From NCBI GenBank assembly GCA_950295325.1, contig OX485806.1, forward strand, positions 32,738,001 to 32,802,000: 64,000 nucleotides of DNA, read 5' to 3'. The notes beneath the pieces were generated by a model. The model saw only the letters and a program-made list of their open reading frames with translations. It was not told where the DNA came from and made no database searches. Position 1 is the stretch's first letter. Every line of letters begins with the position of its first letter. The translations under genes were made by a program, and so were the position numbers. The DNA is from Polytrichum commune (lineage: Eukaryota; Streptophyta; Polytrichopsida; Polytrichales; Polytrichaceae). Below, one piece after another: positions 1-64,000 of this stretch.

Positions 1-2210
1 ACAGCATTTCCAACCACATTAAGCACAGTTTGCATTAGACGCTTCTCATCACCCACCACAAACTCAGGGAGGTCCGGAGCAAGGTACAATTCTGACTTAA
101 GTTTTTTCAGCGACATTATTGGTGAGACCAACTTCAACACCTGCATCGTAAAATACACAAGTAATGGTCAATATGAAGTGTTGATGAAGGCCCCGGAATT
201 TAAAGTTCTAGTAAATCCCCTACAAATAGCATTGTTCCCTTTAACTGTGTGTGTTTTTGTTCAGTCCCTACATTTGAACGTGCACACCAAGAGCTCAGAC
301 ATGTGTAAGACTATTCAACAGCAAGCGCACTAAACATTGCTACAGTTTTAAAAAAAACTAAGCCTGCTTCAAAAACTAAGGGACTCTGAACCATACCTCC
401 CTTAGAGCACCAGGAAGGTTGAAAGTGCGCATCTCTAGATCCAAGCTCCCGTCTTCTAGTCGGGACACATCCAAAACATCATTAATCAGAGTCGCTAATA
501 AATTGCTACTCTTCAGTATGGTATCCACCATGGACCGTTGTTCTGGGCTCAACTCTGATTCCTGCAAGAGGGAAGACAGGGCAATAATGGCATGCATGGG
601 TGTGCGCATTTCATGGTTCATAACTTCTAGAAAATCATTTCTGGCCCGTATAGCTGTCTCAGCATCACGTCGTGCCACATCCAGAACCACATTTTGTTCC
701 ATAAGAAGGTTCCTTGCTCTCATCGACTCTTCTAAAAGAGCTGCATGTGATAGTGCCACAGCCACCTGCACGGAAAGACAGAGAAAGCATGTCCAAAATA
801 TCACCTTTAATATACACCAACTATGTCAACCAAGAACAAAGTGAGAAAGGAGGCTCAATACATCCAGAAATATATTAACAGATATACCCCACTCATTGAG
901 ACTAAATATAGGAAGAGAGAAGGAAATGATTTACTCTAAACAAATACCCAATGAGGCCGTCAGAACTCAACTTTGAGTTTCTTATGACCTGTGTTTTACC
1001 CGAACAACATTCTATTCTATTTTGAGCATCACACTGAACTAGTCATAACTTAAAATCATAACATCCTTACGTAAGATACCTCTTGGAGAAGGAGCAATGA
1101 AAGCCCAACATGGGCATTAAGCAAAAGTGTCAATAAAGCTAGAATGCATTTCTCAGCTACTCCACATTTTGAGAGAGAACTTTCAAGCTATCGGTACTAG
1201 TAGCCCTGGTAGTACGAAAGCATGTATCTGCACACACAGGCCTCGACTGGCAAGAAAAGGACAGAACAGAGAATGTAATAGAAAGTGGTCGTTGCAGGTC
1301 TCACCTGGTCTACAACAACTTCAACTAATTGTAGTTGATGGATATGCCACCTGCGGGCACTATTAGAAGGCAGCATGAGTACCATCAGTGCATATGTTCG
1401 CTTTGGACTATCAGCCCATTCAGCACCCTGGAAGTTGGTGAGGTGGAGAAGTGGCACCCGAACAGCTACAGTATCCCCAACCATGTGCTTATTCTGCCGG
1501 GGTCTAATCATGCACACCGGACTACTAGGTGAAATTACAACAGCCCGCTGGCTGCTGAATACTTGCTTAACTACATCATGATACATAGGAACTGTAATTT
1601 GTCCTGGCTCCAGTTGCCGTAAGGAATGGGCGAGCTGTAAATCTTGACCATTCCTTGTTGGCATCCACAGTGTACATTCCTCAAGGTCGAGTGTCTTTCC
1701 TAATTCCACCAACGTAGTCCTTAATATTGTGTGCCTGTCAAGAGTGCTCCGAATTTCATGAGTGAGCATGTGGACATGCCGGCCAGTCTCTTCCCGAGTT
1801 CGTATCAAACCCATCTCCCGATCCAGCTCAGCTGCCTTATTTTTCAAAAAAAGCTCCCGAGTTTTCACGCTAAGGAGGTCGGGGATGATATGAATGAGCA
1901 TGAGGGCAGTTGCACAAGACACAATCGCTGTGAAGATCTTGGCCACTGTAAGGACCACTGCTACTGTCCGAGAATGAGAACTGAATGTCCAGAGGTTGAT
2001 GAGATGAGTAGCTCCGCAGAGAACAATAAACGCCCCAAATTGCACCAGCACCCATCGGTACGGAAAGATGGAGGACTTCTTTACAAAGTAGATCAACTCC
2101 AACGGAATCGAGAAGTAGGCCAGGGAGATGAAAAAATCTGATACATACTGGTATCGCATCAACAGATCATCTGCGGGCCATTGAGGCTCGATACAGTTGC
2201 ACGAATCCAT
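1..2210 (-). CDS. ETR1: Ethylene receptor, ETR1 type (subfamily I), 3' end cut by window edge
   Basis: ER-membrane ethylene sensor, a hybrid-kinase family member that represses ethylene responses through CTR1 when unliganded. Three coding exons are visible: 2210-1305 (302 codons), 765-397 (123 codons) and 140-1, all phase 0 with GT-AG introns; the gene runs off the window. The N-terminus reads [20 protein letters not shown], with the dimer cysteines C4 and C6, three membrane segments (about 24-115), D25, and the copper ligands C65 and H69 in [14 protein letters not shown] domain follows (about 155-300). The phosphoacceptor His falls at residue 353 in [13 protein letters not shown], the same number as in Arabidopsis ETR1. 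The last partial exon reads [13 protein letters not shown] and stops at the N box (LNVVGNA). Whether a receiver domain follows (ETR1 versus ERS1) lies outside the window, so the symbol is by similarity. The start is fixed by homology. The leader carries an intron and uORFs. Confidence 0.95.
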
Positions 2211-2212
2211 AT

Positions 2213-3566
2213 CTGAAGATACCCTAGAATATTAGCCAAGCCTGCGGCAAATTTAGCCTCTTTTGAAAAGTGCATTGTGACATTCTATGACGATTGTACT
2301 CTCGTAAAAAATATGTCCAGGTATCCTGCACATCAGAAGTTTGGGAGTTAGTGAAACAAGAACCGTCTCTAAAAATCTGCCAAACTCTTTTTTAAGCACC
2401 ATTGTATTGCGGATCATCCACAGAAGAAATAAAAATGCACGAGTGACAGAGGGATTCCGGAGATGAGCCCACCCGGTCACCCGCTACACGAGAATTACAA
2501 TCGCTTGCGTGCTAATAATAGATTATATTTAAAGTAATCCTCCGCAGCGTGGAACGCAATGCAAATCTGTCACCAGACACTACGGTTGTGCATTGTGAAA
2601 TTATTCTCAGTTTAGCATATCATGACAGGAGCTGCAAGATTTCAGCCGTCGCCTCTACTAAAAAGGAGGAGGATGCTCAAACCATCAACACCCCACCCAA
2701 AACCAACACCCTAAATCTTGCACAATGAGTTCATATTGATTATAAGGATGTCCACCACCTTAGCATCAGGCTCCACCACCACCACCACCTTCCAAGCTTT
2801 GCAAACAAGCTGTTGTGCATTAGAATCCCCCTGTCAATTGCTAACGAGAATCACTCAAGACTTTTCAAATCTAATAATAGTACATATGCTCGATGCTTAA
2901 AGCGAAAGTTTTTAGCACCATCTATCCTAACCACAGCTTCCCGAAGCCTTGGTTATTCCTGTCCATTTCTCTTATCTTATCTCATGATGGAGCCGATGCC
3001 TCCCTTAGCTAAATGCTGTTCCCTCCCTAGCTAGCGCGGACGAACTGAACTCCACCTCTCCCGTTTGCAGAAGACTTCCACCCGAGATTCTACACTTAAG
3101 CAAGAAGGCTTCTCACGCAACCCCTCGTAACCTCAAGAACAATGAGGTCAAGCAGCTCAAAAGCCTCGTCTCCGCAGCGAGCCAATTCGTCTGCACACCA
3201 GAAGCAGCTGCGAAAGAAGATTTCTAACACCCAAGTCCAATTACTAACACCAAGTGCAAGTGCTCTGTCCAATTACGATAGACTAAAGCCACGTTAAGCC
3301 ATGGCCATAGCCTGCCATCTTCCTACCTATCTCCCACCTACCCTGACTCAACTCACTCAATGTCAAAATCTTCGCAAGACCGGAGGGCCTCACTTTGCCT
3401 CACGTGAATGATTATCGAGACCAAGACCGACGGCCTCACGGCAACTTTCATGGTCGAGTTTGCGAGATCATTTTCGCACTCCTAACCCCGCACTGTGAGC
3501 TTTCTTCCCATGACACAAAAGAGAGCAGAGAGAAGAAGCCAACTAACACAGCAGCGAGAAACTCAC
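2213..3566 (-). other. Probable intron in the 5' leader of the ETR1-type gene
   Basis: On the minus strand a strong acceptor (TATCTTCAG) ends at 2213, two bases before the start codon, and a consensus donor (ATTAG/GTGAGT) begins at 3566. This suggests a 1354-bp leader intron that puts the splice junction almost against the ATG. As I recall, Arabidopsis ETR1 also has a leader intron. I see no coding exon here. The stretch 2640-2800 holds short A/C-rich runs with CCACCA repeats but nothing else recognisable. Confidence 0.6.
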
Positions 3567-3890
3567 CTAATGGCCTCAATCACTCCCCTCCGCGTCACCA
3601 GGCGCTCCTTCCAGCTCGCCCCCATGGATTCCACTGCCAGGAGGAGTTGCAGAGCAGGAGACCACCGCTTCCTGTGCACTCTTGGACTCCCAAATGACCC
3701 CCACTCACATTCTCCGAACAATCTAAGAGCATACTGCACCTCAACTGCCAATCTAAGGTGCTACAGGGAGATAGCGACGAGGAGAAGTGAGATTCCGCGA
3801 CACCGGAAGAAGCCGGAGCGGAGCGGGCGCGAGAGTGAGAGAGAGAGAGAGAAGAGAGAGAAATGAGGAGTGGAGCTCCGTGGCTATGGC
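3567..3890 (-). promoter_or_regulatory. Probable 5' leader exon and transcription start area of the ETR1-type gene, with uORFs
   Basis: Read on the minus strand this block is GC-richer than its surroundings. It begins with a pyrimidine tract of TC repeats (about 3835-3870), typical of plant core promoters and leaders (Y patch), and ends at the donor at 3566. Within it are two upstream ATGs. One opens a 46-codon-class ORF beginning MLLDCSENVSGGH and closing inside the exon. The other begins MGASWKERLVTRRG and, if the leader intron is removed, stays open past the main ATG in another frame before stopping. The transcription start is not determined; the limits are estimates. Confidence 0.5.
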
Positions 3891-3894
3891 GGGC

Positions 3895-4075
3895 GCCCCA
3901 AGCTCCCCCACGGAAACCTAGCCACGCCATACACAGACACAGAACGATGACGGATGAGAGAAACATGGACGAATGAGGATAGGTGGATGATACAGTGATA
4001 GATGGATGGTACAGGATGGAATATGGATGATATATGGTGGATGTACACTGGATGACGTCGCTTCTGGACATAGCT
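3895..4075 (-). promoter_or_regulatory. Likely promoter of the ETR1-type gene, GGATG-rich
   Basis: This lies directly upstream of the pyrimidine tract. The plus strand carries imperfect GGATGAT/GATGGATGG iterations at about 3940-4045. A TGACGTC core, a bZIP-type site, lies near 4050. Its role is inferred from position only. Confidence 0.35.
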
Positions 4076-4783
4076 CTGTGGATGAAAGGGATGGTAAGAT
4101 GCTGCAGAGTAATTTGTGGGTGTCAGCTTGGTCGGAGGGGACTCAAAGGGTACAATACCTGCATGGGCCCATGCCTAGTTAAATTAACTGAGCATGTTTC
4201 CTTATTCTATTATTTATGGGGTTTATGTTCTAATCTTGGGATAAAGGGACGGGAGTGAGATTCCATCCATCCGAGTTAAAAAGGGGGATTGGAAATGCGG
4301 GTGTCCTATGTGCCGCTCTTATTCACCGTTACATTATTACTACACTCATTGTCCCAATTAGTGTGTGTTACACTACTGTAAGGTCATAGCACGATGGCCG
4401 GAAAAGCATAAAAAAGCAAGCCTAGTTTCCTTTGGAAACTAATGAGTCAAATGGCCTCGATTTGAAGGAAAATCGATCAAAAATGTCTATGTGTTAGGAA
4501 ATTTGGATGTGATGTATATGAGTATGTGTGTAATTTCCCCTTGACATGAGATGACATAAACATAACTTATCATAATAGAATGACCTCTATGGAAATTGCT
4601 ATAATACGTACATACTAGGTGCTCGGTGCTCACTCTAGCATGGTGCCCATAACTAGACTTTACTACTTTTCCCACGTTGACATATTGTGTTACATTAGCG
4701 ATCGAGTTATCACTATTTGATTGACCAATCGGTAAGAAGTACAAGGATAGTTTGCAAGAGTGTTTTAAACTATGTTATCATAT

Positions 4784-4931
4784 TATTATTCAGATCCATA
4801 ACCGTGTTCCGTGGGACTAATAGTATTCCATGGATATATTCATGGGTATTCTCCAAATTGAGTGTGAATGTGGGGAATACTATGTGGATTGTTGTCAATC
4901 CCACAAAACATGGTTATGAATCTGAATAATG
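4784..4931. mobile_element. Palindromic MITE-like element, copy 1
   Basis: About 148 bp bounded by inverted ends: ATTATTCAGATCCATAAC at the left, GTTATGAATCTGAATAAT at the right, with further complementarity inward. A second copy lies at 8094-8236. No coding capacity and no clear target-site duplication. The superfamily is not assignable by eye. Confidence 0.7.
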
Positions 4932-5118
4932 TTATAGCATTTCATAATCAAACTTCAATTTATATAAAGGGAAGGCCCCAAATGGAGAGCAAATGGCATT
5001 GGGTCATCATACACGTGCCGAATGTATAAAAGGACAAATTACCATTCCCTCAAACAATTTCTGAATGCCTACACAAGTGACTTCTTTTTTGAAGAATTTT
5101 TTTGCTCGGGAGAGCAAC

Positions 5119-5624
5119 CTAAGGACCACTTCACACACGGCCAAGAGTCGTGACCATGAAATTGTGAGAGCCCAAAAGAAAGTGTTTAAAGGCCGTCCCA
5201 AAACAATTACAATATCATGTAGTGTGGTCACGGATCCTCAAGAGTAGTCTGAAGTCATATGTGACCGGGCCCTCAACCAAATGCTAATTCAATGAATGCC
5301 TATTCATGCAGGTCCTCACACATGTTAAAATAAAATAAATTAATGGTTGTGAGCATTTAGAGTGCCATGGCCTCCCAGTTTTGTGTCAGACTCACCTCCA
5401 AGAGGTGGTTTTTGAAAACAATCCAAGTGACCATGAAACATAATCCATTCGATGCCATGTAGGAATCCATGTAGACTTTACATCCATCTTGCATTCACTT
5501 ACTCCATTGGTCCCTCAAGCGTAGTGTGAAGCGAACTTGGACCGGCTCCACCTTTTCCACCAATGAGAGTGCTTGAAGTGTAATGGTCACAAGCTCTCAG
5601 TCTCGTAAGTGAAGTGGCCCTAAG
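5119..5624 (+). mobile_element. MITE-like element of about 505 bp, copy 1
   Basis: This 506-bp block matches 36138-36642 almost base for base at roughly 85-90% by eye, with equal length and clean ends. The termini are inverted repeats of about 20 bp: TAAGGACCACTTCACACAC at the left and GTGAAGTGGCCCTAAG at the right. No ORF of note is present, so it is non-autonomous. I could not identify a target-site duplication. Confidence 0.8.
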
Positions 5625-8093
5625 TAGAATACTTAATCTCAACTAACATGACATTGGTGTTGGGACTAAACTAATTTACCATGAACTTTTAACTTTGGAG
5701 GCAAGCTAGGCTATCTTATTTTGGGAAGTGAACACATGACAATGGCTAAACACTTTGTGCTCAATTCATATATCATTACATGAGTACTTGATAGTTAATC
5801 CGATTGAGTTCTAAACAATCAAAATGTATGCAAAGGTGCACCGTCTTTCATTCAACCCAACACATAGTTGGTGTAACCTTTTTATCTCAATTATGATCCC
5901 CTTCTTGAGGAATATTTATCACATATATCATGGTTCAATTCCTTGTTGAAGAAACACCCTGGTACATTAATGAACTCATGGAATGGTGTGTGCAAGAATT
6001 ATAGAAGGGTCGAGCATAGAGAAGAAACGCTGACCATAAGTCAGCGTGATTGAAATGCCCGTTCGACCCACCCTTGGTATTATACCCTTTGGGCATAATA
6101 ACAGTGGTGCAGGATTAGTCGAGCATACACTTGAATCATCAACCAAAACTACTTTCTAGTTAAAGCTTTCATCAACTTGCATGTTGTGCGGTGCCTTTGC
6201 CCTCCAAAATAATATTTCGCATGCAACTTGGATGGCACTTTTCTTCCACCTATTGACTTGGAGAGAACTCACTTTTACACTAGACTTTGCTCTTGCAATG
6301 CCGGAAGTTTGATATATGGATTTCATTGCACTTTTTTGTCTAATTATTGTGGGTGGGAAATTAGCGTGGGCCCACATTGATTGTTGAGTAGTTGCTTTAG
6401 TTAACATCGTTTTGGATGAAATTTGTATTGTCATTCCAAACACTTCATCCATGTACATTAGGGTTCTTTGTGGTGCGTCATTGGACAAAAATTAGGATTG
6501 AGCACAAACACGATTTGAGCACAAATTGTGATGTCCATCTTTTCTTTGTTGCCAAGCTTAGCAGAGGAGGAGCCACTTTACACCGATTGAAGTAAGTAGG
6601 TATCTATCTTTCAATGTTGTATCGTTGGTATTTCAACTCATCTTTATTGTTAGGTTTCATTCGTAATCTCGATCTTTGATAAATAAGCATGTTAGTTATT
6701 AGGTTGTCCGTTGGGATACTTTAAGTTATTCAGTATTGGTTCTTAATATTGCTCGTCTTTGATTTTCTTACAAAGGGACATGTTCAATTGAGGACAATTG
6801 CGAAATACATTTGGATGAAAATTAAACCTTTCATCCAAATATGCAAATGAAAAAGCCCACACTGATTTCTCACATTGAAAATTATAGTGGGCCACTTCAA
6901 ATTATAATCATAATGTAGTGTCGGTAATTGGAAATTTTTGTGGCCCACACTAATTAGACAAAACAATGTAGCTTTCAACCAAAGCTCAAACTAATGAAAG
7001 ATTGACCAATCTTCAAGCTCTCGATAAGGTATGTGGCCATGTTATGGATACTTCCAACTTCACATACAATCTTTGCAAATGGATATCAATCATCTAATCT
7101 AGTTAGTAGTTGTGAATCACAACGATTGTTGTTTGATGGGTTAGGGTTAGAGTTGAGATCCACGTTTTATGAGAGGTAAAAGTGAAGATCTCGTTCTTTT
7201 TAAATAATCACATAGGTTTTTTCACGTTACTTATTGAACCTAGAACGGTGCCTAGATTTCCAGCACATCATCCAATCTCATTGTATCATATTGTTACATG
7301 CAAGTGCCACCCCTGTCCGTTGCACCCATGCATTTGTGCATATGAATCAATGTTATGGACCAACCTTGAAATGTCTACTCAATTTGCCACCGTTGATAGG
7401 GAATATTCTTGGAACGTCCATCTTAACCATTCCAAAGTTTCCACATGCATGCATCAAACACGTGTTTGGGACATATCGTCTTTACATTGCATATGAATCA
7501 ATGTCTCAAATCACTCTCACATTGTTTGCTCAACATGCCTTTGTTGAAGGCTGGTTATTTTGGAACTTTGGAACAACAATTGTGTCAATGCCCATGCACC
7601 CTCAAAGTTGCAATGTAACAAAACGAGTTTCAGAGTGTCCATTATTGACTGCAAGCCTTGCCATATTCCACTCTAACATAGGCGTCTATTCAAAAGAACG
7701 TGACCACATAAGGCACGCAAACCTTAAGGTGGACTTACTCTAGGGTCAACAACCAAAGAACTCCAAAATCAAGTGATCTTATTGGTCAAGAGCAAAGCTT
7801 TGGACTGTATACATTTCACTAGACAATAATGTACATTGTTAGAGACATTGTTTAATATATATTTACATGTACATAGATTGAAATACTTTTCATGACCTAC
7901 GTGAGAGTTTGTATGAGCCCCCAACAAGTTTTATAATCAAGATTTATTTGGTTCATGGCATTAAAACCATACATTTACACAACCCAATACCACTTGAAGA
8001 AAGAAATGAAAACATACTCATATTTTATACAATCATTGGATATATATGTGGTATGTACACAAAATTTACACAATTCACACGAACTTGCATAGC
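5625..8093. other. Gene-free stretch
   Basis: AT-rich DNA with no homology that I recognise. Open frames at 6156-6488 (minus) and 7234-7743 (plus) have no recognisable domain and no splice context. There are small inverted motifs: a short hairpin around CGCTGACC at 6028-6048, and repeated TGGGCC/GGCCCA motifs near 6363 and 6855-6955. Confidence 0.5.
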
Positions 8094-8236
8094 ATTATTC
8101 AGATCCATAACAATGTTCTGCGGGACTGACAATACTCTAAGGAATATTCCTTGTATTTTCACAACCGCCCCGAATGTGGGGAATATTCTCTGGAATAATT
8201 TCAATCCCGCATAACAATGTTATGAATCTGAATAAT
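8094..8236. mobile_element. Palindromic MITE-like element, copy 2
   Basis: Second copy of the element at 4784-4931, about 143 bp. The left end ATTATTCAGATCCATAAC and right end GTTATGAATCTGAATAAT can pair over about 37 bp, including TGCGGGA/TCCCGCA. The sequence between the arms differs from copy 1. Confidence 0.7.
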
Positions 8237-9354
8237 GTCATGTTGAATCTCTTCCTAAATGACATTATTATGGAGTTTGCGTTTGCTCATGTGGACCCCG
8301 AAAATAAAACCATGAATGCCGCAACTAATGCAAATTTATACTAGTATGTTTCATTTTACGTATGTATGCTTTGATAGGAGGAATGCAATTTATTCAAAAG
8401 AAGTGAAGTAGACGGGGTTGTATTTGATGCTTCAAGCTAAACATAGAAAGGACTATCCATAAGCACATGCGGTAAATGCTCGAGAGTCGAGGCCCATGAT
8501 AGGGCTCAGGCTTCATTATGGCTGCATGAACTCATCCGTTTTATGGATGAAGGGTCCCTAGTAAAGAAAAACAAAGTATGTGAATTACACAAAATTGGTA
8601 CTAAGTTAACCCTTAACTTCATAGAGCGTATTGTGATTCATTAGATCATCTAAAAATTAAGCATTATAGAGCTCATTATTTTTTATTGTACATGAAATAA
8701 TAGTTGTTGCTAATGATTTTAAGATCACTTCAATATGCTAGCAATGCCTTGTTAATGATTGATTTAGAATCATTCAATTTCAAGAAATCGTGATAAATGT
8801 ATGCAATAAAATCATAGTCAAGCTTCCAAGACTATATTGAAAATAGGTATGCGCTTTGAGGCAAGATAAAGAGTGCATGGAATTTTAAAAAATTCAATCA
8901 AAATTATATGATGTACTTTATACAATAACATGTCAACAAAGGGAAAAAAAATGTTTCAATTTTTTACTTTAAAAATCTCTTGTGAAAATCCATCTTGTCG
9001 TATTGGAATGGGTTCATTGCCACTGAGGATAGAATTCCATCATGAACACAATGATATCCATTATGACCATCCCAACACCTTCCTTTTGGATGAATTTGCC
9101 TTCAAGAATCGTTCATAAGCTTAGAACAAGCCTCTCATGAAGTTAAGGATTGATGAACTTATTGAGGATGGTTGTATTATGTTTCAAGGTACAAGTACTA
9201 TTTGGAATTACACAAGACTATATCTATATACTTCTATATCGTATATTTTACCACCAAATGTTAAATTGATTATTTGGACATTACATAACATTAACAACTT
9301 TACTAGGTAAAAAAAAAGGAGTTTTGTTCATGAGAGGTGCATTCACTTCACAAA

Positions 9355-9760
9355 TATGTGTCTTAAGGTAGATGGGTCTTAAGTGGCTGCTTTTCCTAGA
9401 TTTTGTATGTGGTTCCATGAGGATCAAAGAACAAACGTCATTAAGATAGATGTTTAAAAGACATTGGACTTCGTCTTCAAATATGAATAACTACTCTACA
9501 TTCAATATTGAACACGATTGGGAGGACCTACATATCTAGTTAAGAAATCAACAAACATGCAATTCCGATTACCACAACTAAATCAAGGGAGGTCCAATTT
9601 GCAATTCAATTTTTGCAGATATTTCGTCGTAGATTTGCTAATGCAATGCCAATTTTGTTGTATAAACATGATTGGTAGATGTTGGACAACATGAAAAGGA
9701 ACCGCATAACACCCACATACCTTAAACAACAACTTGTTGGAGCAACTAACTTCTAGCCCT
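9355..9760 (+). repeat. Dispersed degenerate repeat (family A), copy 1
   Basis: Opens with TTAAGGTAGATGGGTCTTAA, followed by a landmark string including GAGGATCAAAGAACAAA, CAACAAACATGCA and GGGAGGTCCAAT. The same order of landmarks recurs at 10266-11150 and 62030-62400, and more loosely at 23743-24110 and 60110-60440. Old, non-coding; the class is unknown. Confidence 0.55.
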
Positions 9761-10265
9761 TTGCGTTATAGCAACTTGCATGCTATGGACCAATTCACGT
9801 GTTGTGTTTCCAACTTCATGTTGGATGAGTTCACGATGGAGGACCTAGATGGGTTTTAAATGGACATGTTTTTCAACTAGCCTGCTCTTCCTAGGTCATA
9901 GTCTTTTTATGATAATTCTTGGAGCTCGTATAAATATCTTTATCATCAAAATGAAGACTCTCATGCTCATTAAAATGGTCATATAGCCCCCCCAGACAGA
10001 CACACACACACACAATTATATTGATTGTTGAATCTAGAAAGAGTATCATTTTTTGAACACATAGTCCAATTTGAATAAGTTGAATACTTTGATGTTAGTG
10101 TTTGAGTTCAAGGATGCAACTTGGATACCCTTGGGTGGAACTACATACGTTGTATTTTGATCATCAATGTCTAGTATGAGCATATATTTATTTTCAATGT
10201 GTATATATAATTAGGGTTCAAACACATAAATATATATTGAACTTGATGAAGCCCATATAAATTGT

Positions 10266-11150
10266 GTATAAGGTAGATGGGTCTTAACTGGCTTGTTGCT
10301 TGGTTGGACCCCTATATTTGATTGGTATGTGGTTAAGTGAGGATCAAAGAGCAAATATCATAAAGAGATGAAACTAGAGTGGAGGGACCCATAACCGATC
10401 GCTTAAGAGATCTTGCGCCAAAGCTGCAAAAGTATGAGGTGGTGTAATCTCTTCCCGTTTAGGAATATATATAAATAAGGAGGATTGCAAAAAATAAAAT
10501 GGCAATTTTGTTTCTTAAATTGAAACATAATTGTGAATTTTTGAAGCCAAAAGTTGGCCCGAACATATTACCAATTTCCAAAGTTTGCCATAACCGCTCA
10601 TTGCTCCTCACCTTAGCACTCAAAACTAGGACATGTGTCATGTCACTATTGGTTTTGGCTTGATCAAAATCCAGCCGTAGCTCGATCGAAATTCCAGTAC
10701 CCTATAGATTGCCATCAATGGGGTCCCGATCGGGTCCACACTCAACAACGAACACAATTAGAAGGACCCATGCATCTAGTTCAAAAAACAAAAAACACTC
10801 ACTTTTGATAACCACAACTAAACCAAGCGACGTCCGATGTTCAGTCTGATCCTAGGACGCGTTTCACTGTAGATTTGCCAATGCCACACGAGTTGTGTTG
10901 TGAAGATCCAATATGTAGAAGTTGAAGACAGAACATTGTGTAAGCAACGTGTGTTTGTTCACGTGGGCCCTGCGAATAGAGTTGTGGGATACCACAGTCT
11001 ACTGCAAGGAGACTCGTATCAAGTAGATCAGGAGCATCCCATGATTATATTATATTCTCAGGGCCCACGTGAACGAACGCACGCCGCTTAATAAAGTAAT
11101 GGAACGTGAGGAAATGAACCAAATAACGCCTACATATTTTACGGCTGTCT
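10266..11150 (+). repeat. Dispersed degenerate repeat (family A), copy 2, interrupted
   Basis: Starts with AAGGTAGATGGGTCTTAACT and carries GAGGATCAAAGAGCAAAT, then resumes near 10735 with ACCACAACTAAACCAAG and TAGATTTGCCAATGC, as in the 9355 copy. It is broken by about 350 bp of unrelated sequence after 10390 and by the palindromic element at 10941-11090. Confidence 0.5.
10941..11090. mobile_element. Palindromic MITE-like element inside family A repeat
   Basis: About 150 bp with termini that pair over some 35 bp. The left arm contains GTTTGTTCACGTGGGCCCTG and the right arm its complement CAGGGCCCACGTGAACGAAC, each with an outer TAAGC/GCTTA. The arms contain CACGTG. No coding content. Confidence 0.65.
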
Positions 11151-11368
11151 ATTGAGACCCCACGTATTTTAAGGGTCAACTCATTAGTCCCATTCACGAG
11201 AGGTTCATTCACCTCACGAATGTGTATGTATCTGAAACCACTTGCCTGAGAGTGCCTCATAACTTCAGAAATAAGTTACAGTCGCCACATGCATAAAGCA
11301 AAGTAAGCTAATAAGTGCAACTAAATAACTAATGTTATATTCACTGTGCCTCTCTCTCTCTCTGAGTC

Positions 11369-12092
11369 TAAGGTAGAGGGTGCTTAAACCAACACTTTAA
11401 GCTATTGCACATACATATGGCTACGTGGTTGATATAAGAAATATATATTCATATTAGCCTTTGGGCTAAACATAGGTATGAAGAAAGAAAGAAAAAAATA
11501 GTCTCGATTGAATATTTGATGAATATTCAAAGTCAAAACTACTAGCTTCCTTGAACCAATCCACATGCCCCTTGTATGACAACCTTGGATATGATGAGGA
11601 CCCCCACCTTTATTGCCTAGAACCAACACAACATAGTTGGGTACTAGACCCAAACTACGTCAAAGCCCAAGTAGTAATAATATGCAAAGCCACATGGCTA
11701 CCTCCATGATCCCACCCAGTTCACTTGCAAAACCATCACCTTGCATCCCGGGAACCGACCCTCATGCATCCTGGGAAATGACCGTTTGTGCTTTGTGGGC
11801 CTACCTCCTTCGCGTTGTGAATAGAATGGTTAAAACAAGCATTGACAAGCCACCTTAATCCCACCTTGAACCAACATGAGACATAGTGGACACCCGTTAC
11901 CTACCCGACATGAAGGTAGTGGAGGCTGCTATGAAGTGGCACCACTAATGGCACCTAAAACCGTCACCCCGTGGGCCCAGACACTCCTACACTGTCGGGT
12001 ACGATTCAAGGTTATAGAGTGCTGGCAATCGGGAGGCATTTATAGATGTTGGTTTTGGATGGGGTGTTGGTTTTAGCACCCTCTACCTCTTA
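11369..12092. mobile_element. Inverted-repeat bounded element of about 720 bp
   Basis: The left end TAAGGTAGAGGGTGCTTAAA, followed by CCAACAC, is mirrored at the right end by GTGTTGGTTTTAGCACCCTC, followed by TACCTCTTA. The interior (11630-12010) is GC-richer and has no recognised gene. Probably a non-autonomous DNA element. No clear target-site duplication was seen. Confidence 0.55.
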
Positions 12093-12950
12093 CGTCACAT
12101 GCTTAGGTATGCATGTAGTCATGTTAGGTATCTCAAGGTCATGTTCGGAATCATAAAATACAATACATACTTTGTTTTTTTCTTCATATTCGGTTGCATG
12201 CATCGGATCCCGACCAAGCAACGATTGTGAGCAAGTTGCATCGGATGTGTTGTCGGAACCCCATTGCTGGAGAACTCAGTCCAGATATTATTCACTGAGA
12301 TTTATTTTATTAGTATTTTGGCATCGGGATCAGATATCGAAGGCACTCAAGACCAAAAAAAAAGTAAAGAAAAAAGTGTGTCTACTGTGCACTTAAGAAG
12401 ACCTACTTTTATATGCTTAACTTATGTGTTTGCACGCCCATCATGTATGGTATCCATGGTTTTGGCGAATATAACATGACATCATGGGCTATCGTGCAAG
12501 TCAACTAATGCGACTCTTCTTTGGATGTACCACTATGGTGCTATAGGGGCTCGTGACGTCATGTTGGAACTTAAGATGCCATTTTGCCTAGTTTTAGAAA
12601 ACTCTAGTACCGTCTATGTATCTTATCTTTCCGTCCTTTAAGAGTGGCACCATACTAAGGTGAGTTAGGACTAGTTTGGACGAACACATAGACAAAAGGA
12701 TCGTCAACATGTCGTTGGTTGAAATGACAACTTTATTCAATGCGTCGTTAAGATACAGGGTTTGTTCACTTTGTCAACCCACCGTGTCACCAGCCAATGA
12801 AGCCACGTAGGTGGACAAGATGGAGAAGTGTTGGGTCTTGCTTGGGGTGGCTCCAAACTTCTCCGGTGGAGGAGTGCTCTTCTTTGTCCGATTAGGGTTG
12901 TCGGCAGGTTTGAAGCCGCATGTGATGGTCCGATGATGTGGAAGTGTTTT

Positions 12951-12967
12951 GGGGGGGGGGGGGGGGG
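12951..12967 (+). repeat. G17 homopolymer
   Basis: Seventeen consecutive G follow a TTTT run. Homopolymers of this length often have uncertain assembled length. Confidence 0.95.
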
Positions 12968-13189
12968 TAAAATGCTAGTTGGTGTCATTATTCATGCTTT
13001 GTCAAGGTGCTCATGTAGACCAGGCTTAAGGTGACACATACCCGGACTACAAGATTTAAGGTTTGATTATGCAAGAAATAAAGTCTGATCATGCTTTGAT
13101 GTATCTGGCATGTGAGTAGATGGGGTTTGAAGTCATAGAATTCCAAAGAAAGAATTGGGTCAAACAACCCAAGAAGAAATGGTGCATGG

Positions 13190-13460
13190 GACTTAAACAA
13201 CTCCCAATAAAAGATATTTGCGTCGGAGTTAGACATCTCCGACTGGGAGTTTGACATCTCCCTTTGGAAGATCCTTGTGTTAGAGTCGAACAACTTCAAC
13301 TAGAAGATATGGATCAAAGTTAGACAACTCCCAACAAACATATGTTATTCATTAGAGCTAGATAACTCTTAATGAGCATACGAATCTAGTTGGAATTAGA
13401 CAGCTCCGAGTCGAAAAAGGGATGAATGCATCTAGTTGGAACTATACAATCTAGTTGGAA
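13190..13460. repeat. Degenerate tandem repeat, unit about 45-50 bp
   Basis: Successive units carry the theme AGTTAGACAACTCCCAA / AAGATAT (for example near 13195, 13226, 13285, 13318, 13358 and 13395), diverged by substitutions and small indels. No coding signal. Confidence 0.55.
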
Positions 13461-13689
13461 TGGATCTTTGGTCTCTCTCTTATGGTCGGGTGGTTTGAGC
13501 TCATAGGCAATCACAATATTGTGGTTGAGTTGTAAAGCTTTTGGAATACACGAAGTTGAAAGTTGCATTCTTGAGTGTATTATTATTGTAAAAAAAATGA
13601 ACGCGACATGAGGTAAGTTAGATGGGTTTTGAATGCTCACCAACCAACCCACTTCTCATGGGATATAAAATACATGATTAGAGGTTGTC

Positions 13690-14205
13690 CCATGTCATAT
13701 GGCATTTTTTCATGGTCAAACTTCATGATATCACTTCCATGGTCAAATTTCTAAAAAAAAAAAATTAAATCCTTTGGACCCCTCACCAGGTGTAAGCCAA
13801 ACATGGACCAAGAGGAGTGCCTTGCACCAAAAAGTGGATGTGTATTTTTAGTATATGCCCATAAAAATAAGTTTTTGATTATTTTTTCATGTTTCACCTT
13901 CTCTCCTTCTTCACATACAATTTTGAAAACCTAATAAAAGGCATCTCTTTGCCCTAGACCCCTTCATTTTATAGCAGGAAAACCTCTTTTGCATCTTTCA
14001 TTGCAAAACACATTGGACCATGACAATGGACAATGTAGACCTAGAAATTGGCCTCTTGGGGCCTCAAGCTCCATACTTGGTCTTACATTTTTTCCTTTGG
14101 GATAAGTTGAGTGGTCCCAAGATAGTTCAACAACCATTCACATGTTTTTGGGGAGCAAAGAACGACTTTGTGGTCCATGATGTAAACAACCCCTTAGTAA
14201 AATAT
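13690..14205 (-). repeat. Dispersed repeat (family D), reverse-oriented copy
   Basis: The reverse complement matches the copies at 57905-58340 and 58783-60040. Shared landmarks are GTTTACATCATGGACCA, GGTTGTTGAAC, CCACTTTGGT... and, at the other end, TTGGTCCATGTTTGG and GGTGTAAGCC in variant forms. The short open frame at 14020-14220 lies within the repeat and is not a gene. Confidence 0.6.
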
Positions 14206-14436
14206 GGATACCAAATCTAAATGAAGGCCATAGCCACTATTCTATAAAGAAATGAAAAGCTAATAATTAAATGTGTTCCATTACCAAAGTGGAAATTATT
14301 GTGATCCTTAAATAGTCATCCCCTAAATTATGTTCACTATTGAAGCTAGAATGGTAAAATAATTTGGGCATACAATCTAATCTCTTTTAAACACATGTCT
14401 TCTTGGAGCCAAACCAAACCACATACGACTAAAAAA

Positions 14437-14439
<3 letters not shown>

Positions 14440-14469
<30 letters not shown>
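14440..14469 (+). repeat. (TC)n microsatellite
   Basis: About 15 uninterrupted TC units. Confidence 0.95.
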
Positions 14470-14470
<1 letters not shown>

Positions 14471-15789
14471 GCTCTAGTATAAGGATTGTCTACCTTATAA
14501 CTCAATGATGTCCTCAAGTTATGTGAGGACTTGCGTCATAATTAGTTGGTGCACGAGGTGGTATTATGAGGTTGGGGAAGAGGACGATGTTATTAACCCC
14601 TAGTGTCCTATGCGACCATAATAAGGTCATCAGTAGTTTGCTTTGACCCCTTTGACACTAGTTCAAATGGAATCTTGATTGTTTCAACTACTCCTTTTGT
14701 ACATGTTCAAGTCTGTTATGTTTGGCCACATGGATAATTTTGATTCAACCAAATTAGTTATTTTTAGATTAATTCAAATATGGGAGTGCACTTCAAGTGT
14801 TTTATAGTGGAACCGGTCCACTAACCAAAACTTGACATTTGTCACCTTTGCAATTTAAGGGCAGCATACCTTAAACATATTTTTTTGTCGACCCCTATGT
14901 GCAAATGATACACAATTGATTTGAAAATTTCCATGACACTGAAACATAGCATATCCTAAACATCTCCCGTTGGAAATTTTAATTGGACATGTGTTGGTGG
15001 GTGTAAATCCATGTGGAAGGTGCGTAGTTGTGGAAACACTGCCTCAAATTGCAAAGCTTCCCCAAAAATCATAAAATGACGGCTTCAAGATATACGAGCT
15101 GATTCGAATAGGTATATTGACCCTCTTTTGAATGAGGGCAATATTATGTCATTTGGAGATTATTTGAGTGGAGGTTTGATCAAAAAACCAACCATGATTT
15201 AATTTCTAAATCGATGCCCCTCAAGACCACTATGAACATTCCTCTTAAAATCTCCTACACAATAGAACTCCAACATTTAAAAATTGGAATGTGAGTAGTC
15301 AACTTTAACGTGCAAACATCTATACGGTTGGATTGTCAAAACAAAATCATATCTTCATCTGCAATCGCTGAAATCGAGATCACATTTTCTAAGCAGATTT
15401 GAGGGAAATTGGACATGGAAAGTTAGGGGTTAAGCAACTCTACCCGCTTTCTTTTCCTTATTATTTTAATGCTACTCATCGACAAAAGATGATGTGTCAC
15501 CAATGTTAAACCTACACTTTAAAGCCCATCGCTCGAGGGGCTCCCATGTGGGGACACCAATGTTGAACACAACATTGGCGTACAAAACAAAAGGACTTGC
15601 AACATCGACACAATAAAGCCGGTTGGACACGCAATATAGCCCACGAGATGCTAGGTTCGCTTTAAAAGCAAGCCGCTGCCATCAAGATTGTGTTTTCTCC
15701 TCAACACATTCTCCTTTTATATATTTCCATCTTTGGTTTCGGCACACATTGAACATGACGTGGAAATATATAAAAGGTGAGTGTGTTGA

Positions 15790-16215
15790 CACCTTTAGCT
15801 TTCCAAGTTGCACCTATCCCGGCCTAGATCACATCTTCTTCAATTGGTTGGGCCCTGCCTCTTCCACACTCCTCCACTGCCCAATTTTCCTGCTCGCACC
15901 TGCATGGGAACTCTTCCCCATTGGGAATCAATGTGATAATACCAAGTCACGTAAACCATTAAGCTTCTTTGACATGTGAAGGAACTCTGTCAATTAAGTT
16001 GGGAATAATGAAAGTGATGTCAACAATAATTTAATTTTAATTTTGACATGTTATTGTCACATTGGTTCCCAACGAGGAGGAGTTCCCACACATGCACGGG
16101 TAGGAAGACTGAGCTCTAGAGAAGGCAGGGGAGGGGCAGGGCCCTAGCCGAATGAAGACGTGATCTAGCCCAAGGCGGTGCACCTCCAATGCTCAAATTT
16201 TAGTGGAGGTGTTTC
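15790..16215. repeat. Foldback (long inverted repeat), arms about 140 bp
   Basis: The left arm (about 15800-15945) contains CCTAGATCACATCTTCTTCA, GGGCCCTGCC and CATGGGAACTC. The right arm (about 16050-16190) contains the complements GAAGACGTGATCTAG, GGCAGGGCCC and GAGTTCCCACACATG. The loop is about 100 bp. An open frame at 15623-15979 overlaps the left arm and has no recognisable domain. Confidence 0.65.
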
Positions 16216-17116
16216 CTACCAATAGTGTGTCAATGTCCAATGAGCCAAAGGTGTCCGTGAGATAGTCACTTGGAGTTTCAAGGTCTATTTATGACATGTT
16301 ACCTCTTGATTTTCAAAAAGAGTACATATATGGTAATTTACTTTGAGGGAAACAAACACATGTTTCACAAGACACAATGAACAACCATTTTAATGTGGGT
16401 GAAGGTTTTGAAGTACTTATTGCATTGCAATATGCCATGAGGGAGGAATTTGTGGTGTCGATGATATTGTAAGTTGAAATGTCTTCACATTATGGAGATT
16501 TTGAGCTTGTAAGGAACACTCTCCTTAGACTAAGAATCTCCACAATCGTTTCACTAAACAAATATAGATTTCACTCAATGTTTTCAAAAACACAAAATGA
16601 ATGTCAATTGACATCTACATTTTCTTTTAAAATGTCACCTCAATGTCACATGCCTAGGGGTATGTGTCATTTCAATTTCTAAATGTCAATTAACGTGTGG
16701 TTTTTTTCTTCACAAGTCACACTACATGTCAACTTCTAAATCGTGCGTGTCAATTGACGTGCATTTTATTTTTGTGCAAGTTTTTGCGTGTCAAATGTCA
16801 AAAACTTGCAAAAACTTTGTCAAACATACACACTGATGGGATGTTGCTCTTATGTCTCCATTGCCCACTTGTGTTGTGTGGATGCAAATCCTTCAAAAAT
16901 AGGCATGAGGGAGTTGTATGAAATTCATTTTGTAGAATCTTGAGTAATTTTGAATCACAAAATTTAATATATTTCATAAAACAAAATAGCATCTTCACCC
17001 ATGTTTTTTTTTAAATATAACATCTTCAACAAGAAGCAATATTGCTTGTCCCATAGCTTTGAACTATAAATTTGTCTCAAGTTGACATACAAGTCTAAGT
17101 TAAGTGTGCGATCAAG

Positions 17117-17157
<41 letters not shown>

Positions 17158-20100
17158 ATATGACACCTAAACCCTAAGATTTTTAAGAAATTGATGAAGG
17201 ACACAAACTCATGAGAAAATACAATGAGATTGTGCATATAAGTAGATGGGTTGATATTGTAGGCAATATAATGTAGGTAATTTATTTGGGTTTTACATGA
17301 AGTTATGACTTAGTTGTGAATGACATGGATAGCAAATGACCTTAGCTCTAAGTTCACCTTGCATAAGAGTAATGACCTTGCACGTTTGGCGTTGGTTCTT
17401 ATGGGTGTAGGTGATGACATGCATTCTTCTATTGAGGATAAATTGTAGGGTTTCAATTTTACACACTCCACTTCCTACCTAGTGAATGAACACATGCTCT
17501 TATTTGTATGTAAGGATTCCATATTCCAATGATTGATGTGTGAATCTTTGATAAAGCTTCCAATAGATGCTCGATATAAAAGTTACACAACATGCACAAT
17601 GGTGTGTAGCATAAAAATCTTATATTACAAACATAAACCATTACTATGTGAGTGATTTGGAAACCAACACTTTGAGAAGAAACACATAATTTATTGGTTT
17701 GAACGTCCCCCATGGAGGGTACATGCGAGTCACTGATGGAAATAAGGATTTTTTCCAAACAACGTAATGGTTAGAATTATCCCACCTACCCGTTCCAAGT
17801 GCCTCTATCTCTAAGTAAAATGAAGTTGTAGCGGTTTTGTAAAGTTGTGACATATGATGAACATGTTCAACACTCAACATATGATGCATGCTCAACACTC
17901 CATGTGACAATCGTACTTCTTTTTCGTGCCACATCAACTTTGCTATGGAATTCTATCAATAAATTTGTGACATGATGTGGTACTTCAACTAAAGAGGCAA
18001 ATTAAACATTGCAATGAAATGTAAAATCATGTGTACTAGTCATCTATCATGTCATCCAAAATTAAGAGAAAGTTGGGTATTCCTTGTGCCAATTTAACTT
18101 TACTTTCAAGCTTAGAAAGTCTTATAACATCCTTTTTTCAAAGGCCTTTCCATTGTCCTACATAGCTATGTATCCTTCAAACACCGGGAGGGGGGTGGGA
18201 CCATCCTTCACAAAAGAACTATGTTCAATAACATCAAACTACCTAGGAGCATACTCATATTCACTTGTCTTTCTCAAAGCAAGTAGTTACAACCACAAGT
18301 TCATGCCTATTAGATTTAATCTTCTTTACATCAAAAGAAAGTACTTGTACTAAGTACCCCAACAACCACCTCCATATTAAGTTCAAAATGTAAGAGACAG
18401 TATCAACAATGCTTCAAGTATTTGCAACACGCCTATTTGCCTATTATTCTAATCAACCTTGTAGAATACCTAAGCACATCACAAACACATGAAGAGATAT
18501 GAGATACAGAATTTACTTGCATTGCCAAATTTGTGAAGGGTTTGCCTTGCTTGTGCCCATGCTACCAACCAAATCCACAAAGAGGGTCAGTAACGTACAC
18601 GAGGCAAGTAGCACCAATACCCAATTATTGTATGTGCCACACAATCATTCCAACATAAACAAACATTTTGTGTTACTAAATAAACATATTGCCATTGAGT
18701 ATTCTACATGTTTTTTGGCCATTCGAACCATGTGAGATTGAGTTTTGTGGTATGTTACATGGTCCTTCCACCTTTACTAGTTTTCACTACTTAACATAAT
18801 CTCCATATTTTTGAAGGGTAAGCAGTGGTTGCTTAAACAATGAGAAAAGGCTCACATGGTTATCCCTCACATGTTATAGTATTAGGTAAGTACCCTTGAT
18901 TGTAGAATAACATATTAGATCTTCGGTGGATGTTAGCCAATTAGTTTCTACCAAGCCCTAAGGTAAGTTCATCCCTTTAGGGTTATTTTGTCGTCATATG
19001 GGTAGATTATTTTACACCAAATCAATAATGACAAAGTGAGAGTGAGTTTCACCCTTGATCATAGCCGCCCACTTGTATGTGAACTTAATATACGTTTACG
19101 ATTAACGGTTATGGGACAAGTTGTTATATAAACAACATTGTTACCAAAAGCAATGTCTTTCTTTTCAAGTAGCCCATAACATTACTCAACATTGGTTAAA
19201 ATCATGTGGGGGTCAACCCATATTCCCATGAGACGTCATAACAACAAGGTGGGATTTGAATGTATGGTTGAAACTCAATCCAAATATGGGAATACTCTCC
19301 TCAAAAGTATTGGGCATCATTTGGGCTCCACAAGCCTCCCCATTGCTATGTGTCGGTGACATCTCGTACATGATATACTAGATGAGATATTGTGTTGTTT
19401 GTGGTACATGTTGAACAACCTTGATCGATTGGTACCAACTTCTTAAGAGTCCCAATGTATCTAGATGTTGGTCCCACAAACTCAAACCAATTGCCATGTT
19501 CCCAATCAAGCCACTACAATTAGACGATGAGGAACCCATACTTGCTTTGGAATTATTACACGCAAATTGGCAAAGGGGCGGGGGCATAAAGGGTAATGTG
19601 CTAGACCTATATTCATATGGCGTGGGTTATGTCAATATGTTAGTGGACTATCATACTAAAGTCGCCGACTCTTTACTAGACCTACCACAAGCTTATAAAC
19701 TCACACAATTCATTCCTTTGAGTCACATTATGCCATTGACAACAAACCATCGAATTTTTACCAACATTTATTATCTTAAATTATAAGTGAGGATGTCCAC
19801 TTAGATACGAGGAGGAAGCTCAATGGTACCTACTAAGGTATCGACCTTGTAGACTACTATCAATAGATAAATCATGACTCGACCTTGAAGAGCACGGGTG
19901 CTCACTATGGTGCACCATATGTGGACCCATTAATAAATTTGCTACAATCTTTTATTACTACTCGTTGAAATTGAAAGTAAAAAATTATAAGGTCCAATTC
20001 TAAGAAGGTGTGTCATATTCTCGTTAGGATGCTACCTATATAACTTGCAACCATTCGGCTTCATCTACTCAATTCACACCTCCCTCTTCATTAGAGCATT

Positions 20101-20924
20101 TGGACCATCCACCTCCCCCTTTCCAAAGCAATTCCAAGTCATTTGGCATCCATATCTAAGAGATAAGTACTAGTCAAGTTTGGATATATGCTAATGAAGT
20201 ACACACATGAGCCGACTTGAATTGGCCACTACAACCATATGACCACACTATATGAAGTCCAAAAGTAAATCCCTTACTTTACCAAGAGAAGAGAGAAGAA
20301 ACGTTGATCATGTGATCAAACTTAACTTTAAAGTAAATCCCTTACTTTACCAACTCCCAATTCAAACAAATTATCACAAGTTATTATTTCTTGAGGCACA
20401 ATAATGAATTTCCTTAACAAGAAAATAAAATAATAAAGGGGTTCTTCGCTCAACATGGTCCAATCAAACTATATATTTTAAGCTATCTGCACCAAGATTG
20501 GCACTTGTTCATTATGTCAATGCATGCTCCATGGTCCATGAATTTTCGATGTATAGAGTTCTAAAAAATCTACACAAGGTATCGGAAGGAATAGAGCTGA
20601 AGAGTTCATGAAGTTTAATATCTTGCCAAAAAGATACGTCATTGTGCATAAGGTTAGCCTATATTTAGATTGTATATTTTGAATCACCTCACGAGGTATG
20701 GTCCAACGGTTCTCTAGAACGTATGTTTTTATAACAATACCTTCAAAAGTAGTCCCAACAACCTTATATGCAATACTCTTCCATTTTAACAACTTATCAA
20801 TTGGAAGTTCAAGTGGACAAACTTGTACCAATTGTAAACCACGAATACACAACTACCCACTAAACACTTTTTCTTGTGCCACATGTATATCTCATCCTTC
20901 TCACAAAGTATGAAGCACCATAAA
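16216..20924. other. Gene-free stretch
   Basis: No recognisable gene. It contains a (TC)n tract at 17120-17153, several TGTCAATTGAC palindromes at 16605-16765, and a direct repeat of about 20 bp (AAGTAAATCCCTTACTTTAC) near 20265 and 20332. The open frame at 19421-19786 (121 aa, LQLDDEEPILALELLHANW) has no family I recognise. It could be a decayed fragment. Confidence 0.45.
17120..17153 (+). repeat. (CT)n microsatellite
   Basis: About 17 uninterrupted CT units. Confidence 0.95.
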
Positions 20925-21770
20925 CACGGGGAGGTCACTCAGTAGGATTTTGTGTACCACGTGCGGCAGAGGGGTATTTGTTTAGGGGCTATTTACCTCC
21001 AAGACACGAATTAAAAGCTCCCTATAATTACATAATATTCTAAAATGGCCTATTTGTTTGTACCCTACCATTACTTATAATGCCCATGTCATTGAAATTT
21101 TTTGTAGTCTATATTCCTTTTAATTAAAAAACTGAATTTAAGAATGTATGCAATGCAAAAGTGATGGGAAAAGCATGGCAACAAAAAATATAAAAATTAC
21201 GTACCATTGCAAAAACCAAGTACAAAAACTTAAAGTGGATCATTTCAGACCTGCTCTTCAAGGTTTCCGCATCAGATCACGCAGCCTAGCTAAAAACTCT
21301 ACACAAGATTGGAGAAGAGGATGACGACAAGCAATCCTAAACCCTAAACACAACGGCGAGGCTCAAATGTTGTGCACAAACGGGCGCCCTACAATCGGGT
21401 TGAAGAGTTTCAAAAGAGAAGGGGAGAAAAACCACCAAGAGAAGTCGGGCATAGAGTTAGGCTTCCAATTTCATTCATTTTTGGGTGAACGATGAGTAAT
21501 TTTTCATCCATACCTCGTGAGGCATGCGTACAAAATTGATTCTACTAAACATACATCCTAAGATCCTTATTTTCAGCCCCTATATTATTTTTACTAAAAG
21601 GGAATGGCCCATATTTTATACCTATCTATTTTACTTGTAATGGGCTTATGTACTTCTAATGGACCCTTCATTATTTGGAATTCTTTTATAATTTTTATGT
21701 CAAATGATTTTAATCCTCCCTATATTATGCCGCACGTCATTTTAAAAATGCACTAAGTGACCTCCCCGTG
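20925..21770. mobile_element. hAT-like non-autonomous DNA element, 846 bp, with 8-bp TSD
   Basis: Terminal inverted repeats CACGGGGAGGTCACTCAGT (left) and ACTAAGTGACCTCCCCGTG (right) are flanked by identical 8-bp repeats ACCATAAA (20917-20924 and 21771-21778). Eight-base duplications are characteristic of hAT insertions. A subterminal CTATTTACCT motif is shared with the element at 59362-59631. The interior (21240-21470) is GC-richer and might be captured host sequence. No transposase reading frame. Confidence 0.8.
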
Positions 21771-21778
21771 ACCATAAA

Positions 21779-23742
21779 TTAGTCATTTTGTCATAAGCAT
21801 AAGAAGGTGAATCACACATGATAGAGTTGTGCTTTCTCCCTAAACTACACATCGTGTCACAATCACATTGGCAATGAGAGCAAGCATTATGTTTGTTCAA
21901 TCGCATATTATTCCATGTTATCATCAACTCGTTTAGAGCCTGATGGTATATACAACAACATGCATTTCAAACTCCAAGCCATTTCACCCACCATGGTTTC
22001 AAGCTTTTAGACTAACTCAAGTTACAACCAACAAAAGGATTTTTTTTTCCTTGAAGGATGTCTAGAACTCAAGCTACATAAGGAGAAGGGAGTTAACAAC
22101 AACTAAATAATCATGTTCAAGCAATACGGAAGAGCTTAACATTAGCATTAGCATTTAGGAGGAGCCTAAGTAGCTCTTAAGCACCCAAGCAAAAGCCATA
22201 TAAGCAACAAACAATGGATATTAACTCAATAATGGGGGTACCAAGTGAGAAAACACATCAACATTCAGTTGGATCTAAGGACGGGGCCATGCAACCCAAA
22301 TTTTTTTGGAAACTTTTCATTGTTCACCAAAAGTTGCACTCTACCAAGGATTGGACCTTAAATTGATTATTCCTAAGCATAGAAGGAAAATACACCAATT
22401 GTTATTGGCCAAGGAACCACACTTAAGCAATGAGTTTGATATACGCACTTGTGAAGGAAATAAGTGAAATATGAAACCCGTTGTTTGAGTCCTTCATAAA
22501 AACCTATGGTGTCATTTATACACTCTCATAAGTGTTGCAACTTAATAACATCCAAATTACTTAAAAATCAAGGAATCGTGTCCTTCGTGTACGAATAAGA
22601 CACACAATTTACGTAGAGTAAGGTGTTGTATATTTCCATCCTATTATTTCAAACGGGAAGAAGTAAATTCAACTAGTTCTTTAGCAAAAGCTGCACTTAT
22701 TCTAGCAACCCTAGTATGACAATGTTCCAAAGTGACAAAGTTTGTGTGCGCATTGAATTTTGGTGTGGCAAGTGGGGCATTGACCAACATCTTCATCCCC
22801 ACCCATCCGCCTTATTGCTTCTCTATGTACCAAAGTTAATATGCTTCACCTACAAAGTTTGACATTGTTTGCGGTGTTTGCCATTGCTATAAGCCAACCC
22901 CTCTATGCAGTTTGTAATAATGTTCTTATGAACCCTAACTCTAAAACATTGTGATTGTTTTTATTTGCAAAGAAAGTTGCTATGCAGTAGACACGCAAGA
23001 AGGTCGCATATTGGAGGCCTAGCAAAGGTGAGGACTTCAACAATAAACCCTAATGTGCAAGTCTACAACTAGAGATGCCAAAGCCAAAGCAAGAGTTTCA
23101 ACCGTAAATCCATAGCTAGAGAAGTTGAAGCCAAGGTGAGAGCTTCAACCGTAACTCCTATTGTGCAAATCCTTAGCTAGAGACATTGACGCAAATGGAA
23201 TGCACATTCCATGCAAATGTGGGGAAGATACTCAACCTACATCCCAAATTGTCTAACCAATATCATGCAATTATTAACGAGCCACTTTCATCCAATTATC
23301 CACGATTCAATTTCTCATTGTTTTCATAGTTTCCATAGCACATAGTTTTCATCCATTTGTAATGTAATCAAGCACCAAAAACATTGTTACACTTACTTTT
23401 TTTTAAGGGCCTTAAACATATATAAATATGGAATCCTAAATATGCAACAAATTATATATTTATTCCAATATTTTATTGTTGTTTTTTTGCATTATAAAGG
23501 TATAGAAATAGCCAAAATAAGGAGTGTTAACACATTTATGGCTCCTAATAACTTAAGTGCACTAGGAGTGTTATATCTACCCAACATGAAACCTAATCAA
23601 AAATCAGAGACTCCAAATTTCAATATTATAATCTCGGTCTCACATATCTAATAATAATGAACTTTAATACTTGTCAAGGGCTCTTGTACTAAAAACTATT
23701 GTATAGGTCATTAAACTACATAAACATATGATTTTATTAAGG
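21779..23742. other. Gene-free stretch
   Basis: No gene recognised. Around 22980-23180 a motif of about 65 bp recurs two to three times (AGAGCTTCAACCGTAA..., GCAAATCC...AGCTAGAGA...), forming a short degenerate tandem repeat. Confidence 0.4.
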
Positions 23743-24110
23743 GCTAAGGTAGATGTGCCTAATTTGGTTACGTATCTTAATCGGCACATGTATTTGAGTG
23801 GTACGTGGTTTGGTGTGGCTTCAAGAATAGATACCAAAAAGACATGTGTTCAAAAGAGATCAGATTGCGTGCTTAAAATATGACACTCGTTATATGTTAA
23901 AAAATCAACGTAATTGAGGGGGCGACACTGTGTGAAGAGCACGCGGATCTTTTCTTTGAAACTCAAGAAGATGCTTGTACGAGTTCTGAAAATTATGAGG
24001 AAAATGGCTATAACCTTGATATGGACTTGCTAAGCACCATCTTCGTATTAATTGCATGATATTGTATCCTAGGATGAGAAGTAGGCTAGTTGAAAAAAAC
24101 ACACACTTAG
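23743..24110 (+). repeat. Dispersed degenerate repeat (family A subtype), copy
   Basis: Matches 60110-60440 in order: GTACGTGGTTTGGTGTGGCT, CAAGAATAGATACC, then GAAAATTATGAGGAAAATGG and CTTGATATGGACTTGCTAA. Opens with CTAAGGTAGATGTGCCTAA, like the 9355 copy. Confidence 0.5.
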
Positions 24111-24359
24111 GATTCATTTACCGTAGTTAACAATACTCAACCATACATGTCCGTTCACCGGATACTAGAATAAAGTAACTATAATTTGTGCCCCCAACAC
24201 ATAAGTCGTTATGTTATGTAATTGTTCATACATTCATGCCGACTATCAAAATGTTGGGTGGAGTTATATTCCCAACATTGTTCACATGAAACATTGTTCA
24301 TACGGACATTGGTCACAAAATACTATTCATATCAACACTATTCACCGAAAGTACACTTT

Positions 24360-24420
24360 AACCTCCATAATGTCACATGCCTTGGCAACCAAATTGCACG
24401 TGATAGTAAGGAGTTATGCA
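24360..24420. repeat. Short palindromic repeat of about 55 bp
   Basis: CTCCATAATGTCACATGCC ... GGTTGCC-type centre ... GCACGTGATAGTAAGGAG forms a hairpin. Its reverse complement recurs at about 61527-61575 (CTCCGTAATATCACGTGC...), so it is a small dispersed element. Confidence 0.45.
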
Positions 24421-25501
24421 GTGTTAACATGGACATGATATAAAGGAGGATTAGTGTAGTGTGTGACACTATGGAATGACATAAAGTGCAACATTGCAAT
24501 GCTAAAATTGATGATTTCGTAAATGGGACATGGAGATCTGCTAGAGTTGCACACATACGCAAACCTCAAACGTTCTAGGATATGTTTGTCCACATTCTCA
24601 TAGCAATATGTACAAATCTTTTAGTAGGTTCAAAGATAGGTGTTGAACATAGAGGAGGTATTAGTAAATGTTAGGTTGGCATTCTAAAAAGATGAATGCT
24701 TCTTTGGAGTGCATTCATCTCTTGAAGTAGAATTCAAGAGCTCCAAGACCATTGACTGAAACACACAACCCAAATTTCTTGAAGGAGTTGCATTTAGTGA
24801 GGTTAAAGGTAGCATTCTTCCAAATTGTGAACATGTACACTATTTTTAGAATAACAAGGAAGCATGAAATAAAAGAAATTATAGCAACATTGATAACATA
24901 CAAACACTTGTATTTGTTAACCTCAATGCATTTTTTTCAAACACAACAAGACTTTATAAACATCGATGAACAATTAAACACATTCTAAAGTTTCTTAATT
25001 TACAGGGACTCCAATCCTTCTTATAAGCTCCCCCAAACCCTATCGAACAAAGTTTCGGCACCGGATGAACAAAACAAGGAATATGTTTTTATTCCATCAT
25101 TCATAAGTTTGATCCTCGTGGCAAATATTGATATTGACATATCAACACAATTGGTTTTTTTGGAGCTTATAATAAAAAAAACTTGCATGTAGAAGTTCTC
25201 ATCGTCAACTACTATCACAACCTCACAAAAGGGTTTGGTCCCCAAAGTATAAGCATACATATATCTATGACCTCGTGTGGTAGTGCAGTTGCACTTTGCA
25301 ACATGCGGCTATTAGAGGGTAGCAGATGTCGTGTTGCGGCAAGCAATGGATGCAAAATTTGGGAAGAGATTTCTTCACCCTCATTTGCTAGATTTTGCCA
25401 AGGGTTTGTTGTGTTGAAATTGTTGGGAGGGATGAGTTTTTGGTGTCTTACATTGTAATTTCAAGTTTTTGTTTTTTCGGTGAAGTCAATATGCTGAATT
25501 T

Positions 25502-25521
25502 GTGTGTGTGTGTGTGTGTGT
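25502..25521 (+). repeat. (GT)n microsatellite
   Basis: Ten GT units. Confidence 0.9.
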
Positions 25522-25816
25522 GTTTTATTTTGTTTGTTTGTTTGATAGCCATTATGAGTGTTAGACGATATTGTGAAGCAAAACTTTGTGTGATAGAAGG
25601 TGACACTAGTGTGATCACCTTTGTTGTTCCTAGTTGTGGATGGTTGCAGATGGATTGTAGGGTTTACTTATTGTGGAGAATTTCTTTATGCATTGTGGGG
25701 TTTGTGATATTGTGTTTATCTCTAGAATGGAGTTTTAAAATTTGGTGTATAGTCGGTGTTGTTTTTGGAACTCCATAGACTAATTATAGTATATTTACAC
25801 CTTCTAAATGTTTGTA

Positions 25817-26440
25817 GAGGCATGTGTGTATATTAATGTTAGGTTCTATAGATTGACAAGCCCGGAGGAGGTTTTTTTAAAAGTCTTATGTTCTTTTTTT
25901 CTTGGAATAAAATAGTTTTTGTTGTTGCTTCTATTGTTGACGTGTAATTTTGACTACTTTCCTTTTGCAGCTTCGCTTTGCATTGGACTTACTACTCAAT
26001 TGAGCACCCAAATATACAATGACAAAAATAATCTTATATATGTTTCTTCCCATGAAGGTAAGACAAATGGAGGTTTGTATCACATACTAAATATAGAAAC
26101 ACAAGTCAACCATAAGATGAATAATGCGAGGCATATGTGTATATAAACACTGGTTTCTATAGATCGATAAGCTTGGAGGAGGATATCTAAAAATCTTATG
26201 TTTGATTCTTTTCCTTGAAATAAAGTAAAACGTCCTACTTCTATTGCTGATATACAATTGTGTTTGCTTTCCTCTCGTGGCTTCGCTTTACACCAGACTC
26301 ACTGATTAACTGAACACCCAATTATACAATGACAAAAACATAATATTGTCTAGGATTCTTCCCATGAAGGTAAGACAAACAGAGGGCCCGTGTCGCATGC
26401 TAAATATAGAAAAAGGAACTCAACCATAGAGGTGAATAAT
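25817..26440 (+). repeat. Tandem duplication, two units of about 311 bp
   Basis: Unit 1 (25817-26127) and unit 2 (from 26128) share, in order, GGCATRTGTGTATAT, TTCTATAGAT, AAGCYTGGAGGAGG, TTGCTTCTATTG-like, GCTTCGCTTT, CAATGACAAAAA and TTCTTCCCATGAAGGTAAG. Diverged by substitutions. Non-coding. Confidence 0.75.
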
Positions 26441-26720
26441 ATTATGTATTGGGATTCCTTTCAAATAGTCACTTGCCGGGATCCGAAAGTAAGTTTTAAT
26501 AATTGAGATTGTGTAAAGCGTTGGGGACTTGGGAGGAGTGAACTAATCAAACGATTCTAGAAGGACCTTGAATGAGACTCAAAATCCCATGGATGAATGC
26601 CAAGGAGCAATTTATGCAGACCCAATATAGTAAGAAGACTATAGCAGGTGAGAGACCGTGGGTTCATAGCCCCAGGAGCTGCCAAGTGTCCAGATGTCCG
26701 GCCCAGGTAATGCCAGAGAT

Positions 26721-26934
26721 TTCGGGACCCGGAAAGAAATTCCCAGCTGCCCCATCTTTTACACTAACGAGGAATATGCCATGACATGGCATGGTAGGTT
26801 ATGGACATCCCATGGTATGGGACATGATGCGGCACGTACCTGGGCATGGTATGAGTTGGGGGTCGAGGCATGACCATGGATGGCTGGGGTTTGGCGGATG
26901 CAGAGTGGAGTCCCCCGCGCGAACCCTAACCCTG
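26721..26934 (+). promoter_or_regulatory. Upstream module shared with the kinesin gene, copy A
   Basis: This 214-bp block resembles 40685-40924: both begin ACCCGGAAAGAAATTC, run through several CATGGCATGG-type iterations, contain GGGGGTCGAGGCATGA and GGCGGA(A)TGCAG, and end in a telo-box-like AACCCTAA. It lies about 1.8 kb before the start codon of the second ethylene receptor. It may be that gene's distal promoter or a dispersed repeat that lands in promoters; the sequence does not decide. Confidence 0.5.
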
Positions 26935-28730
26935 CCTTCCCGCACTTCCCTCGGCGATCCACGCACGGGTGGCCTGTCGCGGAGATGTAGCGTCTCCCGA
27001 GATTGCGGTGGAAGGATTGCTTGCGGAATTGGCTGCCATCTTTCCTGCCTCCCGGCTCACGGCGGTTGTTGTGTTGTGTTGGCCGGGGTGGCGTAGATGA
27101 GCGTCGGGCGCATTCACAGTGCATGTCGGAAGCGTCTGGGGTTCGAGGTTTAGAATTCCGGTGGAAATCGATGGTGTGCGAGATTTGGTGGCGGTGAATG
27201 TGTGCACGTCAAGGCACCCGTCGTTTCGTGGTCTCGGCAGATTCGGGATGATTTCGAGCTCAGCATTTGAAGGTTAGGTTGTGTTGGAGAGAGTCGTGGA
27301 CCAGGGGATTCGTGTCGTGTCGACGTGCCCAGCAGAGTCTTGTCGATCGCCTTGCTTTGGCGCAAGCTCCTCTGTGTTTTTTTGGGACCAACATACAAGG
27401 GGAGATTTGGGAAATGGCGTTGTGGAGCAGCTGTGTGTAATTAGAGCTATCGATGAAAGCCCGATTCAGTGTAATAGGCCAATCGCCCCTTTCACAGAGC
27501 TATTGGTAGGCTCTCCTTGGCATCTGAGGTCGAAGAAGGTGATAGGGAGGTGGTTTGAGCTACAATGAAGAAACAACCCGACACACAGTCTTAGCGGATG
27601 TGGATGATTATCAACATGTGAATGTACATTAATCCGTTACCCACAGATACCTGAGATATTATGTGTCCATTTCCGGATACCATCTCAGCTAGCCTCTCGC
27701 TAATGCCAATCTGTTCCCCTACAGAGGCTGAGAGAATACCTGCCTTACAAGGTGGGTTGAAAATCAGCAACGAAGGGCAAGTAAAGCTGAAACTTCTGAA
27801 TGCATCTTCTGCGTGGAGCTGATGTGCTCTCTTAATTACTCCCGGGTGATAAATCAAGACCGGGCATTGCAGCTGCACAGAAGAAATCAAACTTTACAGA
27901 AATTCTATCGTGGAGCGCTCTTCGCAGGTACCTGATATTGTCCACCCCCCAGTATGTCTGCATACGAATCAGTATCTCGTTTTGGCAGGGTAACACGACA
28001 AGTCATCACACGATTTGTAAACTGTGCTCCGGAGGTCATGATATACTTGAGAACAACTTCCAAAGCTCATGCTTATTTAGTTATCATTTTATTTCTGATG
28101 TCTTAACATTCTACAGCTGAATTATGTAGATTCATAGCATTTGATTGGCCACCCTATGCATGGTGCAGTTGCATTTATGTAAATGCTTTGCTCAAGCTCA
28201 GCCTACTCGAGGGATTTAGAGAGCATAATGTGATGGCTACACCCGTGACTCTCTGGGCAATTAGTCAAAGTACAGAGCATTTGAAATTTAGAAGCGCCTG
28301 TCACGGTGCACATCACGGTATACGTTACTGCAAGGAATACCTAGACATATGTTTGCTTGAAACATGAATGCATGATCGTGTTGCTTAGAGAGATGAGTGA
28401 CTTGACACCTGGGTAAGCTATGAGAGGATCAGACTGGGAAATTGGTATTCCTTTGGTCCTTGCACACTGGAAACATTCTAGGACCGATTTTTGGTTTGAT
28501 TGAAAGCCGTTTTTAAATTGGTGAAGTGTTTTCACTACTAAGTCCTTGTGTGGATTTTTTTGCTGTAAGACAGATACTGTTGAAGGTTGATTGGATGTGT
28601 GTGATGTGAACGTGCAGAAATGCTTGGAGGTTCATTCTTTACATATTTTGGGTTGATATTTGGCATTGGTGCCACAGCAATCTCAAAATAGTGGGAAAAG
28701 TTTGACTGCCGACAACAAAGGGGCTCCAAA
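26935..28730 (+). other. Probable 5' leader region of the second ethylene receptor
   Basis: From 26935 to about 27560 the GC content rises and short open frames occur on both strands, as expected for a transcribed leader. From about 27570 the sequence is intron-like. A good acceptor (GAACGTGCAG) ends at 28617, so a leader exon could run from 28618 to the ATG at 28731. The donor of such an intron is not certain; GGCG/GTGAATG near 27193 is one candidate. This is a guess from composition and signals. Confidence 0.4.
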
Positions 28731-31700
28731 ATGGACAATTTTTTGAGATGGGGTCTCTTTGCTTTGTGCTTACTGGCATTCACTGTAGATGCTGTAGCAG
28801 GAGCTGGGAGTACTGCTTCAGGTCATCCAGGATGCAATTGTGAGGAGGATTGGGGTTTGCTTGAGTTAGTAACTCGCTGCCAGCTGGCCAGTGATTTTCT
28901 AATCGCTCTTGCATATTTCTCTATCCCACTCGAACTGATCTATTTTGTCAGTTTCTCACATGTGTTCCCATTCCGGTGGATTATCATTCAGTTTGGAGCA
29001 TTCATCGTCTTGTGTGGGTTGACACATTTTATATCAATATGGACCTATGGCCCTCATTCTTTTCTAGTAATGCTATTGCAAACCATTCTGAAGATTGCAA
29101 CCGCACTAGTTTCTTGTGCAACGGCAATTACTTTGGTTCATGTAATACCAACACTTCTCCATGTTAAGGTAAGCCATACCGTATCTTTTGGGGGTTTGAG
29201 AGGGTAGTGATCAAAGGATGCTACAGTCAATTGTTGGTGCTGCTGATATACTATATGCTGCTGTGCTGTGCACGACAATGTGACTAGGTTTGAACTTTTG
29301 TCTGGTTGATGACTTCTAATACCCTGCTTCAAGCTTTTGGAGGCTTAGAGCTTGTAAGGATCAACAAGTACTTTGAACAAGTGCATTATACATACTGTTA
29401 GTGCTCCAGTTTGGTGCCCCATCTTAGACAGTGCTTCTTTGAGGTTGTTCATTTGCACCTCAAGCCTACTTCTTTAGAGGTCTTCATCAGAGAAACTAGC
29501 AATGGATGTGTGACAAGTCTATGATACAGGTACGGGAGCTGTTTTTGAAGCATAAAGCTGCTGAGCTGGACAGGGCAATGGGTATCATTAAGACCCAAGA
29601 AGAGGCAGGGTGGCATGTGCGCATGTTGACGAATGAGATTCGGAGTACCCTTGACCGTCACACCATTTTAAATACAACGCTTGTGGAGCTAGCCAAGACT
29701 TTGTCGCTGGAAAACTGCACTATCTGGATGCCTAATTCTGAGGGGGATGCCTTGGAACTCACTCATGAGCTTGAGAGACGATTTATTCAGGTTTTCTTTT
29801 TTATGGTGTCATACTTTAGGTCAAAGCTTCAAGATTTGTGTGCTTATAAATTTCAAAGCTCAAAATTGAGTTGTATTATGAGTTCGTGTACGTCTGGACA
29901 TTTCTTGAAGTTGCTATATTCTCTTTAGTGAGTCCACAGTCCCATGTGTTTCAATTTGGTCATCAACGACGTACAAATGTTTGAAGGGAGGTCCACTCTT
30001 TTGTGGAGCCTGACCTCCACATGTCCTGGACTCAAATATATGAAATAAAGGTGTAGAGAGTTGGTCTAGGACTTTCACAGAAATGGGTGAGTCTGGTCCT
30101 TGTTCTGACTATTCTCTTTCTAGAATCTGAAAATGTTATGTTTTACTGTTTGTGACTAAGGAATTTTTGTGGTGTTTGCTTCTCCAGATTCCTGTTACTG
30201 TCGCTGCTTCTGACCCATGTGTCCAGACCATTGTTCAGACTAGTGAAGCTATAGTCATACCTCCGATCTGTGCTCTTGGGAAAGCCAGTAGCCATCGTTT
30301 AAATGCAGGTGCCATGGCAGCAGTGCGTCTGCCTTTGCTTCACGTGTCAAATTTCAAAGCAGGAAGTGCTCAGCGCACACGAGAAATTCTTAGTGCCTCA
30401 TATGCCATTTTGGTCTTGGTGTTACCAAGTGAAAGTGGTCGAGTTTGGACTGCAAATGAAATTGAGATAGTGGAAGTTGTGGCAGATCAGGTACAATACG
30501 CTCAAATTTGTGACAGTCTTTCGAAGTTCCTCACCTGTAGATGATTTGGGCTTAGTTCAAGCTCAACAAGGTGTGGTGAGAAGCTGTAGGAAAGTTTTCT
30601 CGCTGAGCTTTATGCAGGATTCCAATATTAAGTAAGCGGAAGTAGAATGTGCCCATCTTCTAGACCATGTATATGTGGGCTTTGTATTGAAGCTGGAACC
30701 AAGTGGTGTATGCAGGTTGCAGTGGCTTTGTCACATGCAGCAGTGTTGGAAGACTCCCAGCGTACAAGGGACAAGTTGGTCGAACAAAATAAAGCATTAC
30801 AACAGGCACGGCAGGATGCAGAAACAGCTATTCGGGCCCGCAATGACTTCTTGGCTGTTATGAATCATGAGATGCGGACCCCAATGCATGCTATTATTGC
30901 CCTGTCGTCTCTTTTACAAGAAGGGAACTTGTCTATGGATCAGCGTGGTATGGTGGACACTGTGGTCAAAAGTAGCAGTCTTCTCTCAACTTTGATCAAT
31001 GATGTTCTTGATTTCTCACGGCTGGAAGATGGAAGCTTAGATTTGGAGATGCGACCTTTTGAGCTTCCAACAGTGCTAAGGGAAGCTGCAAACCTTGCCA
31101 AACCTATGGCAAAGGGGAAAGGCCTTGATTTTATATTCAATGTTGTTGATATACCCATGTACGTAATAGGAGATGAAAAGCGCCTTTTGCAAACCACATT
31201 GAACATAATTGGCAATGCGGTGAAATTCACCAATAAGGGTTATGTATCAGTGGTGGCCAGTGTGGAGAAGTATGATGGGTCTGTAAGGCGGGACCCTAGG
31301 ACTCCTTGGCGCCCCATACCATGTGATGGTTTTGTGCATGTCCGGATTGTTGTTGAGGATACAGGTTTGGGCGTGAGTCAGAATGATATTCCTCGTCTGT
31401 TTAACAAGTTTGTTCAAGCTGACAGCACAACTACACGGCAGCAGGGGGGCACTGGGTTAGGGTTAGCAATCTGCAAGAAGTTTGTTCAGGTGTGTTACCA
31501 TCACCGATACTCGTTTCTTCACTGGTCCATGTGTAATTTAGGTACGATTTTGGTGCAATCGATTTTAGTGCTGAAGTAACAATCACAACCAGGATGACCT
31601 TACAAATGCCAAGGCAAGCCAAGGAGTTTTGAGGTGTCGGACATGTGGATATGTTTGATCTTACTATTTTGAGAAAGTATGCTTGAAAAAGAAATTGTAT

Positions 31701-32331
31701 GCATTGCAGAATGAAGGTGTACCTTGTTTGACATTATTGTGATACTTTGTCTGTGGCTTTGATACAGTTAATGAATGGTCACATTTGGATTGAAAGCGAA
31801 GGCATAGGCAAAGGTTCAGTGGTCACCTTCATTGTAAGGCTTCAGCTTCAATCTGCATCTGCTAGTGAAAGAGAACGGGGTTCCCGCGAGGAGCAACAGA
31901 ACAGATCAGATTTGAAGGGCCTGAAGGTCTTGGTTACAGATGACAACAGTGTAAATCGTACTGTGACTCGACGGTTACTGGAGAGATTAGGTTGTAACAC
32001 CACTGTGGTGGAATCAGGGCAGCAATGTCTGTCTCTCTTGTCTCAGCCTGGCAACGGATTTGAGGTCCTCCTGCTCGATTTGTGCATGCCAGAGATGGAT
32101 GGCTATGAGGTGGCTATGCGCATCCGACAAAAGTTTCGACCTGAGGACCGCCCTTTAATAGTAGCATTAACAGCAAATACAGACAAAGCTACCCGTGAAC
32201 AGTGTCTGCAAGTTGGAATGGACGGTGTTATCTTGAAGCCTATCTCATTGCCAGAGATGAGCTCCGTCCTTTGCAAGCTTTTGCAGAGCCCCGCGAGTTC
32301 TCACAGTCACCACAATGGGACTTACAGATAG
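28731..32331 (+). CDS. ETR2: Ethylene receptor, subfamily II (EIN4/ETR2-like) with complete kinase and receiver
   Basis: ER ethylene sensor, 779 aa. Exons: 28731-29168, 29530-29790, 30188-30490, 30716-31489 and 31768-32331, all joined in phase 0. The first about 24 residues form an extra hydrophobic segment ([15 protein letters not shown]), the subfamily II hallmark. Next come C35/C37, three membrane helices (about 53-138) and copper ligands C95 and H99 in [23 protein letters not shown] also resembles EIN4. A GAF domain spans about 175-330. Unlike flowering-plant subfamily II members, the kinase is intact: His385 in [14 protein letters not shown] box NIIGNAVKF (about 497-505), G1 DTGLG (about 549), F box FNKF, G2 GGTGLGL (about 578-584). 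The receiver has DD at 650-651, phospho-Asp696 in [12 protein letters not shown] and Lys749. The donor of exon 2 (CAG/GTTTTC) is weak. Type II membership is sure from the N-terminus; one-to-one orthology with ETR2 or EIN4 is not, so the symbol is approximate. Confidence 0.95.
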
Positions 32332-33474
32332 TAGATCTCTTAGGCTTCCTTCTCATTATTGAGTGGGCTGTATATATAGTCCCCGAGGCATCCGCCACCA
32401 AATATATTGTACTCTTTTCGGTTGTCGGGGTGTAGTTGGAGCTCCAGGTTTTTGGAATGCTCTTCCTCCCTTGAGTACATTTAGAGATTCAACTGCGCAC
32501 CAGTTTTGCACTGAAACTTGAAGCCAGTATTACTACACAAGAGGTGGTGTCTTGGTTGCAATGGGAAGATTGCAATGTGAAGACAGCGAGAGGTCCTTTT
32601 GGTGACCTTAGTAAGATCCTCATATTCAGATTGCTCATTTTGGCCATGAACTAGTACTTGATGAATTCATTTCATAGGTGCCAACCTCAAATTTTCTCTG
32701 TTCTGAATTGTGACATTGTATAATGTGAACATGAAACACATGAAAAAAGCTTGAGAGTTTATTTTGCCTGTTGGCAGAAGCATGCCAATTATTCCGATGA
32801 AGATGCTCTTGTAGGTGAAAGGGCCGAATTCGTTCAGGGGTATATAAGGTAGGTGGGACCTAAACGGACACTTTTTGTAGGATCTGACAAACGCAACGAG
32901 TGTCAGATGATTAGTTTAATCAAGTCTTGCCTGTAGCCACTTTCCTCATAATTTATAGAGCTTGCATGAGCATCCTATTCATCGGCACATGAAGATTCTC
33001 CAAGTTAATAAATGATCGTGTAAGGAAGATACGTGGAAAACGGTGAAATTTAGCTGATTCGACCAGAAAGAGTGGCTTGAAATTTGTGCAATGTTTTTTT
33101 GGAGATGGAGTAGAGGATATGATGAGGAATGTATGTTGTTTCATAATTTTATTCCATGTAAATAATTAGTTACATTTTCCCAAAGAGGCAAGTAACTCAA
33201 GGACTCTACTTGTAGAGTAGAGTCTCCCTAGTTTTGAGCATCAAAATACCCTACTCTGCAGACAAATGCATACAAAGCGGTTAATTCAATGGCACCCAAA
33301 AGTGATTGCAAATGGTGTGAAACAACACCTCTTCGGCCAATCACTAAATCCCTTTCGGGTCATCACTTTTACAATTAGTCATTTTGGGTCCACACAATAA
33401 TCAATCTATCCCTAATCTAATGCCCTAGTGATCATTCATTGTGTTCGATTTTTCTACCTTAGGTAGCCCCAATT
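32332..33474 (+). other. 3' UTR of the second receptor, then intergenic
   Basis: The stop codon is TAG at 32329. Sequence to about 32740 has leader/UTR-like composition, and no canonical AATAAA was found. After about 32840 the opening motif ATAAGGTAGGTGGGACCTAA resembles the family A start, so repeat DNA begins there. No further gene. Confidence 0.4.
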
Positions 33475-34270
33475 AGAGTAGACATACTTATTTCCAATAA
33501 CTTAAGCAATTTTGCACAAGTGTGCTACATGTTTGATATTGCCCAATAAGTATATCAAAATGTGTCATGTTCCATGTATAATGGGGTGATTTTTCACACG
33601 TTTGGAAAGTGATATCACAACGTTCAACAAAAAAAATTACGATTTATTTCCAAGTTTTGAAATTATTGTAAACTCTCAAGGCAAGAGTCTCTCCCAACCC
33701 ATGTTCACAACATAGGACGACCTTGGAGACCAAAACTTGACTACAATTAGTGCCCTTTTAAAGGAACCCAAATCCATGCCCTTTTACCTTACTTTTTCAT
33801 GATGCCAAATGTGAAGGCTATAGTGGACATACCCATTTCCAATACCCCCTAGAAATATAAAAATATATATAGAGTTCCATAAAGCCATGAACTTCCAAAC
33901 ATGTAGCCGTTATTTTCTAATGCGACGGAATAAACCAATTAAGAATTACACATGTAGATGTCTCAATCAATGTGAGAAAAAATAAGTGGAAAGGCCACAT
34001 GTTTGGGTTCCTTGAGAAGGGCACTAATTGTGCTCAAGTTGTCATCTCCTAGTTATTATGAATAGGTTGACCTATGTTGTGAACATGGGTTGGGAGAGAA
34101 TCTTGCCTTTGGAAATTTACAATAATCTCAAATCTTGGAAATACATTGTGTTTTTTTGGTTAAATGTTGTGATATCAATCTCCAAATTGGTGAAAAACCA
34201 ATCATGTATTAGAAATTTACTACACTTATGCAAAATTGTTTAAGTTATTAGACATGGGTGTGTCTACTCT
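33475..34270. repeat. Long inverted repeat, arms about 270-300 bp, loop about 225 bp
   Basis: The left arm 33475-33774 and right arm 34001-34270 are imperfect reverse complements. Paired segments include AGAGTAGACATACTT / outer GTGTCTACTCT, CAATAACTTAAGCAATTTTG / CAAAATTGTTTAAGTTATT, CTCTCCCAACCCATGTTCAC / GTGAACATGGGTTGGGAGAG and GTGCCCTTTTAAAGGAACCC / GGGTTCCTTGAGAAGGGCAC. The left arm carries about 50 bp of extra sequence. A transcript would fold into a long hairpin. No coding signal. Confidence 0.75.
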
Positions 34271-34485
34271 ACACGTGTGATTTCATGACTTTTTCCATCA
34301 CGTTAGAAAGAGACAACTACACATGTGGAACTTCATGACTTTAATGGACTCTGCATAGTAAGATCATGGGGGGGGGTATAAAAAAAGGGTTAGTCTACTC
34401 TACATTAACTATTATGTCTAAAATAGCTAACAAATTTTGAACACGTGGTCCAATCTCTTGTTGGGACATGTCTTTTTGATGCTTA

Positions 34486-35286
34486 GGGCCAAGTTCCATG
34501 TGCCGGTCCCGGTCCGTTTTTTTCAAAATAAATGGGTGGGCCGGTGAAAAGAGGGTGGTGCCATGTGCCCATCCCTCTCACCCAAGGACCGGTACCCCCC
34601 ATGGATGGGTGTCCCACATTTTGTGTTGTGCAAGAACGGGTATCAAAGGACTGGCGGTCCTAACGGTCACAAGAAGGACATGTGCCGGTTAGAAAGCTCT
34701 GGTGACCGCATTGGCCGGTCACTTATGGTACACTCTTGGATACTAAAGGCCACTTTGTTCTTCAAGTCCTTTCTTTTGAGGAGTACTCTTAGGAAACATG
34801 TATTTTATGATGTTTTTAGAATCTATATCTTAACAATATATATATATAAGGATAAGGCAAACAAACCAAAGGAAACACTCGTGAAATATTTAAAAGACTA
34901 TTTTGGTATCACTTAGGTGTCACAGTTAAAATCACTCATAAACAATGTACAATGACAATTTCAACTAAAAAAATAATATATATAAATATTTACATATTTC
35001 CATAGATGACAATATTACTAACCTACGCATATCAACAACACATAGTTCGGAATTCATTCAATAAATGTATGGAAATTGATGTGTAAATCAAATATGAAAA
35101 GTTAAATGATGATGAGCTTCATTGCCGGTGACCTTCATAAAGTGTCATGTCTTATCACTCACCAAATTTAGTTAAAAAGTAGGAAATCGAAATAAACTGG
35201 CACCCCACATAGAAGTACCCCTCCATAAAATGGGTGACATCACCCATTTAAAAAACGGACCGGGACCGGCACACGGAACTTGGCCC
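34486..35286. mobile_element. Non-autonomous DNA element, 801 bp, about 45-bp terminal inverted repeats
   Basis: The left end GGGCCAAGTTCCATGTGCCG continues GTCCCGGTCCG and a T run. The right end is its complement: ACGGACCGGGACCGGC, ACACGGAACTTGGCCC. Inside the left half ACCGGT/CCGGTC motifs recur (34525-34720). An open frame at 34563-34916 is repeat sequence and not recognisable as protein. No clear target-site duplication was found. Confidence 0.75.
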
Positions 35287-35758
35287 TTGTTCCTTTATCC
35301 ACACCTCATCAAATTAGGCACATCTATCTTAAATTTACCAATTTTTTATTGGTCAGACACCTCCATATAAGATGGTCATCATATGAGAGAGTAGATTTAC
35401 CTTGTTGTCAAGCATTCAACTTGGAATGTGCTCGTCATCACATTTTATCCGTCATGGATGTTATGTGAATGAACTTCATTTATAGCACAATTTTGGAAAA
35501 TATGTTTAAAAAAATGCGAAAACGGTAAGGAAAGTCTGAAGATAAGAAGAACATCATAGTGTGAAAAATGACAATCTCAAATCCACACCAATAGGATTAC
35601 ACAAATCAATTACATAACATAGTGACTCGTTAGATTCACGAGACTTGTTTTACAGAACCAGTGATTCCATTTAAGGACCTAACCCTCATCCTCAAACCCA
35701 TTCATTTGTGTGTTGTCATGCACTTTTGAGTGAATTGGAATGTACATTCCACACTATT

Positions 35759-36040
35759 TAGTGTCACCGATTCTATTTGTCTTGCTCAATACTAATTGCA
35801 AACCGTCCGTGTAGTGTGCCACCATCATTAAATGTAAACCTAACATTTTTCTTTTCATTTCTTGTAATAAAAACTTGGTTGTTATAGGTTTACAATGTTA
35901 CAAATCATTCATGACAATATTTAATCATAGAACTATTAGGATGTTAAATATAGCAAAAGTTGGGATGATAATATTTGTAAGCTTGTTCATGAGAAAGTGT
36001 CATTAGAAAAGTTACCACAATGACATAAACTCCCATACAA
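35759..36040 (-). mobile_element. MITE-like element (family C), reverse copy
   Basis: Begins TAGTGTCACCGATTCTATTT and TGTCTTGCTCAATACTA, the reverse complement of the right half of the copies at 37428 and 55149. The distal part is more diverged. Confidence 0.6.
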
Positions 36041-36137
36041 CGATAAGTACAATGTTTAGTTTAGTGGTTAATTTGAATTGGTTGGTGTCTTGGTATTTCT
36101 TTGGAGAAAATTAGGGCGTTTGGAACACACACTCTTA

Positions 36138-36642
36138 CTTAGGACCACTTCACACACAAGCCAAGAGCCGTGACCATGAAATTGTGAGAGCCCAAAAGAA
36201 AGTGACCAAAGGCCGTCCCAAGACACTTACGAAATCATGTAGTGTGGTCACGGATCCTCAAGAGTATTGTGAAGACATATGTGACCGGGCCCTCAACCAA
36301 ATGCTATTTCAATGAATGCCTATTCATGCAGGTCCTCGCACATGTTGAAATAGAATAAACCAACGCTTGTGAGCATTCAGAGTGCCATGGTCTCCTAGTT
36401 TTGTGTTAGGCCTACCTCCAAGAGGTGGTTTTTGAAAATAGTCCAAGTGACCATGAAACATGATCCATTTGATGCCATGTAGGAATCCATGTAGACTTTA
36501 CATCCATCTTGCATTCACCTACTCCTTTGGTCCCTCAAGCGTAGTGTGAAGAGAACTTGGACTGGCTCCGCCTTTTCCACCAATGAGAGTGCTTGAATTG
36601 TACTGGTCTCGGGCCCTCAGTCTCGTGTGTGAAGTGGCCCTT
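36138..36642 (+). mobile_element. MITE-like element of about 505 bp, copy 2
   Basis: Near-identical partner of 5119-5624. Ends are TTAGGACCACTTCACACAC and GTGTGTGAAGTGGCCC, an inverted pair. The better-preserved termini suggest this copy is closer to the ancestral sequence. Non-coding. Confidence 0.8.
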
Positions 36643-37427
36643 GATTATCATAGATTCCGTGCTAATCCTCTTCAGTATTCCAATTATATAATATGCCACA
36701 TGCATGTACTACACAACATCAAATTTCCACACTAGCCCCCAAGATCATATCCGGATCACCGGTTAAAATATAGAGTAGTACCTTTACTATGTGCAAATAA
36801 TTATTATATCACTTATTTTTAGTTTCAACAATCCCGGATTTAAAGGAAAACTGGTTTTTCCCATATTAATTTTGAAGAGTTTTTTTTAAAAAAATCATTT
36901 AAAACAAAATAATGCCAAAGTGGTCGAGGTACTACGGTATGCACCGTAACATATTTGGCTCATTGATTGAGGGCCAAGGCTAGAGAGTACACTAAGTACA
37001 CAGATTATGCCAATAAGTGCGGGAGGGCTAATAGTCTGTGTGGGAAATTAGTGAAGGTGATGCTAAATCTCTTTGTGCTATGAAATTGTTGTCACCAGAA
37101 GGTCTTAGAAGCACTTGTTCCTCTCAGCATTGTTCATTGAGAATGCTATTCATAACACCATCATTTGTTCAAGGTACCAACACTATTCATCTTGGCATTG
37201 TTCATCGGCGAGCTTGTGTTTGCATATACTTATTTTTATCGCTCTACAAGCATCTTAGAGCACCCATCAATTTTCTTGAAACGTATGATAAACGAGCATG
37301 CATTTCATGAAGTTAGTATCACTCGATAGAAAATTTAGCTCTCACCAATTTTGAGACTTGGCAAAATAATGCATGTTTTGGGAATTATTAACATGCGCAC
37401 TTATTGGAATAGTCAATGTAGTGTATT

Positions 37428-37760
37428 TAGTGTCATTTGGTAGTCTGTGTCACTATGGTAAGTTTTCCAAGACACTTGTTATGAATAAGTTTGCAGCTAT
37501 TGTCATGGATGTTTGAAATTTTGATGAAATCCATGCCAATTATTGTAACAAAGTTTGGTATAATTTGCATCCTGACATTTTTGTAATGAAACATTGTCAT
37601 GGATGACTGAAAAATCGCTTAGTAAGTGACAATATTGTAAATCTATAATGCCCAAACTTCTTTATAAGGAATGATAAATAATTTTAGAGTAGGTGACACT
37701 ACACGGGCAATTTATAATCACCTAGTCTTGAGCAAGACAACTAGAATTGGTGACACTAAA
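37428..37760 (+). mobile_element. MITE-like element (family C), 333 bp
   Basis: Starts TAGTGTCATTTGG and ends GGTGACACTA, an inverted pair that extends outward (GTATT/AATAC). Shares with 55149-55490 the internal strings ATTGTCATGGATGA, GTAAATCTATAAT and TGAGCAAGACAA. Confidence 0.7.
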
Positions 37761-40684
37761 TACAATATTTAGTAGAGACATCCACCTCTTTGTGTTGGGC
37801 CTACACCAACTTTGCCCAAGGTGGAAATGTAGCTTTTCATAGTATAACATGTGTTGGTAATTTAAAGACGTTTTGACTCCATGATCAACATGAAGGACTC
37901 CAAATTAGCTATAAATACCCACTTGAGATAAATTAGCCACAAATATATGGGATTTTGTTTTTTTACTAGAGTCCCTTTATCTCGGTAATGTTGATGGGGA
38001 CTCAACTTGAAGAGGTGTGTGTCTAGCCCTAACCCTAACTAGTGCATTAAATACATGGGAAGGGTCATGAAATTGGAAAGTAGGGTACTTGGGGCAAGGA
38101 TTTGTGGTAGCTATGTAAGTTAGAGGTGAAGACATTGGAACCCTTAAAGTTCGGATACTTCCCATTCTAGCTTACTTGATGTTGGAATTAGCATCAATGG
38201 CTTTCAATTTGTCCGGTGAGATTAAGTGACGATGAATTGGTTGTTGCCCTATAAAGAGTCGGGTTTACTCAAACCTCTTAACATATTGTCATATTTAATA
38301 ATTTTGGGTTGCAAGGCTAGAGTTTTGTGTTGTCTACACAAACTCATCCATTGGGAAGGTGAAAATGCAATGAGATATTTCATAGCTTGAAATGACGATC
38401 AAGAAAATCTGGACTTCTACATCAAATTTTGAACGTAAATCAAATTGAATGCATATGGTTTTGTCAGTAAGTTTTATGATAAAGGCAAAGATTATCTTTG
38501 ATGTGGAGCAAGTATCTTGCTATGAACACTTTCCTATGTGGTACATGTGTGTTGTGTTGTTTGTGGAGAATAGGTACACATCTATAGTGTTTTGACCAAC
38601 ATCCCTTCTCAAAGTATGCATGTGATTAGGGTAAGAACTATGAACGTTTGCGACATGCCAATATTGATGTTGCAAATGATACTCTCGTGTGCAATAATAG
38701 TGTTCCACAAACATTTTGCCCGTATTTGCTTAAGTCTTTTGGTGTCAAACACATCATATGTGGGATTGGAGCTCCAACCCAATGGCTCCAAGCATAGATT
38801 CATGGGACATTCTCTTTGTAGGCTACCCCATGAGAACAAAGCAATAGGGTAGGGAGTGTGGATGGTATGGTATGTTCTAAAGGTGTGAGTAATTGGAATA
38901 ATGATGTCACTTTGGTACCACCTTCTCCAAGTTTATGATGATCTTTAAAAAGGGTACAAGTGAATCTTTCAACTTAGTTCCACTTTGTAAAACTCATAAT
39001 ATTTAGAAGGTGAAAAAAGTTGTAGTACTATTTTGAGACCTCCTTCATGGAGAAAATAATGTGCCCGTATATTCTTGATGCCATCAACATTGCAGTTTGC
39101 TTCTCAATGATAATGTAAGGGCTAGGACTAGACGCCCACTTATTTGAGTTGGGCACTCATCACTATTACCAAAATTAAAAGGGTCTAGTAAAAACATGAC
39201 CCCGTAGATTTATGGTTGATTCAACTCAAGCGTGTCTATCTAAACTAATTCAAGGCATCTGGTGCTAATTTTGGATTCAATTTGTTCAGAGAAAACTTAC
39301 ATGCTACAATAGAATTGCATGTGTTTCCACCTTGGGTAGTAGTGGCAATGGGCTATGTCAAAGAGCCCTAGTCAAATGTCAATTTCCACTTTACTAATAC
39401 AAATATAACTCAATGGTTGTTTTTGGCAAGCCCATATGAATGTGATAAGGTTGAGGTGAAATTTTACTTTATATTACATGGCAACCTCATGTTACTCTTG
39501 GGGTGACTTGATGCCCAATTCAAGTTCTTATAAGCTTGGTGTGAATCCTTCCAAATAATGAATAGAAACAAGCGGCAACAAGATTAGACAACGGTCGTAT
39601 CAGATCTAATGTCCTTTATAAAATTGTCATAGTAAGGTGCCGATTGTACTACCCGTACAACAAACTAAGCTAGAGCACGATAACCCGTCCATGTAGCAAA
39701 CTCAATAGTTGAGTTTGGTATTATTGGTAAGCTTTTTAGTACAATGGCCAACTCTAACCTTGAGTTGCAACCTTTCGCCCTAAACACAATTGCCAACTAT
39801 GGGATTCAATTGTCATGATTGTTTTTTGTGGCCACATGCCCAACATAGAAAACTTGTCATGCGCAACTGTTCGAGACATAAAGTTTTGGGTTGCATGCTT
39901 TGCGAAGAGAGTTGCAAATCCAACAACAAATGTGACCAACAAAACATCAAACCCCAAATCAATCTTTTAATTTGGTCAACATTTCACCTACATTTGAAGT
40001 CACCCACCCAAAATTGGAAGTTCTATAGCTAAGTTGCAAGCATAACAAAGCAATCAAACGCAAAAAACGCAAACAATTAAGAAACCAAAGTAAAAATTGC
40101 TAGATATTGTTTTGCTTTTAAAAAATGAGCACATGTTTCTCTTTTCGTATAATTGCATGCCCAATGCTAGAGCAATTGATACATAAGCTGAGATTCTACA
40201 AGAATACCACATAAAACATTCCTAGACTACAAAACAAGCTATAAAACATGTCAAATGAAGACCATATGATGTTGGTCATGGCCGCCTCCTTAAGCCTCAA
40301 CACATCTCTCACCCCAACTTTGAGTGTCTTGTGTTCTTCAATGAACGAGTCATCGACCCACAGATTAAAAGAACCAACTCCCTCACCCGAATCGCGTCTC
40401 TCTTCACATTCTTCCTCCCAATCATGCTCGTCATTTTGGATAGCATTTTCTATTATAACAATGTTGTCACCTACTTGAATAAAGTTGATCCTTCTCCTGG
40501 GCGAGGATTAAGCTTGACGAGTAAGAGATGATCGAGGATGATGAATAGGAGATGAGTGAAGGAAAGGATTAGCCATGTATACTGTCTTCAATGCGGCCGG
40601 GATTGTAGATCATACTAGTTTCATATGATAAAGTTCATGACACGACAATCTAACACAAAATGCCATTCTCAATAATGCCCACGT
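37761..40684. other. Gene-free stretch
   Basis: No gene or element that I can delimit. Short open frames (for example 38609-38839 minus, 39790-40032 plus, 40248-40478 plus) lack domains and splice partners. Confidence 0.45.
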
Positions 40685-40924
40685 TTTCGGAACCCGGAAA
40701 GAAATTCTTAGCTCTCCATCTTTACACTCCAAGGAAGGGTGGCTGACATGGCATGGTATGAGCTTAGACATGGCATGGCATGATATCAGATATGGCATGG
40801 TATGGGGCGAGGTGGCGGGACAATCACATGGGCATGGTTTGAATGGGGGTCGAGGCATGACAATGCATGGCTGGGTTTTTGGCGGAATGCAGCGAGAGTG
40901 TGAGTTCCCGCAAAACCCTAAACC
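40685..40924 (+). promoter_or_regulatory. Upstream module shared with the second ethylene receptor, copy B
   Basis: Partner of 26721-26934. It starts AACCCGGAAAGAAATTC, has five or so CATGGCATGG/ATGGTATGG iterations (40748-40835), GGGGGTCGAGGCATGACAAT, and ends GCAAAACCCTAAACC, a telo-box. It lies about 0.7 kb before the kinesin start codon, so it may include the promoter. Telo-boxes are common in promoters of plant genes active in dividing cells, which would suit a cytokinetic kinesin. Confidence 0.5.
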
Positions 40925-41625
40925 AGCTAGCAAGTTGGGGTATCAGGTTGTTTATGTTGGGGCATGGTGAGCAATTTTGAAAAGTTCCTCTGATTGAGGT
41001 TTTTAGAAAGTTGGAGGCTATGGTGTTGGTTGGCTTTGTGAGTTTCTGGTGCTTGGTTGTGATTCTCGCAACATTGCCCGGAAACCTCGCACTCGCCCTT
41101 CCCAAATCCCATCTTTGTAGTTGATTTATGGTTGCGTATCCTGTTTCCCGGGGTTTCGTAGTGGGCATCATATGTCAGTGGTTGGTGGCCTCGAGTTGAT
41201 AGCCTTTCCTGTTTTATGCATTTCTTGTTTTTGGATCCCTGTCTCTTACTTCCCAAATGGCTGCTCGTAGTCTTAAGCTTGCGGCTTATGCGACAGTTCA
41301 TTGAAGAATGTGAATGTAGAACTATCCTGCAAGTAACAGGACCCGGAGAATGGCCGCCGGCTCCAATCTCTTAACTTCTCCTCCATGATCAACAATCATT
41401 TTCATGTCGTGCAATGTGCAGAAGTTGACTCTCCATCAACACTTCCTGTTGTGGTTCTCGACGGTGTTTCTCAGCTTTTGGAGTGGCAAAAGCATACACC
41501 CCCCACATTCACAAAGTGTGTCGGATTAAGCCTTGCATCATCAGTCGTGCAAAGCTGGAGTGATATCCGGATCTGGGGTCTGAATCTGAAGGGTGCAATC
41601 AAAAATTAACACCAGATAGTTAAAA
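40925..41625 (+). other. Probable 5' leader of the kinesin gene
   Basis: GC-richer than the surrounding intergenic DNA, with several short upstream reading frames and no conserved coding. The transcription start and any leader intron cannot be placed from sequence. Confidence 0.4.
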
Positions 41626-44600
41626 ATGAAGGGAAATGCAGGGCGATCGAGGCCTGCACCTGCACAGTGTGAGAGGGATCCATTTGGCCTCGGGTTGCAT
41701 GCAAAGTCGTCCCCAGGTATTGTGGAAGTTGCGAAACGTCGAGCTCGCAACAATGGCGGAAACATGGCTCCGAATGGTGGCGCCACCAATGTGAGTATTC
41801 ATCCTCTTATTGAAATTGTAATGTTTTTGATGATGCAAGCCACTAATGTTAGTCATTCTCTTATTCAAATTGAAAGAGCTTAATGACGCAAGTCACCAAT
41901 GTGAGTCATTCTCTTATTGTAATTGAAAGCATCTTGATGATGCAAGCCACCAATGTGAGTCATTCTCTTATTGTAATTGAAAGCATCTTGATGATGCAAG
42001 CCACCAATGTGAGTTAATTTATTATTGAACTTGCAACGGTTTGATGATGGAAGCCAAATGTGAGTCATTCTTCAATAAAATGGAAAGGGCTTGATGACGC
42101 AAGTCACCAATGTAAGTCATCCTTCAATAAAATGGAAAGGGCTTGATGATGCAAGTCACCAATGTAAGTCATTCCTTTATTGAAATTGAAAGGGTCTTGA
42201 TGATGCAAGCCACCAATGTGAGTCATTCTCTTATTGAACTTGAAACGGTTTGATGATGGAAGCCACAAATGTGAGTCATTCTCTCAATAAAATGGAAAGG
42301 GCTTGATGATGCAAGTCACCAATGTGAGTCATTCGTTTAATAAAATGGAAAGGGTTTTGATGTTGCAGCTCCAGAACCAATCTTCCTTCAATTCCTCACC
42401 CACTTTCTCCCCTCACTCATGAGAATTTGGTGTCACTAAATTTGTTGCCATTTGCTTTTGCAGATGCTGGATACACCATCAACGACACCATCTAAACCAG
42501 CAACAAAAGGATCTAAAACCCCAGGAGGAGCAACGAAAGAGTCGCCTGTGCCTGGCAGTCCAGCTTTGATGCCCAAGCTTCCCAGGCCATTGCCTGCTCG
42601 TAGCATGCATCCTCTAAGTCAGGGTCAGGATGTAATCACGCAAGTTCCTCCCACAGGTCCCGGGCCGGACCAAGGCCATTCTTCCAAAAGGAAACTGAAT
42701 TTGGAAGTCCAAGTAGGAAGTGTTGTGGAGGGAATCACCAATACTGGAGCTGTGGATCCCTCTGACACTGGAGTCAAGGTAATTGGGAAGAATGACAAAA
42801 ATTACAGATCACTACTTTCAAGATATCTTACTGAATTTCATTTCCTATTTTGCACCATTTGCTCATAGCTAGCTGTGTGACTCATACCAGGTGATAGTGA
42901 GAGTGCGACCACTGAACAAGAAGGAGGAAGCCGAGGAGGCTACACATGTGGTGCAAAAAGTGTCGTCCAATTCTGTGTCACTGGGTGACCAACAGTTTAC
43001 CTACGATGCTGTGGCTGGTGAAGCGGAGTCTCAGGTATGCTGAAAGATCTGTGTTTGGGATGCTCAACTACAATGGTGATCACCATCCCTCAATTTTCTC
43101 ACTGAGACTTCTTTGACTGATATTTTGATGGTGTGTATGTGGAGAACTAAGATTCTTAGGTCTTACTCTGTTTGTAGAAAGCTGTGTTTGAGATGGTGGG
43201 TTTACCTATGGTGGAGAACTGCCTGGCGGGCTTCAACAGCTCCATATTTGCTTATGGCCAGGTACTGCACTTTTTGACACCTGGATGATGGAATTATATA
43301 GCCTGTGTTGTGCTATGTTGTCATCACCTTTGAGATCCATTGATTCATCTATACTTGATGGTTATACATTGTCATGGAAAGTGGGTTTGATGAATGTCAT
43401 GTTTAAGATGATCTTATCTGTTTCACCTACTCTTGTTGGTCACACTGTTATGGGAAGTGTGTTTTTTGAAGTTTGAGATAATTACGTCTGTTTCAGTTTT
43501 CAACTTTTCATGCTGGTTACACTTGTCATGGAAAGTGGATTTGGTGAATCTATATGATAATCATGTCTTTCATTTTCACCTATTCTTGTTGGTGATGCTG
43601 TCAGGGAGAGGTGGTATGATGAATGTTTGAGATAATCATGCTTCTTTCACTTTTAAACACTTATTGTTGGTTGTGCTGTCATGGAAAGTGGGTTTGATGA
43701 ATACTGACCTCGTTGTCCACCATTCTTTGTGGATGCTAGACGGGAAGTGGAAAAACACATACAATGTGGGGTCCCATGTCCAGTTCAAGCACTGAACCGA
43801 TGCCAACAGAAGAGCGGGGAATTACTCCACGTGTCTTTGAGCAGCTCTTTGCACGTATTCAACAGGTTCTGTCTACAGTATCTCTCAAAATTCATATCTG
43901 ATCCCGTAGTATATACAAAATTTATTACCACGAAGCAAATCCCTCGTCTTCCAAGTATCTCTGAAGAGCACTTCGCATACGCTTAACTTGATTGGATGAT
44001 GAATTTGCAGGAAGAACGAAACAATGTTGATAAGCAACTGCGATACCAGTGTCGTTGCTCCTTCCTTGAGGTAATTCTGAACAAGTGTAATTCTGATGAC
44101 GAGTGTGTATGCCAAGGTGGGAAGCCTCTTGCAAGAAACTGTGAAGAATTGTTTCAACTCATTAATTTTGTGCTGGGAAATGGGTGATGTCAGATTTACA
44201 ATGAGCAAATCACAGATCTACTGGAGCCAACTCAAAAGAATCTCATGGTACTGTACTGCTTAGCCACCTGCTCCTGCTATGTTATCAGTGACACTGTAAA
44301 TTCGGTGACCTGGATTTAATATGTTCACATTCTGACATGAGACTTTCACTGAAGACTAATCAACTGTGAGTGCTATGGACAGATTAGGGAGGACACAAAG
44401 ACAGGAGTTTATGTTGAAGGGCTGACAGAGGAATACGTGTCCAATATGGACGATGTCACCTGCCTTCTTGTCCGGGTAATTTGCTCCACCACTTGGTTCT
44501 TGGATCTATGGTCTTTTCAAGAGGGGTTTACCTCTTACTAGCCCAATTATAGTATAAGGGATAGTTGGGAGTGCTTCCAATGGTTGTAGATGACTTTCTT

Positions 44601-47600
44601 TGGTTCTATCTTGTTTGTAGTTGCTATGTGACACAGGGAGAGAACTTCAAGTCCAAAGCATTGGAGAGGATTTGTAGGATGCAATTACTCTTAGAGAAAC
44701 TGTCCCCTAGAATCTATGAATTGTTTTTCTAGCTCCACTGATTGCAGCCATAGGAGGAAAAAAATTGAGGTGAAATGCACTCTTTAACTACATGTACACC
44801 TTGAATGTAAATGAAAAAGATCTTAGTTGTCGTTGAAAATGGCCCCAAAATACAGCCACTTTCAGGGAGGTCAATTTTATTGATCTCAATGTAGCTCAAT
44901 AATGCTCAACTAAGCAGTAGGTGTGACAACTTGAAATTGCCAGCTTCAGTGAAGATTTGGATTCATCCTGTGATGTGCAGGGGCTTGCTAATAGAAGGGT
45001 TGGTTCCACAGCCATGAACAACGAGAGCTCTCGATCACACTCCGTTTTCACCTTTGTGATAGAGTCTCGCTCTAAGGTGCTGATGACCTTTTTTTTATAT
45101 GTGTGGATCATGTCAAACCCACCCCTTTAAGTGCCTTGTTATTTATTTGGAGTTATTTGGTTGGAGTATGCAAGATGCTCACAATGTACTTGGCCTTTAT
45201 GCAGAGTATTGCTGAGGGTGTAAGCAGTGTAAGGACAAGCAGGATGAACCTGGTCGATTTGGCAGGATCTGAAAGACAGAAACAAACAGGTGCTGCTGGG
45301 GAACGGCTGAAAGAGGCTGGAAATATCAACAAATCCCTCTCACAACTTGGGTGGGCAAACAGATTCTTATATCAGATTGTTTGTTTCTCTTAAATTTGCA
45401 TCTCAAGTGTGTCAGAATTTTGGTTTGTAATGCTCTCATCATGCAGTAGCTTTTATCCAAGCTCAGAATCGTTATATACAATCGCTCATTGGTTCTTCTG
45501 TCATGAATTCAGAAATGTGATCAACATTCTAGCAGAAGTGGCACAAAATGGGAAGCAGCGACACATACCGTACCGCGATTCCCGACTTACCTTCCTTCTA
45601 CAGGAATCTTTGGGTGGAAATGCAAAGCTTGCGATGATCTGTGCTATTTCCCCAGCTAGCAGGTGCGGCTAACATATCTGATTGTAACATAACCGCCTTC
45701 TCATAAAGCTTCAAGAAGAAAAGAAAAAGTATGACATCATGATTTTGGAAATACAAGATGCAGTCTCTGATTGTGGTTCACCGTTGCAGTTGCCGGACTG
45801 AGACATTGAGCACATTGCGATTTGCTCAAAGGGCTAAAGCTATGCAGAACAAGGCAGTGGTGAATGAGGAGACTGCCAATGATGTGAACCTTTTGCGTGA
45901 GCAAATTCGTCAACTCAAGGTACTAAGCTTCCCTTTGCAGTGAGTCAGCATCTTGTCCTGTCACCTTGATTAATGACATTCAAATACAAATCATGCGCAG
46001 GAGTTGCTCAAAATGAATTCCCAGAAATTCTGCTTTGCCCACCAAAACCATTTTTGGGGTCATGTGATTGTTGATGTTCAGAAGTTTAGATTCACCAGCA
46101 ACTTAGAATCTGCAGGGATTATCAATATTTTCAGTGGTTGACCTTGCGTCCATGTGAATGGCATACAGGATGAGCTCACAAGAATGAAAGAAAACAGTGG
46201 TAACCAGCACCAGGGGCAAGTGGGAGGATTTTCCAATGGGTGGAATGCCAGACGGAGCTACAACCTTCTTAGACTAAGTCTGGGTCAGCCCATGACAATC
46301 GCTCCAGTTGAATTCAAGGACATCGATAAGGAGGTAGAACTTATCAGGCAAGAAGTGCATGAGTTTGAGACCATCGCCGAGGATGTAAGTGCCTCTTCGA
46401 TTGACACAGAAACCAAAGAATTATTACCACAGGATGCTATCAAGGATGTGGAAACCATACCAGCTGTAGGGGAAGATGGGGAGGAATTAAGTGAGCTTCA
46501 CAAGCAACAGGATTCCACAACACCGAGTGGGCCCGACTTCCCAGAACTGACCCTGAGCCTCATATCACCAACTTTAAGCGAGTCACCGAGGGTGAAAGAA
46601 GAGAAGAATTCTGCACTGGGTTTAACTAAATCTCCACTGGGTGGCAATGTCCGCAGTAGCAAGGCTTTTTCATCCTCCGCTGAGCAGCTGGCTGCAAGTC
46701 TTACTCGCGGCATTGAAGTTCTTGACAACCACCAGCGCTACTCATTGTCCATTGTCAGAAGGTGAGTGTGATTAGCAAGTTCTCTGGGAAAGCAACAGAG
46801 GATAAATATTGGCTAAAGAATATACTGAAAACTTCAAACCTTTCATGTAAGATGCCTGAAGTCTGATGCATTTTTCCACCCACTTGAATTCATAGTTTAT
46901 TGTGCTAATGAATGTTCTGAAAAACCTACAAAATTTTCCTGTAAGAGTGCTTGTAAGTGTGATGCAATACTTTACCCGTAGCAACTGATTATTGAATCCA
47001 AAATTATTTGTGCTAAAAGATGTTCTGGGAAATCTCAAACCTTTCTTGTAAGGTGGGTGAAGTGTGATGCAATATCCCACCCATGGCAACTGGCCATTTA
47101 ACAGCATCCCAGATTTTCCTGACCGAGGTGATTTTGCTTTAGGTTTTCTGATGCACGATTTTCATTCCAAAATGCGGACTCTCCAAACACAACGAATCTG
47201 AAGAGACTTATAAGCTCGAGCAACACCCCTCTCGTGCAGGAGACTCAGGACATTCTGTGCCTTCCTGAAAATGAGAATGTGTCAAAGGAACCACCAACAG
47301 CTCAGCCAGAGTCTCCTGCACCTGGGGAGCTATGTCTATGGCCTCAGAATACAACGGAAGGTTCTTCCAAGATGATAGTGCCCACCACTCCACCTGCCCA
47401 TAAACAGCATTCCCAGGTAGACATTTGCTCACAGATTGTTGCTTTAACATCACATGTGGTAGTATATTGTGAGCTACTTTCAAGGTTTTGTAAAGTATTC
47501 CACTTGTCATGGTGTTGACAGCGGAACACCTGAGGTTAATGGCAGATGAATATTTTCAGCAAGATTGATGGGAATTTCTGAGTTATTGCTCGGGATGACG

Positions 47601-50600
47601 GTTATTTGCTCAGATGCACATCAGGTGTAATGGTTGTGTCCCGCCTGTTACAGGATTTGGAGGTACTATTGGCGGGCTCTCTGAGGAGAGAGAAGACTTC
47701 TGAAGAGACTATTGCTCAGCAAGCTGCTGACATTGAGCAGCTTAGTCGCTTGGTATGACTCTGATCCTTTTCATGTTTTAATCTTGCAGATTTTTTTTTT
47801 AAAAGCAAAAAAATGTAAATGAGAGTATGTACATGTGAAATGCTAACACATCATTTCCATTGGAGCATTGAGAAATGCCTTGTATGCATATGAAATGCTT
47901 GTTTCATGTATTGAGAGGAGAAGCTCTTGTAGGAAACCATTAATCTGACTATTCCATTTTCACATAGTATAATTATTCCATGTGGGATGAACAGGTGTGC
48001 CAATACAAGCTTGAGAGGGAGTGCAATGCAATCCTTCAACAAAGCCGGGAAGAGAAGATCGCTCGCATGGAGAGCCTGGTGGATGGCATCCTTCCCGTTG
48101 AGGACTTCTGCACAGATGAATGGACTGCTCTGCAGCTTGAACACAAGGTAAGTAAAAAATTGTGTATTAATACAGATTAGCCCCTCTAAGCCTTGCCCTA
48201 CACCATGAAGGAAACATAAGTATTTGACATCCTTTACCCAGAAATACTTTCTGAGCAGCATCATGCAATACAGTTGTGCAACCCATTGATGCCTTGTTTC
48301 AAGCATGTCACTTAGAGATTCCATGAGCATTGTAGAGTATGGAATCTGATCCTGATGTGTGTGTGTGTGTGTGTGTTTGTGACTCTTTCTCTTTGGCCAG
48401 TTGCTACAAGAGAAGTTCGAGCAGCATCCAGAGCTAGCGGACGCAAAAGCTGAGCAACAACTGCTCCGGCACGAGATTCAGCAGTACAAGAGTTTCTGTG
48501 ACCTTGGGGAGCGAGAGAAGCTGCAAGAGGAGATTGTGCATCTGCGGAACCAGCTGCACTCGTATCTTGAAATGTGCACCTCAGGATCCTTGAAGCATCG
48601 ACGGCTCTCTCTCACTCCGAAGAAGAGCGTTCTCCCGCACAGCCCCATCAAGCTTATGTCCCTCACTGCTGTTCCAGAGGCAATGCCATCTTGTGAATCG
48701 ACATCTTCTTCAAATTATCTCAAGGAGGAACAGCCTCCAGTGTCGCCAACGGAGGCTCGAGCCAGTGAGCTCTTGGAGCAGGAACGAAGAGAGTGGGATG
48801 AAAGGGAAAGGGAATGGACTTCGGTTGTCCAAGAATTGAGGGAGGAGTGTGACCATCACATGCAGTTGGCAGAAAAGAGGCGGAAGGAACTTGAGATTGA
48901 AAAGAGGTGAGTTTTACTTCATCAAGGTCATGTGCTTCATCTAGAGAGAATTTCACACATTTGGGTAGATATCAGAGTCATCTTTAACTCAATGGGACTT
49001 TTGTCAGGAGTTGGTCCCTTATGATTTTCCATTGGTTGTTTTGCATACAACATCAATAATATCTTTTCACCTGTGGTGCATGCTTGGAATTTGAATGAAG
49101 AGCAACCTATTTCATTTCATTGAGGCCCAAACTCATTTTAGCACCTCTTGGCATTCGAACACGAGTTTGACCCTCAGTGAACTGATCAAGAATATGATTC
49201 GCTCAAACCTCTACACTACCTCCAAACTCGCACCGAAAGGTTACAAACAAAACAAAAAACTCCCCATCAAAACTTATGCCGAGTTCGAGAATAACTCTAT
49301 TCTGATCTTTCTGTGTACTACACAAATTGCATTTGTGACATCATATTGGTAGATGGATTCCAAATATTGTTGTTTTTATGAATGTAGGTGTTCGCAAGAA
49401 ATACACGATGCGCTTCAGATGGCTATGACAGGCCATGCTCGCCTGCTGGACAACTACGCAGAGCTTCAGGAGAAGCACATCATCCAGTTAGGAAAGATGC
49501 GGGAAATCCGTGAAGGTGTGCTTGACATCAAGAAGGTGGCGAAGCGGTCTGGCTTAAATAATGTGGAGGAACGTTGGTTCGATGTCCAGGCCACACAAAT
49601 TGTGTACATGAAAGTTGAGCAAGATCGGTACCGAGAGGAGATTCAGGGTTTACAAGCACAGCTGCAAGATACTGCAGATGCAGTGCAAGCTGCCGGAGAA
49701 CTCCTTGTCCGGCTGAAGGAGGCAGAGCAGGCTGCTATAATTGCCAAGGTAATCTGACATTGTGCCTTAGTCTTGATAATTCTGAAGGAATGTCATACTT
49801 TTGTTTGGTCAATTCGTCATTTCCATCTGGTAGGTACACCCTAGTTTCACATTCTTCTTCTACATTGTTCTACAATATGCATTTGTCCTCATTTCCTAAA
49901 TTTGGTAGTTTTTGGTTATTTCCATCTTGTAGGTAGACCCTGCTCCACATTCTTCTTACACATTGTACTGTGATATGCTTTGTTACCTTGGACTTGCCCT
50001 CATTTCTCAAATTTGGTCTGTTTTGTCATATTGTCATTTCCATCTGGTAGGTAGACGCTGTTCCACATTTCTTTTTGCCTTGCATTTGTCCTCATATCTC
50101 AAATTTGGTCGTTTAGTCATTTTGTCATACCAATCTGGTAGGTAGACCTTGTTCCTCATTCTTCTTCTTACACATGGTTTTGTGATATGCTTGCATGTGC
50201 ATCGCATTTGTTGCATTACATTTGCCCTCATTTCTCAATTGTCATTTTGTTGTGAATGTACCAGCAATCAGCTGAAGCGGCGGAGCAAGAGGCAAGTGAG
50301 GTCCGTAGGGACTTGGAGAAATCAAACAGACGGCATGCCAAAGAGGTGGCGTCACTACAGCAGCGATTATTAAACCTGCAATCACAAAGTGCTGCTCCTT
50401 GCCCTAAGTGCGGTGCATCAAATCCTGTGAAAAGCAATGAAGGACAGAAACTCCATGTAGTTGATGATGACCAGGTTCAAAATAAAGTCGTCGATAACAG
50501 AGATGCATCAAATACTGGGAATGTCACAGATAGCTGGAGCAGTTCAACAAGTCTATCAGATTGCACTGAGGACAAGTGTCTCTCAGACAGTTGGGCCAGC

Positions 50601-50864
50601 GGTACTGTGGTGACACTCCAGGAAGACAAGAAAAGTGTTCTGCATAGCTGGACAAGTGGTCGGGATGAGGTTGAAGAAGATACTGATGAAGTTGAAGAGG
50701 AAGAGGACGAGGAGTTTGGGAGCCAGAGCTTGAGGTTCAGTCGAAAAGGGTATCAAAACCTGGAGAATCTGGAAATTGAAGTTGAGGATGAGGATGATTA
50801 CCTGTGCGAGGTGTGTGGCCAGACATCTACAAATGGGATGCGAGTGTGCGATTCTTGTATCTGA
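41626..50864 (+). CDS. KIN12: Kinesin-12 (PAKRP1-like phragmoplast kinesin)
   Basis: Plus-end microtubule motor of the plant phragmoplast, needed for cell-plate formation. About 1382 aa in 19 exons: 41626-41790, 42464-42778, 42891-43034, 43178-43261, 43740-43865, 44011-44070, 44194-44247, 44383-44475, 44981-45076, 45205-45350, 45513-45662, 45790-45919, 46169-46761, 47143-47416, 47654-47752, 47995-48147, 48401-48906, 49388-49748, 50265-50864. All junctions are GT-AG and in frame. The motor spans about 157-510: [12 protein letters not shown] loop GQTGSGKT (235-242), switch [10 protein letters not shown] (360-368), switch [10 protein letters not shown] (395-402), then [17 protein letters not shown] of the neck. 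The stalk is coiled-coil. The C-terminus has an acidic stretch, three SW(S/A/T)S motifs and four cysteines (1364, 1367, 1378, 1381) as CX2C-X10-CX2C. Size fits PAKRP1 (about 1290 aa), not the much longer POK type. The start could instead be ATG 42464 if exon 1 is skipped. Confidence 0.93.
41780..42372 (+). repeat. Tandem array in kinesin intron 1 that repeats the splice donor
   Basis: About eleven units of 50-57 bp, the first overlapping the exon 1 end. Each unit has GATGATGCAAG, then CCACCAAT, then GTGAGTCATT and an AT-rich tail. The authentic donor is GCCACCAAT/GTGAGT at 41790-41791, so nearly every unit carries a ready-made donor. Two successive units (about 41887-41994) are identical. The array ends about 90 bp before the acceptor at 42463. 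Confidence 0.9.
43360..43710 (+). repeat. Tandem repeat filling kinesin intron 4, unit about 85-90 bp
   Basis: Four to five units share TTGTTGGT, CTGTCATGGAAAGTGGGTTT, GATGAATGT and TTGAGATAATCATG. The intron is 478 bp against about 110-140 bp for introns 2, 3 and 6. Confidence 0.8.
46795..47110 (+). repeat. Tandem repeat filling kinesin intron 13, unit about 105 bp
   Basis: Three units share GCTAAARGATGTTCTGRRAA, CAAACCTTTCTTGTAAG, GAAGTGTGATGCAAT and CCCACCC. The first unit is the most diverged. Confidence 0.75.
48357..48376 (+). repeat. (GT)n microsatellite in kinesin intron 16
   Basis: Ten GT units, about 25 bp upstream of the acceptor at 48400. Confidence 0.9.
49799..50250 (+). repeat. 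Tandem repeat filling kinesin intron 18, unit about 110-120 bp
   Basis: Four units share TCATTTCCATCTGGTAGGTA, GACC(C/T)TGTTCCACATTCTTC, TGTGATATGC and TTTGTCCTCATTTCTCAAAT. Each contains TCTGGTAG/GTAGAC, an acceptor fused to a donor-like GTAG. Confidence 0.8.
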
Positions 50865-51480
50865 GGATCACAAGATCACATCGCATCCAGAAGATGATAT
50901 AAGAGCACCGGGATTGATGATCTTATGCGGAACCTTAAACTGTAAACCCTAAAGCCTCGGTTCTTTGCAGAGCTGTTGGACTGCCCTTTGCCAAGATGCG
51001 ACTCACAGCTTGTGACTCCTTATTGTGGCTCATGAATGTGTGTGGACTGGCATTTCTCGACCACATCTGGTGTTCAACAGTAACCTTGGCTAACATGGGA
51101 AGAAATGCGTTGAAGCAATCTGGTGGATCCTGTCATTTTTTCATTAGGTTTTGTTCCATGTTCATCATGGCTGAGCATTGCACAACCCACGACTTGATGC
51201 TTTTGCTACCAGTTTCCTTTTTGCGGATAGAGATCTTCAGACAAACAATCTGTAGATAGATACATGAGCAACCATGCAATTGAGCCAATTCGCTGTCTAT
51301 TCAAACTAGGATCAGTGTTTCTGATCATTGAAACTAAACATTATCATCTCTCAGATTCTTCAAGACCATTGCTCAAGTATAAGGTAGCAATAATGAAGGT
51401 AGTGGCAATGTGCATTATGTACAATAGTGAAATTTGCACCTTGTCACACACGAAAATAAATCCAAAGTTTTTATTTTTTA
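50865..51480 (+). other. Probable 3' UTR of the kinesin gene
   Basis: Follows the TGA at 50862. An AATAAA at 51455-51460, the only canonical polyadenylation hexamer I noted in this stretch, lies just before a T-rich run and would give a 3' UTR of about 600 bp. The open frames within it have no homology. Confidence 0.5.
51455..51460 (+). terminator. Candidate polyadenylation signal of the kinesin gene
   Basis: AATAAA followed within 15 bases by a T-rich stretch. Plant signals are variable, so this is only a candidate. Confidence 0.4.
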
Positions 51481-52609
51481 TTTTTTGATGAGTTTCAGTC
51501 AGTCACCAGTGACATTCCTTTATGCTATCTAGGGCTCCCCAGAGTGATGGTGAAAACTCAAACCCAGTGGTTTTATGACATTTGGGGACAGGGCTTGTCG
51601 TCTGGGAGGATTTGACTACAGTGTATTGATCCTTCCATCATCTCATTGACAGTAGGTTTATCTTATGCACGTCTAGGTCACCAAAGCATGTGTAAGTAGA
51701 CTGAGCTTCACTAGGTGACAACAGAAGCTTAACAGCAAGATGCTCATTCAACCCATCCGAAGTTGGTTTCGTTGTGTGAATGCGCGTTACAGTACCTGAT
51801 GTACTCAAAATTGGTTGAATTTGTCCCTTGAGAATTTGTCTCACCAGGTTCTATCCTCAAACTCGAGCATCTACTTTTAGAAAACAGAACTTTTAGATTG
51901 CTTCGACACTTAAAATCAGGAAATTGCTCATTGGATTGTTTGTTGAATCACCAATTGCTTAGGTAAGAGTGGAGAAGCAGATTGGTCCAGACTCCAATTT
52001 ATGACAAAGTCATGTGCATTACGTCAGCAAATAGATCTTAGATATCAAAATTTTGATCATCGAGTAAGTGTTGTGGAGAGATTGGACACATATCTTGAAA
52101 CTCACAAACTGTTCAGACTAATGTAGTTCAGATAGCCTGAATTTTGGAGTCAATCACAAGTCCTCGAGCGATTTGAGATGGAAATGGTTGAGAAATTAAT
52201 TCTGAATTTATGCAGTAACTCTTGGTATAGACGTACCACACGGGATCCATCAAGGCGCCATCTAAGCTTAAGCGTTAGAAATTCAAGCTCTCCAGTGTAA
52301 TAGAAGTGGACTTGAGTGAACAAGCTACCCGCCAATGAGAAGAATATTTTCTTCAAGCTATCACTATTCAAGCTCTCAACGTCTCTACTGAAAAGAGGGG
52401 GCCTTAGTATCGCAATTAGCTCATGACAGTGTATAAGTATCACAACAAACCTAATGATGTTGGTGTAGGAACAATTTGAATGTCCACAGAATCAAGCCAC
52501 CACTTTGTACAGTATACTCACTAAGAGCGAAAACTCTACTTAAAGTAGGAAAAACACTTAGAACTTCTGCCTGCCATAGAGTGACACGAGATACAACGCT
52601 CTTCTTCTA
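51481..52609. other. Stretch between convergent kinesin and LRR genes
   Basis: Holds the 3' UTR of the LRR gene (minus) and intergenic DNA. A minus-strand open frame at 52150-52443 (with GELEFLTLKLRWRL) has no clear LRR repeat and I do not call it. Confidence 0.4.
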
Positions 52610-53893
52610 TCACTTGCAGGCAGTCAAAGGAGCACCACAGAGGCCAACATTCCCAGTTGGTCCAAAAGACGTAGCCGGGAAGCGGCTCAAGCAGCTGGGG
52701 ATCTGGCCACTGAAGCTGTTCCCTGCCAACTCCAAGGTTTTGAGGGAACTTTTGCAAAGCTCCGAGGGAATAGTGCCATTCAGCTCATTATTGGCGAGTT
52801 TCAACCATTTCAGAGGCCAGTGTTTCACCACGGTCCCGGGAAGCGGCCCTCCCAGGAGGACATCTAATGTGACATTGCTCAAGTGGACTAGATTAGCCCA
52901 GGTTGCAGGGACGGTATGTCCACTGGAGTAGATTGTTTCTAGGTCCAGCTTCTGCAGGTACGTCAGGTTTCCCAGAGATGGAGCATACTCTCCTGAACTG
53001 GCTTTGAAGTACACTGGGCCTGGTTTGTATTCTAGAGCCTTTCCCATCTTGAGAGACGTCACTCTGCCTTTGCTGTTGCAGGTGGTGACTCTGTATGCCC
53101 TGCTTTGCAACCACGTACAGCAGTCCGGGTTCGTGTCCCAGTCTGACAGGATGCCGTAGGGATCAGACAAAACTGCACAACAAAAAACACAAAGTAGGGT
53201 TAGGGTTACAGTAATGATAAACTGTGATTGACACATTGGTTCTGAAGGTTTAAGCAAATTCTCGTCCATTCTGTCTGGTTCACCATCTTTTCGGTGGGTT
53301 AAGCTGTTCAAACATGTTGTGGATTTCGCAGTATAACTTCCTTAAGACTTGTACTAGTTTGAAGGATAGGCCATCAGAAACAGATAAGGCTTTTCAAAAC
53401 TGGGAGACATCATATGATTGCTGATGGCTCCTGAATCTCTAGTGTAGACTCGCGAGATTGTTTATAAGTGCATTGCAATTCTACACCAAATACTTCAAAC
53501 CAGGCGTTTGACAGCAAAAGGATAAGCAGCAAAACAACAGATGAGACTTCTTAAAATGGGACACAAAATGTGATTGTTGATAATGGCTCCTGAATCGCCA
53601 GTTTAGACTCGCAAGATTAGTTAGCACATTGCAATGATTCTAATCCGAACACTTCAATTATTACATGTCAGAAAGTGTGCAGAGAAAATAAGGAATGCGG
53701 GATGCTCCGACCAATACAAATTGATTTTTTTCTTCTTCTGGACCATTAATTTACACTTACGTGCTTTGAATGCCAGCAACGCATCCCTGTCTCCCGAATA
53801 GCATGTTTTGGCTGCTGTGCATTGTTGCACAAACAGAAGCAGAGCAACCAGGAGCGGCAGAATCCTGCCAACCTTGTTCATGCTTCCCTCCAT
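52610..53893 (-). CDS. Small secreted leucine-rich-repeat protein (PGIP/DRT100-like architecture)
   Basis: Two exons: 53893-53761 and 53172-52610, joined C/TT with GTAAGT donor and TGTGCAG acceptor; 231 aa. The N-terminus MEGSMNKVGRILPLLVALLL is a signal peptide. Then comes a plant LRR N-cap, CYSGDRDALLAFKA joined to LLSDPYGILSDW, with the typical paired cysteine motif NPDCCTW. About four to five LRRs follow, the last two clear (LKWLKLANNELNGTIPSELC, LKTLELAGNSFSGQIPSCLS). It ends GLCGAPLTACK, the terminal cap seen in LRR proteins of this class. There is no transmembrane segment or kinase, so an apoplastic protein is inferred. It is shorter than polygalacturonase-inhibiting proteins (about 330 aa), with fewer repeats. 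A longer frame starts at 53944, but the nearer ATG places the signal peptide properly. Function unknown. Confidence 0.8.
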
Positions 53894-55148
53894 CGACCCC
53901 AACCTCCAAACTCGATCTTGATTTGAAGTCCTTGAAATTGGCATTCAAGCTTGGAGATCGAAATGCTCTCTAAGTTACTAGCAGTATTGGAGCTGGATGA
54001 AGGATGACACCGGAGGCAGCTACATTTATACTACTTATGGAAGTGTGCGCATGTGGGAAGTTAGTCAAGAAGGGACTCAGCTTTCTTGCATTTGCCAACG
54101 GTGCTGCTTATCTTTTGCTGTCATCGCCTGTCATCAGAAGAGACCTCAAAGTCTCTAAGAAGCTTACTGACAGCCTTTTCTTCCACCATTGACTGCCACA
54201 CACCACGTCAGCATGCAAGATCAATTAAATATCTGCTTTGCGGAGGTGACATGATTAGAAGAAACATGTTGAATACATTGCAAGATTAGTAGCTGGATTC
54301 AAGGCAGTGTCTGGGGAGGTTTTGGGTACAATCGGTCGAGATCTAACTTATGCAAGTTAACTTAGATGTTTCCAGATCAAACCGATTACGTGTTGATAAC
54401 TTTTGGTTTTCCTTTCTTTATGTAAGGTATATTCTGTAGATTCCTCTAAAAATATTGGCGATTTGCTAAAGTCTCTAACTTAACTTGAACTGGCCCGTCT
54501 GTAATGGTCGGAGCTTCCCATTCGTAGACAATTTCCCGGGGGAGGGATCATCAATAACAAGGCTGCATGAAGATGGAACTGAAGCGAGATCAGGTGCGAT
54601 AAGGCAACCTCTGGACATTGTCAACGGCTAGGGTTGATCTTTTCATCAATGGGAAACGTATTTGATTCAAAGCGTAAGAATTGGGAGAAAAAAAAGAAAA
54701 GAAAAGAAGTTTGCCACTGAGTACCTGGAAGATTCTTTCTGGTGTATGTACACCTGGGGCACTGAAAGAGTGGACTGAAGTGCCGTCATTTGGCGTTGAC
54801 AACTTTTACAATGATGATTTCCTTTTTTTAAGGATTGTAGCCTCAACAATGACTTTTGGAATCGATAAGAAGCTCGGTGTCGCTCAAACATTGGGAGTCG
54901 CTCATGCCATGCCAGATGAACTTGCCCAGAACCGAAGGTGGAAATCGATGAATGGGGAGAACAGACCTCTAGTAACAGATGAAACGGTTGAGTTTTGAGA
55001 AATAACCAACCGAAGTTCAAGACTTTCAGGAAATTAACTGATTATGTTAGAGGAATCTATAGAAGATACCTTAATTTAATAAAGATAAACTGAAAGATCA
55101 CAGCATGTAACCGGTCAGACTTGGAAACACTAAACTTGATCTGATATT
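53894..55148. other. Upstream region of the LRR gene and intergenic DNA
   Basis: The probable promoter and leader of the LRR gene (minus) lie in 53894-54100. Beyond that nothing is recognised; the open frame at 54681-54998 has no known domain. Confidence 0.4.
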
Positions 55149-55490
55149 TAGTGTCATAGGGTATTTTATGTTCACAATGGTAACTTTTCGGACGACACTA
55201 CTTATGAATAAGAAAAAACAAATATTGTCATGGATGATGGATGAGTTCATTGATTAGCCAAAACCCTACCTTCTCTTGTCAACAGCTTGTGATCAAATAA
55301 TTGTCGTGGATGATTGAGATTTGGATGAAAAATCACCCAGTAAGCGACAATACTTGCAACACTGTAAATCTATAATCCCCCAAAAATTATGAGGAATAAC
55401 AAATAATGTTGGGTTAACATTTAGTGTTGGTGACACTACACTGCACTTTACAATTAGTATTGAGCAAGACAATTAGAATTGGTGACACTA
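55149..55490 (+). mobile_element. MITE-like element (family C), 342 bp
   Basis: Starts TAGTGTCATAGGG and ends GGTGACACTA; matches 37428-37760 along its length with indels (TTGTCATGGATGA, TAAGCGACAATA, CTGTAAATCTATAATCCC, TATTGAGCAAGACAA). Confidence 0.7.
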
Positions 55491-55642
55491 AGTATCATAT
55501 TTAGTGCAGCATATCGATCGATTATGCCCAAAAATCTCCCTGGACACTGGTAGAAATTAGCCGATCGGATGCTACAAGGCAACCTAGTTCAGAGACATGA
55601 TCAAAATCTAGGCTCTCCTGAAAGAGTGGACTGATCATGATA

Positions 55643-55909
55643 TGCCCCTTTTGGCTGGGGATTCGTGGCACTCAAGTAAAATCATCCATCCAAGATATCG
55701 TGGATGAAGTGGCTCCAATAAAAAAAGCCCCCCTATGGGGTTGAGGGCCGATTCATTCGAATGTGACGTCACTAGACTAATTCGGGGCCTTTGACTCTAT
55801 TTCCGGAATCAAATTGCCCAAAAATAGCCATTTAGATGATTCCTGTGTTTTTTTCATCCGCACGGATGATTTTACTTGAGTGCCACGAATACCCGGCTGC
55901 CCCTTTTGG
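55643..55909. mobile_element. Small DNA element of 243 bp with intact target-site duplication
   Basis: The direct repeat TGCCCCTTTTGG (55643-55654 and 55898-55909) flanks an element whose ends are inverted: ATTCGTGGCACTCAAGTAAA followed by ATCATCC at the left and its complement at the right (near 55864-55890). A duplication of 9-12 bp fits a Mutator-like MITE best. The terminal bases can be drawn more than one way. Confidence 0.75.
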
Positions 55910-57904
55910 TGTTTGACTTTCTTTGCACGGACGTTGTCTTGTATGGACTCTGGAGTGTATGGAACAGCGACTTTGAATTATTACGAAAAATGTAGAAAAC
56001 TAGGTGTCATTCATATATTGGGTTACTGGATGTGAGTTATTGCCTTCACTGATCTCTTGGATTTTCTTTATTAAGTTTTAATCTACACTATGATCTTATG
56101 AGGCACATTTCAAATACATTCTGGAGAAAAAAGTTGTCGATGAATGACGAGTCATTTTTGCTGACGCTGGCTGGATTGCAATGAGCTCCTTTCTGAATAC
56201 TCTTTTGTTTCCTTGTTAAGTAAGGTATGGTCCTATTTTGGGTGCTTCCAACTCCACAAGACAATTGTGACCGTTGGATCGAATCGAGGATTATCCCTAC
56301 GGTTGGTAAGTGTAAAACACGTGTATTGTCATTTCAGGTTTCAAAAAATTGAAGTTGAGATGCAAAAGGTTTAGAAAGTCAACGTTATGATGCTCGTTCA
56401 CAACGAGGAGAAATTTGAGCAAACTCGATTGCTATCCTTGTTTCCTTATTATCAACCAGTTATTCATTGAAATGTTTTGGTGTTCCTTGTATTTTTACTT
56501 AAAACATGATTTAGTTCATTTCCTAGAGTTTTGATTGTGAATTGCTAATTTGGGAAAATGAATTGGTTCATTTGTAACTAGTAGCCGGTTGTCCCCGTTC
56601 ATTGCTTCTTTCTCTTGATGTGATCATGTAGGCACTCTCATTTGCGTTCACAATTCAACCTAAAGCAATTTACATACTCTAAGCACATAGTCCAATCTCA
56701 TCATTACACATGTCTTATCAGCCGGGTCCGTTCTTAAAAGCAAGGCTCACAAGAAGAAGCTTATCGATTACAACCATCAATTACAACTTGTCCACTACGA
56801 CTCATGGCAAGAAATTGCATAAATAAATCAATTGGGTTGTGAAGGGGAGGGTTTTGGTTGCCAATCGTCCAACAACCACAACCAAACCAAAAATGTTTTT
56901 TTAATGCACTTTCTCGATATGAGTTGCAGTGGACAAGTTTTCTTCCACTAGCTTGTCATATACCACTCAAGGCAAATGACTTGTCATTCGGTGTGTTTTT
57001 CAAGTTGTCCAACTTCTACCAATTAGATTCACACAATGAAACTTGTGTTGCATTACCAAATCTACGATAACGCATCAACAAAATCCCCGCAAACTTTGGA
57101 TCGAAAAGCGATCCTCCCTTGATTTAGTTATGGTTTATCAGAAGTGCATGTTGGCTATTTCCTCAACTAAACACGCAAGTCGTCTCGATTGTGCCCACTG
57201 TGTGAGCGACATGAAACAATCAATAAAACTCTGAAAACATCATCTCTTTTAAACATGTGTCTTTATGGATGTTTGCACTTGATCCCCACCCAATCGCATA
57301 CCAATCAAATATAGATATCCTACGAAGAAAAGTAATCGAATAGCACCCACATGCCTTACATGTGTTCGATTAAGAAGAGGGATGACGTAAGGTCCACATA
57401 TCTTACTCATCACGAAGTTCAGATGATTTTGTCGTGAAGCAATTCAGATATTCAACTCGGGTTATCTTCCAGCTATTCAAGTTTGAAAAACCATGCTCAA
57501 CTTGCAAATTACGCAAACCTAGCTAGTGGCTTTATCGGAGACTGTAATTGCTTAAAGTCTCTCATGCTCCACACTTGCTGACAGCACACTAGATGTGGGC
57601 AGACAAACCACTGGCCCCACTTTTTATGTTGACCTGCAAGAACATAAAAGAAAAGGGGAAAGCAACGTCGGGCATTGCGATGTGAATTTGAGCACGTTCA
57701 AGAGTCCCCTTTGCTCAAGAGTCCCCTTTGGTGCAAAGAGTCTTAGTTTTGGGTCTGACTTTCCAGCCTTAACTATAACTCCACCTTGCACCAATGGGGT
57801 GTTAGTTTTGCGAGGCATTCATATCTCGTGTGCATGTGCAGCTTAATATCTAGGGTGGGATGGTATTGTCTTGTGGATTGTTATGTTGGTTACCGGCGTC
57901 TGTG
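55910..57904. other. Gene-free stretch
   Basis: No gene or repeat I can delimit, apart from a near-tandem 16-bp repeat AAGAGTCCCCTTTG-like at 57700-57730. Confidence 0.4.
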
Positions 57905-58340
57905 AAGGGTTGTTTACATCATGGACCATGAAGTTGTCCCTTGCTCCTCTAAAATATGTGATTGGTTGTTGAACTTGTCTCGGGACCACTTTGGTTTGCA
58001 TCAAGAAAAAATAAATGTGAGAGTGACCATGAAACTTGAGGTCCCCAAAAGGCCTATTTTCAGGCTTACATTATCCACTGTCATGGTCCAATGGGTTTTG
58101 TAGTGGGAGAGGCAAAAGAGGTTCTCTCGATGCAAATGCCATGGGACCATGGCAGAGGAATGCCGTTTTAATTCTTTTATCGTTTTGTTTGTTTGTTTTT
58201 GTTTATTTTGTATTTTTTTCCAATTTTTTTCTTAATTACCAGGAAAGAAGGGAAGACGAAGGGGAGAAGGCCAAACATGAAGAAAAATCCCAAAACTGCC
58301 CTTTCTGGACATATATTAAAAAATAAGCTCACCTACTTTT
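57905..58340 (+). repeat. Dispersed repeat (family D), copy
   Basis: Shares with 58783 onward: TTTACAYYATGGACCATGAA, GGTTGGTTGTTGAACTYGTC, CCACTTTGGTTT, GAGGTCCCC and CATGGTCCAAYGG. The open frames here are inside the repeat. Confidence 0.6.
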
Positions 58341-58782
58341 CATGAGCTCATCCACTCATTCAAAGTTAGAATACAGTTTTGAATCACTTGCACATAAACC
58401 CATGCAGGGAAAATGGAGTTGTGTACTTGACCATGCTTGCGCCCCTTGTATTTGTATCTTCTCCTTTCAGAGGAGATCAAAATTATCTGGCAAAATTCCA
58501 ATTAATAGTCCTTTCACATGCATTGTTCAACCATCTATGATTGGCTCCCTCACTCATCTAATCACCTCATCATTGGGGATAGAGAGTTGCTAAGTTTCTA
58601 TCACTTGGCTGCCTTCATGCTACCTCATCAATTGCTAAAACAAAACAATGCCATGGACTATTGCACCTTGCGCTCTCTTGCATTTTGCATATTGCCTTCT
58701 CTTCTTGTAGCATCACGTGGCCATATGCTTTCTGAAGTGGTTGTCACCCCTTCTTCGTGATTATTGCCCCTCAATCCTCACT

Positions 58783-60040
58783 CAAGGCCGGTTTACACTA
58801 TGGACCATGAAGTCGTTCCAGGTTGATGTAAGAGCGTTGGTTGGTTGTTGAACTCGTCCTAGGGCCACTTTGGTTTACACCAAGGAAAAAATGGCAGAGT
58901 GACCATCAAGGTCGAGGTCCCCATAGGACATATTTTAAGGCCTAATTAATACACTGACATGGTCCAACGGTACTTACGGTGAGAGAGGCAAGAGAGGTGG
59001 TCTGGTAGGAAATGGCAGAGGCTCATGTTAGAGAAATGTTGTTATAATACTTTTTAATGATTTTTTTGGGGGGCTTTATATACAACTCTTCCCACTAGGT
59101 AAGGCTCACAAGGCACACTTTTGAGCATCTATATGATGTAATGAATCTTGAGAAGCAAGTCTGTCCTCTATGTGCCTAGATCATATCATAACCAATGAAA
59201 CATACCATTTCTTCCATGCTCTACCCCTTAAACTTGCTCCCACATGTTTCATCAAACAATGTGGGTAATCTAGAACTCAAGATTTTTAGTACACATGGTG
59301 AAGCGGGTTGCAAATAATGCTCAATGTACAACACAAGGTACATGTCACATGTAAATTACATCTCGGGGGGTTCACTCCCTCTTATATTTTGCATACACGT
59401 GCGTTCGGGACCTATTTATCGGGGGGCTATTTACCTTGCAGAAAAGATTATATGGTATGGTATTTTTCAAAATAAAGGTGTGATGGTATTTTACATGTAA
59501 TCCTTTGTCATTATTTAAAAACCCCCTATATTATATGTAAGTTTTTTACAAAATTTATCTACAATGAATATATTAGACCCTATTTTTTATCGCACGTTGT
59601 TCTACGATTTTTCGCCAATGAACCCCCCGAGAATTACATTGAACATGTACAAATTAAATCGCTCATTTTTTTTTTGTAAAAATTGTTGTGAGAAGATTTG
59701 CAAGCCACATCTTCAACACATTTAACAAGAAGTGAAGATAAGTAAAGCCCAAGAGAGGAAAAGAGAATGATCAAACTAGATTTTTAAAATTTAAAATTTG
59801 TTTCTCTTCCAAAAATGCCCTTTTTGGGCATACATTAAAAAAATGAGCACATTCACTTTTTGGTGCACGATCATTCTTCTTGGTCCACATTTGGTTTACA
59901 CCTAGTGAGGGGCCCAAGGCTTTCAAAACTTAATTTTTAAGAAGCCGGACCATGGAAGTTGGACCATGAACTCAAACCATTGAAAAAGGCCCTCTTCCAT
60001 GGTCTGACTTCATGGTCAATAGTGTAAACTGGCGCTCAGT
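58783..60040 (+). repeat. Dispersed repeat (family D), long copy with inverted ends
   Basis: The left end CCGGTTTACACTATGGACCA (then TGAAGTC) pairs with the right end GACTTCATGGTCAATAGTGT (then AAACTGG). This copy hosts the younger element 59362-59631. The right arm has TTGGTTTACACCTAGTGAGG, found reversed in the copy at 13690-14205. Probably a non-autonomous DNA element of about 1 kb before the insertion. Confidence 0.6.
59362..59631. mobile_element. hAT-like MITE, 270 bp, with 8-bp TSD, nested in family D
   Basis: Terminal inverted repeats CTCGGGGGGTTCA / TGAACCCCCCGAG are flanked by AATTACAT on both sides (59354-59361 and 59632-59639). CTATTTACCT and CGTGCG near the left end, and CGCACGT near the right, are shared with the element at 20925-21770. 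Confidence 0.8.
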
Positions 60041-60109
60041 ATTTACCATTCTTGAGCGGAAGCAATAGTGCCTAGGTTATTAAGGATCTACAAAGCCAAG
60101 AAAAATTAT

Positions 60110-60440
60110 GGCCAAAATTTTAGATTCTAGACACCTATGTTTGAAGTGGTATGTGGTTAGGTGTGGCTCCAAGAACGAATACCTAAAAGACTTGTGGCTA
60201 AAAGATATTGGACTACATGCTTAAAGTATAATAACTATTTTAGGTTCAATAGTGAACATAATTTGGGAGACCTGTATGAGCAAGAGATGATAATGAATGA
60301 GATATTCATATGAGCTCCAAAAATTGTGAGGAAAGTGACTATGGTCTTGATTTGAATTTGCTAACCATCTCATAGTACTCACGTTTTTCATATCCTAAGA
60401 GAAGTGGGTTACAAGGAAAATAAAGTAACCATTCAAGTCC
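60110..60440 (+). repeat. Dispersed degenerate repeat (family A subtype), copy
   Basis: Collinear with 23743-24110: GTGGTATGTGGTTAGGTGTG, CTCCAAGAACGAATACC, CAAAAATTGTGAGGAAAGTG, CTTGATTTGAATTTGCTAA. Confidence 0.5.
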
Positions 60441-62029
60441 CATCTGCCTTAGAGCTGGAGTTGAGAGCTTGAACTTGCAATTTCTGGGAGATTGCTACTT
60501 GGAATGGAGTTGAAGCTGTCATCCAAAGCTTAGGGTATTGAAAGCTTCGCCAATAGTTTGCACAAGCGCTTGAAGTGGCCTTGCTCAAAGTGAGATATCA
60601 AGGAAGGGCATGATATTAAACAAAAAAACAATTAATGACGAGGCAAAGGATGATTGAAAGTCCATTGGCTACAGGTTCACAAACTGAGAAAACTCTCGAC
60701 ACTCTTCAGCTACCTCCACTACAAGGACCAAAAGTCGTTGGCACTGGATTTTTGCCACTCGAGGTAGATTTTGGGTATCCAAATCTATTGGTGTAATAGA
60801 TTTGGGTTCCCATAATCTATCTCAAGTGGCTGGAAACCAGTGCTAACAACCCATTCTCCATGTACGGGTTGCTCTGGCACTCAACAAACCCGAAAATATG
60901 ACTCAAACTTGTATATTATATGAAGTTATATTGGTTTCATAATGGACATGAGTTTGAAATGAAATGGATCTCCAGGTTGCAGGAGCATTAATATGTTGGC
61001 CACAGCACAGTAGATATTAAATCCCCTGTTCTTTGCTCCATTTGCATTCACAATGCTCCTCAATACTCATGAAGATGCTTCTCTAAGGCTATATATTTGT
61101 TATAGAAGTACACCCTAAAATCCGTAATATCAACCTCCATTATGTAACACACTCTCTAATATCCCGAAAGCCTAGGGAACGGATGTTTGTAGTTCAAATT
61201 TCACTCTTTATTGTCACATTTCTCTCCCTTATATCACGAAACTTGTCATTAATGCAAATCACCAAAGAAGTCAACCCACACCCTCGCATTGCACCATGTG
61301 TCAACATGTGGAGTGTCTTCTTCTTCTTCTTCTGTCACTTGTTGAATGTTGGTGCATACGTCCGCCACATCACCCGGGAAGGTCAAGTGGAGTGGACCAC
61401 ACTATCGTAGGTGACGGGAGAACGAATTCAAATTGTCCTAAATCTCCTTTGTGTTACTCCATAATGTCACATGCTAAACTAATTCTATAATATCATGCAC
61501 CCATGTTAACACTACAAAACTCCGTAATATCACGTGCACTTTGGTTGCCACAGGTGTGATACTACAGAGTTTAGAGCGTATGTCCACTTTGGACTGGAAA
61601 ACTGTCTCATCCCAAGTACTTAGGCAAACTCAAGCTTGGGTTAGCATCCGGTAGCAAAAACAAAGTGCTAAGGAAACTTCATTAAATAGGCTCATTAGTG
61701 TCACTTACATCTCATAAACTTCCATGACACTTACTTTTACTATGATAGTAAATGTAATATTGGACTACTAGTGAAAATCAACTAGTGTAATCAATATTTA
61801 AGTAGGCAGACATGGCTCCAAATATCTCCACGTATCAAAAAATTGAATCAACATTATCTTAGTAACTTGGAACCACATGTCTTGAACGCAGTGAGTTACT
61901 CTATTCAAATGGTCACTTGATGACCCTATTTGGTGTATAGCAAGGAGTCTATCCACTTTGGAATGAAGGACTTTATCTCATCCCAAGTAGGGTAACTTGA
62001 GGTTGCATAATTAGCATCTAGGTATGGAG
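60441..62029. other. Gene-free stretch
   Basis: No gene. Iterated TCCGTAATATCA-type motifs at 61110-61170 and 61480-61575 belong to the small palindromic repeat described at 24360. A hairpin at about 60740-60840 pairs CTCGAGGTAGATTTTGGGTA with TACCC-like sequence in inverted order (CCAAATCTATTGG...GATTTGGG, ATCTATCTCAAGTGG). Confidence 0.4.
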
Positions 62030-62400
62030 GTGTTATTCAATTCATTTACTTAATCATGCACCTCTATCTGATTGGTGTGTGATTAGGTGAGGATCAAAGA
62101 ACACACACCGTAAAGATCCACATAGTTAAAAGAGATTGAACTACATCTTCAAATTTTTATTAACTACTCTACACTCAGTATGATCACAATTGAAAAGACC
62201 TAAGTTTTTAGTTAAAGTCAACAAACATGCACTTCCAATAACTATAACTAAATTAGGGGAGGTCCAATGTTACTCCGATTTGTCATGATGCTTCGTTGTA
62301 TATTTACTAATGCAACATAAGTTTCGTTGTGTAAATCAAATTGGTAGAAGCTGGAGAGCGAGAAAATGAATTGAATAACACCAACATATACCTTAGCAAA
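62030..62400 (+). repeat. Dispersed degenerate repeat (family A), copy
   Basis: Collinear with 9355-9760: GTGAGGATCAAAGAACACA, TTGAACTACATCTTCAAA, AACTACTCTACACTCA, CAACAAACATGCACTTCC, GGGGAGGTCCAATG, GGTAGAAGCTGGA. Confidence 0.55.
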
Positions 62401-64000
62401 ACTTCTGCATCAAGAAAGTAGCAGCATCACAAAGATCAATATTGCCATCAATGAAACCCTCAACAAAGGAATATGCCACACATAAATCTATATGTACAAG
62501 TCTGTCCAGAAGAACTTATTTCAAATCATTCCAAGCATTCTAACTGGAGCTCATGTAATCAGCATCCAGTAACAACACTTCCGCAACCAGAAACTACATT
62601 GATTATCCCAATTAGTGAAGGTGCTACTAATTCTTGAAGCAAGCATTATTTAGCCATATTTCAAAGTTACTAAGGTTGAAATTTTATTAAGTGCTATTAA
62701 ATTCATGAACACATGTTCTTCTGCCATAGATTTCAAGAGAATTAATGCATGTTCTAAGGTGTTTGTAGAGTGATAATTTCTTTTATATATGAGGGGGCAT
62801 TCACGGTTGGGGTACTACTTTTGGGTGTCTAACGGAAAAAAGACTTTTTTAGATAACTTCACATGCTTGGTATGCTTAGATTTGTATTGTGAAGCATATT
62901 TTGGATCATACCTACAATTCATACTCCATATTGAGTACACCGACAAAGTTAATTTAGAAGGAATAGGGTCATCTAAGATATCATTTTGATTCCTTAAAGG
63001 ACATTTAGGAGTGATGTCTTAATTGTTCACCTTAGGATCAAGGAATGAAAAGGACAACAAGAATTAATCGAAACGATCCCAATTTTTTTCCTCACAATCA
63101 TCGTTCAAGTGTGTACCAACAGAACCAAAAATGTATTGAATACCAATTGCCCAACTTTACATGTGGCACCAAACATGGCCAAAAATACATATAATCACGG
63201 CCACACCTAAAAGGAACTTTTAGTATTAGAATTGGACAAAAACAATTATACGAATGGACACATGACACTTATACCAAGGTTCCAAGATGCAAAACAGGAA
63301 ATAATTGACCACCAATGCACACCTAAATAACAAAAAATGCCATTGATGTGGCCCAAACAAGTCATTTGATCCCTTTTCAAGTTTTATGACTTATCTACTT
63401 ATTTCATAGGGAATTCTCTATTATTGGTGATTATTTAATAAGAAATAATATCTTTCTTGATATAGCCTATGAACTATCTACTTATTTATTTAAAATTTAT
63501 TGATCAAATAATAGTAAATTATGATAAACACCGAAATCCACTAGTTCATAAGTTCTTAAGTCCTTTGTCCCAAAGGTAGTACCTCAACCGTGAATGCCCC
63601 CATGAAAACACATGCTTGTTAGTGAATAATGTCAAGTGGCAATACTTTCAGTGACTAGTGCCAAATGCTAGGTGTGAGGACAAATCCACCACCCTTAAGC
63701 GTCCTAGTCCGGGTGATGACTTTGAGAATCACATTTATCTATTACAACATTGAACCATGTACAAGGTAATTTTCATGTTCAATTGAACATGTGTGGTCTC
63801 GCTCATTGTGCTTTATTAATGTTGGCCTCTTGGCTTGTGCTAGAGTTGGCTTTCTCAAGAGTCCAACCCGCGGCTTTAGCCGCGCATGCCCTTACGGACA
63901 TTCCCCTCACTCTTTTGATCTTCACCCCCTCTATCTTGCCATTGCAAGAGTCCTTCACATTCTCCATTAATAATGCAAGTAAGTTATTTTGAACGATAGG
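62401..64000. other. Gene-free stretch
   Basis: I see no gene, RNA or delimitable repeat. The open frame at 63750-63992 starts MNHVQGNFHVQLNMCGLAHC and has a hydrophobic segment but no recognisable family. Confidence 0.4.

Follow-up and report, generated by a model that had tools for sequence, protein, structure and literature searches.

A minisatellite in the human IFI6 gene was reportedly described in 1995 by Turri et al., whose title states that it "provides multiple splice donor sites", and its unit is said to be 12 nt long. In that gene, tandem units at the end of an exon serve as donors, and two units lying downstream give rise to protein isoforms (extract of PMC4526556). A second human precedent is the ABCA7 intron-18 VNTR, whose 25-bp units directly flank exon 18 and supply, as their first GT, its canonical donor; a variant transcript retains one unit, out of frame, through a cryptic donor within the repeat (accessible portion of PMC5954066). 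Introns are likewise known to have been gained through tandem duplications that span splice signals, and the excerpted texts of four papers on the subject include plant cases, namely potato RdRp and, as a mention, Arabidopsis TOUCH3 (PMC4974935, PMC3443670, PMC3629103, PMC2891723). Here we describe the first intron of a plant kinesin gene, in which the donor end of an old intron has been multiplied into a tandem array, and compare it with these systems.

Results

The window, by which we mean the whole 64,000-nt stretch of DNA that was analysed (G000:C4:32738001-32802000, within a 408-Mb genome), carries a kinesin gene whose features are collected in Table 1. Among solved structures its motor is best matched by KIF15 (the top four PDB hits are all KIF15 chains, at 328–338 bits, and the next family follows at 272 bits); the motor domain is thus closest to kinesin-12, and the gene is therefore of kinesin-12 type. 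Two paralogs begin at G000:C7:845672 (paralog 2) and G000:C4:50772194 (paralog 3). By tblastn, all 19 exons were matched in the former and 18 of 19 in the latter, whose exon 14 lies where expected but reached no better than E 0.25. Some of the paralogs' splice junctions were placed at the nearest GT or AG and may be a few bases off (e.g., those of introns 13 and 14).

Table 1. Positions in the window of the kinesin gene, the parts of its first intron, and other repeated stretches.
Feature	Positions	Strand	Remarks
Kinesin-12-type gene	41626..50864	+	19 coding exons, 1382 aa, single open frame; hand-built GT-AG model
Coding exon 1 (55 aa)	41626..41790	+	ends GCCACCAAT, phase 0; kept in both paralogs
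Minisatellite, 11 units of ~53 bp	41782..42367	+	first 9 nt lie in exon 1; four-unit higher-order period of 209 bp
Intron 1 (673 nt)	41791..42463	+	homologous intron present in two paralogs
Donor 1, AAT+GTGAGTAT	41791..41798	+	ancestral donor, judging from the paralogs; 8-nt run of U1 pairing
Copy 2 donor, AAT+GTTAGTCA	41848..41855	+	weakest; sole copy keeping frame open (+19 codons)
Copies 3-11, AAT+GTGAGT or GTAAGT	41901..42331	+	use of any would lead to stop at codon 86
AG closing last unit (TTGATGTTGCAG, TTGCAG)	42367..42368	+	acceptor-like score 9.8
Intron 1 acceptor AG	42462..42463	+	score 9.3
Exon 2	42464..42778	+	opens with ATG codon
Tandem array, intron 4	43341..43702	+	unrelated to intron 1 unit; away from splice sites
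Degenerate tandem array, intron 13	46807..47092	+	unrelated to intron 1 unit
Tandem array, intron 18	49802..50238	+	unrelated to intron 1 unit
Self-similar stretches outside gene	20262-20353, 23021-23183, 25817-26440, 53362-53657, 61583-61989

Exon 1 is encoded in all three genes and ends in each at AAT/GT, in phase 0 and at the same place; its identity to the two paralogs is 48% and 40% (tblastn), and the position and phase of intron 1 are identical in all three, which tells against a newly gained intron. The first donors read AAT/GTGAGT in the window and AAT/GTAAGC and AAT/GTGCGC in the two paralogs, so that the atypical exon end AAT (41788-41790) is common to the three. Because G is the usual base at position −1 (48 of 53 donors of these genes, the window's first one left out), the shared T at −1 is a marker of common descent, and it follows from this inherited, T-ended boundary that the duplication described below ran from exon into intron. 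Since both paralogs have exon 1 and AAT/GT at the same place, exon 1, as the preliminary description assumed, is to be regarded on their evidence as real and donor 1 as ancestral. The opposing view, that exon 1 is not real and that transcripts start downstream at the ATG opening exon 2, can hardly be right: an ATG does stand there in the window gene, but exon 2 opens with CTT in paralog 2 and with GTTGCAGGG in paralog 3, and the identity and splice place of exon 1 in both paralogs speak against it as well.

Tandem Repeats Finder made a single call on the array (41782-42367; period 54, 11.0 copies, 82% matches), plus a 209-bp period. The units measure, in order, 57, 53, 54, 54, 51, 52, 52, 54, 53, 53 and 53 bp, which bears out the roughly ten extra units previously claimed (11 units of 51–57 bp in all). 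Unit 1 is the true boundary, consisting of the exon's last 9 nt, GCCACCAAT, followed by GTGAGTAT; the array thus starts 9 nt before the exon's own donor and covers 577 of the 673 bases of intron 1. The off-diagonal self-alignment score of the intron was 599, compared to 21.8 ± 2.1 in 40 dinucleotide shuffles, so the repeat is not a product of chance. A twelfth, degenerate unit after 42368 was considered and rejected (the best local alignment scored 19, shuffled sequence 17.2 on average; P = 0.23).

Behind the real donor at 41791, donor-like sites follow at 41848, 41901, 41955, 42009, 42060, 42112, 42164, 42218, 42271 and 42324. Their hexamers are GTGAGT in seven copies, GTAAGT in two and GTTAGT in one (at 41848), and GTRAGT occurs 9 times in the 571 bp after the first donor; the remaining 53 introns of this gene and its two paralogs, own donors excluded, hold 8 in 13,425 bp. 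The preliminary description held that every unit contains the exon end followed by GTGAGT or GTAAGT; this is accurate for the hexamer in 9 of 10 copies, but the exact 9-nt exon end is present in only 3 (8 of 9 positions agree in 6 others, and 4 of 9 in the one at 42060). Nor do all copied donors follow the same upstream word as had been stated, since GATGCAAG precedes 6 of the 10 and GACGCAAG and GATGGAAG precede 2 each. That the exon-intron boundary itself was duplicated is upheld: most copies contain the exon's last 9 nt, and none contains the 12 nt before these (best ungapped match in the array, 3/12). The donor array is real and unusual. A DNA search of the genome for related copies, such as an introner or transposon might leave, returned one match, the window itself; very common words were skipped in this search, which leaves absence unproved.

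We compared the eleven sites as donors by their pairing with the U1 5′ end. Duplex energy was −7.4 kcal/mol at donor 1, −5.5 or −5.4 at nine copies and −1.5 at copy 2, the gene's 17 other donors ranging from −12.6 to −4.2; contiguous pairing runs over 8 nt at donor 1 and 6 nt at the copies, which lack the +7/+8 pairing because of a three-base difference. At the level of sequence, nine of the ten extra units are thus donor-competent, with GTRAGT and about −5.5 kcal/mol. On a weight matrix built from the 53 other donors, donor 1 scored 6.0 and the nine copies 6.0–6.8; on one built from the gene's 17 other donors, the scores were 4.2 and 3.7–4.3, near the bottom of the range of real donors (3.9–12.0). 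Position-weight scores do not favour donor 1, and sequence strength alone thus leaves donor choice unsettled. The drop in G+C at donor 1, from 56% in the exon to 36% in the array, and its exon-adjacent position would by inference favour it. Where strong donors have been duplicated in animal extracts, the copy further downstream is often preferred, which counts against donor 1. None of the eleven sites has AG at the exon end, and 10 are of the GURAG class, a kind of donor that in Arabidopsis suffers more when U6 m6A is lost (PMC9803359).

The consequences of using a copied donor follow from the reading frame. Copy 2 would add 57 nt in frame, the 19 codons previously computed, but its standing as the likely variant is not supported, since GTTAGT pairs with U1 far more poorly than any other site of the series (−1.5 kcal/mol vs −7.4 for donor 1). 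With any later copy, translation would end at codon 86 (a stop at position 41881, again as first described), and since this applies to all of copies 3–11, leak would give truncated transcripts, which are probable substrates of nonsense-mediated decay.

On the acceptor side, the AG closing the last unit (42368) outscores the real acceptor of intron 1 (9.8 vs 9.3), and joining donor 1 to it produces a frameshift and a stop at codon 73. The duplicated junction is AAT/GT, and its repeated AGs are poor acceptors: the ten AAG sites scored −8.1 to 1.4, compared to 3.1–12.4 for 53 real acceptors. Because the repeated sites fall below every real acceptor compared, the micro-exons suggested earlier are unlikely. 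One could still envision a micro-exon chain or recursive splicing in which each GATGCAAG is an acceptor and CCACCAAT an 8-nt exon, since every unit spans GT to AG and the last AG scores so well; however, the acceptor scores, the very short distance from GT to AG (~45 nt) and the frameshift from donor 1 to the last AG make this extremely improbable.

In a neighbour-joining tree of the units, 3 changes fell in the nine donor columns (all at +3) versus 48 in the other 45; the random-column P value for donor-block conservation was 0.033 with unit 1 and 0.049 without it. No 9-column window of the unit has changed less than the donor, although a non-donor block, TTGATGATG, comes close. This low rate of change weakly hints at selection or homogenisation over pure neutrality, and it brings forward an alternative in which the copies, bound by U1 snRNP, would compete with donor 1 and send an adjustable portion of the pre-mRNA into stop-containing transcripts, copy number or condition setting kinesin output. 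Besides the donor block, the retention of GTRAGT in 9 of 10 copies and the same early stop after every donor beyond copy 2 fit such regulated competition. So does the class of donor 1, which is GURAG without AG at the exon end: in Arabidopsis, losing U6 m6A affects most strongly those donors that match U6 well or have A at +4, an effect that AG at the exon end suppresses (extract of PMC9803359). The length of the ABCA7 repeat, moreover, affects splicing (accessible portion of PMC5954066). We nevertheless consider regulated competition unlikely, given the weak significance of the donor block (P 0.03–0.05), the near-equal conservation of TTGATGATG and the lack of a homologous array in intron 1 of either paralog. 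Somewhat more doubtful still is the bolder form, in which the copied donors would be kept and not merely tolerated, the GURAG-class ladder competing with the ancestral donor so that copy number and U1/U6 state set the diverted kinesin-12 share.

Intron 1 is 673 nt long here and 1178 and 1468 nt long in the two paralogs; as both of these are longer, intron 1 may have gained no length from the array. The original proposal of intron extension by boundary duplication is thus borne out for the duplication, whereas net growth of this intron is uncertain. An array homologous to that of the window is absent from intron 1 of both paralogs: in paralog 2 (L010:946-1722), an unrelated, degenerate array of ~150-bp period fills much of the intron and leaves the donor untouched, and paralog 3 has no repeat of at least 30 nt there (self-alignment z 4.2).

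This absence bears on two further explanations. Repeated donors near the promoter might recruit U1 without splicing and thereby block premature polyadenylation or boost transcription. The ten extra donor-like sites do lie within ~0.7 kb of the ATG, and U1 prevents intronic polyadenylation in Arabidopsis, but the available part of the same paper suggests that where introns are short, cryptic donors within them may be of lesser importance (PMC11489095), and with the array unconserved in the paralogs we regard such a U1 landing strip as very unlikely. The unit might instead act at the DNA level, as an intronic enhancer built of repeated CCAAT and TGAGTCA words, presumably NF-Y and bZIP motifs. 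TGAGTCA is present in 6 of the 11 units (within 41901-42340); as it is a by-product of the copied donor followed by CA, and is not conserved in the paralogs, a regulatory array of this kind seems a shade less credible again.

Strong tandem arrays (z > 20; observed z 27 to 274) were found in 6 of the 54 homologous introns of the three genes: introns 1, 4, 13 and 18 of the window gene, intron 1 of paralog 2 and intron 9 of paralog 3. The z values were based on 40 shuffles for each window intron and 12 or 20 for each paralog intron. All introns classed as non-array had z < 5, among them introns 1 (4.2), 17 (4.1) and 18 (3.0) of paralog 3 and intron 5 of the window gene (3.1). Tandem duplication has probably lengthened four of the array introns, because each exceeds both of its homologs, as judged by these comparisons: introns 4 (478 nt vs 187 and 113), 13 (381 vs 157 and 132) and 18 (516 vs 264 and 148) of the window gene and intron 9 of paralog 3 (468 vs 128 and 158). 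Eleven introns exceed 350 nt, five of them without a strong array (window 8 and 17; paralog 3 introns 1, 3 and 14).

Two of the six arrays, in window intron 1 and in intron 9 of paralog 3, cross the donor; the other four lie wholly within their introns. The paralog 3 array (G000:C4:50776450-50776866, in L031) starts 8 nt inside the exon and has three copies, GCTTCAAG+GTGCTTGA, then, 139 nt on, GCTTTAAG+GTGCTATA, and finally GCTTCAAG+ATGCTCGA, in which the copied donor has AT in place of GT. Its unit is unrelated to that of window intron 1, and the two arrays are independent. Both contain just 8–9 exon bases. Duplication ends placed uniformly would make longer exon pieces common, and copies with more exon may compete too well, although this argument is made after the fact from two cases.

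Three pattern searches of the genome gave no clear excess of donor ladders over reversed patterns. Three AG+GTRAGT sites at 38–68 bp spacing had 12 matches versus 21 for the reversed pattern. At 69–99 bp there were 6 versus 3, a difference that favours donors, but the matches are few and partly overlapping. Going by shared letters, most AG+GTRAGT matches belong to a few repeated families. The AATGTRAGT pattern had 10 matches (7 in this array, 3 elsewhere) versus 15 reversed. One or two other arrays of 54-bp period, with CAG+GTGAGT-like units, lie at L015:928-1843 (G000:C2:38344256); no coding exon is evident beside them in the list of open reading frames. At other kinesin loci, self-comparison of 37 motor regions (70,427 bases, chosen from 147 matches, with several clusters and many single-exon matches excluded) found one region with a marginal 28-bp repeat (E 3e-4); the survey was confined to motor regions, and most introns lie outside them. 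The donor ladder thus looks like a rare local event and not a genome-wide process, as judged from the pattern searches and the kinesin motor regions rather than from all introns.

The idea that the kinesin gene is a hotspot for tandem arrays was dropped, as five of the nine self-similar stretches in the window lie outside it (Table 1). One of these (25817-26440) is a 310-bp tandem duplication with a donor-like word, AAGGTAAGAC, in both copies; another (53362-53657) is a tandem duplication of ~159 bp just upstream of a minus-strand leucine-rich-repeat open frame (52610-53311). Two ethylene-receptor-like open frames, both with ETR1_N, lie at lower coordinates than the kinesin gene (1197-2210, minus strand; 28731-29207, plus strand).

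Discussion

The reading that we prefer, with a probability of roughly 0.78, is that the array is a tolerated minisatellite, donor 1 doing most of the splicing and the copies leaking into truncated, probably degraded transcripts. A short tandem duplication would have captured 9 coding bases at the end of exon 1, together with the donor and ~45 intron bases. From there the array would have grown to 11 units, presumably through slippage or unequal exchange, and in one of the steps a block of four units would have been copied. Such an array could be tolerated because the exon-side donor remains in place and would still be chosen, leaving the copies as mostly latent decoys whose occasional use would yield transcripts with the codon-86 stop and, probably, nonsense-mediated decay. 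We infer that the array is nearly neutral, its cost being a slight loss of output and its product no useful isoform. To judge by the second, independent case in paralog 3, duplications across a donor seem to be tolerated when few exon bases are included. If, on the other hand, the copied donors are kept, donor-spanning arrays would be a recurrent control route among these kinesin genes, a possibility to which the unrelated array in intron 9 of paralog 3 points.

To our knowledge, choice among near-identical donors has been studied mostly in engineered duplications. Kinesin intron 1 offers a natural test in a plant, with ten copies, nine near-equal and one weakened, in a single intron, and the two paralogs with a single donor are built-in controls. 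Which donor is chosen here bears on the relative weight of position, U1 pairing beyond +6, and exon/intron composition. A literature search (titles and starts of abstracts, mostly non-subscription, made partly with other aims) found no plant donor minisatellite, which is not proof of absence.

Among the systems described, intron gain by tandem duplication shares with this locus the kind of mutation, one that reshapes an intron across its splice signals. In the excerpted accounts, however, it gives rise to an additional intron, whose source is an exonic proto-splice site or else a piece of a parental intron and exon, whereas the position of the kinesin intron is old and its donor end has been multiplied. 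The unit of IFI6 is far shorter than the ~53 bp found here, and downstream units, in the extract cited above, lead to isoforms in IFI6, whereas in the kinesin gene a stop closes every unit beyond the second. The nearest counterpart is the human ABCA7 intron-18 VNTR which, in the text accessible for it, is also a minisatellite at an exon edge that includes the exon's donor and has further donors within the repeat. The ABCA7 unit is 25 bp long, starts at the GT and varies in array length among people, whereas the kinesin unit is about 53 bp long, includes nine exonic bases and belongs to intron 1 of a plant kinesin gene.
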